IMG/VR virus record: IMGVR_UViG_3300020419_001285
Coordinates: 1 to 46,362 of that record
From: a virus
Strand: one strand, 5' to 3'
Length of the DNA: 46,362 nt
In this document: piece by piece, positions 1-46,362 of the stretch
How the letters are laid out: every line of letters begins with the position of its first letter
How positions within the stretch are numbered: position 1 is the first letter of the stretch
Position numbers and translations under genes: made by a program
Notes under the pieces: generated by a model
Databases searched by the model: none
Seen by the model: the letters and a program-made list of their open reading frames with translations, nothing else
What the model was told of the DNA's origin: nothing

Positions 1-77
1 TTAGTGGATACATACGGACCTGCGATTGCGGAAGGAATGAATCCTAAACCGAGCAGGGCAACTGCGAATGCTTTCAT
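1..77 (-). CDS. Small exported protein, N-terminus only (cut by window edge)
   Basis: Only the first 25 codons are inside the window; the ATG is at position 77. The peptide begins MKAFAVALLGLGFIPSAIAG, a classic signal peptide: one Lys, a hydrophobic core, and a probable signal peptidase cut after AIA, leaving GPYVST. T4-like cyanophages commonly carry a short exported protein whose mature part starts with GPYV; the function is unknown, and an outer-membrane or beta-barrel role is only a guess. It follows the baseplate block on the same strand but has its own sigma70-like promoter at 99-128. Confidence 0.6.
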   Translation of the reverse strand, partial: MKAFAVALLGLGFIPSAIAGPYVST

Positions 78-98
78 TAGTTTTTCTAGATAAACCGA

Positions 99-128
99 AT
101 TATATAGAGCACCTTAACTGTATCTTAA
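99..128 (-). promoter_or_regulatory. Sigma70-like promoter for the exported-protein gene
   Basis: On the minus strand the -10 box is TATAAT (104-99), a perfect match, and the -35 box is TTAAGA (128-123), four of six matches, with an 18-base spacer. The predicted start lies about 15 bases ahead of the ATG at 77. The -35 box sits inside a perfect palindrome (119-134). Confidence 0.5.
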
Positions 129-134
129 GATACA
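119..134. repeat. Perfect 16-bp palindrome over a -35 box
   Basis: TGTATCTTAAGATACA reads identically on both strands with no loop. It covers the -35 hexamer of the putative promoter at 99-128, so it could be an operator for a dimeric regulator. No T-run follows on either strand, which argues against a terminator. Confidence 0.5.
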
Positions 135-162
135 TTTAACCTTCTTGTCTTGGATTTCTCAT

Positions 163-468
163 TTATGAAACTGTTAACACCCTATCTGTGGGTAAGAGTG
201 CATTACCTGTAGCTCCTGTCAATTTAGTTCCAGATATAGTAAATGTCTGACCACCTATTTTTATTTTTAAAGTTCCTTGTACCTCTAACGATCCTTCTAC
301 AATTACATCACCAGTTATGGTAGCTTTACCAGATACATTTAGATTACCATCAACATTGAGATCACCCTCGAATTTTGCATCAGCAAGAAAATTAGCCTCA
401 TCAGGAAATTCAACTGAACCACCTAGTACAGTTTTTTCTGTGCCATCTTTGGATTTAGTATATCCCAT
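163..468 (-). CDS. Short beta-repeat structural protein
   Basis: A 101-residue protein. After a polar start (MGYTKSKDGTEKTVLGG), residues about 30-70 carry alternating short repeats of the form G-D/N-L-x-V-x-G (GDLNVDGNLNVSG, GDVIVEGSLEVQG), the pattern of a regular beta-solenoid or trimeric beta-helix. The C-terminus (TLKIKIGGQTFTISG) is also beta-like. It lies just downstream of the gp5 and spike-like genes, separated by 2 bases from the 226-residue protein, and is probably translated from the same late transcript. A baseplate or spike accessory role is inferred from position and fold; no specific T4 homologue is recognised. Confidence 0.6.
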   Translation of the reverse strand: MGYTKSKDGTEKTVLGGSVEFPDEANFLADAKFEGDLNVDGNLNVSGKATITGDVIVEGSLEVQGTLKIKIGGQTFTISGTKLTGATGNALLPTDRVLTVS

Positions 469-470
469 AA

Positions 471-1151
471 TTAAAATAATCCTCCTAATTGTTCGGAGAT
501 TTTTCCACCTGCAGCACCACCAATTCCAGTGCTTGATAATACAGAATCAGCAAGATATCCACCAAATCCACCAGTAGCAGCAGATGCAAATGCAGCTTCA
601 CCTTTAGCTAATATAGTCTTTGAGGCATCAGCACCAAACGCTGCTTGAAGAACATTGTTAGGAACATAAGAACCTGCAAACATATTAAGACCAAAAGATT
701 TATGAATTAAGTTACCTCTCTTTCCTGATGCAGAACAAGTATTTCCTTTTAAATGAACCCTACCAGATCCTGCAGTAATATTAACATTTCTTCCTCCGTT
801 TAAATCAAGGTCTTGAGTTGCTTTGACCATAATATTTTTAGATGACACATTTACAGAACCATTATCAGCATTAACAGCAATATTTCCACTAGCAGCACTT
901 ATTCTAATATCAATTTTTTGTGGTGTATTTCTATCACCAGCTCTAATCTCTAATGTTTTGTCAGCAAAAATTCTAGACAACCCACCCTGAGTATGATCGA
1001 TTAAAAATACATCATCATTATCATTAGTAGCATAGATTTTAAAAACTTCTGCACCAGAAGCACCAATTTGAGGATGTCCACTATCAATCCTGAAATGTGG
1101 ACCTCTACAGTCAATGACTCTTCTAGCGTAATTTTTCTTTTGTGCAGTCAT
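471..1151 (-). CDS. Spike-like beta-helix protein next to gp5
   Basis: 226 residues. Residues about 65-135 form a run of short beta repeats (LEIRAGDRN, IDIRISAASGNIAV, GSVNVSSKNIMVKA, DLDLNGGRNVNITAGS) very like the C-terminal prism of T4 gp5 and VgrG spikes. The C-terminal 80 residues are Gly/Ala rich and may be flexible. The gene starts on the gp5 stop codon (1-base overlap region at 1151), so the two are probably translated together. In T4 the beta-helix is part of gp5; here it appears as a separate polypeptide. The spike role is inferred from repeats and position. Confidence 0.6.
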   Translation of the reverse strand: MTAQKKNYARRVIDCRGPHFRIDSGHPQIGASGAEVFKIYATNDNDDVFLIDHTQGGLSRIFADKTLEIRAGDRNTPQKIDIRISAASGNIAVNADNGSVNVSSKNIMVKATQDLDLNGGRNVNITAGSGRVHLKGNTCSASGKRGNLIHKSFGLNMFAGSYVPNNVLQAAFGADASKTILAKGEAAFASAATGGFGGYLADSVLSSTGIGGAAGGKISEQLGGLF

Positions 1152-3265
1152 TAGATACAGTCGATTGCGGATACGATACCAACTTGAGTATCAGTTGGAA
1201 TATCACCAAATAAAGGTCTTAATCTAGCACCAACACCATTCTTACTCTTAACTATAAAAGTAGGGAGTGTCTCATCAAACCTCAATATATTTAGAACCTT
1301 AACAGCAGTTATAGTTCCATTTTCTACGACAGTTTCGTATATAGGTGTAGTTTTACCAAATCCAGGTGAAGTGACAACAGAATCTAGTGGAGCTCCATCT
1401 ATAGCACCAGTAACAACAACTGGAGGGATATCGATGAATACATTACCAGATGGACTAATACCAGGAATTATAATAGGATCTGTTGGTTCATATCCTTGTC
1501 CACCAGCTTCCACTTGAATGGTAGTAATTCCTAATTGAGTTGGTACATCTTCATCTACCTGTGCAGGATAATTCTCTCCAGTAGAATCCATAATAATAGC
1601 TTTTATACCACCCTCATCATTAAGAATAGCATGACCAACAGCACCATACCCTATATTACATTTGTCTCTAAAATTAACTATAGGAGGATAACGATATCCA
1701 GAACCAGCATTGTTTATTTTAGCACCTAAAATACTTGCAGTTCGTTGTACTCCACCAACTAACTGTCTTAATCCAGGCGTATTGTCTATAAAATTACCAA
1801 GAATAGGTTTAGCAATACCACCAGATCCACCACCACCATATATTTCAATGTATGGTCCTGTACAATTACTCTTTTCACCACCATAACAACCACCAGGAAT
1901 CGTACCACTACCACTATCTTCTAATAAACTACCATCACCAAATATATCCCACTTACCCCATTTCTGTTCAAAAGCATCAGTCATATCAGCAGCACCCTTA
2001 GATATATTCATTGCATTTACAACATATGAAAAAGGATCGTCTCCTTTCTCTTCACTATTACCACCAACAACATATTGTTTATCTGATGGGCACTTACCCT
2101 TGTTAGTCTGATTACAATCAAGGAATGCAGCAACATCTTCAATATTACCAGCAGCACTTAATAAGAAATCTGCAACCTTAAATCCTGGTGCGATAATTTT
2201 TGCTACTGCAGATAAAGGTCCTGACATTAAATTATCAATACTATCTGTAATTACATTCAAAAATGCCCCAGTAAACTGAGCACCCATACATCCAGCATAG
2301 TCTCTTCCGTCATCTATAAATCCTTTCAATAAATCTTCAATTGTACCACCTAATCCTTCAACTACTTTATTAGCAACACAACCAATAGATTCTTGTAGAA
2401 ATGATGTAGGAGGAACCATAGCAGTTTGTGCTGCAACTCCTGCTCTATGGGCAGCATTCCTAGATTTTGTAATTGCAAATACTATTCGGTAAACTTTTTT
2501 ATATAATTTTTCTAATCCTTGACCACCAACACTCTCTAGTTTATCAAAGAGTTTGGTAAACATAGTACCAACAAATTTATTTGCTTGAAGTTCAATCAGA
2601 TCAGAAGCGGATTTGATCTCACTTTCTAAACTAGATCCAGCCAAAGATAACTGCTGAATCTTTAATCCCAAATTCTCAACAGTATTTGCCATTTCTGAAA
2701 TAGGATTACCTTTACAGGTATCAGCAACCAGTACCTTAACACCAGTACCTGCTGCATCTTTTAATTTAGAAGTAGTAGAACTACTTGGTGGTGGGCATGA
2801 TGATTCATTACATTCGTTTGTTTCTTTTACAGGATTTCTAGCATTAGTAGGTGTATACTCAGTTAATCCTGTATAAGGAGAGAATGGTGTACTATAATCA
2901 TCATTATTTACTAGCGATGTTCTACCAAAATGTCCAATAATTAATGGAAGTTGAGCAGCATCACCGTCTAAGAAAAATCCAAATACAGTATCACCCTGCT
3001 GCAACTTAACTGATTGAGCAAATTGTGCTCCACCACTACCAGCAGTTGTAGGAAGTAAAACTTGTGCATACGGAAGATCTTCATTAGGGATATCCTCATT
3101 AAACGGATGATATCCCATAATTCTTACTTTGACTCTATTTCCTACTCCCTCTCCAGTTGCTAATTGATCTTCCTGTGCTTCAATAGGAGGTATCTGACCG
3201 ACCCACCAACGGAATCCGTCTCTACCTAAAAATTTACTGTTACCTAAGATCGATGCGTCTAACAT
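1151..3265 (-). CDS. gp5: Baseplate hub protein gp5 (OB-fold type, no lysozyme domain seen)
   Basis: 704 residues. The N-terminal 120 residues (FRWWVGQIPP, NRVKVRIMGYHP, AQVLLPTT, GDTVFGFFLDGD, PLIIGHFGRT) match the gp5/VgrG OB-fold that plugs the tail hub. The middle (about 200-400) is helical and contains several Cys. The C-terminal third has GSGYRYPP and GQGYEPTDP type repeats ending in short beta segments. No lysozyme catalytic region like that of T4 gp5 was seen, and the beta-helix lies in the separate next gene. It overlaps the 89-residue gene upstream by one base. It should sit at the centre of the baseplate, under the tail tube. Identification rests on the OB domain and position. Confidence 0.8.
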   Translation of the reverse strand: MLDASILGNSKFLGRDGFRWWVGQIPPIEAQEDQLATGEGVGNRVKVRIMGYHPFNEDIPNEDLPYAQVLLPTTAGSGGAQFAQSVKLQQGDTVFGFFLDGDAAQLPLIIGHFGRTSLVNNDDYSTPFSPYTGLTEYTPTNARNPVKETNECNESSCPPPSSSTTSKLKDAAGTGVKVLVADTCKGNPISEMANTVENLGLKIQQLSLAGSSLESEIKSASDLIELQANKFVGTMFTKLFDKLESVGGQGLEKLYKKVYRIVFAITKSRNAAHRAGVAAQTAMVPPTSFLQESIGCVANKVVEGLGGTIEDLLKGFIDDGRDYAGCMGAQFTGAFLNVITDSIDNLMSGPLSAVAKIIAPGFKVADFLLSAAGNIEDVAAFLDCNQTNKGKCPSDKQYVVGGNSEEKGDDPFSYVVNAMNISKGAADMTDAFEQKWGKWDIFGDGSLLEDSGSGTIPGGCYGGEKSNCTGPYIEIYGGGGSGGIAKPILGNFIDNTPGLRQLVGGVQRTASILGAKINNAGSGYRYPPIVNFRDKCNIGYGAVGHAILNDEGGIKAIIMDSTGENYPAQVDEDVPTQLGITTIQVEAGGQGYEPTDPIIIPGISPSGNVFIDIPPVVVTGAIDGAPLDSVVTSPGFGKTTPIYETVVENGTITAVKVLNILRFDETLPTFIVKSKNGVGARLRPLFGDIPTDTQVGIVSAIDCI

Positions 3266-3534
3266 TAGTCGTCGTATACTCTACATTCTAATGAATCTGG
3301 ATGATTATCACAATAAACTTCTAGATGCTTATCTTCATGACGAGTGTGCCAATCATTAATCTTGCCTTCATTTGGTATTACTTCATCCTCTTCATGAGCA
3401 TGAAATGCATCGTTGTGCATCTTGAGATCTTCCTCGGTATATTCAATCATACCATGATTTACATGCTCTTTACCATCTTTAGGGTCGATGTAAGATTCAT
3501 GGTTTAAATCGTGGTTTGGAATTTTAGTAGTCAT
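3265..3534 (-). CDS. Small His-rich acidic protein of unknown function
   Basis: 89 residues with 11 histidines and many Asp/Glu (NHDLNHES, FHAHEEDE, DWHTRHEDKH), plus two Cys near the C-terminus. The composition suggests metal binding, but no family is recognised. It lies between the gp27-like hub gene (2 bases away) and gp5 (1-base overlap), so it is part of the hub operon and may be a virion or assembly component. Function not known. Confidence 0.6.
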   Translation of the reverse strand: MTTKIPNHDLNHESYIDPKDGKEHVNHGMIEYTEEDLKMHNDAFHAHEEDEVIPNEGKINDWHTRHEDKHLEVYCDNHPDSLECRVYDD

Positions 3535-3536
3535 AG

Positions 3537-4835
3537 TTATTTTTGTGGGTAAAGACCATGTGTATCCCTGACAACTTTTAAAGAAGTGAAGGAATTTTGA
3601 GGTAAGAATACATGAGTGAGTTCCTTTATAATATATATTCCACTCATTCTATCGTCTATCTCTGGTTCTTCATCTGTAGTCTTAGGGAAGTATAACATTA
3701 TAGCATCTCCAGCAACTAAATTGGTCATTGCAGATATAGTTACCTTAATAGTAGTGCTAAACAACATACCATATCTTGTGATAGCCTGAGAAGTTGTGTC
3801 AATTTGATTATAATTAATATCTGTTGATACACCTACTTCTAAAGTTCCAACATCATATACCTCACTAATAATCCTAGAAGCCATAAAATTAGCAGGAATA
3901 TTTTTGGGATCAGCAACTTTTGGAGGTTCTTCTTTAGTACCTAAAGTAGTAGTGGGTGTCTCTTTAAATATAGAATTTTGTGGTTCAGTAAATTCAAAAG
4001 TAACTGGATTAAAAAATATTCTGTATGTAGATTGAGTTCCACTATTCAAATCATCTATAATATTATTATCTTGCATAACATTAAAAGATAATATTTTTCT
4101 AGAGTTTTTAAATGCATCTTCTAGTGATGAATCATATGTTGTAGAATAATAAAAGGAAGGTAATTTTTGACCTTTTTCAACACCATCTTTGATTAAGGTA
4201 TCAACAGATTTAAAATGAAATCCTTTTCTAGTTTGCCAAAAGAAAAATCCAGCACTTCTACTATTTGCTCCTACAGGGATGGCTTTTGATTGCAACCAAG
4301 ATATAACAGTAAAAGGTTTTCTTAAGTTACCAACAAAATTATAAATGTTTTCAGTCGCTTCAAACTCAGTTAATTTCAATGGTTCTACTAGTTTTATAAT
4401 CTGAGAAATACTTTTATCTATAGTCTGACCATAAAACTTTTTAGTTACCCTGCTTTGCTCATTAGTAATTGCCTCTCTAGAAGATAAATGGAGAGTTAAT
4501 TCTTCTTTTCCTTTATTTGATATAACATTAGTAATTTTATTAACATACAAAACATGCTCAAGTTGTATATCACTTTCTAATTCTGCTTCTGATGGAGTTT
4601 TAATTTTAAAAAATACTCTTTCTCCACCACGAACAGGTAAACCATTATATAAACCTTGACCATTAGTTGTATTACCAGTATTGAATATACTTAATACAGC
4701 AGTAACATTTGGAGAAAGTAAATTCTCAAAATATTGAAAACTAAGAATACCACCAATTAAACTAACAGTTCTTTGACCATCAGATGATGTTATATCAAAT
4801 TCTTCAAATAGGGATGCATTAATTGGTGATGCCAT
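3537..4835 (-). CDS. Virion baseplate hub protein, gp27-like
   Basis: 432 residues, predicted beta-rich. The start (MASPINASLFEEFDITSSDG) and the regions YFENLLSPNVTAVLSIFNTG and LYFPKTTDEEPEIDDRMSG match the T4-like cyanophage virion protein encoded beside gp5. By size and order it is the counterpart of T4 gp27 (about 390 residues), the trimeric hub ring that holds gp5 and starts the tail tube. Its ATG overlaps the upstream stop (TAATG). Sequence similarity to T4 gp27 itself cannot be judged by eye, so the gp27 assignment comes from synteny and size. Confidence 0.65.
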   Translation of the reverse strand: MASPINASLFEEFDITSSDGQRTVSLIGGILSFQYFENLLSPNVTAVLSIFNTGNTTNGQGLYNGLPVRGGERVFFKIKTPSEAELESDIQLEHVLYVNKITNVISNKGKEELTLHLSSREAITNEQSRVTKKFYGQTIDKSISQIIKLVEPLKLTEFEATENIYNFVGNLRKPFTVISWLQSKAIPVGANSRSAGFFFWQTRKGFHFKSVDTLIKDGVEKGQKLPSFYYSTTYDSSLEDAFKNSRKILSFNVMQDNNIIDDLNSGTQSTYRIFFNPVTFEFTEPQNSIFKETPTTTLGTKEEPPKVADPKNIPANFMASRIISEVYDVGTLEVGVSTDINYNQIDTTSQAITRYGMLFSTTIKVTISAMTNLVAGDAIMLYFPKTTDEEPEIDDRMSGIYIIKELTHVFLPQNSFTSLKVVRDTHGLYPQK

Positions 4836-6301
4836 TATGTGAATGCCCTCCTTAGTGTTTCTAACCTTTTAAGAGAATCATCTTGTTTATATACAAAAAT
4901 GGATCCAGCGTTATCTAAAGGTGGTATCACATTCTGACCTCCAAGAATTGAATTTTTTGTTGCAACTGACATAGGAACATTAATTGTACTTTTATTACTT
5001 GGATCAAATACATTATATCCTTTAGAATTACTTTCAAGTCCATATCCATGTTTTGCCATAAACTCCTTATCGTGCTGCTCAAAACTTTTTGTATATGCCT
5101 CTGTATATCCCTCATCACCTGGTTTATATGTTTTATCACCAATCATAACTGGTGTACCACTAGTATTAGGATATTTAAGTTGATAATATTTTACTAATTT
5201 TTTCTCGTAAAATGCTATTTTTCTTTCATTTCGGTTATCATCTTTCATTTGTTGCAATTTTTCTGCTGTAGGAATTGGTCCAACATATTGATCAAGAGTC
5301 GATGCATCAAAAATATTCTTGGTTTTAAATTCTTTTTTGTCTCCTGATTTAATTGATACATCTACCTTACCATTTGACTCAACAGTTACTTCTTCAGTTT
5401 TACCTTTTCCAGTTCCACCTTCTCCAGTTTCACCTCTTCCAGTTACACTCGCAGCAGCATATTGATTAGTCCCAAAGAATTCAGCAGGACCCATGTTATC
5501 TTTAGTTACTTTCATATTCTTATCAAGAGACTTGCTTACTTTTTCTACAACTGGTTCTTTTGGATCCTCTTCTACTTCATATAATTTCATAACCTCAGTT
5601 TGATATTCTTCTTCACTTAACTCTCCAGAATCTCTTTGTTTTTGAAGATTGAGAAGAGCTCCTGTTCTCTCACCAGATAATGTACCTGCTATTGCCTTTT
5701 CTCCATCTTTTTCAAACTGTTTAATTTTATCTCTAAGATTTCTAGAATTTTTATCCCAATTATCTTGCAAAGAATCTATATTAGTACCAATGGCATCAAA
5801 TTTTTCTTTAATTTTATCACCATCAAAGTCAAATTCTTTTATTTGAACTACAAATTCTTTTACGAGATCTACAATGCTTGCACCGATGTTTATTATATCT
5901 TTAACAAAATCTCCAATAAATTTACCAATTGCTACAGAAGTATCAATGATTTTTTTAATTTTTTCTAAAAGCTCTGGTAGTTTCATACCAATGTATCCTA
6001 CAACAAGGGCACCAAAAGCATTAATTATCCTAGTAATAAAATTACCAGAAGTTTTGGCAAGGTTGCTAACTGATTTTGATGCTAAATTTGGTTTTTTGTT
6101 TTCTTGAAGTTTTTCTATCTCAGCTTTTTTCTTACGATCCAATAATCTTCGCATAGTTTTTCTTTTAACAGCTTCTGCCTTCTTATTTCTAATAAGTTCT
6201 CTTCCCAAAGATTTACGAATACCTTGAGTAGTTTCTCTAATAGCAAGTAATCCAAAATCAATTACTTGAAAAGTTTCTTTTGTTTTAATTGTCATAATCA
6301 T
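4835..6301 (-). CDS. Tape-measure-like tail/hub protein (second copy)
   Basis: 488 residues. A basic helical N-terminus (residues 25-70, Lys/Arg rich) is followed by hydrophobic helices around residues 85-150 (AFGALVVGYIGMKLPELLEK), then a charged middle with Gly/Glu/Lys-rich low complexity and a hydrophilic C-terminus. The hydrophobic helix resembles one in the neighbouring 613-residue protein (ALGSLFAGYVGMK), suggesting the two share ancestry. Helical proteins with membrane-like segments in this position are tape-measure or hub proteins related to T4 gp29. It overlaps the 613-residue gene by 17 bases. A start at Met3 (6295) is equally possible. Confidence 0.55.
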   Translation of the reverse strand: MIMTIKTKETFQVIDFGLLAIRETTQGIRKSLGRELIRNKKAEAVKRKTMRRLLDRKKKAEIEKLQENKKPNLASKSVSNLAKTSGNFITRIINAFGALVVGYIGMKLPELLEKIKKIIDTSVAIGKFIGDFVKDIINIGASIVDLVKEFVVQIKEFDFDGDKIKEKFDAIGTNIDSLQDNWDKNSRNLRDKIKQFEKDGEKAIAGTLSGERTGALLNLQKQRDSGELSEEEYQTEVMKLYEVEEDPKEPVVEKVSKSLDKNMKVTKDNMGPAEFFGTNQYAAASVTGRGETGEGGTGKGKTEEVTVESNGKVDVSIKSGDKKEFKTKNIFDASTLDQYVGPIPTAEKLQQMKDDNRNERKIAFYEKKLVKYYQLKYPNTSGTPVMIGDKTYKPGDEGYTEAYTKSFEQHDKEFMAKHGYGLESNSKGYNVFDPSNKSTINVPMSVATKNSILGGQNVIPPLDNAGSIFVYKQDDSLKRLETLRRAFT

Positions 6302-8126
6302 ATATTCCTATTTGAGAACTAAACAAACTAATATAATCATCATTTGCAAGATTACTTGTTGCAAAATCATACATTGCAGGATCATAGTCTTGTGGAGTAA
6401 AAGTTTCAGTTACCGCACCACTTGACGAATCTCCAGTAAAGTCTACTGGTACAATTTCAAAATTTGGTGTATCAAGACTGGAACTGAATTTTGATGCAAC
6501 TTCTAAATTTTTATTAGAAAATAAGTTACCAGAAGCAAAAATATCATTTTGTTTTATACCACCTTCTACCTTCTCAGTGTTTTTTGATAATGAATTATTA
6601 TTAAAGGAAGCATCAAATGTTGGAGAGATTTTTTCTGGATCAAAACCTGCTCGTTTTAAAGCTTTAGGAACAATTCTATCAATATCTGAATCTACTCCTA
6701 TAATTTTATCAAAATGTTCTATAGCACTCTTTTTCATTCCCATAGTAAGAACATCCAATTTTTGAGTATCATTAGGACTGTGAGGACCAACCACTAAATG
6801 ATCATTCCAACCATCGCTTCTTTCAAAAAGTCTTCTAATATTATTTTTTTGAGCAATTGCATTAAGAAAATCTTTTCCATCACCACTCATACCTTTTTCT
6901 ATTCCTTTTGCTTGTTTCATTGCTCCTACAATCTCACTCTTATACATCACTTGTTCTTCATAAAGTTTATCAGCAATTTTTTGTAAGTCAGATGACAATT
7001 CACTATATGCTTGACCATCTAGCAATGCAGTTATCTCTAACTGCTTACCTTTAAATAAACTCCAATTATTTTTAGCTTTCTCAATCAATGGCATTATTTG
7101 GTTGAGTGCCATTTGATCTTCTTTACTAAGTTTTGCTGCATCAAATCTATCATACTTACCCATTCCGATATATCTTCTAGTATCAAGCATATCCTGTAAG
7201 TCATTATTTGCTGCAGCGAGAGATCCATCGAAAGTGGTCAAACCTTTTCTTGTAAATGAATCTTTAGGTACTAATTTGCCATTCTTTTCTGTAAATAGTG
7301 CAGGATATCTTTCTGCTAACTTTGCCATTTTTCTATCAATTTCATTTAAGGTCTCTTCTTGCCCAACTTCTACAACTCGATCAATATAGAATTTATCTTC
7401 GTTACTATAAGATCCTCTACCATCGATAGATCCATCAGCACCAAACTCACCACTTAAATATTTGTATAACATTGTTCCAGAATAAACAATACCTGCAGCT
7501 GCTATTATTCCCATCCAAACCATTGGATTACCTAATAAACCTAAGACACCTGGTAAACCAGATACAACATTACCAACAACTGTACCAAGAGCAGAAGAAA
7601 TTAAAGGAATACCAACATTCATTGCTAGAAAAACTCCTCCTGCTGCTGTTAATACTAGACCAACTTCTTTTGCTAGATTTGTTAAAGTGCTTTTGTCTCC
7701 TTTTAACCAATCTTGTATACCATCAATACCTTTCATCCCAACATAACCAGCAAAAAGAGAACCTAGAGCTTTAAATATTCTTTCAAATATATTCCCTAAA
7801 CCTTTTTTTATTGATTGAAGAGGTTTAATTACAGTATTACTAACAATTTTTTCTAAAACTGACTCTGCATTTTTCTTTTTCTCATCATCTTCTCGTTTTT
7901 TTCTTGCCTCTGCATCTAGTTTATCAGCATCTTTCTCTTGCTTTGCTTGTTTAGTTATTAAATCAGCAATAGCAGTTAAATTTTTATTAATTGCAAAAAT
8001 ATTTTTATTAAGTGATAAAAAACTACCTGCAGCATCTTTTGATCCAGAAGTAGCAGATCGTTGATTATCTGTCCTACTAGATTTTGGTATGTTTCGTCCG
8101 AATAATTTATTAGGATCTACTGCCAT
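6285..8126 (-). CDS. Tape-measure / hub protein, gp29-like
   Basis: 613 residues. Residues about 55-90 are a charged coiled coil (KQEKDADKLDAEARKKRED). Hydrophobic helices follow at about 110-230 (ALGSLFAGYVGMKGIDG; AAAGIVYSGTMLYKYL) and could insert in a membrane after ejection. The C-terminal half is helical and acidic. Size is close to T4 gp29 (590 residues), the tail-length ruler, and the position between hub genes and gp26 fits. Assignment by architecture and synteny; no direct motif proves it. Confidence 0.6.
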   Translation of the reverse strand: MAVDPNKLFGRNIPKSSRTDNQRSATSGSKDAAGSFLSLNKNIFAINKNLTAIADLITKQAKQEKDADKLDAEARKKREDDEKKKNAESVLEKIVSNTVIKPLQSIKKGLGNIFERIFKALGSLFAGYVGMKGIDGIQDWLKGDKSTLTNLAKEVGLVLTAAGGVFLAMNVGIPLISSALGTVVGNVVSGLPGVLGLLGNPMVWMGIIAAAGIVYSGTMLYKYLSGEFGADGSIDGRGSYSNEDKFYIDRVVEVGQEETLNEIDRKMAKLAERYPALFTEKNGKLVPKDSFTRKGLTTFDGSLAAANNDLQDMLDTRRYIGMGKYDRFDAAKLSKEDQMALNQIMPLIEKAKNNWSLFKGKQLEITALLDGQAYSELSSDLQKIADKLYEEQVMYKSEIVGAMKQAKGIEKGMSGDGKDFLNAIAQKNNIRRLFERSDGWNDHLVVGPHSPNDTQKLDVLTMGMKKSAIEHFDKIIGVDSDIDRIVPKALKRAGFDPEKISPTFDASFNNNSLSKNTEKVEGGIKQNDIFASGNLFSNKNLEVASKFSSSLDTPNFEIVPVDFTGDSSSGAVTETFTPQDYDPAMYDFATSNLANDDYISLFSSQIGIYDYDN

Positions 8127-8132
8127 TAGTAA

Positions 8133-8303
8133 CTAGCTTTGTTGATTCTTTAAATTCTCTTCTTCAATGTATTGTTCCAAGAGACTAAGGTATATATCTC
8201 GTTCCCAAGGAATCATGTTCTCTATATCACTTAAAGAGTATTTATGATGCTGCATCAAGGCAAAATTGATCTTAAAATAAGATACAATGTCTTGGTGCAA
8301 CAT
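8133..8303 (-). CDS. 56-residue baseplate-hub-region protein
   Basis: A short gene: ATG at 8303, TAG at 8133-8135. The product begins MLHQDIVSYFKINFALMQHH and contains the helical segment SLSDIENMIPWERDIYLSLL ending in an acidic helix. It fits tightly between gp26 (2 bases upstream) and the tape-measure-like gene (6 bases downstream), which supports its reality. The P-W-E-R-x-I-Y pattern is typical of small proteins encoded next to tape-measure genes, which often act as assembly chaperones. T4 has small hub-assembly genes (gp28, gp51) here, but which one this corresponds to, if any, is not clear. Confidence 0.6.
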   Translation of the reverse strand: MLHQDIVSYFKINFALMQHHKYSLSDIENMIPWERDIYLSLLEQYIEEENLKNQQS

Positions 8304-8305
8304 CG

Positions 8306-9019
8306 CTAGTTGAAAAAAGACGCTAAACCCTCAAGCACTATCTTATTTTCTTTACCAGTCTTAGGATTAGTTACCTCAACAGTATGTGACAGTTTTGGCA
8401 TTGTATTAAAAAATCTTTCAACTTCTTTAAATGATGAAGTAGGAAGTGTCTCAACAAACTTAAGCCATTCTTTTTTAGAATGATCCTTTGCAGACCATGT
8501 TTCTTCATCTGTGTAAATCATGTCTACACAAGAAGCAATAACATCAAAAGATGCCTCAATTACATCACCATCACCAAAGTTTTGAGCAACAAATTCAGAT
8601 AGAGAGGGGTATCTCATTCTAAGAGTTAAGTTTTCATCTAACTTAATATCTTTACTATGTTCTGGATCCTCTGTAAGTTTAATATCATCAATACTTACTG
8701 CTATTGGTACCTTAGTATCACCATCATCAGGGCAAGTTACCATAACATCTATGGTTTCTCCAACAGATTTACCACGAATATTAAGAAATAGATACTCAAT
8801 ATCAAATGTAGACAACTTATCTACTCTAAGTCCACGAGTAGCAATACAACTTGTTAAAACATCTTTAATCGCTCTAGCAACTTGTTCCATATCATCACTT
8901 TCCATTGCCATAACAAGAATTTTTTCTTCTTTTACTAGGAAAGGTCTATATGTAATTTTTTTACCAGACGAAGGAACGACCAAAGTATAGGTCGGGGTAG
9001 CAATTTTAGGTAATGGCAT
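8306..9019 (-). CDS. gp26: Baseplate hub subunit gp26
   Basis: 237 residues from the ATG at 9019 (MPLPKIATPTYTLVVPSSGK). That start is preferred over an upstream in-frame ATG because it is preceded by AGAGGAAA at good spacing and the family begins this way. The N-terminal beta segment, then KITYRPFLVKEEKILVMA and a central CPDDGD region, are typical of the T4-like gp26 family; T4 gp26 is 208 residues. It works in assembly of the central hub. It overlaps the heme oxygenase gene by 14 bases, an odd operon partner. Confidence 0.75.
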   Translation of the reverse strand: MPLPKIATPTYTLVVPSSGKKITYRPFLVKEEKILVMAMESDDMEQVARAIKDVLTSCIATRGLRVDKLSTFDIEYLFLNIRGKSVGETIDVMVTCPDDGDTKVPIAVSIDDIKLTEDPEHSKDIKLDENLTLRMRYPSLSEFVAQNFGDGDVIEASFDVIASCVDMIYTDEETWSAKDHSKKEWLKFVETLPTSSFKEVERFFNTMPKLSHTVEVTNPKTGKENKIVLEGLASFFN

Positions 9020-9692
9020 CAGTATTTCCTCTAAGTACTCCACAGAAGTAAGCAACTGCAGATTTGAACGCATTACCATCCAATTCATCAAACATGAACA
9101 TATTTAAACGAAATGCGTAGTTTGCTTCAGTAACGATAGCAGACACTTGTGATTGTGTCACAGGCATCTTATTTAGTGTGGCACGATATGCGTTTTTAAA
9201 TTCTTTTTTATTGTCTATATCAGGGAATTTATAGAAGTCTAGACCTCCATCAGTTAACTTTAACGCTTTCTCTGCAATATTCTTAAGAATTTGTCCACCA
9301 GATAGATCTCCAAGATACCTTGTATAATGATGTCCTATAAGAAGTTCTGGTTCTTCATGAGCAACCTTTCCAATACGATCAATGTATTGTTGGCATGCTT
9401 TTGAGGGATAAATGTTATCTCTCCAGTCAGCACCAAAGAAGTATTCACAGTCCTTTGCTAATGCATCATGACGGTAAAGTTCTTTAATATCTAAAGATCC
9501 AATAAGAGGATCATCTTTTAATCTTCTAACTTCTGACTCTATGGTATGGTATATGAAATAATAGTTAGCAACAAGTTGTCTATATTTTTCTTTGTTTACT
9601 ACACCACGAAGAAAGGACGAAACAAACTTAGTATTCTCTGCAGCAGAGTGAGATTGTTTAGTTCCTACTTTTAAATCTTTGGCAAGTCCCAT
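9006..9692 (-). CDS. ho1: Heme oxygenase
   Basis: 228 residues, close to the usual cyanobacterial HO1 length of about 240. It should open heme to biliverdin IX-alpha with O2 and ferredoxin, giving the precursor of phycobilins. Family marks: the proximal heme ligand region GTKQSHSAAEN (His15), the distal-helix motif YTRYLGDLSGGQ with the Gly pair over the heme, and conserved ANYYFIYHTIE. Marine cyanophages often carry ho1 with bilin reductases (pebS, pcyA); none is in this window. It is placed inside the baseplate operon, between gp26 (14-base overlap) and the tube-initiator-like gene, with its own sigma70-like -10 box at 9715-9720, suggesting expression separate from late genes. Confidence 0.93.
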   Translation of the reverse strand: MGLAKDLKVGTKQSHSAAENTKFVSSFLRGVVNKEKYRQLVANYYFIYHTIESEVRRLKDDPLIGSLDIKELYRHDALAKDCEYFFGADWRDNIYPSKACQQYIDRIGKVAHEEPELLIGHHYTRYLGDLSGGQILKNIAEKALKLTDGGLDFYKFPDIDNKKEFKNAYRATLNKMPVTQSQVSAIVTEANYAFRLNMFMFDELDGNAFKSAVAYFCGVLRGNTDAIT

Positions 9693-9714
9693 ATAATGAT
9701 AAGCACTACTCTAT

Positions 9715-9720
9715 ATTATA
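9715..9720 (-). promoter_or_regulatory. Putative -10 box upstream of heme oxygenase
   Basis: On the minus strand TATAAT lies 22 bases before the ho1 ATG. The -35 region 17 bases upstream (ATAACA) matches only three of six consensus positions. No T4-type late motif is present in this gap, and no clear Shine-Dalgarno sequence precedes the ATG. Confidence 0.4.
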
Positions 9721-9731
9721 ACACATTTATT

Positions 9732-10616
9732 CTATGTTGTTATGTTAAATGAACCTGATGGAAATGTATTTCCATATTTTGCAGCATCATGTTGGTCTTC
9801 TGTAAGTGTATAACCAGATCGCTCTGTTCTCTTAGCTAGCTCCGTATCAGTTAGTATTGTATTACCACCAACAACACCACTACCTGTCCCTCCTTCTATA
9901 ACTTTTTCATTACCTACAGGATTACCTGCATGAGTTAAGAAACTATCTGGATATGGGTTACTAGGATTGCCACTACCTTGATTAGTCCTAGTGTCTTGTC
10001 TTCTAAGATTACCAAAGAAGTATCTATCATAAGCAAATGAAACCGATATTTCTAAAATTTGACTTTGATCGTAACTAACTGAAACAGGAGTAATATTGAC
10101 AGGAAATGAATTAAGGAAAGTATATTCTACACTATTACCATGATTCTTATCAAACTTCTTTAGATTCATAGTATCACATTTATATTCTGAAGGAAATTGC
10201 ATTCTATGATAATATGCTTTTCTATTTCTATTAGTGTTTGATCCACTTGATATAAATTCTTGCCATAGTTCAAAGAATCTAATTACTCTATAATCGTCAT
10301 CAACCATAAAAGTAAATGATGAATCGGTATATATCCTTGTGTGAGCATACTTTTGATTTATACCCATATAGTTACCATTAATCTGAGCTGTAGCATATGC
10401 AGTTCCAGGTAACGCTGCACCCTTACACAATAAACCTAGATCTCTGAAGACAAATGCATTATCTATAGTATCATCACTCTTTAACTTAATATAGGTCAAC
10501 AATTGCCAAGGCATTGCTGGAAATGATAACTCATAATGACTAGTTGTTGCTACTTTTGTAAACAACGGTAAGATGTCAGCTGTTCTTCTTACTCTTGGTG
10601 ATCCGTCTCTTGACAC
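9732..10616 (-). CDS. Baseplate tail-tube initiator-like protein (gp54-like)
   Basis: 294 residues. The core (HYELSFPAMP, DLGLLCKGAALPGTAYATAQ, HTRIYTDSSFTFMVDDDYRV, FFELWQEF) has the pattern of tail-tube-fold proteins, the family of T4 gp19 and gp54. The C-terminal 70 residues are Gly/Asn/Thr rich. T4 gp54 (320 residues) sits on the hub with gp48 and starts tube growth; gp48 here lies nearby on the other strand. The start is GTG at 10616, with AAGG eight bases upstream; no good ATG exists nearby. The leader of this gene overlaps a late promoter that points the other way. Confidence 0.65.
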   Translation of the reverse strand: MSRDGSPRVRRTADILPLFTKVATTSHYELSFPAMPWQLLTYIKLKSDDTIDNAFVFRDLGLLCKGAALPGTAYATAQINGNYMGINQKYAHTRIYTDSSFTFMVDDDYRVIRFFELWQEFISSGSNTNRNRKAYYHRMQFPSEYKCDTMNLKKFDKNHGNSVEYTFLNSFPVNITPVSVSYDQSQILEISVSFAYDRYFFGNLRRQDTRTNQGSGNPSNPYPDSFLTHAGNPVGNEKVIEGGTGSGVVGGNTILTDTELAKRTERSGYTLTEDQHDAAKYGNTFPSGSFNITT

Positions 10617-10624
10617 AATAAATA
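10617..10624 (+). promoter_or_regulatory. T4-type late promoter (AATAAATA) for gp4
   Basis: AATAAATA matches the relaxed late motif NATAAATA and lies 20 bases before the gp4 ATG. It occupies exactly the spacer between the Shine-Dalgarno and GTG start of the divergent gp54-like gene. Confidence 0.5.
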
Positions 10625-10644
10625 CCTTAAGAGGTTATAGTACG

Positions 10645-11079
10645 ATGGCTTATTCAGGTAAGTTCAGACCTATTAATATAGAAAAGTATAGAGGGAACCA
10701 TCTAAACATTATTTATCGTAGTTTGTGGGAACGCAAGTTTATGAAGTACTGTGATAAGAACCCGAACATACTAGAATGGGGTAGTGAAGAGATAATTATC
10801 CCATATCGTAGTCCTTTGGATAACCGTATTCACAGGTATTTTCCAGACTTTTATATTAAGGTTCGTGAGAACACTGGTCAGATTAAAAAGTATATTATAG
10901 AGGTGAAACCAAAGAAGCAATGTATAGAACCACAAGTTAAAAAGAGAAAAACTAAGGCATATGTCCGTGAAGTATATGAATATGCTAAGAATCAAGCAAA
11001 ATGGAAAGCAGCAAAAGAATATTGTCTTGATAGAAGTTTAACTTTTAAAATTTTAACAGAGGATCATTTAGGAGTATGA
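10645..11079 (+). CDS. gp4: Head completion protein gp4 (PD-(D/E)XK nuclease fold)
   Basis: 144 residues from the ATG at 10645 (MAYSGKFRPINIEKYRG), close to T4 gp4 (150). This start is chosen over an upstream in-frame one because it has AAGAGG upstream and would not overlap the divergent gene. Nuclease-type residues are visible: Glu29 (SLWERKF), Asp68 (YFPDFYI), and Glu86-x-Lys88 (YIIEVKPKK). T4 gp4 joins filled heads to tails and may trim the packaged DNA. It starts a plus-strand operon; the next gene overlaps by four bases (ATGA). Confidence 0.88.
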   Translation: MAYSGKFRPINIEKYRGNHLNIIYRSLWERKFMKYCDKNPNILEWGSEEIIIPYRSPLDNRIHRYFPDFYIKVRENTGQIKKYIIEVKPKKQCIEPQVKKRKTKAYVREVYEYAKNQAKWKAAKEYCLDRSLTFKILTEDHLGV

Positions 11080-11423
11080 GCAGATTACAACCTATAGTTG
11101 ATGAAATGACAGGTCTAGAAGATGCTGATGATCTTATGCTAAAGATTACAGAAGCGTTAACAGATATTGAAATTGTTCCCGAACCAGGAAATTACTATAC
11201 CTTCATATACAGAGCAAAAACACCCAACATTAGATATGATGAATTTCCTCTAATAGCCTGTACTGAAGTGCAAAGATGGGGATTTAAGGGGTTTAATTAT
11301 CATTGGGGAACAATGAGAAATTACACTTGGGAAGAAGTTTTAGGGCAAATGCATGTTGTGTTATCTAGTGAAATGGCAGATGCGAAGTCTATACCCTATG
11401 CTAAATTTAAGATGTCTCTATAA
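11076..11423 (+). CDS. Conserved protein of unknown function after gp4
   Basis: 115 residues, beginning MSRLQPIVDEMTGLED. Central part: TFIYRAKTPNIRYDEFPLI, then a Trp-rich segment WGFKGFNYHWGTMRNYTWEE. Its ATG overlaps the gp4 stop (ATGA), so it is co-translated. Placement between gp4 and the baseplate genes gp48/gp53 suggests a late structural or assembly role. No named family recognised. Confidence 0.7.
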   Translation: MSRLQPIVDEMTGLEDADDLMLKITEALTDIEIVPEPGNYYTFIYRAKTPNIRYDEFPLIACTEVQRWGFKGFNYHWGTMRNYTWEEVLGQMHVVLSSEMADAKSIPYAKFKMSL

Positions 11424-11426
11424 ATA
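11419..11426 (+). promoter_or_regulatory. T4-type late promoter TATAAATA
   Basis: Perfect TATAAATA, overlapping the TAA stop of the preceding gene and 22 bases before the next ATG (11449). The same CTCTATAAATAA context recurs at 11762. Confidence 0.7.
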
Positions 11427-11448
11427 AAAAAAATTTAATATATGCCTT

Positions 11449-11751
11449 ATGCTTTCCACTCAATATCGTTTGCGACTTGAAGCAATTTGTAAATCAATAG
11501 CAGCAGGAACGGAGGTTCCATTAGAAGATATGATATGGGCAGAGAAGTTATCAAAAGCGAATACATCTGCAAGAGGAATGTTAAGTTCAGCAAGAAGATT
11601 GAAAACGGATGGTGATTCGACTTTTCTTAAGTACTTGGATATAGGAGACTCCGATCCAAGGAAACATAAAAGGGGTTTCAATGGAGCAGACGATATAGCA
11701 GACTGGTTCAAGAATGATAAGAGATCAGATGATTGGAGACAGAGAGATTGA
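11449..11751 (+). CDS. Small protein with DMIWAEKL domain (copy 1)
   Basis: 100 residues. The N-terminal 50 residues (LSTQYRLRLEAIC, VPLEDMIWAEKLSKAN, ARGMLSSARR) form a short helical domain that is repeated in the 55-residue protein at 19169-19336. The C-terminal half is polar and charged. It has its own late promoter upstream and another (for gp48) just downstream. Function unknown; a small helical DNA- or protein-binding unit is a guess. Confidence 0.75.
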   Translation: MLSTQYRLRLEAICKSIAAGTEVPLEDMIWAEKLSKANTSARGMLSSARRLKTDGDSTFLKYLDIGDSDPRKHKRGFNGADDIADWFKNDKRSDDWRQRD

Positions 11752-11761
11752 GGTGTGCCTC

Positions 11762-11769
11762 TATAAATA
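11762..11769 (+). promoter_or_regulatory. T4-type late promoter TATAAATA for gp48-gp53
   Basis: Perfect TATAAATA, 19 bases before the gp48 ATG at 11789. The local sequence CTCTATAAATAA is identical to the late promoter at 11419, which strengthens both. Confidence 0.75.
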
Positions 11770-11788
11770 AGTAAAAATAGTATATCTC

Positions 11789-12775
11789 ATGCCTCTCGGC
11801 TTAATAAAAAAAGGATTGAAGTTTGGTAAGAATGCGTTGATGAATGGTTTATCCACTCCATCAGGTAGTTCTAGTCAAGCAAATAATTATGTACTTAGAT
11901 ATCCATATGATATTATGGATGCCGAGACCGACTACTTTTTAATAGAAGCAATCAAGTATGAACCTGGAGGAACTCCTTCAATAGGAGGACAGGAAGTAGC
12001 AGGTTCATTTACTAAACTTAAGGGTGCTAAATCTCAAAGAAATTTTATATTACCAATACCAAATGGAATAGGATCAGTTAATAATGTCGGTTGGCAAGGT
12101 GGAGATATGAATGCATTGGTTGGTACTGGTGTAAGAGCATTAAGTGGAGGTCTAGATGCAGCAGTTGAAGCGGAAGGTGGATTAATAGATGCAGTCAAGG
12201 CAGGAGGTGCTGAAGCATTTGGTACAGCAGCAGATGCAGTAAGAGGTGGTAGCACTAATAAAATGAAAAATTACTTTAGAGATAAATCAACTGCTGCAGC
12301 AATAAATTTATTGACAGGAAGTAACCTTAATGCCAGTCAAATTATGCAAAGGAATTCTGGGCAGATAATAAATCAAAACTTAGAACTTCTTTTTAATGGT
12401 GTATCTTTAAGACCTTTTCAGTTTGGATGGGATATATCTCCTAGAGATAGAAAAGAAGCAAAAGTAGTAAAAGAAATGTTTATGCAATTAAAAATGCGTT
12501 CTTCACCTAAAAGAACACAAGGTGATATGGCATTTTTAGAAAGTCCTGATGTTTTTAGAATTTCTTATAGAAAAGGAGGTGGTGTACATCCTTTCTTAAA
12601 TAAATTTAAGATATGTGCTTTGACTTCTGTAGGAGTTAATTATACTGGATCTGGTCAGTATTCAACATATGATGACTCACTAGCTACTCCTGTTCATATG
12701 AAATTAAATCTTTCATTTAAAGAACTAGAACCAATATACAGAGAAGATTATGAAGAATCTTACATCGATTTCTAA
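11789..12775 (+). CDS. gp48: Baseplate tail-tube cap protein gp48
   Basis: 328 residues (T4 gp48, 364). The C-terminal half is the recognisable tube-fold part: NQNLELLFNGVSLRPFQFGW, SPRDRKEAKVVKEMF, DVFRISYRKGGG, MKLNLSFKELEPI. The N-terminal part includes a Gly/Ala-rich helical insert (residues about 105-160). gp48 binds the hub and, with gp54, forms the platform on which the tail tube grows. The gp53 ATG overlaps its stop (TAATG). Expressed from the late promoter at 11762. Confidence 0.82.
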   Translation: MPLGLIKKGLKFGKNALMNGLSTPSGSSSQANNYVLRYPYDIMDAETDYFLIEAIKYEPGGTPSIGGQEVAGSFTKLKGAKSQRNFILPIPNGIGSVNNVGWQGGDMNALVGTGVRALSGGLDAAVEAEGGLIDAVKAGGAEAFGTAADAVRGGSTNKMKNYFRDKSTAAAINLLTGSNLNASQIMQRNSGQIINQNLELLFNGVSLRPFQFGWDISPRDRKEAKVVKEMFMQLKMRSSPKRTQGDMAFLESPDVFRISYRKGGGVHPFLNKFKICALTSVGVNYTGSGQYSTYDDSLATPVHMKLNLSFKELEPIYREDYEESYIDF

Positions 12776-13419
12776 TGTCAATATCTTACTTTAACTTACT
12801 ACCAAACTTCAAATACCTTAATCCACTTAAAGAAGGTGGAAAAAGGGATCAATATATTGAAGTTAAAAATATTTTTAAAAGAATAAGACTCAAAAGTGAG
12901 GTATTTCGTTTTGCTTTGAGTTTTAATGATTATTTAATAGATGATGGAGAAAGACCTGATACAATAGCAGAAGGTTTATATAAAAGTGCAAAATATGACT
13001 GGGTAGTTTTATTATCTGCTAATATTGTTAATCTTGAAGATCAATGGCCGATATCAGAAGGTCTTCTATGGGATCTTGCTGATGAAAAATATGGTGCAGA
13101 TCTAAATGCAGTTCATCACTATGAGACTAAAGAAGTTAAAAATAGTGATGGTAAATTAATATTACCTGGCAAATTAGTAGTAGATTCAGATTTTACTATC
13201 CAAGATCCAGACAATTATACTGCTACAATTAATCCAACTGTTGCTGTAAGTAACTGGTTAGTAGAAACAAGAAAAAACGATAAAAAAAGAGCGATCAGGG
13301 TAGTCAAAAGAGAATACCTTAACACACTCGTTAATGATACTAAAAGATTAATGCAATATCAGAGTTCTTCACAATTTAAGAACTTAACTGGTAAAGTTGC
13401 TGCTAATAATCTTGCTTAA
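12775..13419 (+). CDS. gp53: Baseplate wedge protein gp53
   Basis: 214 residues (T4 gp53, 196). Family features: SYFNLLPNFKYLNP at the start, KNIFKRIRLKSEVF, then DGERPDTIAEGLYKSAKYDWVV and NLEDQWPISEGLLWD. gp53 clamps neighbouring baseplate wedges together. It starts on the gp48 stop and its last four bases overlap the 3' end of the convergent minus-strand gene, with no terminator between. Confidence 0.88.
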   Translation: MSISYFNLLPNFKYLNPLKEGGKRDQYIEVKNIFKRIRLKSEVFRFALSFNDYLIDDGERPDTIAEGLYKSAKYDWVVLLSANIVNLEDQWPISEGLLWDLADEKYGADLNAVHHYETKEVKNSDGKLILPGKLVVDSDFTIQDPDNYTATINPTVAVSNWLVETRKNDKKRAIRVVKREYLNTLVNDTKRLMQYQSSSQFKNLTGKVAANNLA

Positions 13420-13820
13420 AGTAGAGCGTCTAAGTCAGAAACTGTAGTCGCTGATGTAATACTTGAATATGGAACTGCAGGGTTAGATTTAAGTGATGCA
13501 GATTCTCCCTTCATATCTGCTATAGTCTGTATATCTGCGTTTTCTTTTGCTATAGAGATATATTTTGCTTCTAATTCTTCTTGGCATAAAGTCTTAGCAG
13601 ATGTCATATCTACTTCAACTGCCTTTGAACTGTGGTTATATTTCCATGCATTTCTCCAATACTTTGAAGGTAAGGAACTATTATCTACCAGTGAATATTC
13701 ACTCGCACTAATATCTTTTGCGATAATGTCTTCGTCAGACAAAACGCATTGCTCTGATGGAATAACTACACGACAGAAACCATCAGATCCATTGTAGACA
13801 ATGACCTTATCTCTTGCCAT
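13416..13820 (-). CDS. Conserved hypothetical protein (possible tail assembly factor)
   Basis: 134 residues. A beta-like N-terminus (DKVIVYNGSDGFCRVVIP) is followed by SKYWRNAWKYNHSSKAVEVD and a helical stretch (KTLCQEELEAKY). The W-R-N-A-W plus V-D-M-x-x-A pattern is common in small proteins near phage tail genes and in tail-fibre assembly factors. The role is inferred only. Its start lies 2 bases after the stop of the 52-residue gene, and its 3' end overlaps gp53 by four bases. Confidence 0.65.
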   Translation of the reverse strand: MARDKVIVYNGSDGFCRVVIPSEQCVLSDEDIIAKDISASEYSLVDNSSLPSKYWRNAWKYNHSSKAVEVDMTSAKTLCQEELEAKYISIAKENADIQTIADMKGESASLKSNPAVPYSSITSATTVSDLDALL

Positions 13821-13822
13821 GA

Positions 13823-13981
13823 TTAGTCAGTTAAAGTAGATGGTGTTATACTTGTTGCGTCTGGAAATAGTTGCAGTACTCTAGCTCTTGCCTTTGTATC
13901 ATCCTCTGCATACATTTCTACTTTTTTAGTGTCAGAACCTACATTAAAGGTTACTGCATACCTATTTGCTGAATAAGCCAT
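13823..13981 (-). CDS. 52-residue hypothetical protein
   Basis: ATG at 13981, TAA at 13823-13825. The product starts MAYSANRYAVTFNVGSD and continues KKVEMYAEDDTKARARVLQL. It lies 45 bases downstream of the late promoter at 14026-14033 and two bases before the next ATG, so it is probably the first gene of a two-gene late unit. No family recognised; it may be a small virion or assembly protein. Confidence 0.6.
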   Translation of the reverse strand: MAYSANRYAVTFNVGSDTKKVEMYAEDDTKARARVLQLFPDATSITPSTLTD

Positions 13982-14002
13982 TTAATTAATCGTTAAAACA
14001 AA

Positions 14003-14026
14003 AAAGGAGAGGTTGTCCTCTCCTTT
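14003..14026 (-). terminator. Intrinsic terminator after gp32
   Basis: A perfect 10-bp stem (AAAGGAGAGG / CCTCTCCTTT) with a 4-base loop. On the minus strand it is followed by TTGTTTT-type T-rich sequence. It lies 10 bases after the gp32 stop. Its first arm overlaps the last base of a late promoter. Confidence 0.85.
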
Positions 14027-14033
14027 ATTTATA
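14026..14033 (-). promoter_or_regulatory. T4-type late promoter TATAAATA overlapping a terminator
   Basis: A perfect TATAAATA on the minus strand, three bases after the gp32 stop and abutting the terminator hairpin. A late transcript starting about 6 bases downstream would begin inside the first hairpin arm and so would not form the terminator. It should drive the 52- and 134-residue genes. Confidence 0.7.
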
Positions 14034-14035
14034 TC

Positions 14036-14920
14036 TTATTCTTCAGCTAAACGCTGGAAGTATGAAAGTGCGTCATCGCCCTCATCAGATTCACTAAAAC
14101 TAGTGGCTACCTCTTCTTCGGGTCTTGGTGGCAATTCCTCAGATGCAACTTCTTCGTCAAATGCTTGACTTACAGTTGATTTCTTATTACCAAGGACATA
14201 ATCAAACCTCTTTTTCAGTTCGTCATAAGTTTTGAACTGAGAGGCATCGGTAATCTCAGCGAGTGAGTATTCCTTCTTCCATAATTCTTCCAATGCTTTA
14301 TCATCATCGAGAAGAGGAGAAATCGCAGCGAATTCAGAACTATCATAGTTCCAGTATCCTGCTACTTTCTTGATCTTAACTTTGAAGTTAGCACCTTGCC
14401 AGAAGTCAAAAGGATTGATTGGGGATTCATCCTCAAACTCAGGTTGCATAGCACCCATTATCTTATCGAAGATTTTCTTACCAAACTTATAAAGGAAAAC
14501 TTTTCCCTCATTATCTGGGTTGGAAGGATCCTTCACAACATAGATGTTAGTATAATATGATAACTTACGCTTTTGGTTACGAGCAAGTTGCTTATTAGCG
14601 TCAGAACCAGAATTCCATAATTCAGTATTGTATTCTGAAACAGGGTCTTTACCACCGATGGTAGTTAAAGAATTTTCAATATACCATCCACCTGGACCTT
14701 GGAATGCATGTGAATACAGTTTTGCCCAAGGGAGGTCTTCCTTATCTGGTGCAGGAAGAAAACGAATAACTGCATAACCGTTACCTGCTTTGTCAACTTC
14801 TGGTTTCCAAAGACGGTCATCGGAACCGTTACCTGTTTTGTTGGTCTTCTCTACTTCTTTAACAAGCTTTGCTGTTAGAGAACCGAGAGATGATTGCTTT
14901 TTAAGTGATGCAAAAGACAT
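14036..14920 (-). CDS. gp32: Single-stranded DNA-binding protein gp32
   Basis: 294 residues (T4 gp32, 301). It coats single-stranded DNA in replication, recombination and repair. Seen: a basic Lys/Ser N-terminus (LKKQSSLGSL) like the T4 LAST motif; core motifs YAVIRFLP, KLSYYTNIYVVKDPSNPDNEGKV (read as two adjoining parts), YKFGKKIFDKI, NPFDFWQGANF; and a C-terminal acidic tail (DESDEGDD type, ending FQRLAEE) that recruits partners in T4. There is no cysteine in the protein, so the Cys zinc ligands of T4 gp32 are absent. The gene has a near-perfect sigma70 promoter and a repeat-containing leader with no Shine-Dalgarno, and ends in a strong terminator, so it can be expressed alone. Confidence 0.95.
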   Translation of the reverse strand: MSFASLKKQSSLGSLTAKLVKEVEKTNKTGNGSDDRLWKPEVDKAGNGYAVIRFLPAPDKEDLPWAKLYSHAFQGPGGWYIENSLTTIGGKDPVSEYNTELWNSGSDANKQLARNQKRKLSYYTNIYVVKDPSNPDNEGKVFLYKFGKKIFDKIMGAMQPEFEDESPINPFDFWQGANFKVKIKKVAGYWNYDSSEFAAISPLLDDDKALEELWKKEYSLAEITDASQFKTYDELKKRFDYVLGNKKSTVSQAFDEEVASEELPPRPEEEVATSFSESDEGDDALSYFQRLAEE

Positions 14921-14950
14921 AGATTTGGCTTTTTATTAGATTTGGCTTTT
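14921..14950 (-). promoter_or_regulatory. gp32 mRNA leader with tandem 13-base repeats
   Basis: Two exact copies of AAAAGCCAAATCT (minus strand; 14950-14938 and 14933-14921) lie 17 bases apart, the second ending directly at the gp32 ATG. The leader is A-rich, appears unstructured and lacks a Shine-Dalgarno sequence. T4 gp32 represses its own translation by binding an unstructured A/U-rich leader; these repeats are a candidate site for the same control (inference). Confidence 0.55.
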
Positions 14951-14960
14951 GTACTGGTCT

Positions 14961-14989
14961 ATTATAGGGCGACAGTGCTCCCATGTCAA
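14961..14989 (-). promoter_or_regulatory. Perfect-consensus sigma70 promoter for gp32
   Basis: On the minus strand: TTGACA (14989-14984), 17-base spacer, TATAAT (14966-14961). Both hexamers and the spacing match the bacterial consensus exactly. The predicted start is near 14954, giving a leader of about 34 bases made almost entirely of the tandem repeats. The -35 overlaps the stop of the upstream 109-residue gene. Confidence 0.85.
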
Positions 14990-15315
14990 CTAAAATTCTT
15001 GCGAAGGTTTGAAAGAGTATCCTGCATATTCTTGAATAAAAGATCAGGATTAACATCTTTAGGGAAACCTACTAATTGTGCAGATTGATGAATTTGCTCC
15101 ATCATATCCTTAGCACGAGGATCATCAGATAGTTTCAATCTCATATAAAAATTTCTCTGCTTGTCCAAAAGAGTCTCTAATTGGTCAACATGTTCCATCT
15201 TCTCGTTATGAGATAATTTCTCAAATGCAAAGATCTTTGCATAGATCTCTTCTTGCATTCTATTGATCTCATTTATAGATTCTTGAACTTGCTCTGATGC
15301 AAAGAAATCAGACAT
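14986..15315 (-). CDS. Small helical protein between gp33 and gp32
   Basis: 109 residues, largely charged helix (SINEINRMQEEIYAKIF; KMEHVDQLETLLDKQRNF) and probably coiled coil. In T4 the order is 33-59-32, but this is half the size of gp59 and no gp59 feature was seen. It starts 12 bases after gp33 ends. The late motif at 15324-15331 is so close that a transcript from it would have almost no leader; Met21 (15255) is an alternative start. Function unknown. Confidence 0.65.
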   Translation of the reverse strand: MSDFFASEQVQESINEINRMQEEIYAKIFAFEKLSHNEKMEHVDQLETLLDKQRNFYMRLKLSDDPRAKDMMEQIHQSAQLVGFPKDVNPDLLFKNMQDTLSNLRKNFS

Positions 15316-15323
15316 AATACTAG

Positions 15324-15331
15324 TATTTATA
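15324..15331 (-). promoter_or_regulatory. T4-type late promoter TATAAATA at the end of gp33
   Basis: Perfect TATAAATA on the minus strand, overlapping the gp33 stop. The expected start (about 15318) is only 2-3 bases ahead of the 109-residue gene's ATG at 15315, so the message would be nearly leaderless or would use a later start. Confidence 0.5.
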
Positions 15332-15581
15332 AGGGTAGTTTAGCACGAGTGGTCTTTTTCATGAAATTAAGATTTATTGCATCTGCCTTTAATTTCTCCT
15401 TTAGTGGTTTAGAAATTAATTTAGTAACAGAGTCAACTTCAATACTATTTTTCTCACAAAACAGAACTATAGCATCGATATAATTTACTTTTTCTTCTAA
15501 CACAAGTTTCTCTACTTCAAGAGAAAACTTGGCAGCATTCATGAATTTTTTATCTAATGCTTTGGTTAATTCATTTTCCAT
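15327..15581 (-). CDS. gp33: Late transcription co-activator gp33
   Basis: 84 residues. The segment VEKLVLEEKVNYIDAIVLFC followed by EKNSIEVDSVTKLISKPLKE lines up with the T4 gp33 core (IEKMV...SYLEA...EENSI), although T4 gp33 is longer (112). gp33 binds the host RNA polymerase beta flap and links it to the sliding clamp and gp55 for late transcription, which suits the many TATAAATA promoters here. It overlaps the nuclease gene upstream by 11 bases and is two genes upstream of gp32, near the T4 order. Confidence 0.8.
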   Translation of the reverse strand: MENELTKALDKKFMNAAKFSLEVEKLVLEEKVNYIDAIVLFCEKNSIEVDSVTKLISKPLKEKLKADAINLNFMKKTTRAKLPL

Positions 15582-16251
15582 TTAATTGTATTTGAAAGTC
15601 TAAAAAGTTTCTAATGTAATGTACAAGTAATTTCATATATTTCTTCTTATTACGCTCTTCATATACTTTACAAGTGCCATCTTCACATGCCATTATTATA
15701 ACAAGTTTTTTAGCAATTGTGCCAGTCTGTTCATAGTACATAGCAGCATATGCCATTGCTTGAACAAAATAACCTTCAATCCATTTTCTTGGTTTAGGTG
15801 CCTTAGAAGTCTTAAAGTCAATAACTGCTAATTCACCATCATGCTCTGCTATACAATCAACTGTACCTGCAACACCTAATTCTTTACTAAAGAGAGAACC
15901 TTCTAATGCATGAATATTATCAATTTTATTCAGTTCTGGTTTTGCTATCTTGAAAAGAAAATCTGATATTGGTTGAACCTCTGGTAGAGTTTCCTCATTG
16001 AGGAGATAATGCTCTATCACAGTGTGAGTGTCAGTACCACGAGATGTTGCTTTCGCAGTAATTTCATTAGCTTTTTCTTCACCAATCTTTTTTCTCCAAG
16101 AAGCAAACTTTGCTCTATTATAAAACGAAGTTACTGAAGTGATAGAAACTAACTTTAGTAATTCGTCATTATCAGGAACTTGATAATATCGAACACCATC
16201 AACAGTTTCCCTCTCTAAAGGAGGAAGGATCGCAGGTACATGATTAAACAT
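15571..16251 (-). CDS. RecB/Cas4-like PD-(D/E)XK exonuclease
   Basis: 226 residues. Nuclease motifs are in order: His76 in RGTDTHTVIEHYL, Glu117 (ALEGSL), Asp132 (GTVDCIAEHD), Asp145-x-Lys147 in AVIDFKTSK, and the Q-x-x-x-Y motif YFVQAMAYAAMY (Gln164, Tyr168). This is the full RecB-type active site, so the enzyme should be active on DNA ends. Cyanophages commonly carry such a gene next to phoH and gp33/gp32; a role in recombination or host DNA breakdown is inferred. Its ATG overlaps the phoH stop (TAATG) and its 3' end overlaps gp33 by 11 bases. Confidence 0.85.
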   Translation of the reverse strand: MFNHVPAILPPLERETVDGVRYYQVPDNDELLKLVSITSVTSFYNRAKFASWRKKIGEEKANEITAKATSRGTDTHTVIEHYLLNEETLPEVQPISDFLFKIAKPELNKIDNIHALEGSLFSKELGVAGTVDCIAEHDGELAVIDFKTSKAPKPRKWIEGYFVQAMAYAAMYYEQTGTIAKKLVIIMACEDGTCKVYEERNKKKYMKLLVHYIRNFLDFQIQLNGK

Positions 16252-17015
16252 TACATTCCAAGTGCTAATTTAGTCTTCAAATATTCCTTACAGAGTCCAG
16301 AGCGAACAATGTCATCAACATCAAATTCAATCATAGAGAAAGATTCCATTTGTTCAAGGATTTTCATGAAATCAAGGATTCCATTCTTTTCATTCTGTTT
16401 AATAAGGTCAGTTTGTGCAGCGTCACCGCAGAAATGAATTCTACAGTTTTCACCCACTCTTGTTATTATACTATCTAATTCATGAAAATTCAAGTTTTGG
16501 CATTCATCTATTATGATGATAGCATCATCAAAGGTAGTTCCTCTTAAAAATGAGGTAGACCAGAACGAAATAGTCTCTTGTTGCTTAAGATTACCATATA
16601 ACATTTCAAAATCTTGGTCAGTAGGCATCTTAAACATATACTTTACCATATTCTTATAAGGAATCTGATAAAGGAATGATTTATCCTCATGATCACCTGG
16701 CAAGAAACCTATCTCTCTGGTCGATACAAGACTACGAACAATGTAAACCTTAGTATATGGTGTAAGTTCATTTAATACATCTCTGATGGCATTATAGAGG
16801 ACGATAAAGGTCTTTCCTGTACCTGCAGCACCATAAGTAAAAATATTCTTCCCTCTTGCATAATCATTGAAAAGAATTTCTTGATTAGGTGTCAAAGGTT
16901 CAATATCTACAAGAAGATCACTATTAATAGGTTTCTTCCTTCTCATTTGTTTGGCAGTCAAACCAGCACCAACTTGTTTGTCTGTTTTCTTATTACGAGT
17001 TCTTTTTACTGGCAT
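16251..17015 (-). CDS. phoH: PhoH-like P-loop ATPase
   Basis: 254 residues. A basic N-terminus (about 30 residues) precedes the PhoH core. Walker A is GAAGTGKT (62-69), Walker B is IIIIDECQN (Asp170, Glu171), with the family segments VYIVRSLVS and HFCGDAAQ. phoH is near universal in marine myophages; host PhoH is linked to phosphate stress and RNA metabolism, but the phage role is not known. It lies in the nuclease-gp33-gp32 operon with tight junctions on both sides. Confidence 0.95.
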   Translation of the reverse strand: MPVKRTRNKKTDKQVGAGLTAKQMRRKKPINSDLLVDIEPLTPNQEILFNDYARGKNIFTYGAAGTGKTFIVLYNAIRDVLNELTPYTKVYIVRSLVSTREIGFLPGDHEDKSFLYQIPYKNMVKYMFKMPTDQDFEMLYGNLKQQETISFWSTSFLRGTTFDDAIIIIDECQNLNFHELDSIITRVGENCRIHFCGDAAQTDLIKQNEKNGILDFMKILEQMESFSMIEFDVDDIVRSGLCKEYLKTKLALGM

Positions 17016-17016
17016 A

Positions 17017-17268
17017 TTAGTCGAGTGTTAGTTTTTGACGATTTTGACCTGTTTTTTGAGCTCTTCCTAAGATCTCATTCCAACCAGGTTTATTCTTTCT
17101 CAGTTTGTCTTTCCACTCGCCAACTTCTCCGACACCTGGTGAGTTATCTGGGGTGAAATATCGAATCCAATCAGGATTATCAATCTTCCACTGATCCCAA
17201 TCATTTACACTCATCACAACTTCTTTCGTTTCACCAGTCTTCGTATTTTTAATAGGATAAGTAGCCAT
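17017..17268 (-). CDS. Conserved cyanophage small protein
   Basis: 83 residues: MATYPIKNTKTGETKEVVMS, then WKIDNPDWIRYFTPDNSPGV and a basic tail. The opening resembles the start of FmdB-type proteins, but the zinc-binding cysteines of that family are absent (the protein has no Cys), so function cannot be inferred. It ends one base before phoH begins and is in the same operon. Confidence 0.65.
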   Translation of the reverse strand: MATYPIKNTKTGETKEVVMSVNDWDQWKIDNPDWIRYFTPDNSPGVGEVGEWKDKLRKNKPGWNEILGRAQKTGQNRQKLTLD

Positions 17269-17291
17269 AAAAGTTTACATAGGATAGTTAT

Positions 17292-17936
17292 TTAGAGTAT
17301 GACAAGATTGTCATCATCCACATGAACAAGGTTCTTGTATGTCACTAGATCAAATGCAATACTGATTCTAGGAATATCTGATTCATGAACAGATGTATGA
17401 TGTGTCAAATAGTTAGGAAATAGTGTAATTTCACCAACTCTGTTTTCTAGATCATATTCTTCTTGAGTATATGGGTGCATATACGAAGTTGAAGTATTCT
17501 CAGCAGTTACACAGAAATGCCCACCAAGATAAGAGTGTGGATGTGTAGAATGTGTATGCTTTTGGATCTGTTGACCTTTACGCATTACATTTGCCCAACA
17601 TCTAACTTTTAAAGGTGGTGGTTCAGAACCAACCACTTGAGCAAAATATTCATCATGAAAAATACGAATTTCTTGATGTAATTGTGCTATATCAACTTCC
17701 TGCCATTTTAGCACATTAAAGTGTTTAAATCTAGCAGTTAGACTATCTGCACCTAATCCAGTATTACCATCATCGTCTCCAGAGTACTTTTCTATTATTT
17801 CTTTCTCTTTTTCTAAAACTATCTTAGCAATATTTTCTGTATTAATAATAATTGGTTTCACAGCAATACTGTAATCCCAAACTGGTGCAAAAGGAGTTTC
17901 TGGAGGTTCACTGACAAAACGGATTCCTCTTGTCAT
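17292..17936 (-). CDS. Fe(II)/2-oxoglutarate-type oxygenase (HxH subtype)
   Basis: 214 residues. The C-terminal half has the double-stranded beta-helix signature: a His cluster KHTHSTHPHSYLGGHF (about 126-141), then GEITLFPNYLTHHTSVHE with His179/His180, and Arg190 in PRISIAFDL. This fits the family of putative phage and cyanobacterial 2OG hydroxylases (2OG-FeII_Oxy_5 type). The substrate is unknown; in phages such enzymes may hydroxylate proteins, sugars or nucleic acid. It starts on the stop of the 48-residue gene (ATGA). One of seven such genes in this window. Confidence 0.8.
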   Translation of the reverse strand: MTRGIRFVSEPPETPFAPVWDYSIAVKPIIINTENIAKIVLEKEKEIIEKYSGDDDGNTGLGADSLTARFKHFNVLKWQEVDIAQLHQEIRIFHDEYFAQVVGSEPPPLKVRCWANVMRKGQQIQKHTHSTHPHSYLGGHFCVTAENTSTSYMHPYTQEEYDLENRVGEITLFPNYLTHHTSVHESDIPRISIAFDLVTYKNLVHVDDDNLVIL

Positions 17937-18079
17937 AATTTAGGTTCTTCTGGGTTCACTGTAACTGTGTCTAGTTGCTTCCTTATCATTTTAGCATAGT
18001 TTACCTCTTCTGGTGTATACCAGTTTCGGTTGAGTTTTGCTCTTTTAATCAATTTTTTCGCTGCTTTTTTGTCTTTCAT
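17933..18079 (-). CDS. 48-residue basic protein
   Basis: ATG at 18079, TGA at 17933-17935. The product is MKDKKAAKKLIKRAKLN then WYTPEEVNYAKMIRKQ. Over one quarter of residues are Lys or Arg. Its stop overlaps the oxygenase ATG (ATGA), good evidence for a real coupled gene. It overlaps the end of the upstream gene by 35 bases. The Y-T-P-E-E-V pattern recurs in small cyanophage proteins; function unknown. Confidence 0.6.
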   Translation of the reverse strand: MKDKKAAKKLIKRAKLNRNWYTPEEVNYAKMIRKQLDTVTVNPEEPKL

Positions 18080-18239
18080 ATTTTCCGTAGTACGCATTAA
18101 AATATGCTACTAATCCTTTGGTTGTCGGTTGTTTGGAACACCAATCATCGGCACACTCGTAAATCGAACGATTTGTGTGAGTATTACCAAAATTCTTTAA
18201 AAGCAATTTTAGAGTTTGTTCTCTAATCTGAGTATCCAT
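18045..18239 (-). CDS. Small hypothetical protein
   Basis: 64 residues from ATG at 18239 (MDTQIREQTLKLLLKNFGN), continuing ECADDWCSKQPTTKG and a basic end. An in-frame ATG at 18260 is also possible but would lengthen the overlap with the preceding acidic protein to 38 bases. Contains two Cys in CADDWC. No family recognised. Confidence 0.5.
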   Translation of the reverse strand: MDTQIREQTLKLLLKNFGNTHTNRSIYECADDWCSKQPTTKGLVAYFNAYYGKYERQKSSEKID

Positions 18240-18453
18240 CGTCATCATCGTAGAGTTCATAATCTTGTTGTGGTCCTGACGCTACAGTAGAATATGCATC
18301 TTCTGCCTGTGATGAACCATACATGTCAAATCTATCAGCATTAATTTCAGCAGCTTTAGCATATGCTTCTTTATCAGAGTATACTTCAGCTTCTAGTTCT
18401 GATAGAACTTGTTTTAGCATTAATACCATGCCTTTTAAAACTTGGCGATCCAT
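18223..18453 (-). CDS. Small acidic hypothetical protein
   Basis: 76 residues: a helical start (MDRQVLKGMVLMLKQVLSEL) and a strongly acidic, Tyr-rich tail (ELYDDDDGYSD). It follows the terminator at 18476-18500. The small downstream gene begins inside its last codons. Function unknown. Confidence 0.6.
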   Translation of the reverse strand: MDRQVLKGMVLMLKQVLSELEAEVYSDKEAYAKAAEINADRFDMYGSSQAEDAYSTVASGPQQDYELYDDDDGYSD

Positions 18454-18475
18454 AGCTTTTAGTATAATTTATAAA

Positions 18476-18500
18476 AAAGAGGGTCTCTAAAACCCTCTTT
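18476..18500 (-). terminator. Intrinsic terminator after the YRG-repeat gene
   Basis: A 9-bp perfect stem (AAAGAGGGT / ACCCTCTTT) with a 7-base loop, followed on the minus strand by TTTTTT. It lies 24 bases after the stop of the 41-residue gene. The following TATAAATT resembles, but does not match, the late promoter motif. Confidence 0.85.
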
Positions 18501-18524
18501 AGATCAATGTGTAAGATGTCCAGA

Positions 18525-18650
18525 CTAAGCAGTAGCAAGATCCTTTTCAGTTTTTACTCCACGATAAGTTCCAGTGAACTTCTGTGTTTTTGCTTGATTT
18601 GGGCGGTTGTTGGTGTCATATACAACACCACGGTAAGTGACTTGTGCCAT
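18525..18650 (-). CDS. 41-residue YRG-repeat protein (DUF4278-like)
   Basis: Starts at ATG 18650 with AGGA upstream; the longer in-frame reading to 18722 is rejected because this start has the ribosome site and the family begins MAQVTYRG. Two copies of the short motif TYRGV (residues 4-8 and about 31-35) are visible: TYRGVVYDTNN and TYRGVKTEKD. Small Y-R-G-repeat proteins (DUF4278) are common in cyanobacteria and cyanophages; function unknown. It is followed by a strong terminator and may be expressed well. Confidence 0.75.
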   Translation of the reverse strand: MAQVTYRGVVYDTNNRPNQAKTQKFTGTYRGVKTEKDLATA

Positions 18651-18694
18651 TGGGTTTTTCCTAAAGTAATTGGATGTTTTTAAGATCCGTTCCT

Positions 18695-18871
18695 TCAGTC
18701 GTTTTCGTCCTTTGGAAAACATGCTGGATCAGTATGTGCAATGATAACCCTAGTTAATTCCAATCTCTCGGACTTATTAGGATTATTACTCACAGTTTCT
18801 AATAGTTCAGCAGTGTGCTCACAATCAAGTGGAGCACCGATAGCTATTAGACTGAGAAGAATGTGATACAA
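18695..18871 (-). CDS. 58-residue protein with TTG start
   Basis: An open frame with no ATG. TTG at 18871 is preceded by ACGGAG about nine bases upstream and lies 24 bases after the stop of the previous gene. The product reads LYHILLSLIAIGAPLDCEHT, AELLETVSNNPNKSERLEL, then TRVIIAHTDPACF. It has a hydrophobic start and two Cys that could pair. The frame fills an otherwise empty 240-base gap, and the composition looks coding. Could be a small exported or membrane-attached protein; no known function. Confidence 0.5.
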   Translation of the reverse strand: MYHILLSLIAIGAPLDCEHTAELLETVSNNPNKSERLELTRVIIAHTDPACFPKDEND

Positions 18872-18894
18872 GGATGAACGCTCCGTTCCGCGAC

Positions 18895-19098
18895 TTACTT
18901 GCGTCCAATAATAAAAGGTTCACAATTTCCTGACACTTTGGTTAGAAAATAATCTATAAGGTACTCTTGAGCATCAGACCTAAGATTCTTATCGCTAAGT
19001 ATCTCGATCCTATTCTGATTCCATTCTGAACAGGTCATTTCCCAGTGGGAAGCGTTATGTTCAGCAAGGAGAGATGCCAATAGTGTGACTTCGATCAT
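18895..19098 (-). CDS. Small hypothetical protein behind a late promoter
   Basis: 67 residues from Met at 19098 (MIEVTLLASLLAEHNASHWE), ending CEPFIIGRK. An in-frame ATG at 19128 is also open, but the late promoter at 19134-19141 would start transcription inside that longer version, so 19098 is preferred. Neither start has a clear ribosome site. Function unknown. Confidence 0.5.
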   Translation of the reverse strand: MIEVTLLASLLAEHNASHWEMTCSEWNQNRIEILSDKNLRSDAQEYLIDYFLTKVSGNCEPFIIGRK

Positions 19099-19133
19099 TG
19101 GATGAACGCTGTATGTTAATTCTAACACATAAC

Positions 19134-19141
19134 TATTTATA
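19134..19141 (-). promoter_or_regulatory. T4-type late promoter TATAAATA
   Basis: A perfect minus-strand TATAAATA in the short gap between two small genes, 35 bases before the favoured ATG at 19098. It could drive the small genes at 18525-19098 up to the terminator at 18476. Confidence 0.6.
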
Positions 19142-19168
19142 ATGCAACCTCGTATATTTTGATACGGT

Positions 19169-19336
19169 TTACAGGGGTTTAATATTCTCTCTTGATTCTT
19201 TTAACATTTTGTGTGCGTGACTATTATATTTTGCTAATTTCTCTGCCCAGATCATATCATCTAAGGTAACTGTTCTTCCATTTACGATTTCAACGCAAAT
19301 ATCAATAAGTTTCATTCTTTGTTTTGCTGAAAGCAT
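19169..19336 (-). CDS. 55-residue protein with DMIWAEKL domain (copy 2)
   Basis: ATG at 19336 with AGGA upstream (CCACAGGATTTCAAA), TAA at 19169-19171. The product (MLSAKQRMKLIDIC, VTLDDMIWAEKLAKYN, HKMLKESRE) matches the N-terminal half of the 100-residue protein at 11449-11751 along its whole length. The shared pattern is LS-x3-R-x2-L-x2-IC-x2-I-x2-G-x2-V-x-L-x-DMIWAEKL. This paralogy is strong evidence that it is real. Function unknown. Confidence 0.75.
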   Translation of the reverse strand: MLSAKQRMKLIDICVEIVNGRTVTLDDMIWAEKLAKYNSHAHKMLKESRENIKPL

Positions 19337-19382
19337 TTTGAAATCCTGTGGCTGAAAAAATTTGCGGAGTTTTTTTTCCCGA

Positions 19383-20150
19383 TTATCTGAAAAAAGAGTT
19401 CGGTTTTCCCTCAGGAATACATTCTAACACTTTTTCTCTAGGAAACCAACCCAACTCACGCAAGGCAGTGGTGTCAGCACATGTGATGTCTCTTTCGCCT
19501 GGTGTACTATCTTTGACAGGTAGATTAACATAACCAAATGCTTCTGCTAATTCTTTAACAGTTGTAGTCTCACCTGTTCCAACATCAATATGTCCAGTAT
19601 ATGTACTAGACATTAGATAACAAATTGCCCTAGCAACATCTTTGACATGAATCCAATCTCTCTTATGATTGGTAATATATTTAACTGTATTGTCTTGCAG
19701 CATTCTGAATAGCATATCAGGTCTGCTATCTTCTCCATATACTGTCTGGAATCTCATCCCCACACTATTAGGTGGTGCTTGTAGTTCGTTAACCTTCTTG
19801 GTAATACCATAAGGATTTTGCCACCACTCTTCTACTTGTGCCGAACTAGCATAAAGCAATCTAGTATTGTATCTCTCACAATAATCAAAGATAGGTTTAG
19901 ATTTTTCTACATTATTTTCCCAAAATTTATCTGGATTATCTACACTCTCTCTAATAGCAGCAAATGCTGCTAGATGTATGATGTAATCATAAGGTTTATC
20001 AAACATGCTAATTTCTGACTTGAAATCCCCAATGTCATCAGGAAAATCCATGCCATCAACTAGATATCCGTAACCTGCATCATGTCTAAGGTGATTGAAG
20101 ACATAGTTGCCTATGAATCCCTTATGACCTGTAACTAATATTCTTGTCAT
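19383..20150 (-). CDS. NAD-dependent nucleotide-sugar epimerase/dehydratase
   Basis: 255 residues, extended short-chain dehydrogenase type. Motifs: the Rossmann glycine motif GHKGFIG (8-14), DYIIHLAA, LLYASSAQ, and the catalytic Tyr114-x-x-x-Lys118 (NPYGITKK), with a later WIHVKDVARAI and VGTGETTTVKELA. These mark an enzyme of the UDP-glucose epimerase/GDP-fucose synthase group; the exact substrate cannot be told. It is shorter than the usual 300-plus residues. Its ATG overlaps the stop of the upstream gene (ATGA). It may supply sugars alongside the heptose-like module at 27393-34263, but lies in a different operon. Confidence 0.85.
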   Translation of the reverse strand: MTRILVTGHKGFIGNYVFNHLRHDAGYGYLVDGMDFPDDIGDFKSEISMFDKPYDYIIHLAAFAAIRESVDNPDKFWENNVEKSKPIFDYCERYNTRLLYASSAQVEEWWQNPYGITKKVNELQAPPNSVGMRFQTVYGEDSRPDMLFRMLQDNTVKYITNHKRDWIHVKDVARAICYLMSSTYTGHIDVGTGETTTVKELAEAFGYVNLPVKDSTPGERDITCADTTALRELGWFPREKVLECIPEGKPNSFFR

Positions 20151-20599
20151 CTAACACGATTTCCCCATTCAACATCAGGGTATGCTTCCTTGACGGTGTT
20201 ATGGGTTATCCTGTATTTCTTCTTAAGATCTTTATCTTTAACTAAACAAACGACTTCTGCTTCATCTGGGTGTAGTGACTCCAACAACTCTATGAATAGA
20301 GACTCTCTTCTAGTTCTTTTAAGTCCATCGTTTCCACCCTTAACATAATTGTAAAGAGTTCTATACTGACTGGAAAGTTTGCTTTGTGCTTCTGGAGTTG
20401 GAGCATCATTAGGTGTGTAAGGAACTTCTCCATCTGGTACAGCACTTTCAATACTTTCGTCAAAATTCCAAACAAATAGTGATACCAATGCTGGTGATCT
20501 ATAATCTTGAAGGATTTTTATCTTTTCCTTCTTTGTTTTGGCACTATGTACTGCTTGTAAAATTTCAGATTGTAATGGTTTTGGTGGTAATTTAGCCAT
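20147..20599 (-). CDS. Conserved cyanophage protein (DUF6433-like)
   Basis: 150 residues. Signature regions: KIKILQDYRSPALVSLFVWN, FDESIESAVPDGEVPYTPND, QYRTLYNYVKGG, RESLFIELLESLHPDEAEV. This family occurs in most T4-like cyanophages, usually near replication or tail genes, with no known function. The upstream ATG is at 20599; its stop overlaps the epimerase start. Confidence 0.7.
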   Translation of the reverse strand: MAKLPPKPLQSEILQAVHSAKTKKEKIKILQDYRSPALVSLFVWNFDESIESAVPDGEVPYTPNDAPTPEAQSKLSSQYRTLYNYVKGGNDGLKRTRRESLFIELLESLHPDEAEVVCLVKDKDLKKKYRITHNTVKEAYPDVEWGNRVR

Positions 20600-20616
20600 A
20601 ATAATTTCAAGGTTTA

Positions 20617-20862
20617 CTAATCTTCGCCTAATCCCTCATGGTCATCCTCTTCGGTGATGGTTGGATCATATCTGAATGATATTAAATCACTCAAATTATA
20701 ATTTCCATTCTCATCAAACATCTCAGGATGCATTGTAGGTTGAGCAGGTTCTCTATCATGATGATACATCATGTATTCTCTTAGCACCCATCCTAGCATA
20801 GAACCGACTAAAAGGGAACCTATTATAAGAAATGCAGCAACTGCAATAGATATTGCTAACAT
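20617..20862 (-). CDS. Single-pass membrane protein
   Basis: 81 residues. One clear membrane helix at residues about 3-28 (ISIAVAAFLIIGSLLVGSML), then an Arg and a polar, acidic C-terminal domain (FDENGNYNLSDLISF; EEDDHEGLGED). Probably N-terminus out or in with the acidic domain on the other side of the host inner membrane. Similar membrane proteins with a DENGNY motif are common in cyanophages. It overlaps the previous gene by seven bases. Function unknown. Confidence 0.7.
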   Translation of the reverse strand: MLAISIAVAAFLIIGSLLVGSMLGWVLREYMMYHHDREPAQPTMHPEMFDENGNYNLSDLISFRYDPTITEEDDHEGLGED

Positions 20863-21062
20863 TTTTCTACCTCCTCTGGGATATCTTTTTTTATGTCCAG
20901 AGATAATTCTAAGTTAAAATGGAGTTCTCTCTTAAAGAGACGCAGCATATTACTGAAATTATACTGAAACGATTTTGGTTTAGGTGGTTTTTTGCCTCCC
21001 CCAAGCATAATTCCTACGCCTCTATTTAGCGGAATTTCAGATAGGTTTTTTTGCTCAGACAA
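20856..21062 (-). CDS. Small hypothetical protein with TTG start
   Basis: 68 residues, beginning MSEQKNLSEIPLNRG and Gly/Lys/Pro rich around residues 15-32 (MLGGGKKPPKPKS). The start codon is TTG at 21062, with a strong AAGGAG eight bases upstream, and no better ATG near. It overlaps the glutaredoxin gene by eight bases and the membrane-protein gene by seven. Function unknown. Confidence 0.6.
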   Translation of the reverse strand: MSEQKNLSEIPLNRGVGIMLGGGKKPPKPKSFQYNFSNMLRLFKRELHFNLELSLDIKKDIPEEVEKC

Positions 21063-21297
21063 GTTGGTTCTCCTTAAAGTATCTCACAGTTTCTTTGGCA
21101 CCTCCTATAACTTTGTGGTTATGAGTTTGATCAACGACCTGTGGAAAGTATTTTGTATTGAATTGAGATTCAAATTCTTTTATTGTAAAATCTCTATCTA
21201 AAGTATAAATTACATGTTCTTGTTTTGCCAGAAGCATTAAGTCTTTAATTAGTTCACAATGCTTACAACCGTCCATTGAGTATACTATGAAGGACAT
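21055..21297 (-). CDS. Glutaredoxin-like protein
   Basis: 80 residues from the ATG at 21297 (MSFIVYSMDGCKHC). A longer in-frame reading to 21366 is rejected because it would overlap the oxygenase gene and the family begins here. Marks: the active-site pair Cys11-Lys-His-Cys14, the cis-proline Pro52 in KYFPQV, and Gly65-Gly66 in KVIGGAKET. It should reduce disulfides using glutathione, perhaps for ribonucleotide reductase or for the Cys-rich virion protein in this window. Size is typical of phage glutaredoxins. Confidence 0.85.
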   Translation of the reverse strand: MSFIVYSMDGCKHCELIKDLMLLAKQEHVIYTLDRDFTIKEFESQFNTKYFPQVVDQTHNHKVIGGAKETVRYFKENQLV

Positions 21298-21319
21298 TAA
21301 ATTGCCACCCCTAAAATTA

Positions 21320-21877
21320 TTATATAGCTTTCCATACTCCTCTGACAGACGGTGTAATGTGATCAAGATTTGCTGCTATACAAATTCTACTTCCTACATG
21401 ATCACTAGGTACAAAATGATCTAGTGCTGCTGGAAATGCTATGACTAATCCGTTCTCCACAGGTCTACATGTTTCTCCTATACAAATAGGTGCAGAGTCC
21501 TCTTTAACATCAACATAATAAAGGACTGCCATAGTTGATGGGAAGTGATTATGATACTTAGTTCCTTCGTTAGGTCCGTATGTCATAGCCCACATATTAA
21601 CACAATCAAATTGACCTTTGGTGTGCCAATACTGTGTGCTGATATTAAAAACAAACTTCTCAAAGAATGTTTGAATTTCAGCGAATCTTGGATCAGTTTG
21701 ATGAATGTTCCAATTAGATCTCCAATTAGCACCTACATTATTATCCTTTGTGGTTTTCTCAAATTCTTTCTTATGATCTAAGATAGATTGTTTATGTTCA
21801 GCAAGATGCTCCGTCCAACTTGTCTCGAAGACAGGAAGTTTAGCATCTACCTTTGCGATTTCTACTTTGGTGGGCAT
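21320..21877 (-). CDS. Fe(II)/2-oxoglutarate-type oxygenase (HxH subtype)
   Basis: 185 residues. The beta-helix core is at residues about 95-170: YHNHFPSTMAVLYYVDV with His109-x-His111, GLVIAFPAALDHFVP with His154, and Arg164 in RICIAANL. These are the expected metal and 2-oxoglutarate contacts. It is closely related to its upstream neighbour (21862-22455): both have HxHF-x2-S-x4-YYVDV-x3-D-x-APIFL/CIG, so the pair probably arose by duplication. The start overlaps the neighbour's stop by 16 bases. Confidence 0.8.
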   Translation of the reverse strand: MPTKVEIAKVDAKLPVFETSWTEHLAEHKQSILDHKKEFEKTTKDNNVGANWRSNWNIHQTDPRFAEIQTFFEKFVFNISTQYWHTKGQFDCVNMWAMTYGPNEGTKYHNHFPSTMAVLYYVDVKEDSAPICIGETCRPVENGLVIAFPAALDHFVPSDHVGSRICIAANLDHITPSVRGVWKAI

Positions 21878-22455
21878 ACTTTATCAATGTTCATAGCGAC
21901 TGCGATTCTCCTACCTGTAGTGGTAGGAACATGATGGACTACATTGCCTGGAAAAAGAACTAGTAATCCTGGTTCTATGTTTATCTGTTTGTCCTCAAGG
22001 AATATTGGAGCAACATCCTCTTCAACATCAACATAATAAACACAAGACCATGATGATGTAAAATGATCATGCGGTTCAGCATGTTCACCTTCTTCCATGA
22101 CTACTGCCCATAAAGATACTACTTTAAAGTCAGCGTGTGTATGGAAAACATTGTCCATTATATAGTTTAGCACATGTAATACATAATCGGCAACTGGTTG
22201 AAACCTATCATCAGTCTCCAATGTATCCCACTTAGTCACCCAACACTTAACAGAATGACCTGCAGTTTCATGTGAGTCTATAATTTTTGGATCTTTATCT
22301 CTCTTCTCTAATATAATTTCTTTTAAATCTGTATTAAGGTTGGGGTCTCCCCCATACACTTCAAAGGTTGATACTCTAACATCAACCTTATCATGTATTA
22401 TTTTTTTAGATGTAGGTTGGTTCTCCGTCCTGTCCACCGAATGTACAGATGTCAA
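21862..22455 (-). CDS. Fe(II)/2-oxoglutarate-type oxygenase (HxH subtype), uncertain start
   Basis: 197 residues if begun at TTG 22455. Core: PHDHFTSSWSCVYYVDV (His129-x-His131), GLLVLFPGNVVHHVP (His174/175), and Arg182/183 in RRIAVAMNI. It resembles the downstream oxygenase, suggesting tandem duplication. No ATG exists near the front; TTG at 22455 has AGGAG only 3 bases away, and GTG at 22437 is another option. The first 50 bases overlap the end of the protease-fibre gene. Substrate unknown. Confidence 0.75.
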   Translation of the reverse strand: MTSVHSVDRTENQPTSKKIIHDKVDVRVSTFEVYGGDPNLNTDLKEIILEKRDKDPKIIDSHETAGHSVKCWVTKWDTLETDDRFQPVADYVLHVLNYIMDNVFHTHADFKVVSLWAVVMEEGEHAEPHDHFTSSWSCVYYVDVEEDVAPIFLEDKQINIEPGLLVLFPGNVVHHVPTTTGRRIAVAMNIDKVCPPK

Positions 22456-25400
22456 GTTCTCCTAAATCCTCCAACGCAGGTATCCCATTATACACTCTAA
22501 CTATGAAATGATCAACTGTTCTGTCACTGATTCTTAAATTAACAATACCACCTGGATATGCATTAGTACCAGAAGCAATTCCTATGACTGCATAGTTGGT
22601 ATCTGCCATAGCATCAGCAAAGTTAACTTTGTAAACACCAGTAGCTTGTTGTTCGATAGAACTTACATTGTGTGATCTATCACCAGGTGTATAGTCACTG
22701 TTACCAACACCTAAGTTTGTATTCAAGTACCAAGAGGTAGCACGACCCTCAAACATTTGAGTGTAAGTACAAGTCTTAAGACCTGATGTATTTTTAAACT
22801 CACCAACCTTAGCAACTCTCTGCATTTCAGGATTGAATACCTGAACAGAGTTACCCATAGAACCATACTGTGTACCAACACCTGCTCCATAGTAGAATAA
22901 TTCTGGAGTTGTCTCATCAACTGCAACTTCTGTATATGAACCAGTAAATGTAACACCCTGAGTCATTTCAGCTGGGTTAGTAGTACCTATACCAACTGAG
23001 GTAACACCAGAAGGATGATAGTACATCCTGATTGGATAGTTAGCTTGCTGTGATGCATTCTCAAATCTATAAGTCTGACCTACCTCAAATCTTAGGTAAG
23101 GTGATTCATAACCTTGAACATTAATACACTTATCAGATCCAACACCAATGTACCTATGTTCTGAGGTCTTAGTACCGATAGTAACAGGTAATGGTTTGAA
23201 TGGATTCTCATGCTCAGTGTAAAGATTCTTAGATGTATCTGCAGCACCAGTTAAGGTAGAGAAACTAGCAGCAGATGCAAAGGTAGCATTGGTTGCCTGT
23301 GATGCAAGACCTGCGAGAGTTGCATAGGTTGCAATACCAGCAACGATTGCTTCAGATGCAATACCAGCAAGAGCAGCACGAGGTGCTTCAACAATGGTAG
23401 CAGTAACAATACCAGCAGAGATAGGTGATACATCAATACCAGCATCAAAGTTAATTGTACCAGCAGTACCAACTAAAGACCCACTATCGTTAACAATAAC
23501 ACCACTACCAGCAGCAACAATGTTAGTTAATTCTGATCCATCACCAATGAATTTTGGTGCAGTTATATTATTAACACTTGTGATCGTAGCAGTTGATTCT
23601 AATTGAGCAGCAGTGGCAGCGTTGGTTGCATTGTCCGCAGTGGTTGCATTTGTTGCAGTGGTTGCTTGAGTAGCAATACCAGCAACATCAGCATAATTTG
23701 ATTTAGCAGCAAGTGCAACAGCAACTCCATCAGCAAGACTGTTTGCAGTTTGAGCAACACCTACAGTATCTGATGCCTCTATTAGTGCAACACCATCATT
23801 AACAGTTGCAGTAATGTTAGTTCCAAAGTTAATTGTAGCAGCAGTACCAACAATAGTACCACCATCCTCAACATTAACACCAGATCCAACAGCAGTAACG
23901 CCAGTCAATCCTGTTCCATCACCAGAGAATGCTTGAGCAGTAATGATACCAGTGGTGTTCACATTAAGGTTAGATCCTATACCAGAAGGTCCTGGATCCT
24001 GTGGAATTGAATGAGCAACAAAGGTTAAGTTAGGTTTAGAACCACGAACAATTAAACTCTGTCCATTAGAAAGAGCAAGGTTGTCTAATTGTAAATCCTG
24101 TAATGGTGCTAGTCTAAGACCGAAAGCAACATAATCTGACTCTTGGAACTCTGCTATTCCTCCAGATGATATACCAACAGATAACGCTGCAGTAATATCT
24201 GGGTTCTGGTTTGTAGCATGAATCGTAATCAAACTATCTTCTTCTGCAGTAAGAATTTGTAAGTTTGAGTTGATTGTAAATGGTGGTTTGTATGATAAAG
24301 TTAATGATTCTTTTCTACCATGTGTAGCAGCAGAAACATCACTGATCTTATCATAAATCTTAGTAGCAAATGTTAGGAAAGATATATTAGGATCGAATGA
24401 TGATACAAATATCTTATCGCCTGGTTTGATACCAACCTTCTCAATCAGTCTAGTACCACCTCTGTCTAATTGAATACCATAAGCAATGTAGTCGCTAGTT
24501 TTGAAACCAGGTGTACTAGAGATACCAATGGAGAATGTAGATTCAAAGTCATTCTGGTTTGCAACAGCAACACTAACCTCAAGAAGATCTTCACTCTCAA
24601 ATAGTAGTGTTGGTTCAACGACACCCTTAGTTAATGTAGTCTTAACAGATGCAAGACGACCCACTCTTGCTTGGAATGGATCAGGAGTTTGGAAGGATGT
24701 TACTACAGAGAATGGTGAAGTAAATGATTGTCCTTCACTACCATCAGCATTAGATACATGTCTTAATCTTACATAGAATGTAGTAGCAGCAGCTAAACCA
24801 GTATTAATAGTCTGACTTAGTGAAGTAAGATTAGAACCAATAGAAGTATAAACAACTTGAGAGGGATCAGCAAAACTTATATCTGTACTGACTTCAAATT
24901 CAACTGCTTTAAGTGTACCAGAAACTGCCTCACCATCAATAGCAATGTAAGTACTTGATGATATTACAATACCAAATCTCTGACCTACAGTAGATGCATT
25001 TACAGGTCCAGTAATAAATGGTGTCTGAACACCTGGTGCATTACCTAAGGTAGCAAACGATACTATACCAGCAGAGTAATTAGAATAATACTGAGTGAAT
25101 GCGGTACCATCACCGTTAGATACATGTCTTACTCTTGCATAGTAAGTAGTAAATCCAGCTAGAGTTCCAGTAGTTGTCTGTTCTAATCCAACATTGTTTG
25201 TAGTTGATTGGAAATCAATGTAACTGAAATCTACATCTTTAGATAGTTGGAATTCAACTGCCTTTAATGTACCTGATACTGTTGTTCCACCGATAGCAGT
25301 GTATTCACTTGATCGTAGTAATAATCCTTCAGTATTAACACCAGTTGCATTGTTAACAGGAGCAAGAACAGAAGGTTCGTTGATTCCTGCAAGTTCTGTA

Positions 25401-27322
25401 GAGATACCAGAGTTGACATCAATAAAAGTAACATTAACATTACCGTTACCATCTGCAGTTCTCTGGTTGAATTGTCCTGACCAGAAGGTAGCAGTATCAA
25501 TGTCAGGATGCTGATCAAAGAATAAATCATTTCCTAAAATTTTACTACCAGATTCTGATAAAGCACTAGAGGTAGTAAAACCTGTTACCCAATTCTTTGC
25601 TTCAGTTGGTGTTGCAGTTGGATTTCTTTGAGCATATAGAGCAATAAGACCAGCAACTACAGGTGCAGCAGCAGAAGTTCCACTAAATTTACAGTCAAAG
25701 AAACCACTGTTATCAAATCTTGGATAGTCTCTATAAGAAGTAACATTATGAAGACCAGGTGCTAGTGTCTCATCAGCAGGAGCATAGATGTCAATACCAG
25801 GACCACTGTTAGAGTATGTTGCCTTTCTTTCTTTTAAATCTGATTCAATAAAGTCATCCATTGCACCAACATTAATTACTGGATGATATCCAGTAGTTGA
25901 GTTGAATCCAATACCAGATGGGTTCATCCAATCTCTAGATCCACATGGAGTTCTTGTACCACCAAACTCAGCACGAGAATCATTTGAACTAAAGTATGCG
26001 TCAGTAAGACCATCAGTTCTGTGTATATCAGTAAATCCAGCACCAATTCTTTGGTTATTATTACCTGCAGCAGAGATGTAGATGACACCTGCTGCCATCA
26101 TCTCAGCACCAGCAGTATCAGAAGCATTATTTCTTGCAGATGATGTCCATGATTTATATGCACCAAGCACTTGGTTGTTGAAACCATAGATCATATCACT
26201 GACATCAACAGGATCTGAACTACTATTAACTGGCATAGTAATACTACCAGTATTGTTCTTAAACTTCCAAGATAAAGTAGCACTGTTACTAGTAGCAGCT
26301 TGATAACCCCATGAACCATTAACAACAGTCGGAAGTTTTACTCCAAGAATAGTGTTTACTGGTTTATGTTGATGGAAAAACTTAATAAGGTCATAGGATG
26401 TTTCAATATCCATACCAACATTATCACTGATCGCTGGCATGTTCCATATGTTTGCCTTGAATGCCATACCCATGTTCTTTCCAGCAGCCATACCAGCACA
26501 TGCTGTACCGTGACCACTAGTAAGATTGTTACCACCAGTAGTACCTACACCAACTGCTCTATCACATGTATAGTTTGAAGGGATATTAATTGTAGGTAAA
26601 AGTCCTTTAGAAGTAGATCTTGCGTTGTTATCTTCCCACCATGCAATTGCGTTTGCAGTAGAAATACCAGTGCTTCCATCCTCTCTTGTATAAACATAAC
26701 CGTAAGTATTAAACCAGTCTGGGTCAATAAGATAAGGACCATCAAGAACGATATCATTTACTCTACTTGTACCATCATCATTAAGAAACTCAGGGTGAGA
26801 TCTTAGAACACCAGAGTCATGTATAACTAAGTCTACATTTCTACCATCGTATGTGTAATTAGTATTAGTAGTGATCGCAGCAAGGTTACCAACATTAGAA
26901 CCATATATTTCTCCTGCAGTTTGTACACCTACTCTAGGAACAGCCCAGTTAGTTCTATTTTCTTCTGCACTAGTCAATGCTCCTACTGTAGTAGGTGGAT
27001 TGTTAGGTGAATCTAGATCACGATACGCTTTAACATCAGCATCCCACCTTTGTGGCATGGCAAGTTCTGGTTTTGGGAATGAGTCTGGGTTATCTTTTAA
27101 AGATAGCTCAATCCAATTAACATATGAATGTCTTCCAATCTCAGCAGCCTCTTCATCCGTCAACTCATAGGTTCCACGAGTAGGACTACCTTTTTTTTCA
27201 TCAGTACAGGTAATCTTTCTATCAGGAATTCCATCCTCGTTAGAGTCTACGGTGAGAGCACCATGAATCTTATCCCAATAATCAGCACTGGTAACAGATA
27301 ATGTATATCGTTTTAAAGCCAT
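22406..27322 (-). CDS. Tail-fibre-type virion protein with subtilisin (S8) protease domain
   Basis: 1638 residues. Residues about 125-590 are a subtilisin-like protease with the full set: Asp169 (LVIHDSGVLRSHPEF), His271 (SGHGTACAGMAAG), oxyanion Asn421 (ISAAGNNN), and nucleophile Ser550 (FSGTSAAAPVVAGLIALYA). About 640-870 hold two similar beta-sandwich repeats, each with SGTLKAVEF and YVRLRHVSN/YARVRHVSN. About 1110-1330 hold fibre repeats (GDGTGLTGV, GDGSELTNI; VGTAATINFG, VGTAGTINFD) typical of cyanophage fibres, then a beta C-terminus. It has no signal peptide. Probably it is in the tail and cuts a host surface protein, or itself during assembly. It diverges from the hldD-like gene with 70 bases between. 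S8 domains in fibre-like proteins are uncommon. Confidence 0.9.
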   Translation of the reverse strand: MALKRYTLSVTSADYWDKIHGALTVDSNEDGIPDRKITCTDEKKGSPTRGTYELTDEEAAEIGRHSYVNWIELSLKDNPDSFPKPELAMPQRWDADVKAYRDLDSPNNPPTTVGALTSAEENRTNWAVPRVGVQTAGEIYGSNVGNLAAITTNTNYTYDGRNVDLVIHDSGVLRSHPEFLNDDGTSRVNDIVLDGPYLIDPDWFNTYGYVYTREDGSTGISTANAIAWWEDNNARSTSKGLLPTINIPSNYTCDRAVGVGTTGGNNLTSGHGTACAGMAAGKNMGMAFKANIWNMPAISDNVGMDIETSYDLIKFFHQHKPVNTILGVKLPTVVNGSWGYQAATSNSATLSWKFKNNTGSITMPVNSSSDPVDVSDMIYGFNNQVLGAYKSWTSSARNNASDTAGAEMMAAGVIYISAAGNNNQRIGAGFTDIHRTDGLTDAYFSSNDSRAEFGGTRTPCGSRDWMNPSGIGFNSTTGYHPVINVGAMDDFIESDLKERKATYSNSGPGIDIYAPADETLAPGLHNVTSYRDYPRFDNSGFFDCKFSGTSAAAPVVAGLIALYAQRNPTATPTEAKNWVTGFTTSSALSESGSKILGNDLFFDQHPDIDTATFWSGQFNQRTADGNGNVNVTFIDVNSGISTELAGINEPSVLAPVNNATGVNTEGLLLRSSEYTAIGGTTVSGTLKAVEFQLSKDVDFSYIDFQSTTNNVGLEQTTTGTLAGFTTYYARVRHVSNGDGTAFTQYYSNYSAGIVSFATLGNAPGVQTPFITGPVNASTVGQRFGIVISSSTYIAIDGEAVSGTLKAVEFEVSTDISFADPSQVVYTSIGSNLTSLSQTINTGLAAATTFYVRLRHVSNADGSEGQSFTSPFSVVTSFQTPDPFQARVGRLASVKTTLTKGVVEPTLLFESEDLLEVSVAVANQNDFESTFSIGISSTPGFKTSDYIAYGIQLDRGGTRLIEKVGIKPGDKIFVSSFDPNISFLTFATKIYDKISDVSAATHGRKESLTLSYKPPFTINSNLQILTAEEDSLITIHATNQNPDITAALSVGISSGGIAEFQESDYVAFGLRLAPLQDLQLDNLALSNGQSLIVRGSKPNLTFVAHSIPQDPGPSGIGSNLNVNTTGIITAQAFSGDGTGLTGVTAVGSGVNVEDGGTIVGTAATINFGTNITATVNDGVALIEASDTVGVAQTANSLADGVAVALAAKSNYADVAGIATQATTATNATTADNATNAATAAQLESTATITSVNNITAPKFIGDGSELTNIVAAGSGVIVNDSGSLVGTAGTINFDAGIDVSPISAGIVTATIVEAPRAALAGIASEAIVAGIATYATLAGLASQATNATFASAASFSTLTGAADTSKNLYTEHENPFKPLPVTIGTKTSEHRYIGVGSDKCINVQGYESPYLRFEVGQTYRFENASQQANYPIRMYYHPSGVTSVGIGTTNPAEMTQGVTFTGSYTEVAVDETTPELFYYGAGVGTQYGSMGNSVQVFNPEMQRVAKVGEFKNTSGLKTCTYTQMFEGRATSWYLNTNLGVGNSDYTPGDRSHNVSSIEQQATGVYKVNFADAMADTNYAVIGIASGTNAYPGGIVNLRISDRTVDHFIVRVYNGIPALEDLGELDICTFGGQDGEPTYI

Positions 27323-27364
27323 GTCTCACGCAACAGAATACACTTTTTTAGTATTTAGGTGTGC

Positions 27365-27370
27365 TATAAT
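27365..27370 (+). promoter_or_regulatory. Putative -10 box for the hldD-like gene
   Basis: TATAAT on the plus strand, 22 bases before the ATG at 27393. The region 17 bases upstream is a T-run with no clear -35 match. It lies in the 70-base gap between two divergent genes. Confidence 0.4.
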
Positions 27371-27392
27371 ATATACTAGAAAGATTATCGTA

Positions 27393-28172
27393 ATGAATAT
27401 CGTAACTGGTGCTGGTGGTTTTATCGGAAAACACTTTGTAAGGTCACTCGAAAATGTCCTTGAAATAGATTTAGATAATTGCGAAGAATTTATAGAGAAA
27501 TTTAATAGATGGGATGAGGTTGATATGATTATCCATCAGGGTGCTTTGTCCTCTACGACCAACAAAGACCTTGGGATGATACACAAATATAATATTGATT
27601 ATAGTATTAAATTATTTGAGAAGGCAATTGAGCATGGTATCCCTGTTAAGTATGCCAGTTCAGCATCTGTCTACGGTAATCAACAAGGCATTATAAATCC
27701 CTTGAATTACTACGCATTATCTAAAGCAACAGTGGATTACTGGGTCTTAGATAACATTGAAAGGTTCGTACATATTCAAGGGTTCAGATACTTTAATGTA
27801 TATGGATCAGGTGAATACCATAAAGGAACTATGGCAAGTTTGGTCTCTCAGTTTCAGTGGCAGTCTGCCACAGGTCAGGTGCATCCCTTTGAGGGGAGCG
27901 ATCAGATACATCGTGATTATGTGTGGGTTGGGGATCTTGTAAATGTTGTGTTATCGAACACTGCAGGTTCGGGCATATACGATCTTGGCACAGGGTCGCC
28001 AACAGCAATTGGCACTGTAGCTCAATTAGTTTCACTAAAAACTGGGTGCCAATCGACTCAAATACCATTTCCGCCTCCTCTTAAGGGTAAGTATCAATAT
28101 TATACCATAGCTGACATGAAATGGTTAAAAGATTACAAATTTAAAACAGTTAAAGAGTATCTCCAGGTATAA
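27393..28172 (+). CDS. hldD: ADP-heptose 6-epimerase-like protein (HldD/RfaD family)
   Basis: 259 residues from ATG 27393 (MNIVTGAGGFIGKHFVRSLE). An extended in-frame front is rejected because the Rossmann motif must be near the start. Motifs: GAGGFIG (6-12), then IIHQGALSSTTNKD, which matches the G-A-x-S-S-T-T motif special to HldD, VKYASSASVYG, and catalytic Tyr107-x-x-x-Lys111 (NYYALSKA). HldD turns ADP-D-glycero-manno-heptose into the L-glycero form. It is shorter than the E. coli enzyme (310). It faces the heptose operon, with a 23-base 3' overlap with the cupin gene, and should work with the HldE-like genes there. Confidence 0.85.
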   Translation: MNIVTGAGGFIGKHFVRSLENVLEIDLDNCEEFIEKFNRWDEVDMIIHQGALSSTTNKDLGMIHKYNIDYSIKLFEKAIEHGIPVKYASSASVYGNQQGIINPLNYYALSKATVDYWVLDNIERFVHIQGFRYFNVYGSGEYHKGTMASLVSQFQWQSATGQVHPFEGSDQIHRDYVWVGDLVNVVLSNTAGSGIYDLGTGSPTAIGTVAQLVSLKTGCQSTQIPFPPPLKGKYQYYTIADMKWLKDYKFKTVKEYLQV

Positions 28173-28524
28173 CTCTGTTTGAATCGGAGTCAAAATGTTG
28201 TGTAGAAAATTCAAATAGTTCTGCGTCTTCTATTGCTACCATCTGATGTCTAGTCTCTCTACAACAATGGAAACTATCACCTGGTTCTAATATCATTGTC
28301 TTCGCATCCTCTAAATTATCCGTCTTACCATAGAATAAATGAATCTTACCCGACTGTAAATAAAAAGTCTCATCCTTCAGTATATGATAATGCCATGAGC
28401 ATCTGTGGTTCTTCTTAATAAACAGTAACTTTCCACAATACTCAGGTGAGTTGGCAATCCATTTCTCCCAACCCCATCCTTTTGGTACAAATTTTGGTTT
28501 AGTTTCCTTCAAAATAATCCTCAC
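28150..28524 (-). CDS. Cupin-fold protein, sugar-isomerase-like
   Basis: 124 residues from GTG 28524; TTG at 28512 is an alternative with GAGG upstream. Cupin metal sites: His45-x-His47 (SWHYHILKDETFYLQSG), Glu52, and His86/His93 in PGDSFHCCRETRHQM. Opening WGWEKWIANS and STQHFDSDSNRV are like the cupin domains of phosphomannose isomerase and related sugar enzymes. Last gene of the heptose-type operon; it might isomerise a sugar phosphate (the missing GmhA step) or act on the finished sugar. Not certain. Confidence 0.75.
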   Translation of the reverse strand: MRIILKETKPKFVPKGWGWEKWIANSPEYCGKLLFIKKNHRCSWHYHILKDETFYLQSGKIHLFYGKTDNLEDAKTMILEPGDSFHCCRETRHQMVAIEDAELFEFSTQHFDSDSNRVIPGDTL

Positions 28525-28846
28525 TATTCATTGCTTTATCATCTATAAAGATGTCAGCATGTGGTTTACCCATAATCAATTCATGATACTTACATCCCCA
28601 CATCTTTAATTGTGCTTCAGTAAGAGGTTTGAATAGATCTTCTGCCTTTTTCTTTGCCTCATCATATGGTAAAGCACTAGACCTTCCCATAGCACGAGCA
28701 GTAAAGTATATTATATAGTGACCCTCATCATACAAATTATTAAGTTTATCTATTCTACTTTGCATAGGTGTAGAACCCTCATACCTACAATTTCCACATG
28801 AACCAGGCGTACATATAGTACTATCAATATCAACGCAATATCTCAT
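28499..28846 (-). CDS. Small HAD-family phosphatase
   Basis: 115 residues from ATG 28846, chosen over ATG 28852 because GGAGG lies six bases before it. HAD motifs: Asp6-x-Asp8 in YCVDIDSTIC (nucleophile and acid), YIIYFTAR, and the late acidic pair in ADIFIDDKAMN. A Cys-rich loop (CTPGSCGNC) follows motif I. It is smaller than GmhB (about 180-190), but a phosphatase here fits the step between the kinase and the nucleotidyltransferase, removing the 7-phosphate. Could instead be a capsule-type phosphatase. Overlaps the kinase gene by 17 bases. Confidence 0.8.
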   Translation of the reverse strand: MRYCVDIDSTICTPGSCGNCRYEGSTPMQSRIDKLNNLYDEGHYIIYFTARAMGRSSALPYDEAKKKAEDLFKPLTEAQLKMWGCKYHELIMGKPHADIFIDDKAMNSEDYFEGN

Positions 28847-29612
28847 CAACATCCTCCATTGTTAGTGTGTATGTACCAGGATTCTCAACTGCTATTGCTG
28901 CTGCCTTATTAGCAAAAGCAATAGACTCATCCATAGAATCTAATTGTATATAATAGAAGACTAATGCTGCTAAAAATGTATCACCTGCACCAGTCACATC
29001 AAATGTTCTAACAATAGGTACTGGGAATTGTTTCTTGTTCCATAGAGCACCATTAGCACCCATAGTAACTATACAATTACTAGAGTTAGGAATATGATCA
29101 GATCGTAATGCTTCAAATTCTTTCTGATTAATTTTGTATACTATATTTCCTCTTCTTGGAGGTGTAGTTGACTTAGTATCAATAAAAACTTTTATATTTG
29201 GATTCTTCCTTGCTAAATCATGAATCAAATCAAGGTTAACAAATCCTTTATTGTAATCTGATACAACTATGGCATCATATTGTTGATGCATTGCTGCGAT
29301 CATAATTTGATGTTGTTGTATTTGTGTTACATCTGGTTCAGTATCAAGACGCATGATCTGTTGATTAGATTTCTGATCTACATACCTAGTCTTTGTTATC
29401 TTTTCTTTGTTTGTTATGAAATTTACATTAATACCAAGAGATTTTAAATTTTCATTGACATTTGCTGCCATACCAGGTGCACTTTGCTTCTCCTGATATT
29501 TCATGACAGGGATAGGTCCCTCTGGACTTAAACGATCACAAGATCCGTACACCCATTCATCGGTGCAACTATCCCCTATCAATAATACATTGTATTGTCT
29601 TGCTAGTCGCAT
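28830..29612 (-). CDS. hldE: Heptose-phosphate kinase-like protein (HldE N-terminal / PfkB type)
   Basis: 260 residues from ATG 29612 with AGGA eight bases upstream; the longer front begins with TTG and is rejected. It is like the first domain of HldE: VLLIGDSCTDEWVYG, the SPEGPIPV motif, and APGMAANV; the PfkB ATP/catalytic motif is DVTGAGDTF with Asp211. HldE-N phosphorylates D-glycero-D-manno-heptose 7-phosphate. Phosphatase and nucleotidyltransferase genes flank it, as the pathway expects. In most bacteria kinase and transferase are fused; here they are separate and overlap by 44 bases. The exact sugar is inferred. Confidence 0.85.
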   Translation of the reverse strand: MRLARQYNVLLIGDSCTDEWVYGSCDRLSPEGPIPVMKYQEKQSAPGMAANVNENLKSLGINVNFITNKEKITKTRYVDQKSNQQIMRLDTEPDVTQIQQHQIMIAAMHQQYDAIVVSDYNKGFVNLDLIHDLARKNPNIKVFIDTKSTTPPRRGNIVYKINQKEFEALRSDHIPNSSNCIVTMGANGALWNKKQFPVPIVRTFDVTGAGDTFLAALVFYYIQLDSMDESIAFANKAAAIAVENPGTYTLTMEDVDEILR

Positions 29613-30000
29613 ACTTTTCAATCCTATCAAAGAATATTAATTTGCCAGCACTGTGTTTACCAATGACTGACTTACCTTTCCAATCGGAACCAACCATCAT
29701 TATATCAGGTCTGACATCTTTTATCAATGCTTCAAGAGATTCATCACTACTAAAGTAACTTACTTCATCAACTGCTGACAAAGCAATGAGCATTAATCCT
29801 CTGTCTTCCTGATTATATATCGGACGATTACTTCCCTTTTTTTCTTTCACTCTGTCATCAGTATCAATACCAACAACAACATAATCTCCTAGAGATTTAG
29901 CATGGTTTAGTAGTGCTATATGACCAGGATGTAAGAGATCAAAGGTTCCATTAACAAAAACTTTGACCCACTTTTTTTCATGTATAAATGTTTTACTCAT
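29569..30000 (-). CDS. hldE: Heptose-1-phosphate adenylyltransferase-like protein (HldE C-terminal type)
   Basis: 143 residues. Cytidylyltransferase-fold marks: VFVNGTFDLLHPGHIALLNH with HPGH (24-27), VVGIDTDDRV, KKGSNRPIYNQEDR, and MVGSDWKGK, ending ATSKTIQCI. This matches the second domain of HldE, which makes ADP-heptose from heptose-1-phosphate and ATP. Other nucleotidyltransferases (for example glycerol-3-phosphate type) look alike, but the kinase and epimerase neighbours favour heptose. Its ATG overlaps the stop of the oxygenase upstream (ATGA). Confidence 0.85.
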   Translation of the reverse strand: MSKTFIHEKKWVKVFVNGTFDLLHPGHIALLNHAKSLGDYVVVGIDTDDRVKEKKGSNRPIYNQEDRGLMLIALSAVDEVSYFSSDESLEALIKDVRPDIMMVGSDWKGKSVIGKHSAGKLIFFDRIEKYATSKTIQCIIDRG

Positions 30001-30629
30001 AGTCCTAGATTATAATTGACAATACATCTAGTATTACTCTTTGTAGGTTGCTCTGCTGTGTGGTAGAGATGACCATCAAATATAACTATTCTACCTTGTT
30101 TTGGTGTGACTCTTTGATTGATGGTATATTTTTCTGATTTTATTTGTTCATTGTATATAACTGTATCGCCATCACTATCACAAACATAGTAAAGTGCAAC
30201 TACAAATTTGTTATTACCATGAATATCTATGTGTGGTTTGTCAATAGTTCCATCTGTGTTTATTGGAAATTGTAAAAAAGAACGACCTTGAAGAACTGTT
30301 GCCTGATTTAATCCAAGTTTACGAACAACTGTTTCAAGTAAAGGAACAAATAATTCATGGTATTCACTTATTATATGTCCTCCTAAAACATTAGAGTTGA
30401 TAGTTCCAGTTTTTAAATCTCTTTCATCTTCATAAGGTAAGTCAACATATACATGAGAAAGTCCTGGTCTATGCTGACTATCACTATCACCAGATGCTGT
30501 AACATCGTCGAGATAATACCAAGGAAACTGTTCCATGTCAGGTCTTTCCTCACCAAATAGAATAGTTTTAATTTTTTCTTGGTATTCTAAATCAATAAAA
30601 TCATCAATGACCATTACATTATTTGTCAT
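29997..30629 (-). CDS. Fe(II)/2-oxoglutarate oxygenase (HxD subtype)
   Basis: 210 residues. Metal and cosubstrate sites: His133-x-Asp135 (KPHIDIH), His190 (FDGHLYHTAEQP), Arg201 (TRCIVNYNL), with FVVALYYVCDSDGDT between. This is the prolyl-4-hydroxylase-like pattern. Its place in the middle of the sugar operon, between carbamoyltransferase and nucleotidyltransferase, suggests it oxidises the sugar or its carrier. Starts at ATG 30629 (or 30614); overlaps the carbamoyltransferase by 11 bases. Confidence 0.85.
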   Translation of the reverse strand: MTNNVMVIDDFIDLEYQEKIKTILFGEERPDMEQFPWYYLDDVTASGDSDSQHRPGLSHVYVDLPYEDERDLKTGTINSNVLGGHIISEYHELFVPLLETVVRKLGLNQATVLQGRSFLQFPINTDGTIDKPHIDIHGNNKFVVALYYVCDSDGDTVIYNEQIKSEKYTINQRVTPKQGRIVIFDGHLYHTAEQPTKSNTRCIVNYNLGL

Positions 30630-32439
30630 TCTTAATAGTAATTAGTTTACCATACTCAGGTAAGTAAAGATATTCAATGTCACTATTGGCAATGGTTTTA
30701 ACAGCATCTTCTAATGTTTCAACTAAAGGTTCACCACCTAAATTGAAAGAAGTATTGAACAGGATAGGACAACCAGTTTGTTTATAAAACTCACTAATTA
30801 ATTCATGATAATTTTTATTTTGTTCTTCTGTTACAGTTTGAATTCTACATGTATTATCTACATGAATAATAGCAGGAATCTTTTCTTCAACACCTGGTTT
30901 ACACTCAACAGCATACATCATAAATGGAGTCTCATCCATACCACGAAGGTCAAACCAATCATGTACATGTTCCTTTAGAATAGTACCTGCAAATGGTCTA
31001 AAGTATTCACGATGCTTAACAGTATTAACAAAGTCTTTACCTTCGGGATCACGAGGATCATATAATATAGAACGATTACCAAGAGCACGAGGACCAGACT
31101 CCGACTTACCTTGGAACATTGCTACAATATTTTCAGAGGTAATCAACTTAATTATATCTTCATGATTAGCATAATTAACAATGCCATCATACTTATCACT
31201 AACCTCTATAATATCATCTAAAGAATAATTATATTGAGGACCAAGATATAATGTGTTTATCTGAGGTTTAAGTGCATCTTCAACTTGAAATGGTTGTAAT
31301 GTCTTATAGTAAATATATAATGCTGCTCCAATAGCAGTACCAGCATCATTACTAACTGGTTCTACAAATAAATTAATACCTTCATCTTTTAACTGTTCAA
31401 GATACCAGTAGTTCGCAACACAATTCAATCCATATCCACCAGACAATACTATATTCTTTTTACCAGTCATCTCAACTGCCTTACGAATAAGTTTTAAGAC
31501 TGCTGCTTGTGTCTCAGTTTGTACTGCATATGCTAAGTCTCTTCTGTTCTGATACTTAGTTAGATCTGATTTAGGATCATCAGGATCTGGATGATCATCA
31601 AGGAAAGGATACTCATGTACATTAACATGTCCTGCATTTGGATAGGTAGGTATCATTACATTCCTATCTACCGTACCAAATTTCTTAAAGATCTTGGGTA
31701 CTTCTGGATTAGGTTTACCGTATGGAAATAGACCCATAGTTTTACCTGCCTCAATAGCATGCCATCCACAATACTGTGTAACTGCCTCGTATGCTTTCAC
31801 AATACCACAAGTCTCGTCAAGTAGATACTCAAAGGTTCCTTTCTCAGTAGGGTAAACTTCCTTTGCTTCCATGTCAGGAATGGTTGCTGTAGTAGCAGGT
31901 CCTCTAGTACCTAGATGTTTCCACACAGTATTAATTTCTTTAGGATAAGTACAATCAAATATAGATTCAACTTCCCATACTGTCTCCTGTCTATCCATGA
32001 TAGAGAAGTCAATAAATGTACCTGCACCATCAACTACTAACGCTGCTGCTTCAGTAAATCCAGAACGATAGAATGCACACGCAGCATGTAACTTATGGTG
32101 TATATTTCCTAAGTCTATAACTTGTGAATGTCCTTTCTTTGGATCTTGACCAGAATTATCATCGATCAATCCCATCTTCCTTGCAAGACCTACATAGGCA
32201 GATTCAAAAGAATATTCTAATACAGGAGCATCTTTTGCTGCCATCTGAGTGTGAGCAATGACGAGATAGTCTAGTTTATCAGTATACTCTTTGATTAGCA
32301 TCATAGATGCAAGAGGAGCACCATCATACTTGCGACGAGAAATTCTCTCCTCTTCTACAGCAAATACAATTTCACCATCTTTAAGAAGACAGACACCTCC
32401 GTTGTGTCCTCTTGCTATGCCAGCAATCCACTGTGTCAT
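30619..32439 (-). CDS. Carbamoyltransferase, NodU/CmcH family
   Basis: 606 residues, full length for the family. The N-terminal Kae1-like domain has GHNGGVCLLKDG, IHHKLHAACAF (His114/His118, metal pair), and DGAGTFIDF; mid-domain LSGGYGLNCVANYWYL and SNDAGTAIGA. The C-terminal domain shows SGPRALGNRSIL, YFRPFAGTIL, and FNTSFNLGGEP. These enzymes use carbamoyl phosphate and ATP to put a carbamoyl group on sugars or antibiotics. Next to GT9 and ADP-heptose genes, a carbamoylated heptose is a reasonable product; carbamoyl-heptose occurs in Pseudomonas LPS core. Its ATG overlaps the GT9 stop (ATGA). Confidence 0.92.
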   Translation of the reverse strand: MTQWIAGIARGHNGGVCLLKDGEIVFAVEEERISRRKYDGAPLASMMLIKEYTDKLDYLVIAHTQMAAKDAPVLEYSFESAYVGLARKMGLIDDNSGQDPKKGHSQVIDLGNIHHKLHAACAFYRSGFTEAAALVVDGAGTFIDFSIMDRQETVWEVESIFDCTYPKEINTVWKHLGTRGPATTATIPDMEAKEVYPTEKGTFEYLLDETCGIVKAYEAVTQYCGWHAIEAGKTMGLFPYGKPNPEVPKIFKKFGTVDRNVMIPTYPNAGHVNVHEYPFLDDHPDPDDPKSDLTKYQNRRDLAYAVQTETQAAVLKLIRKAVEMTGKKNIVLSGGYGLNCVANYWYLEQLKDEGINLFVEPVSNDAGTAIGAALYIYYKTLQPFQVEDALKPQINTLYLGPQYNYSLDDIIEVSDKYDGIVNYANHEDIIKLITSENIVAMFQGKSESGPRALGNRSILYDPRDPEGKDFVNTVKHREYFRPFAGTILKEHVHDWFDLRGMDETPFMMYAVECKPGVEEKIPAIIHVDNTCRIQTVTEEQNKNYHELISEFYKQTGCPILFNTSFNLGGEPLVETLEDAVKTIANSDIEYLYLPEYGKLITIKNDK

Positions 32440-33413
32440 TTACCGAACCCCTTAGTTTCTGCTTGTACAACTTTTTTCTTGACAGATTTGCCAAGTCTAT
32501 CTCTACATGATTTAATTACTGCAGAGATATCTTTCTCAGTCATAGACATACACTCATCATTTTGTATGTCTTGATAATCTTCCATAGTTAATCTGATAGG
32601 AGAAAAAGTTCTTCTATCTTCACCTAGATCTATTATATCAAATTTTGAATCATCTGGATAGGATATATTAATTGGATATGTTGATCCAATCACAGCAGTA
32701 ACTGTACTACCAACTGCCTTAGCAATATGTTGACCAACAGAATCACATCCTAAGAAATGATCTGCTCTGTCTATAATACTTGCCCAGATACGAATGTCTT
32801 CTATGTTAGGAACAATATATGCATCCTTAGATTCTCCCTCTTCTGTCTGGAATGGGAACTCAGACATTACAATCACACAATAATCTTTCTTTAAATTATT
32901 AATGATGGTGCTAATATCTGATAGATTAAAACTACGAGAGGTAGGGTCAAACATATACCCACCAGTATCCATGATACCTCTACCAAATGGTTGGATAACT
33001 ATAACTTTTTCTTTTCCTGTAGTGCTTATTGCTTCATCAACCAACTGCATTCCTTGAATACCCTCACCTTTTGCCAAGGTAATATTGGGTGCTGGTAATT
33101 CTCTAGGTTCTTCTAAACCATTAATTTCTATATCAAATGCTTGAGCAAGACTACACTTCTGATTATAATAATGCCACTGTCTATATGGTTCTGGTGTTAC
33201 ACAATCTCTATCTTTAATCTTATCTTCAAACAATCCTTTATGCCAATTATCATAGGCATACTTATGTAATATTGAATGCCCTCTGTAGAAATTCATACCA
33301 CCTTCACAGACGATTATAAAATCGTCATGAGTTTCGGCATATTTTTCCAGTGCAGGGATGGAAGCAACTACTCTACCTGCTCCACCATTAATAAAGAATA
33401 CTTTAGATCTCAT
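32436..33413 (-). CDS. Glycosyltransferase family 9-like (heptosyltransferase-like)
   Basis: 325 residues, the usual GT9 size. N-terminal FFINGGAGRVVASIPALEKY is like the GT9 opening, and the C-terminal sugar-nucleotide motif FLGCDSVGQHIAKAVGS (Asp224, His229) followed by VTAVIGST matches the D-S/T-G-x-x-H-x-A-x-x-x-G signature of heptosyltransferases. It should move a heptose or similar sugar from a nucleotide donor. The acceptor is unknown: host LPS, or a virion protein. First gene of the tightly overlapping sugar operon that runs down to 28150. Confidence 0.75.
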   Translation of the reverse strand: MRSKVFFINGGAGRVVASIPALEKYAETHDDFIIVCEGGMNFYRGHSILHKYAYDNWHKGLFEDKIKDRDCVTPEPYRQWHYYNQKCSLAQAFDIEINGLEEPRELPAPNITLAKGEGIQGMQLVDEAISTTGKEKVIVIQPFGRGIMDTGGYMFDPTSRSFNLSDISTIINNLKKDYCVIVMSEFPFQTEEGESKDAYIVPNIEDIRIWASIIDRADHFLGCDSVGQHIAKAVGSTVTAVIGSTYPINISYPDDSKFDIIDLGEDRRTFSPIRLTMEDYQDIQNDECMSMTEKDISAVIKSCRDRLGKSVKKKVVQAETKGFGK

Positions 33414-33438
33414 ACTATCACATCAACAATTTATATAG

Positions 33439-34263
33439 TCATAAAAAAACAACCTGATTTATACGGTCATACCCATCCTTAAACATGGTGGGATCAGCGT
33501 TTGGGGAGTGTAATACATCAGATTCATACATTATCATTCTATTATACACCATTTCAAACTCATGTTCAACCTTCCATACTCCATCGTATCCTCCACGCAT
33601 CCATTTATGAATATAATCCCATACCCTATCCTGATCCATCCCAACCAACTCATCAAAATTTTCTGGTTTATCAATATAATCCATAACATTATAAGGCAAT
33701 GTCATTTGTCCTTTGTAAGAATACAAATTAGTACCACCATGACACTCATCAGGGTAATTTAAAAAGATAACTATACCAAATCTATTATAATCAAAAGTTG
33801 ATTGAGTACATTGTCCAACTATACCACGAGTAACACCATGCTCATCTGTATACCCACCACTATCATCTTGATATGGTTGAGAGTATGCATCTTGATGAGG
33901 TAAACTTAAAAAAGGATTTGCATTGAGAGAATTAGAATTCATTACATTACATAAGAACCCTGCGTTATCCCAGTGAGCTTCATACATTTGATAAGTCATT
34001 CTATGTTTCCATAGACTCTCATCATAACAATACTTATCAAATAATTCTTTAGTATTTTTTTTAAATTCTGTTGTCTCTATATAACATCTCTCACCTGGAA
34101 GACCTTGAATTAATTCATTTCTTCTCCACTTCTCTGCTTGTACTGCTAGTTCTTTTAGTTCACTAGGATTATCATAAAAATTATCTACGACCAATGCAGT
34201 CCTCTTATCAGGACCAATATTTCTAATTACTTTTTCTTTACGATTAGAGTTCAGTTCAAACAT
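33439..34263 (-). CDS. Fe(II)/2-oxoglutarate-type oxygenase (DUF6445-like, HxD subtype)
   Basis: 274 residues. Metal sites: His123-x-Asp125 (SLPHQDAYSQ), His252 (ESDVLHSPNA), Arg267 (DRINQVVFL), with GIVIFLNYPDECHGGTNLYS between. The opening KRTALVVDNFYDNPSELKEL is usual for this family. A good ribosome site (GAGG) precedes ATG 34263. It is 25 bases upstream of the GT9 gene and likely heads the operon. Substrate unknown. Confidence 0.8.
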   Translation of the reverse strand: MFELNSNRKEKVIRNIGPDKRTALVVDNFYDNPSELKELAVQAEKWRRNELIQGLPGERCYIETTEFKKNTKELFDKYCYDESLWKHRMTYQMYEAHWDNAGFLCNVMNSNSLNANPFLSLPHQDAYSQPYQDDSGGYTDEHGVTRGIVGQCTQSTFDYNRFGIVIFLNYPDECHGGTNLYSYKGQMTLPYNVMDYIDKPENFDELVGMDQDRVWDYIHKWMRGGYDGVWKVEHEFEMVYNRMIMYESDVLHSPNADPTMFKDGYDRINQVVFL

Positions 34264-34281
34264 AATAAAATCCTCAGAGAC

Positions 34282-34313
34282 AAAAAAATTCCGAGAAAAT
34301 TTTTCCCGAAATT
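34282..34313 (-). terminator. Possible terminator between fibre genes and sugar operon
   Basis: An imperfect stem (AATTCCGAGAAA / TTTCCCGAAATT, two mismatches, loop of about 3) followed on the minus strand by a run of seven T. It lies 34 bases after the stop of the 256-residue gene. It is weak because of the mismatches and low GC. Confidence 0.45.
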
Positions 34314-34346
34314 TTGGAATAAAAAGTTACATTTCGTTTTGCATCC

Positions 34347-35117
34347 TTAAGGATCTATATCCTCTGCTGCTTTAGATGTACCACCACTCCAGAAATCACT
34401 AGTGTCTGCAGCATCTCCACTATTAGCAATATCATCTGGTTCATGTGGCCATACAATTCTAAATGTTTCTGTACCTATACCTGCCCAAGTTGTAGGAAGG
34501 TCTCTTAATTTCTGACGGTAATCTTTCCAAGGTGAACTAAAACTAGTAGGAGCATCATTAGGAATCTTATCATCAGATTGTTTTAAAAGAGAGTCTCTAG
34601 TTGCTCTTACCCATTCCCAACCAAATGTATGTGAATCAGCAGCAGTAGTTCCTTCGCTGTGTGTATTGTTCCACTCTGTAGCATCACTAGAGAAGACAGG
34701 ATCTCTTGGCCACTTACTATTAGTATGATCATACTCTAATGAAAGCATATCAAACACTTCTTGGAAGTGAAGATAGTCATTAAGAATAGGATTAGGTTCT
34801 GAGTCAGGACCTGAAGGAGTTTCTATCTGATAAGGACCTTCAATACCACCATAACATGCGATAGCATTCATTGGATACAAATCAGCATCTAAAGTAACTA
34901 TCTTAGCATCTGCTGGAGCATCTCTAGTCTCTGTTCCAGTTTCAAATGCATGCATTTGATGCCAGTCAGGTGATGCATCTGATCCTTTATTCTCGTACCA
35001 GAATGTTATATTCTGAGGTCCGACATAAGTACAGATTCCTGTCCTTGTTGTGTCTTGTGCCTGTCCCATCCATACTGTAGGAACAGGAAATAATACTGTT
35101 TTAGTAATGTTTGCCAT
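34347..35117 (-). CDS. Tail-fibre-associated virion protein with assembly-chaperone-like segment
   Basis: 256 residues. The middle part FGWEWVRATRDSLLKQSDDK followed by WKDYRQKLRDLPTTWAG matches the segment W-x-x-x-R-x-x-R-D-x-L-L-x-x-x-D ... W-x-x-Y-R-x-x-L-R-D-L-P found in phage tail-fibre proteins and tail assembly chaperones. N-terminal FPVPTVWMG and a Trp/Asp-rich part probably form a fibre or adhesin domain. It has its own late promoter at 35149-35156 and follows the Cys-rich adhesin-like gene. Confidence 0.7.
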   Translation of the reverse strand: MANITKTVLFPVPTVWMGQAQDTTRTGICTYVGPQNITFWYENKGSDASPDWHQMHAFETGTETRDAPADAKIVTLDADLYPMNAIACYGGIEGPYQIETPSGPDSEPNPILNDYLHFQEVFDMLSLEYDHTNSKWPRDPVFSSDATEWNNTHSEGTTAADSHTFGWEWVRATRDSLLKQSDDKIPNDAPTSFSSPWKDYRQKLRDLPTTWAGIGTETFRIVWPHEPDDIANSGDAADTSDFWSGGTSKAAEDIDP

Positions 35118-35148
35118 TGGTTTTGTTCAGGTGTACTCCCTCATTTGT

Positions 35149-35156
35149 TATTTATA
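35149..35156 (-). promoter_or_regulatory. T4-type late promoter TATAAATA
   Basis: Perfect minus-strand TATAAATA in the 40-base gap, 31 bases before the ATG at 35117. Confidence 0.7.
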
Positions 35157-35157
35157 A

Positions 35158-36036
35158 TTAAGACCATGAAGTCACAACAACTAAACCGCCGTTACCGTGA
35201 TCTCCCCAACATTGTCCACCTTGAGTAGATCCAGAGTGTCCTCCTCCACCAGGCCAGATAGATGGTGATGAGCAACATCCTCTAGCATTACCATATGAAC
35301 AACGGTTTGTTCCAAAGTTTCTATTAGCAGACCAAGGACCTGGAGGTGTAGAAGCAACTGACCATGCACCAGAGTGACAGTTAACATGCTTTAATTCTCC
35401 ACCAGAAACACCACAAATATAGAATTCGTTCTCATTGTTCATTGAAGATGCTGTATCTTGTGAATCAGGCCATGATGCAGAGCAACCGTTGAAGCAGTTG
35501 TTTCTTTGTGCTTGCTTAAGACAAGTATAGCAACTAGAAGTACAACGCTTAACACCATATGTTCCACCTTGCATACAGAAAGTTCCTAGTCCACCACCCT
35601 GAACATAAGAAGGACATCCGTAAAATCCACAACCAGTTCGTCCATTACAACATCCACAACATGAACATCTACTACTTGAACCAGCACAGATTGTATATTG
35701 TGTAGCACCTGCAGTAAAGTGACCGCAGTTTGCATAGACTGTCTTAGTAGCGTAACCACCACCGCCACCACCAGTACCAGGACCACCACCACAGCATCTA
35801 GCAGGACCACCAGATCCTCCACCAGATATAATTTCAAATTGAATTGTTTGAACTTTAGAAGGTACAGTCCATTGATAACAACATCCTCCGTTACATGGGT
35901 TGTTATTACAGCAGTTGAAGTAGAAACTTCGGCATTGGATACCAGTCGATAGACCAGTAACCTGTCCTGGACCTAGAGAGTCTGGTATGACTGCCTGATC
36001 CCCCTGTATCTTTTTATATGTTTGATAATTAGCCAT
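35158..36036 (-). CDS. Cys- and Gly-rich adhesin-like fibre protein
   Basis: 292 residues, of which 29 are Cys, and about one fifth Gly. Cys come in pairs and clusters (NCCNNNPCNGGCCYQW; RCSCCGCCNGRTGCGFYGC), and poly-Gly runs occur (GGGPGTGGGGGGYATK; WPGGGGHSG). The final strand GNGGLVVVTSWS and the Gly-rich jelly-like core (EIISGGGSGG) resemble Gly-rich domains at the tips of phage fibres and T4-like adhesins. The Cys may form many disulfides or bind metal. Own late promoter (36067-36074) and a terminator upstream indicate separate expression. Receptor binding is inferred. Confidence 0.75.
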   Translation of the reverse strand: MANYQTYKKIQGDQAVIPDSLGPGQVTGLSTGIQCRSFYFNCCNNNPCNGGCCYQWTVPSKVQTIQFEIISGGGSGGPARCCGGGPGTGGGGGGYATKTVYANCGHFTAGATQYTICAGSSSRCSCCGCCNGRTGCGFYGCPSYVQGGGLGTFCMQGGTYGVKRCTSSCYTCLKQAQRNNCFNGCSASWPDSQDTASSMNNENEFYICGVSGGELKHVNCHSGAWSVASTPPGPWSANRNFGTNRCSYGNARGCCSSPSIWPGGGGHSGSTQGGQCWGDHGNGGLVVVTSWS

Positions 36037-36066
36037 TGTTTAAGCCGAATGGTGGTTCGTTAGTTG

Positions 36067-36074
36067 TATTTATG
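36067..36074 (-). promoter_or_regulatory. T4-type late promoter (CATAAATA)
   Basis: CATAAATA on the minus strand, matching NATAAATA, 30 bases before ATG 36036 and directly after the terminator of the 1337-residue fibre gene. Confidence 0.55.
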
Positions 36075-36080
36075 AAAGAA

Positions 36081-36097
36081 GGGGGTATTTAACCCCC
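36081..36097 (-). terminator. Intrinsic terminator after the large fibre gene
   Basis: A strong GC stem (GGGGGT / ACCCCC) with a 5-base loop, followed on the minus strand by TTCTTTC. It lies nine bases after the stop of the fibre gene. Confidence 0.75.
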
Positions 36098-36106
36098 ATG
36101 AATCTA

Positions 36107-39100
36107 TTAGATGGTAATGATTCTCCATCCTTGTGTGCCATCATAGAACACAAGTTCAAATGCAGCACCCTCAGTATTAACTGTTAGGTCAGCAGCGTCA
36201 CCCATGATTGGGTTACCGTTTCTACCAATTGTTAGTGCGTTTGAATCAAATGATTTGGTAACATCGAAGAATCTAATGCTATCACCTTTGATTGGTGAGG
36301 AAGGTAGAGTAACAGTGAATCCACCACCTGTTGTGTTACAGAAGATTTGCTGTTTGTTAGAGGCAGTAACTCCAGAAGTAGCATCGACATTCTGATATGC
36401 ACCTACAGGTAACCAGTTTGAACCGTTGTAGTATTCATAACTGTTTGTATCAGTATCGTAGCGAAGTCCACCATTAAGTAGTGCGTTACCAGTAGGTCTT
36501 CCTGCTTGAGAACCTCTAGGTGGAACTAAGATTCCTGATGTGGAATCCATCTTACCTCTTGTTAAGAATCCACGAACTGCTTTCTCTGTAGGACATGCTT
36601 GGTTAGAATCACCAGACATAAGTTCATCAGAGGAGAATTCGTTAATCGCTTCACCAATCTGTCCACCGATAGCACCCAGTCTTAGTTCTGTCAAACCAGA
36701 TAAGTTGAAAGCGGAAGCATCCAAGGTAGCAGCACCAGTTAACTGGTTAACAGAGAAGTATTCTCCAACTCTGAAGTTACCTCCTTGGTCAGTTGATACG
36801 AAGAAGATCTTACCAGAGTTAGTTACATTAGTTTCATTACCCTGTGATGCTGTATTCTCATCAGTGTTAGGATAGTTTGTTTGTGCAGTGTTACCTGTAC
36901 CAATCAATAGGAAGTCATGACCAGTAAGTCTTAGTTTAGAGAACTTACTTCTCATTGCAAACTCTTGATTGTCGAATGACTTAGGAGCAGATCCCTTACC
37001 AGGTGCCACATTAATTGTTGCACGACCATTCGCTTGCTGAACAGCATTAGTTGCTGCACTTACAAATGTATGAGCACTTGTATTTGTAGAAGGAATATTT
37101 TCTAGTGACTGGAAGGAGAATGTATTAACAGTCGTTGCAGATAGAGCAACTAATGTTCTATGTAATGGGTCAGCTTTACCAGCGTTAACACCTGTACCTG
37201 TAGCACGAGGATAAGTCTTCTGAGCAACACCACCATCTAGAGAACAAGTAAATGTTAATGAGTTAGGTGTTAGTTGAATCTTATCTCCAACCATCATACC
37301 GTGATTATTAGATGTCAACTGTACGATACCTGTTGATGGGTTATAGGAACCTGCACTTGGAGTGTAGTTATTACCAGCAACATAGTTTGTTATAGCTCTT
37401 AAGATGTAAGTATTAGTATCAGAGAATCCCATACCAACAGTAGTGAATCCTAAAGCATCACCAACAATAGGTGTTGTCGAGAGTCCAGTAACCTCAAAGA
37501 GGATATCTGCCTGTCCATTTGCTGCATTAGAACCAGTACCCATTCTAAAGTATCCAGTAGCACCAGCACCAACAGAGTCAACCTCAACATATTCGCCAGG
37601 AGTGAAGACTGTTGTACCAATACCAACCGCAGGGTTAATATCAGCAGCGTCTAAGAATGTGTTACCAAATCCAACGAAGTACTTGAAGTAAATTGCATCT
37701 GATGCAGACTGATCGTTAGTTAATTCAGCACGAGCACCTGAGACAGTACCACGCATTGTTGCACCAACAGCAAGAGTTCCAACATAAGTTCCAACAACAG
37801 TTGTCATCTTATCACCGAACATCCTACCGAATCTAGGAGTCTCTAGTGTAGAGAATCCACATGCAATAGCACCGTAAGTACCATAAGAGTTGTTACCTGA
37901 TAGAGATCTAATTTCTGATCCATCATCAGATACATATCCGAATGCACAATAGTATGTGAAGGAAGATACAATCTCAGCGAGAGCATCATCTTCTAGGAAG
38001 AATCCTACACCACCCGAATGAATATTCGTAAAGGCATCGAACACCATCGATTTACCACCAGCACCTTCAGGTGCTAAGTTGTGGACACCACCCTCAATAA
38101 AGATACCAATAGCACCTTGATGTCCTGTACCATCAAGACAAACATCAGAGAATGCAGTACAGTCTTTAATGTATGGTGAACGGTTTAGAATAGGATCGGT
38201 TGGGTTTAATCTGAAGTATACACCACATGCAGTAGTACCTACACCAGTCTTAATTTGCCACTTATCAGTCTCGAAAGGATCGTTAACATCATAATCAAAT
38301 CCCTGCAAACCACGCATTGTGATTGCCTGAACTGTAGTAGAGTCAGACACAAAGAACATAGTCTGACGAGCGTTAGGAATAACACCCTCAGTTGATATGC
38401 CAGGAGCAGGTTGAATTGTTGAACCTCTTAGAACATCACCAGCAATTGAGAAGTTCTTAGGTAGAGTAATTGGTAACTCTTCAGAGAATACACCAGCAGA
38501 TAGTTTGATAATAACAGGTGAAGAGTCAGTAACAGTACCACCACTTACATATGTGTGTGCGATAGTTGAGATACTGACATTGGTTACGAAAGTATCAGAG
38601 TCAGTTACACTGTCAACTTTAAAGTAGAACCCTTGTGTACCATCTGGGAAAATCGTAGTTGTTAAACCAGAGAAACCAGGAGCACAAGTGAATGCTATAC
38701 CAGAAAGTCTGATGTCACCTCTTGGGAATAGACCGTGGTTAGCAGCAGTAACAGTTGCAATACCAGAAGTATTATCATAAACAAAGTTAGTAATGTTAGA
38801 TACTTTCTGTGCTGCAGTAGATGCGTAGGAAATATTCTGCCATGCATCGTCAGGAGTTAGACCAGAGTTATCGTTTGAACCTTGCTGTGCGTCAATGAAA
38901 TATATTTTTGTTCTTTGTCCAGCATACTGCCATTCAACTTCATCAGTACTTGATACTCTTAAGAATGTACCTTGAGTACCAATACCCTGTCTTGAAGGAC
39001 CAGTACCATCTCTAGTTAAGATGTCACCTTTAGTTGTTAAGAGTGCTGCACTATCACCTATAGCAAATGCTTGCCACATGGTAACAGCAGTACCAGGTTG

Positions 39101-40120
39101 AACATTTAAGTTAGAAGATGCAACAGAAACATATGCAGAACTTGAGTACTCAACTAAGTCACCTTGCTCATAGTAATTAGAGTTACTCCAAGTACCTCTC
39201 CATTTTTGTCCTCTAACAAGTAGAGACCAACCATTTTGTCCAGTATCAACATCAGTAATACCAGCACCGATTGGTGGTGTGTCGTTATTAATTATTAATT
39301 GGTCAGCAATATAAGAGTTACCACCGTAGGTAACAATCTGACCTTTACCATATTGTTTTGTCTTATCGTATGTCGCACCAGATCCAGTACCAATACCTTG
39401 AACTAAGTTAGACCATAGAGCTGGGTTTTGGTTTGGCTGATCTCCTCTTGGGTTAGTACCTATAGCAACATAAGCAGAACCACTAAATTCTACGAGGTCT
39501 CCTCTCTCATATCTTGCACTAGAATCATACTCTCCTTTACCCTCTATTCCGTTAGAGAATGGAGCAAAGTTTGCTGCAGGAGGGAAGAATCCGTCTGATC
39601 CAACACCTGAAATATCATGTGGGGATGTTGATACACCAGTGGCAGTCTGGTCTGATGGTGATTGGAATGGTGATGTAACACGATATAGTTGAGGACCATA
39701 TTCAACTACATCATTAATACCATAGTAAGTATCAGTAGCAAAGGCACCTCTAAAGTTTACGCCCTCTGCATAGATATCCCAATACTGTGGGTAGTCGTTT
39801 GCGTACCAGTTACTTTGAATACCAGTTGAAGTATTCTGTGCTGTACAAATGTATAGGTTACCACCTTCTTTAACGATATCCTGGACAACATATCCAGTAC
39901 TCACCGTTAGATCTCCAGCGAAGTTCTGACCTGTAAGGTGCAAACTCCAGTATGCTGAGTCGTTTGGGAAGCCTGTAGCACTAGCGTCAGAAGTATGGTT
40001 AACAGTACACACATATGAACTAGCACCGTATTTAACGATGTCATCTATTACATATGCGGTAGATGCTGCCCATGCTCCACGCCAGTTGAACTTCAGTCTG
40101 CCAAGTCTAAATTCTGCCAT
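36107..40120 (-). CDS. Large tail fibre protein with six carbohydrate-binding-like repeats
   Basis: 1337 residues. Residues 12-340 hold six copies of a short module of about 30 residues, of the form W/F-R/A-G-x-W-x-x-x-x-x-Y-x-x-x-D-I/L-V-x-Y-x-x-x-x-Y (for example RGTWSNSNYYEQGDLVEYSS; GEYDSSARYERGDLVEFSGS). This is like chitinase-type CBM5/12 modules. About 360-400 hold TKGDILTRDGTG and LRVSSTDEVEWQY. From 407 a beta-helix start (IYFIDAQQGSNDNSGLTPDD) leads into a long beta-rich region with HFVSA/HTYVSGG repeats, and a fibre-tip C-terminus (SGVTASNKQQIFC). Its likely job is binding cell-surface sugar. Ends at a strong terminator. Confidence 0.85.
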   Translation of the reverse strand: MAEFRLGRLKFNWRGAWAASTAYVIDDIVKYGASSYVCTVNHTSDASATGFPNDSAYWSLHLTGQNFAGDLTVSTGYVVQDIVKEGGNLYICTAQNTSTGIQSNWYANDYPQYWDIYAEGVNFRGAFATDTYYGINDVVEYGPQLYRVTSPFQSPSDQTATGVSTSPHDISGVGSDGFFPPAANFAPFSNGIEGKGEYDSSARYERGDLVEFSGSAYVAIGTNPRGDQPNQNPALWSNLVQGIGTGSGATYDKTKQYGKGQIVTYGGNSYIADQLIINNDTPPIGAGITDVDTGQNGWSLLVRGQKWRGTWSNSNYYEQGDLVEYSSSAYVSVASSNLNVQPGTAVTMWQAFAIGDSAALLTTKGDILTRDGTGPSRQGIGTQGTFLRVSSTDEVEWQYAGQRTKIYFIDAQQGSNDNSGLTPDDAWQNISYASTAAQKVSNITNFVYDNTSGIATVTAANHGLFPRGDIRLSGIAFTCAPGFSGLTTTIFPDGTQGFYFKVDSVTDSDTFVTNVSISTIAHTYVSGGTVTDSSPVIIKLSAGVFSEELPITLPKNFSIAGDVLRGSTIQPAPGISTEGVIPNARQTMFFVSDSTTVQAITMRGLQGFDYDVNDPFETDKWQIKTGVGTTACGVYFRLNPTDPILNRSPYIKDCTAFSDVCLDGTGHQGAIGIFIEGGVHNLAPEGAGGKSMVFDAFTNIHSGGVGFFLEDDALAEIVSSFTYYCAFGYVSDDGSEIRSLSGNNSYGTYGAIACGFSTLETPRFGRMFGDKMTTVVGTYVGTLAVGATMRGTVSGARAELTNDQSASDAIYFKYFVGFGNTFLDAADINPAVGIGTTVFTPGEYVEVDSVGAGATGYFRMGTGSNAANGQADILFEVTGLSTTPIVGDALGFTTVGMGFSDTNTYILRAITNYVAGNNYTPSAGSYNPSTGIVQLTSNNHGMMVGDKIQLTPNSLTFTCSLDGGVAQKTYPRATGTGVNAGKADPLHRTLVALSATTVNTFSFQSLENIPSTNTSAHTFVSAATNAVQQANGRATINVAPGKGSAPKSFDNQEFAMRSKFSKLRLTGHDFLLIGTGNTAQTNYPNTDENTASQGNETNVTNSGKIFFVSTDQGGNFRVGEYFSVNQLTGAATLDASAFNLSGLTELRLGAIGGQIGEAINEFSSDELMSGDSNQACPTEKAVRGFLTRGKMDSTSGILVPPRGSQAGRPTGNALLNGGLRYDTDTNSYEYYNGSNWLPVGAYQNVDATSGVTASNKQQIFCNTTGGGFTVTLPSSPIKGDSIRFFDVTKSFDSNALTIGRNGNPIMGDAADLTVNTEGAAFELVFYDGTQGWRIITI

Positions 40121-40133
40121 TGTTAGTTACTCG

Positions 40134-40484
40134 TTAAACAGGTCCAGTGTATGAATGGGTTCCATTGACTTGAAGGATTAAGTATCCATCAGAATCTAGG
40201 AAATAATTTAAGTTACGACGATCAAATCGTATCTGTTGATATTTATCTTGCGGATTATTGGCAGTCGCCTTTTGCTCAGTAACTTCCTCAACATAATCCT
40301 CATAATCTCCAAACTCTTCAACTTGCGTTCCATCGAGTCGGAATGGTTCAAAGCTTTCAGTGGTAGAAGCAGTGCTCACCTTAGTAAGGTATAGCATAGA
40401 ATACTCATCTCTTCTCAAAGCATAAACAAAATGCCCTGTAGAGTCTTGAGGTTGGAAATGTGCGTTGCTTAATGTTAATGCCAT
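40134..40484 (-). CDS. Small virion structural protein
   Basis: 116 residues: MALTLSNAHFQPQDSTGHFV, then YALRRDEYSMLYLTKV, an acidic GDYEDYVEEVTE stretch, and FDRRNLNYFLDSDGYLI. The type is found next to fibre genes in cyanophages and is probably a virion component. It lies 13 bases upstream of the large fibre gene in the same transcript. No exact T4 counterpart is recognised. Confidence 0.65.
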   Translation of the reverse strand: MALTLSNAHFQPQDSTGHFVYALRRDEYSMLYLTKVSTASTTESFEPFRLDGTQVEEFGDYEDYVEEVTEQKATANNPQDKYQQIRFDRRNLNYFLDSDGYLILQVNGTHSYTGPV

Positions 40485-40485
40485 T

Positions 40486-40956
40486 TTAACTAACTATTCT
40501 CCAATAACTACCTGTCCATAAAAACATAACGGTTACACCTGAAACATCTAAGTTTACAGGTCCATCATCAATGTTTCCTATCGCATCCTTAAATTGATGG
40601 CTGGCTGAAGTCAATGTAACATTATTTATATTCCAACTTTGGCCACCGTCTGCTATCTCAATGCTGTCTCCAGCTGATAAGTTGACCTGTGGCATAGTGG
40701 CATTGATAACACCACCATTGGTATCAGCAAGGTATCTCTTATTCACAACAAGTTGTGTTGATAGAGGACCAGTCAACTGTGCGAAGACAGGAGTTGCACC
40801 AGTAGCAGCTTGTGCTACGGTTTCAACAGCGTTGCCACTTCTAATGTAGATCTTTTGGTCTACAATATTAATAGCCATTTCTCCATCTTCCAGATCATTA
40901 AGACCAGGAATCTGACCCTGCGTAATACTTCGTTTTGGTTTAATGCGAGTCGGCAT
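40486..40956 (-). CDS. Fibre-type structural protein with fibre-attachment N-terminus
   Basis: 156 residues. The opening (KPKRSITQGQIPGLNDLEDG, EMAINIVDQKIYIRSGN) matches the short N-terminal domain that recurs at the start of many phage fibres and starts L-x-x-G-E-x-A-x-N-x-x-D-x-K-I-Y. The rest is beta-rich (SAGDSIEIADGG, VTVMFLWTGSYWRIV). Probably a small fibre or whisker-like unit. Late promoter at 40985-40992, 29 bases ahead. Confidence 0.7.
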   Translation of the reverse strand: MPTRIKPKRSITQGQIPGLNDLEDGEMAINIVDQKIYIRSGNAVETVAQAATGATPVFAQLTGPLSTQLVVNKRYLADTNGGVINATMPQVNLSAGDSIEIADGGQSWNINNVTLTSASHQFKDAIGNIDDGPVNLDVSGVTVMFLWTGSYWRIVS

Positions 40957-40984
40957 TACAAGATTTTATAGTATTGCTTCTAGT

Positions 40985-40992
40985 TATTTATT
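40985..40992 (-). promoter_or_regulatory. T4-type late promoter (AATAAATA)
   Basis: AATAAATA on the minus strand, matching NATAAATA, overlapping the stop of the upstream oxygenase gene and 28 bases before ATG 40956. It should drive the fibre genes 40956-36107. Confidence 0.5.
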
Positions 40993-41476
40993 AGAAGTAA
41001 TTAACCGCTAATACAAACCGTGCTTTTTCGTTTGTGCAGTTCGTACTATTATGTGGTGTAGATCCATCAAAAATTACATTTCTATTAGCAACACTTTCTA
41101 TCTTAGTTCCGTCTTCCATCTTAGTATATCCATCGTTGTCATTAAAATATAACAGTGCTGCATTATGACTATACTCAAAGTCTACATGAGGATCATGCTC
41201 AATAAATTTTCCTTGATTAGGATACAATAAAACTCTTGCTCTAATTATAGACTTAACATTTAAAACTTTGATTAGATAATCATCTAATGGTTCCATGAAA
41301 GAACTTACTGGAGAGAATCTTTCATATAATCTATGCACAAAATAAAAATGCTCGTTATTATTTTCCCAAGGATTTGCTACTCTTGCTTGATACTCCCAAG
41401 GAAAGTTATGACCCATCACAACTCCTTGTAGCATAGAAAAATATTCTTTCTCAAGAGTGTCGTCAGTAATTCTCAT
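40991..41476 (-). CDS. Fe(II)/2-oxoglutarate-type oxygenase (HxD subtype)
   Basis: 161 residues. Metal sites: His97-x-Asp99 (HDPHVDFEYSHNAALLYF), His142 (DGSTPHNSTNC), and Arg153 (KARFVLAVNYF). This is the minimal length for the fold. Its ATG overlaps the stop of the next oxygenase gene upstream (ATGA). Substrate unknown; its nearness to fibre genes makes a virion protein conceivable. Confidence 0.8.
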   Translation of the reverse strand: MRITDDTLEKEYFSMLQGVVMGHNFPWEYQARVANPWENNNEHFYFVHRLYERFSPVSSFMEPLDDYLIKVLNVKSIIRARVLLYPNQGKFIEHDPHVDFEYSHNAALLYFNDNDGYTKMEDGTKIESVANRNVIFDGSTPHNSTNCTNEKARFVLAVNYF

Positions 41477-42039
41477 GGTTCAAATAAATTAAAAGCAATT
41501 GAAAATCTAGGTTCATCAGAATAACTCATACTAACATGATGATATAAAGAACCAGGAAACAAATACATGCCACCCTCAACAGGTGGTATGGTAATATTAG
41601 TATGTTGTATAGGAGCAAAGTTATGTTCATCTAGATGATGAAAAATTAATTCTCCTGATTGTTTTGGACAACTAACCCAGAAAACTCCAGCAAGCACACA
41701 ACCAGGATGTGTGTGACTTACATTATAGTTATGCTTGTAATTTATATTGAACCACATGTTAGATAGTTGTGGTTCAAATTCAAAAGAAGTCTCATCATGA
41801 TTACGATACTCTTCTACCAAGTCTAAGATTCTTGGACTCATGTAATTAAGAAATGGTGCGAAGGCATCCATCTCCCAAAAATCATCAGGACTTTGATACC
41901 CATCTATATTACTCCTACTATTGGTTGGATAAGTTTTAGCATAGTTAGTCATCCATGCTACTAAATCATCTTTAACCAAATCAAATTGAGAATCATATGA
42001 CTTCGCAATTACTGTAGGAAATATAGTATGGGTGGTCAT
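41473..42039 (-). CDS. Fe(II)/2-oxoglutarate-type oxygenase (HxH subtype)
   Basis: 188 residues, starting MTTHTIFPTVIAKSY. Core: VSHTHPGCVLAGVFWVSCPK (His109-x-His111), MYLFPGSLYHHVSMSY (His167/168), and Arg178 (PRFSIAFNL). The H-T-H-P-G-x-x-L-A/S-G-V signature is that of the 2OG-FeII_Oxy_5 family, well known in marine phages. It is coupled to both neighbours by ATGA overlaps. Confidence 0.85.
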   Translation of the reverse strand: MTTHTIFPTVIAKSYDSQFDLVKDDLVAWMTNYAKTYPTNSRSNIDGYQSPDDFWEMDAFAPFLNYMSPRILDLVEEYRNHDETSFEFEPQLSNMWFNINYKHNYNVSHTHPGCVLAGVFWVSCPKQSGELIFHHLDEHNFAPIQHTNITIPPVEGGMYLFPGSLYHHVSMSYSDEPRFSIAFNLFEP

Positions 42040-42236
42040 AAACCTTTTCTAGATCTATTCTGTATTATTATTCTATCGTTAGCATGGTCTGGTATGAATT
42101 CTAAAGTATCATTGTGTGGCCACATCATCTCTTCATACAAAGCATTGAGACGATCCATGTCCTCCCATAGATCATTAACAGAATCTTTAGGTGTTGGTCT
42201 AAACCAATCCTCTTCTGGTTCTAAATTACCATGCAT
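42036..42236 (-). CDS. Small conserved cyanophage protein
   Basis: 66 residues: MHGNLEPEEDWFRPTPKDSV, then DRLNALYEEMMWPHNDTLEF. A strong ribosome site (GGAGGT, nine bases before ATG 42236). It is coupled to the oxygenase downstream by ATGA. Function unknown. Confidence 0.65.
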   Translation of the reverse strand: MHGNLEPEEDWFRPTPKDSVNDLWEDMDRLNALYEEMMWPHNDTLEFIPDHANDRIIIQNRSRKGL

Positions 42237-42237
42237 G

Positions 42238-42753
42238 TTAAGATACCTCCAATAGATGTTTTAGTATATATTTGTGTGCTCCAATGAGATACTTATTATC
42301 TACATTGTTTTTCCAAATTGTCATGTTATCAATATCTAAATCGTGAAGAAGGAAACGACCATCATCATCTTTACCAAACCCTGCTTCAAAATCAACTAGA
42401 GTAAAACCAATCTGTTGAAACAAATCTTTCAGTATATAATCTATGTCTATTATTCTCATAACATATGGTTCAACTCGATAACCCATCAACCTTACTCTAT
42501 CAAATGTAAGTAAAGGAGTCTTGTCAGTCTTTAAAAAGAACTCAACAATAGGAGCATGATGTCCTTTACCACCATCAGCATGTGCTGTTTCTTTTACATG
42601 AAAAATATTCTGACCATCTTCTATACCTATAGTATCTGTGACCATAGAACCAGTAGCATAGTTTCTACAAACAACTCTGAACGGATGCTCAGTAGTCTGA
42701 CCATATAGTATGTTATTTTTTTCTAGAATTTGTTGTAACTCTGGGTTAATCAT
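42238..42753 (-). CDS. purC: SAICAR synthetase-like protein (PurC), lacking the N-terminal part
   Basis: 171 residues against about 240 for bacterial PurC. The match begins at about PurC residue 85: FRVVCRNYATGSMVTD (like VECVVRNRAAGSLV), then PIVEFFLKTD, DYILKDLFQQIGFTLVDFEA (like ...AGLILVDFKLEFG), and HDLDIDNMTIWK. The N-terminal region, including the K-x-K-x-V-Y ATP-binding loop, is absent, and the neighbouring gene does not supply it. Cyanophages often carry purine genes; PurC joins aspartate to CAIR using ATP. Without the ATP loop, activity is doubtful, or another fold part may replace it. Its ATG overlaps the end of the upstream gene. Confidence 0.75.
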   Translation of the reverse strand: MINPELQQILEKNNILYGQTTEHPFRVVCRNYATGSMVTDTIGIEDGQNIFHVKETAHADGGKGHHAPIVEFFLKTDKTPLLTFDRVRLMGYRVEPYVMRIIDIDYILKDLFQQIGFTLVDFEAGFGKDDDGRFLLHDLDIDNMTIWKNNVDNKYLIGAHKYILKHLLEVS

Positions 42754-43012
42754 TTTTCTTTAACTCCTTCATGTATTCTTCTCTACCATCTTTAGTAAAG
42801 ACACCTTTCTCATAATCAAAGTAAGGATGTGGAGCAGCAGAAACTACTGGATCTTTTGTCCTGTTCTTAATAACAATAAATCTATCAGCAGCAAATGTTC
42901 CTGCTAATTGTACTTCAATCTCATCACTATCTTGCCAGTTAATGTCACCATTCTTTTTAGTGTGAAGCATTGCTTCTTGGATCTGATCAATGATTTCTTG
43001 TGTCAGTTTCAT
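42746..43012 (-). CDS. Small conserved cyanophage protein
   Basis: 88 residues from ATG 43012 (MKLTQEIIDQIQEAMLHTKK). A longer in-frame front is rejected as it overlaps another gene and is poor in composition. Contains GDINWQDSDEIEVQLAGTF and a positively charged end. It overlaps PurC-like by eight bases and the membrane-protein gene by 26. Not part of PurC by sequence. Function unknown. Confidence 0.65.
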   Translation of the reverse strand: MKLTQEIIDQIQEAMLHTKKNGDINWQDSDEIEVQLAGTFAADRFIVIKNRTKDPVVSAAPHPYFDYEKGVFTKDGREEYMKELKKND

Positions 43013-43196
43013 AAGTCGGTGGGGTGTGGTGGTCGTTCCAATGTCTAATATTACCTGCAACAATAAAGCAGTTAGTAACAACTAATTGTATAAAGATAAA
43101 AGATCTAATGATGCATATAATATCATCATACTTCTTAGTTGTTTCATCGTTGAATGATCCTAGAGCATACTTCCAGATCTTCCATATCTTAGTCAT
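42987..43196 (-). CDS. Small membrane protein
   Basis: 69 residues from ATG 43196 (MTKIWKIWKYALGSFNDE). It overlaps the stop of the upstream gene by four bases (ATGA). One membrane helix at about 30-52 (ICIIRSFIFIQLVVTNCFIV), then AGNIRHWND and a polar tail. The opening W-K-Y-A-L-G-S-F and G-N-I-R-H-W occur in other small cyanophage proteins. Function unknown. Confidence 0.65.
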   Translation of the reverse strand: MTKIWKIWKYALGSFNDETTKKYDDIICIIRSFIFIQLVVTNCFIVAGNIRHWNDHHTPPTYETDTRNH

Positions 43197-43693
43197 ACCC
43201 AATCTGGTTGTCGGGATGGGTCACGAAGATAATTAGATGCAACCCAAGGTTTGCTCGATATATAACGCTTGTAAGCAGTAAAAGTGTCAATGCTTGTGTC
43301 ATATTTAAACCTGTCGGGTCCTGCGAACGCAAAAGATTTAGGATCATGATCTTGTGGTGGAAATATTTTTACAGCATGTTCTATTGTATGCTGACAACTA
43401 TGTATTTTAGCATACCTATGAGTATATTCATAGCATAAAGCAAGACCATGTACAATCAACCATGTCCAATTATCTTGTGCCCAGATAGTGCAAGGATGAT
43501 TACGAAATGCACCCTTGTCTGTCTTGTATGGTGTGCCATCTAACTTTGGTAGTGTACCAAAACTATGACCCCATTTTTCTGATGCAACAATGGATAACAT
43601 TTGACATGTTTCTAATGGCATCTTGACGATATGTTTGTCGGGTAATACCTGTGCAGATTTTACTGCTGAAGGATCAGTTACAAAGATATTCAT
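43193..43693 (-). CDS. Conserved phage protein of unknown function
   Basis: 166 residues: MNIFVTDPSAVKSAQVLPDK, HIVKMPLETCQMLSIVAS, then FRNHPCTIWAQDNWTWLIVH. The D-K-H-x-V-K-M-x-L-E-x-x-Q-M-L pattern is shared by a family seen in many marine phages. The C-terminus is basic. Coupled to neighbours on both sides (ATGA). Function not known; a DNA-repair role has been guessed for similar proteins, but nothing here proves it. Confidence 0.65.
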   Translation of the reverse strand: MNIFVTDPSAVKSAQVLPDKHIVKMPLETCQMLSIVASEKWGHSFGTLPKLDGTPYKTDKGAFRNHPCTIWAQDNWTWLIVHGLALCYEYTHRYAKIHSCQHTIEHAVKIFPPQDHDPKSFAFAGPDRFKYDTSIDTFTAYKRYISSKPWVASNYLRDPSRQPDWV

Positions 43694-44148
43694 TCAGATG
43701 ATCTCCACTCTTTCCTCATTGTAACATATGTTTTATTCTTTGCGACAATATCTCTAACTTTTTTAAAGATTTGTGCAGATTTAGCAAAATCACATGTAGC
43801 ATGGTCAGGTTCTTGTGGCAATACTTCACCATCTTTATACTTCTTACCATCTCTATGGTTAGCATAGCGTCTTGATCTAGTGAAACCCATCTCTAAAAAT
43901 TTACGACACATATCCATACCGATGAAATCTTTTTCATCACGATAGTCAAGATACATTCCAAAGATATGGTTAGCAGATTCTACTGCAATCTCTGGTGTCT
44001 TAAATCTCCAATGATTACATATATCGTTAGTATAAGGGCGAACCAGTAGAACTCCTTGCTCTCCCCTTCCAATACGATAAAGTTTACGAGTCTCCTCGTC
44101 TGTAAAATCAAGTCTCTTATAGTCGAGATCATAATCAAACTCCTTCAT
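43690..44148 (-). CDS. DUF4385-family protein
   Basis: 152 residues. Signature: DYKRLDFTDEETRKLYRIGR, GEQGVLLVRPYTNDI, CNHWRFKTPEIA, DFIGMDMCRKFLEMGFTRSR, RYANHRDGKKY. The family occurs in cyanophages and bacteria, with no known job. Highly charged and soluble. Start overlaps the upstream stop (TAATG), end overlaps the next start (ATGA). Confidence 0.8.
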   Translation of the reverse strand: MKEFDYDLDYKRLDFTDEETRKLYRIGRGEQGVLLVRPYTNDICNHWRFKTPEIAVESANHIFGMYLDYRDEKDFIGMDMCRKFLEMGFTRSRRYANHRDGKKYKDGEVLPQEPDHATCDFAKSAQIFKKVRDIVAKNKTYVTMRKEWRSSE

Positions 44149-44357
44149 TACTTAAATCCTTTGGATTTTTCTTTTGGTTTGTCTAGGACTACTATCCTTG
44201 CATCAAAATCAAACATATTACAATGATTCCACCACCACTCTTGAACCTCGTCCCAAGATTCTACAATAAAAGTAGCAAAGTGTTTAGAAACTATTTTGTA
44301 ATGATGACGATCATATGGTTCGTCACTTGTTTGTTTAAAATTAATTGTGGGGGTCAT
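44148..44357 (-). CDS. Small hypothetical protein
   Basis: 69 residues from ATG 44357 (MTPTINFKQTSDEPYDRHHY), continuing FIVESWDEVQEWWWNHCNMF. A longer in-frame front is rejected because that region encodes the small membrane peptide in another frame. Tryptophan-rich. Function unknown. Confidence 0.6.
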   Translation of the reverse strand: MTPTINFKQTSDEPYDRHHYKIVSKHFATFIVESWDEVQEWWWNHCNMFDFDARIVVLDKPKEKSKGFK

Positions 44358-44430
44358 ACTTTTTAAGAATATAAAGAGCAAGAGCAGCACCAACTGATGA
44401 GGCACCTAAGACGATTAAAAATAGTGGCAT
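44341..44430 (-). CDS. 29-residue membrane peptide
   Basis: ATG 44430, TAA 44341-44343. The product begins MPLFLIVLGASSVGAALALY and ends ILKKYDPHN: one membrane helix and a basic end. Its ATG overlaps the stop of the 99-residue gene (TAATG) and its end overlaps the next gene by 17 bases, so it is locked into the operon by coupling. Short membrane peptides of this kind occur in many phages. Function unknown. Confidence 0.5.
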   Translation of the reverse strand: MPLFLIVLGASSVGAALALYILKKYDPHN

Positions 44431-44729
44431 TAAATAATTTCCTCCAAAATACTGTGTTGTAATTGTTTATCTTCTGGTTCAAAAGGAAGTCTTTCTTTTG
44501 CTTTAGGAAGACCTTGTTGACCAGGCAATTCTTTTTCTCTTGTTGCTGTTACATCAACTGTTTGATCTAAGATGGGTGCATTGATTTTTTGGTAAGTAAA
44601 TATCTCATTTTGATATTCTCTATGTAACCATAAAGTTTTGATTGCATACTCTTCGTGACTACAATCACAATACTGATCACCATTTTCATCATACACTCTA
44701 TAGAATGGATACATGTGTTGACTAATCAT
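44430..44729 (-). CDS. Small conserved cyanophage protein
   Basis: 99 residues from ATG 44729, or 94 from 44714 (MYPFYRVYDENGDQYCDCSH). Two close Cys (C-D-C). The second half is acidic and Pro/Gln/Glu rich. It overlaps the stop of the upstream gene by eight bases. Function unknown. Confidence 0.65.
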   Translation of the reverse strand: MISQHMYPFYRVYDENGDQYCDCSHEEYAIKTLWLHREYQNEIFTYQKINAPILDQTVDVTATREKELPGQQGLPKAKERLPFEPEDKQLQHSILEEII

Positions 44730-44964
44730 TACTTGTTGCGTGATCTTTTACATAACATGGAACACCTGCAGGGTCTAACCATTTGGTGTATTCAAAATCT
44801 TCAATAGCAGTTTCTAACTGCATCAAATTATCACAAAGATACATGTCTTTGTAACCATTGTAATTATTCCACTTCTGGATACGATAGTCTCCTTTGCCAT
44901 TGGGAAGGAGGTCGGGCATTTCAACATACCTGTAAGGGTCGTTCTGGCAAATCACTTCAAGCAT
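44722..44964 (-). CDS. Small conserved protein after psbD
   Basis: 80 residues: MLEVICQNDPYRYVEMPDLL, then GDYRIQKWNNYNGYKDMYLC. ATG 44964 follows the terminator T-run directly, with no Shine-Dalgarno. ATG 44919 (MPDLLPNGKG) is an alternative with AGG upstream. It probably uses the promoter at 44990-45017. Function unknown. Confidence 0.65.
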   Translation of the reverse strand: MLEVICQNDPYRYVEMPDLLPNGKGDYRIQKWNNYNGYKDMYLCDNLMQLETAIEDFEYTKWLDPAGVPCYVKDHATSND

Positions 44965-44971
44965 AAAAAAA

Positions 44972-44989
44972 GAGGGTTGTTATACCCTC
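44972..44989 (-). terminator. Intrinsic terminator after psbD
   Basis: A 6-bp GAGGGT / ACCCTC stem with a 6-base loop, followed on the minus strand by TTTTTTT. It lies 22 bases after the psbD stop. The next gene's ATG follows the T-run at once. Confidence 0.8.
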
Positions 44990-45017
44990 ATTATAGCATA
45001 TAATTTGTTAATTACAA
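44990..45017 (-). promoter_or_regulatory. Sigma70-like promoter overlapping the psbD end
   Basis: Minus strand: -35 TTGTAA (45017-45012, four of six), 16-base spacer, -10 TATAAT (44995-44990, perfect). The start would fall in the terminator hairpin, so transcripts from it would escape that terminator. Confidence 0.45.
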
Positions 45018-46088
45018 GGCATTACCACGAGGTAATACTTCTTCTGGGAACACGAAGTTCTCATGTGGTTGGTCAACAGATGACATCCATGCTCTCATAC
45101 CCTCATTTAAAAGAATGTTCTTTGTATAGAAAGTCTCGAACTCTGGGTCTTCTGCTGCTCTTATCTCTTGAGATACAAAATCGTATGCTCTTAAGTTAAG
45201 TGCTAGACCTACAATACCTATAGATGATGTCCACATACCCATGACAGGTACGAACAACATAAGGAAGTGTAAGAATCTCTTGTTAGAGAAAGCAATACCA
45301 AATATCTGTGACCAGAATCTGTTTGCTGTAATCATACTATATGTTTCTTCTTCCTGTGTAGGATCGAATGCTCTGAATGTAGAACTCATTGATTGATCGT
45401 TACTGTAAGTAGAAGTATCTTCATACAATGTGTTCTGTACTGTTGCACCATGAATGGCACATAGTAATGCTCCACCTAGTATTCCTGCCACTCCCATCAT
45501 ATGAAATGGATTGAGTGTTATGTTATGGAAACCTTGTATGAATAAGATATAACGAAAGATTGCTGCGACACCAAATGAAGGTGCGAAGAACCAACTGTGC
45601 TGACCTAAAGGATAGATCAGAAAGATGCTAGTGAAGACTGCGATAACAGCAGAGAATGCTAGTGCGTTGTAAGGTCTGATGCCTACAAGTCCTGCGATCT
45701 CAAATTGTCTGAGCATGAAACCTATGAGTCCGAACACACCATGTAGTGCTACGAAATTCCAAAGTCCACCGAGTTGAACCCAACGAACAAATGAACCTTG
45801 TGCTTCAGGTCCCCAGAGGAACATGAGACTATGACCCATTGCGTCACCAGGTGTTGACACTGCTGCTGTTAAGAAGTTTGCTCCTTCAAGATATGAAGAT
45901 GCAATACCATGTGTATACCAACTCGTAACGAATGTAGTTCCTACGAACCAACCACCGATTGACAAGTATGCACAAGGTAAAAGTAAAAGACCAGACCATC
46001 CGACGAATACGAAACGATCTCTCTTTAACCAGTCATCAAGAACATCAAACCAACCTCTTTGAGGTGCTCTTAAAGTAGATGCTACCAT
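45012..46088 (-). CDS. psbD: Photosystem II D2 protein
   Basis: 358 residues (usual 352-353). Nearly full identity to cyanobacterial D2 in blocks: [80 protein letters not shown], and the C-terminal [11 protein letters not shown]. The iron and quinone histidines lie in [14 protein letters not shown] and FSNKRFLHF. It has an insert of about seven residues in the stromal loop after NTLYED (TSTYSNDQS type). Phage D2 keeps photosystem II going during infection. AGGA precedes the ATG. It lies 58 bases after psbA, with a terminator between. Confidence 0.98.
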
Positions 46089-46106
46089 TAATTTTTCCTA
46101 TGAAAA

Positions 46107-46124
46107 AGGCACCCGAAGGTGCCT
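46107..46124 (-). terminator. Intrinsic terminator between psbA and psbD
   Basis: A 7-bp stem (AGGCACC / GGTGCCT) with a TTCG loop, the very stable UUCG tetraloop, followed on the minus strand by TTTTTC. It lies 22 bases after the psbA stop. Confidence 0.9.
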
Positions 46125-46146
46125 AGATTTAATTGTCAGTTATAAA

Positions 46147-46362
46147 TTAACCGATTGCAGGTGCTGTTAAAGCAACTGTTGTAGACTCAGCAGATGCTAG
46201 GTCTAATGGGAAGTTGTGTGCATTTCTTTCGTGCATTACTTCCATTCCCAAGTTTGCTCTGTTAAGAACGTCTCCCCAAGTTGGAACAATCTTACCGTTA
46301 GCATCTACAACTGATTGGTTGAAGTTGAAACCGTTAAGGTTGAATGCCATTGTACAGATACC
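46147..46362 (-). CDS. psbA: Photosystem II D1 protein, C-terminal part (cut by window edge)
   Basis: The open frame runs off the window at 46362; 71 codons are visible ([20 protein letters not shown] ... [38 protein letters not shown]). This is the conserved end of D1, with the manganese-cluster ligands in the M-E-V-M-H-E-R-N region and the C-terminal Ala of the mature chain (DLA), followed by a tail removed by the CtpA protease. Phage D1 replaces light-damaged host D1. The ATG visible at 46350 is internal, not the start. Confidence 0.98.

Follow-up and report, generated by a model that had tools for sequence, protein, structure and literature searches.

The stretch of DNA analysed here, 46,362 nucleotides of a virus record from IMG/VR (hereafter the window), carries heme oxygenase and photosystem reaction-centre genes and was therefore assigned to a cyanophage. 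On its minus strand, positions 14036 to 14920 encode a 294-residue protein without cysteine that matched the Pfam family PF08804 (E = 8e-49) and the T4 and RB69 gp32 structures (E = 1e-48 to 5e-51), confirming the identification, made in a first-pass annotation, of this gene as that of the single-stranded DNA-binding protein gp32. Since its N-terminus, MSFASLKK, is common to the window and its relatives, the start codon is considered sound. Upstream on the same strand, a Pfam scan placed a DUF1825 gene (14986 to 15315) and a gene for a gp33-like late-transcription coactivator (15327 to 15581); this gene row also includes a PD-(D/E)XK nuclease and PhoH. The helicase loader gp59, usually encoded between gp33 and DUF1825, is absent at 15315–15327, and tblastn with S-SM2 gp59 detected it neither in the window nor in a 180-kb relative (G001). 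A photosystem II reaction-centre gene (Photo_RC) is located at the window end, and a short ORF preceding it on the same strand, with no Pfam match, resembles by eye the C-terminus of a second Photo_RC; the two occupy 45012–46088 and 46147–46350.

The gp32 gene is preceded on the minus strand by a −35 hexamer, TTGACA (14984 to 14989), that overlaps the TGA stop codon (14988–14986) of the DUF1825 gene and is separated by a 17-nt spacer from a −10 hexamer, TATAAT (14961 to 14966). This is the only zero-mismatch sigma70 site in the window, as had been noticed at first reading, with 0.03 such sites expected by chance in dinucleotide shuffles. Sites with up to two mismatches occurred at chance frequency (15 versus 15.7 expected), so weaker promoters in the window could not be judged on this basis, while the description of the site as the only perfect one still holds. 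The −10 box predicts an mRNA leader of about 34 nt (14921 to 14954, minus strand) that is A/C-rich, G-poor and probably unstructured; the 45-nt leader segment had a predicted minimum free energy (MFE) of −0.3 kcal/mol. Two exact copies of AAAAGCCAAATCT occupy 14950–14938 and 14933–14921, as first described, and the gp32 ATG (14920–14918) directly follows the second copy. The array of the window thus consists of two AAUCU units, 17 nt apart, inside exact 13-mers, the second unit abutting the ATG. Nowhere else in the 46 kb does an exact 13-mer recur within 25 nt, and none did so in 60 order-1 simulations. None of GGAG, GAGG, AGGA or AAGG precedes the ATG, in agreement with the earlier statement that the window leader has no Shine–Dalgarno sequence.

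To see how far these features extend, we compared 232 distinct 45-nt leaders of gp32 genes from cyanophages and their close relatives, collected by IMG/VR scans with gp32 queries and from isolates. At least two AAU(A/C)(C/U) units were present in 97% of these leaders but in only 6% of the roughly 1,300 leaders of other genes at the same loci; taking one gp32 representative per 80% identity cluster gave 96% of 25 clusters. The typical leader reads GTACACACAAGCCAAATCC-NNNN-AATCCGAGGTAATCCAA-ATG, with the core AAU(A/C)(C/U) occurring two to five times. The step between successive units was 9 or 10 nt in 304 cases, and the distances had another peak at 17–20 nt, which includes the 17 nt of the window; the final unit mostly ended 0–4 nt before the ATG. 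A motif-free test of base identity by lag gave peaks at 9–10, 19–20 and 29 in gp32 leaders and was flat in other genes; tested alone against shuffles, only about half of the single leaders were significant. The Shine–Dalgarno sequence missing from the window is also missing from 23% of the leaders; it is present in the other 77%, mostly at −11 to −13, and sits between two units in 125 of the 178 leaders that have one. Mean leader MFE was −1.6 kcal/mol for gp32 versus −4.0 kcal/mol for other genes. In the whole genomes of G001, G004 and S-SM2, the full leader form was found before gp32 only, with five units in register in G004, and five three-unit AAUMY runs scattered away from gp32 across the three genomes are taken as chance occurrences.

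Conservation in related phages had been set beforehand as the check on the proposed repeat leader. The proposal survived this check: the repeats, their spacing and the promoter proved to be kept before gp32 in hundreds of phages and were rarely seen before other genes. The exact 13-mer is local to the window phage. Its closest relative (L001; 95% identity across the compared gp32 region) carries AAAAGCCAAATCT and AAGGCCAAATCT, so the identity of the two window 13-mers probably arose when an older two-unit form became locally homogenised. The conserved unit is not the 13-mer; the presumed ancestral unit is about 5 nt long (AAUMY) and recurs every 9–10 nt. Together, these comparisons provide good support for a conserved, gene-specific and phased array in the gp32 leader. 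In the open-access literature, we found neither a mapped cyanophage gp32 transcription start nor a description of this array, although subscription journals may differ.

We next considered more distant phages, using as an outgroup 61 gp32 leaders retrieved with a Stenotrophomonas phage gp32 as query. The outgroup proteins had a mean identity of 62% to the cyanophage gp32 set; for the two that were tested, the nearest named relatives include Methylophilales phage Melnitz with Pelagibacter phage HTVC008M, or Melnitz with cyanophages. Here, the leaders carry other words, such as AACGCAAUAC (L438), ACGUUAAUACU (L441) and ACCGUACAU (L435), repeated at a spacing of 9–11 nt. The array score was 4.5 for outgroup gp32 and 4.7 for cyanophage gp32, versus 0.8 for the other genes of the outgroup loci. 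Moreover, the score was 4.6 within one leader versus 0.9, near background, between phages whose gp32 proteins are 50–60% identical. Because the repeats match within a leader and not between distant leaders, the array and its phase have been retained while the word was replaced. Simple pairs of close relatives seemed to show convincing concerted change of unit bases, but this mostly failed with path-disjoint pairs, for which the same:opposite ratios at the fourth base were 6:1, 5:5 and 6:0 in the three slot pairs, with none at the fifth base. We therefore claim concerted change between distant lineages only.

The preservation of array and spacing in hundreds of phages, with a different word in distant relatives, fits a switch by which gp32 may shut off its own synthesis. 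T4 and RB69 gp32 are known to repress their own translation (PMC535899, PMC3014915). The T4 operator needs two elements: a pseudoknot at which binding nucleates, and UUAAA/UAAA repeats along which gp32 binds cooperatively across the ribosome site (PMC535899, PMC3014915). The closest known counterpart of the present array is the UUAAA-repeat half of this T4/RB69 gene 32 operator, of which the array would be a variant. Both concern the same gene, have little structure and extend from the leader to the ribosome-binding region, and both contain an unstructured short unit in several copies, which in T4/RB69 lies inside the footprint of the cognate protein. The unit itself differs: AAUMY in cyanophages, or words such as those of L438 and L441 in the outgroup, recurs at 9–11 nt here, whereas UUAAA recurs about every 5 nt in T4/RB69, and the T4-type UUAAA/UAAA unit was not found as the repeated word in either group. 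An Rfam scan of the window region returned no match, and the predicted 34-nt leader would have no room for a 5′ pseudoknot. The contrast drawn in the first-pass annotation between this leader and the T4 pseudoknot needs qualifying, since the repeats correspond to the other half of the T4 operator; no T4-like pseudoknot was seen in the window. On account of the different unit, the putative repression and the failure to find a pseudoknot in the window, we keep the gp32 array apart from the T4 operator class.

Other known systems resemble the array in part. The RB49 gene 32 leader, known here by its published description, likewise combines repeats with the lack of a pseudoknot, although its units are UUAA/UUAAA (PMC535899). 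The T4 gene 43 and RegA operators are similar to the proposed switch in that messages of phage replication genes are repressed at the start site (PMC3014915); however, the former is a hairpin bound by gp43 and RegA uses single sites in many messages, whereas a phased array at one gene is seen here. A report on marine Beggiatoaceae describes short direct-repeat arrays, TAACTGA, with a proposed post-transcriptional action, but counts 169 sets in one genome (PMC4679880), in contrast to an array essentially restricted to gp32.

Who would read the array, and in which form, was weighed among several explanations. Direct repeats beside a strong promoter are a common layout for repressors, and the units could therefore be double-stranded DNA operator sites downstream of the promoter, bound by a phage or host transcription factor. 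A sigma70-like promoter (up to two mismatches, within 110 nt upstream) was found at 90% of gp32 genes versus 9% of others, with the −10 box usually ending 38–49 nt before the gp32 ATG. However, at least two units are kept in 13 of the 14 leaders without a recognisable sigma70 promoter, and the repeats are anchored to the ATG. In addition, the units recur every 9–10 nt and not at the 10.5-bp helical repeat, which would keep several of them from lying on one face of the DNA. We consider a DNA operator improbable, and the array probably acts as RNA. An RNA could also serve simply as a constitutive high-output leader, in which an unstructured, CA-rich 5′ untranslated region recruits ribosomes, for example via protein S1, so that an early gene is highly expressed and feedback plays no part. 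The low structure, the low G content, the strong promoter and the usual Shine–Dalgarno position at −11 to −13 are consistent with this, and it is the more plausible of the competing explanations, though still unlikely: an enhancer requires no phasing at 9–10 nt, no lineage-specific repeated word and no restriction to one gene. We also considered the last unit as an extended anti-Shine–Dalgarno match, pairing GAGGTAATCC with GAGGTGATCC; this was rejected, as it leaves the upstream units and the AAUAC form unexplained.

If a protein reads the RNA, it need not be gp32. The gene regA has been reported in cyanophages (PMC2984593), and RegA binds single-stranded, unstructured sites that include the AUG or lie next to it (PMC3014915). 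Yet RegA acts on many messages and the array hardly occurs outside gp32 leaders, while a host factor would leave the dependence of the word on phage lineage unexplained, and we give a reader other than gp32 little credence. Lastly, the 13-mers of the window do resemble local homogenisation, as judged from L001, and one might suspect that the repeats lack a function and go back to replication slippage or simply to common descent. This seems very improbable for the array as a whole, because arrays of stable spacing span gp32 proteins of 60–80% identity in 25 clusters (80% cut) and other leaders at the same loci have none.

Among these possibilities, repression of gp32 synthesis by gp32 itself, reading the array with no need of a T4 pseudoknot, is the best explanation, to which we assign a probability of roughly 55% from sequence comparison. 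According to this model, the strong promoter for the host sigma factor would yield a short, G-poor and unstructured leader with phased units up to the start codon. When gp32 is in excess of the available single-stranded DNA, cooperative loading of its monomers onto the array would cover the ribosome-binding region and stop gp32 synthesis. The array would thereby let gp32 favour its own message without the T4 pseudoknot. T4 gp32 occludes 7 nt (PMC10484735), less than the 9–10-nt period, which counts against the analogy. More tentatively, and at somewhat less than even odds, marine T4-like phages may have a pseudoknot-free, sequence-coded gp32 operator as a general device: phased RNA units would be read by a mostly zinc-less gp32, and the word would co-diverge with the protein while the array and phase are conserved, so that a supposedly non-specific single-stranded DNA-binding protein would gain specificity for its own message.

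The zinc domain of T4 gp32 is essential for repression according to the title of a study (ref. B40) cited in PMC535899. The ligands C77, C87 and C90 of its His-Cys-Cys-Cys site, a feature of T4 gp32 that is no requirement of the Pfam family, are absent from the window gp32, and the zinc cysteines are absent from 247 of 253 gp32 relatives; the T4 mechanism is therefore not simply transferable to these phages. Six relatives (L157, L233, L234, L238, L243 and L246) have a cyanophage-like gp32 with T4-like zinc cysteines (C..CPVC). Because their leaders have repeated units too, zinc loss does not explain the array, and a tie between the two that we had considered was dropped.

These results bear on two questions raised in PMC535899, namely by what means gp32 distinguishes its message from other single strands and whether T4-like phages lacking the pseudoknot repress their own gp32. 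With at least three different words among them, the hundreds of natural arrays constitute a ready set for binding and swap work, and the array offers a recognisable signature of the gp32 start site in abundant marine phages.

Finally, we looked for structures 5′ of the array. No conserved structure was found there in the window's own clade. A candidate hairpin in the −35/−10 spacer was rejected, as the ACAGGT/ACCTGT palindrome of the TTGACA clade is broken in near relatives, and strong stems were little more frequent in the spacer than in nearby coding DNA. In the S-RIM2-like cyanophage clade, a covarying hairpin (UGCUAC/GUAGCA) lies just 5′ of the gp32 array, at about −60 to −30, in L087, L090–L109, L116, L123, L126, L152 and similar leaders. 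Compensatory changes were seen in 5 of 18 sequences at one pair and in one at another, and covariation was 0.27 versus at most 0.11 in slid controls. This hairpin comes after a late-promoter-like TAAATA inside the sigma70 spacer. A manA RNA (RF01745, 153–194 bits), to which the Rfam scan of the window region gave no match, is located directly upstream of gp32 in six of the 14 relatives without a recognisable sigma70 site (L011, L034, L051, L192, L249 and L252), where it replaces the sigma70 promoter and the repeat units are kept downstream.
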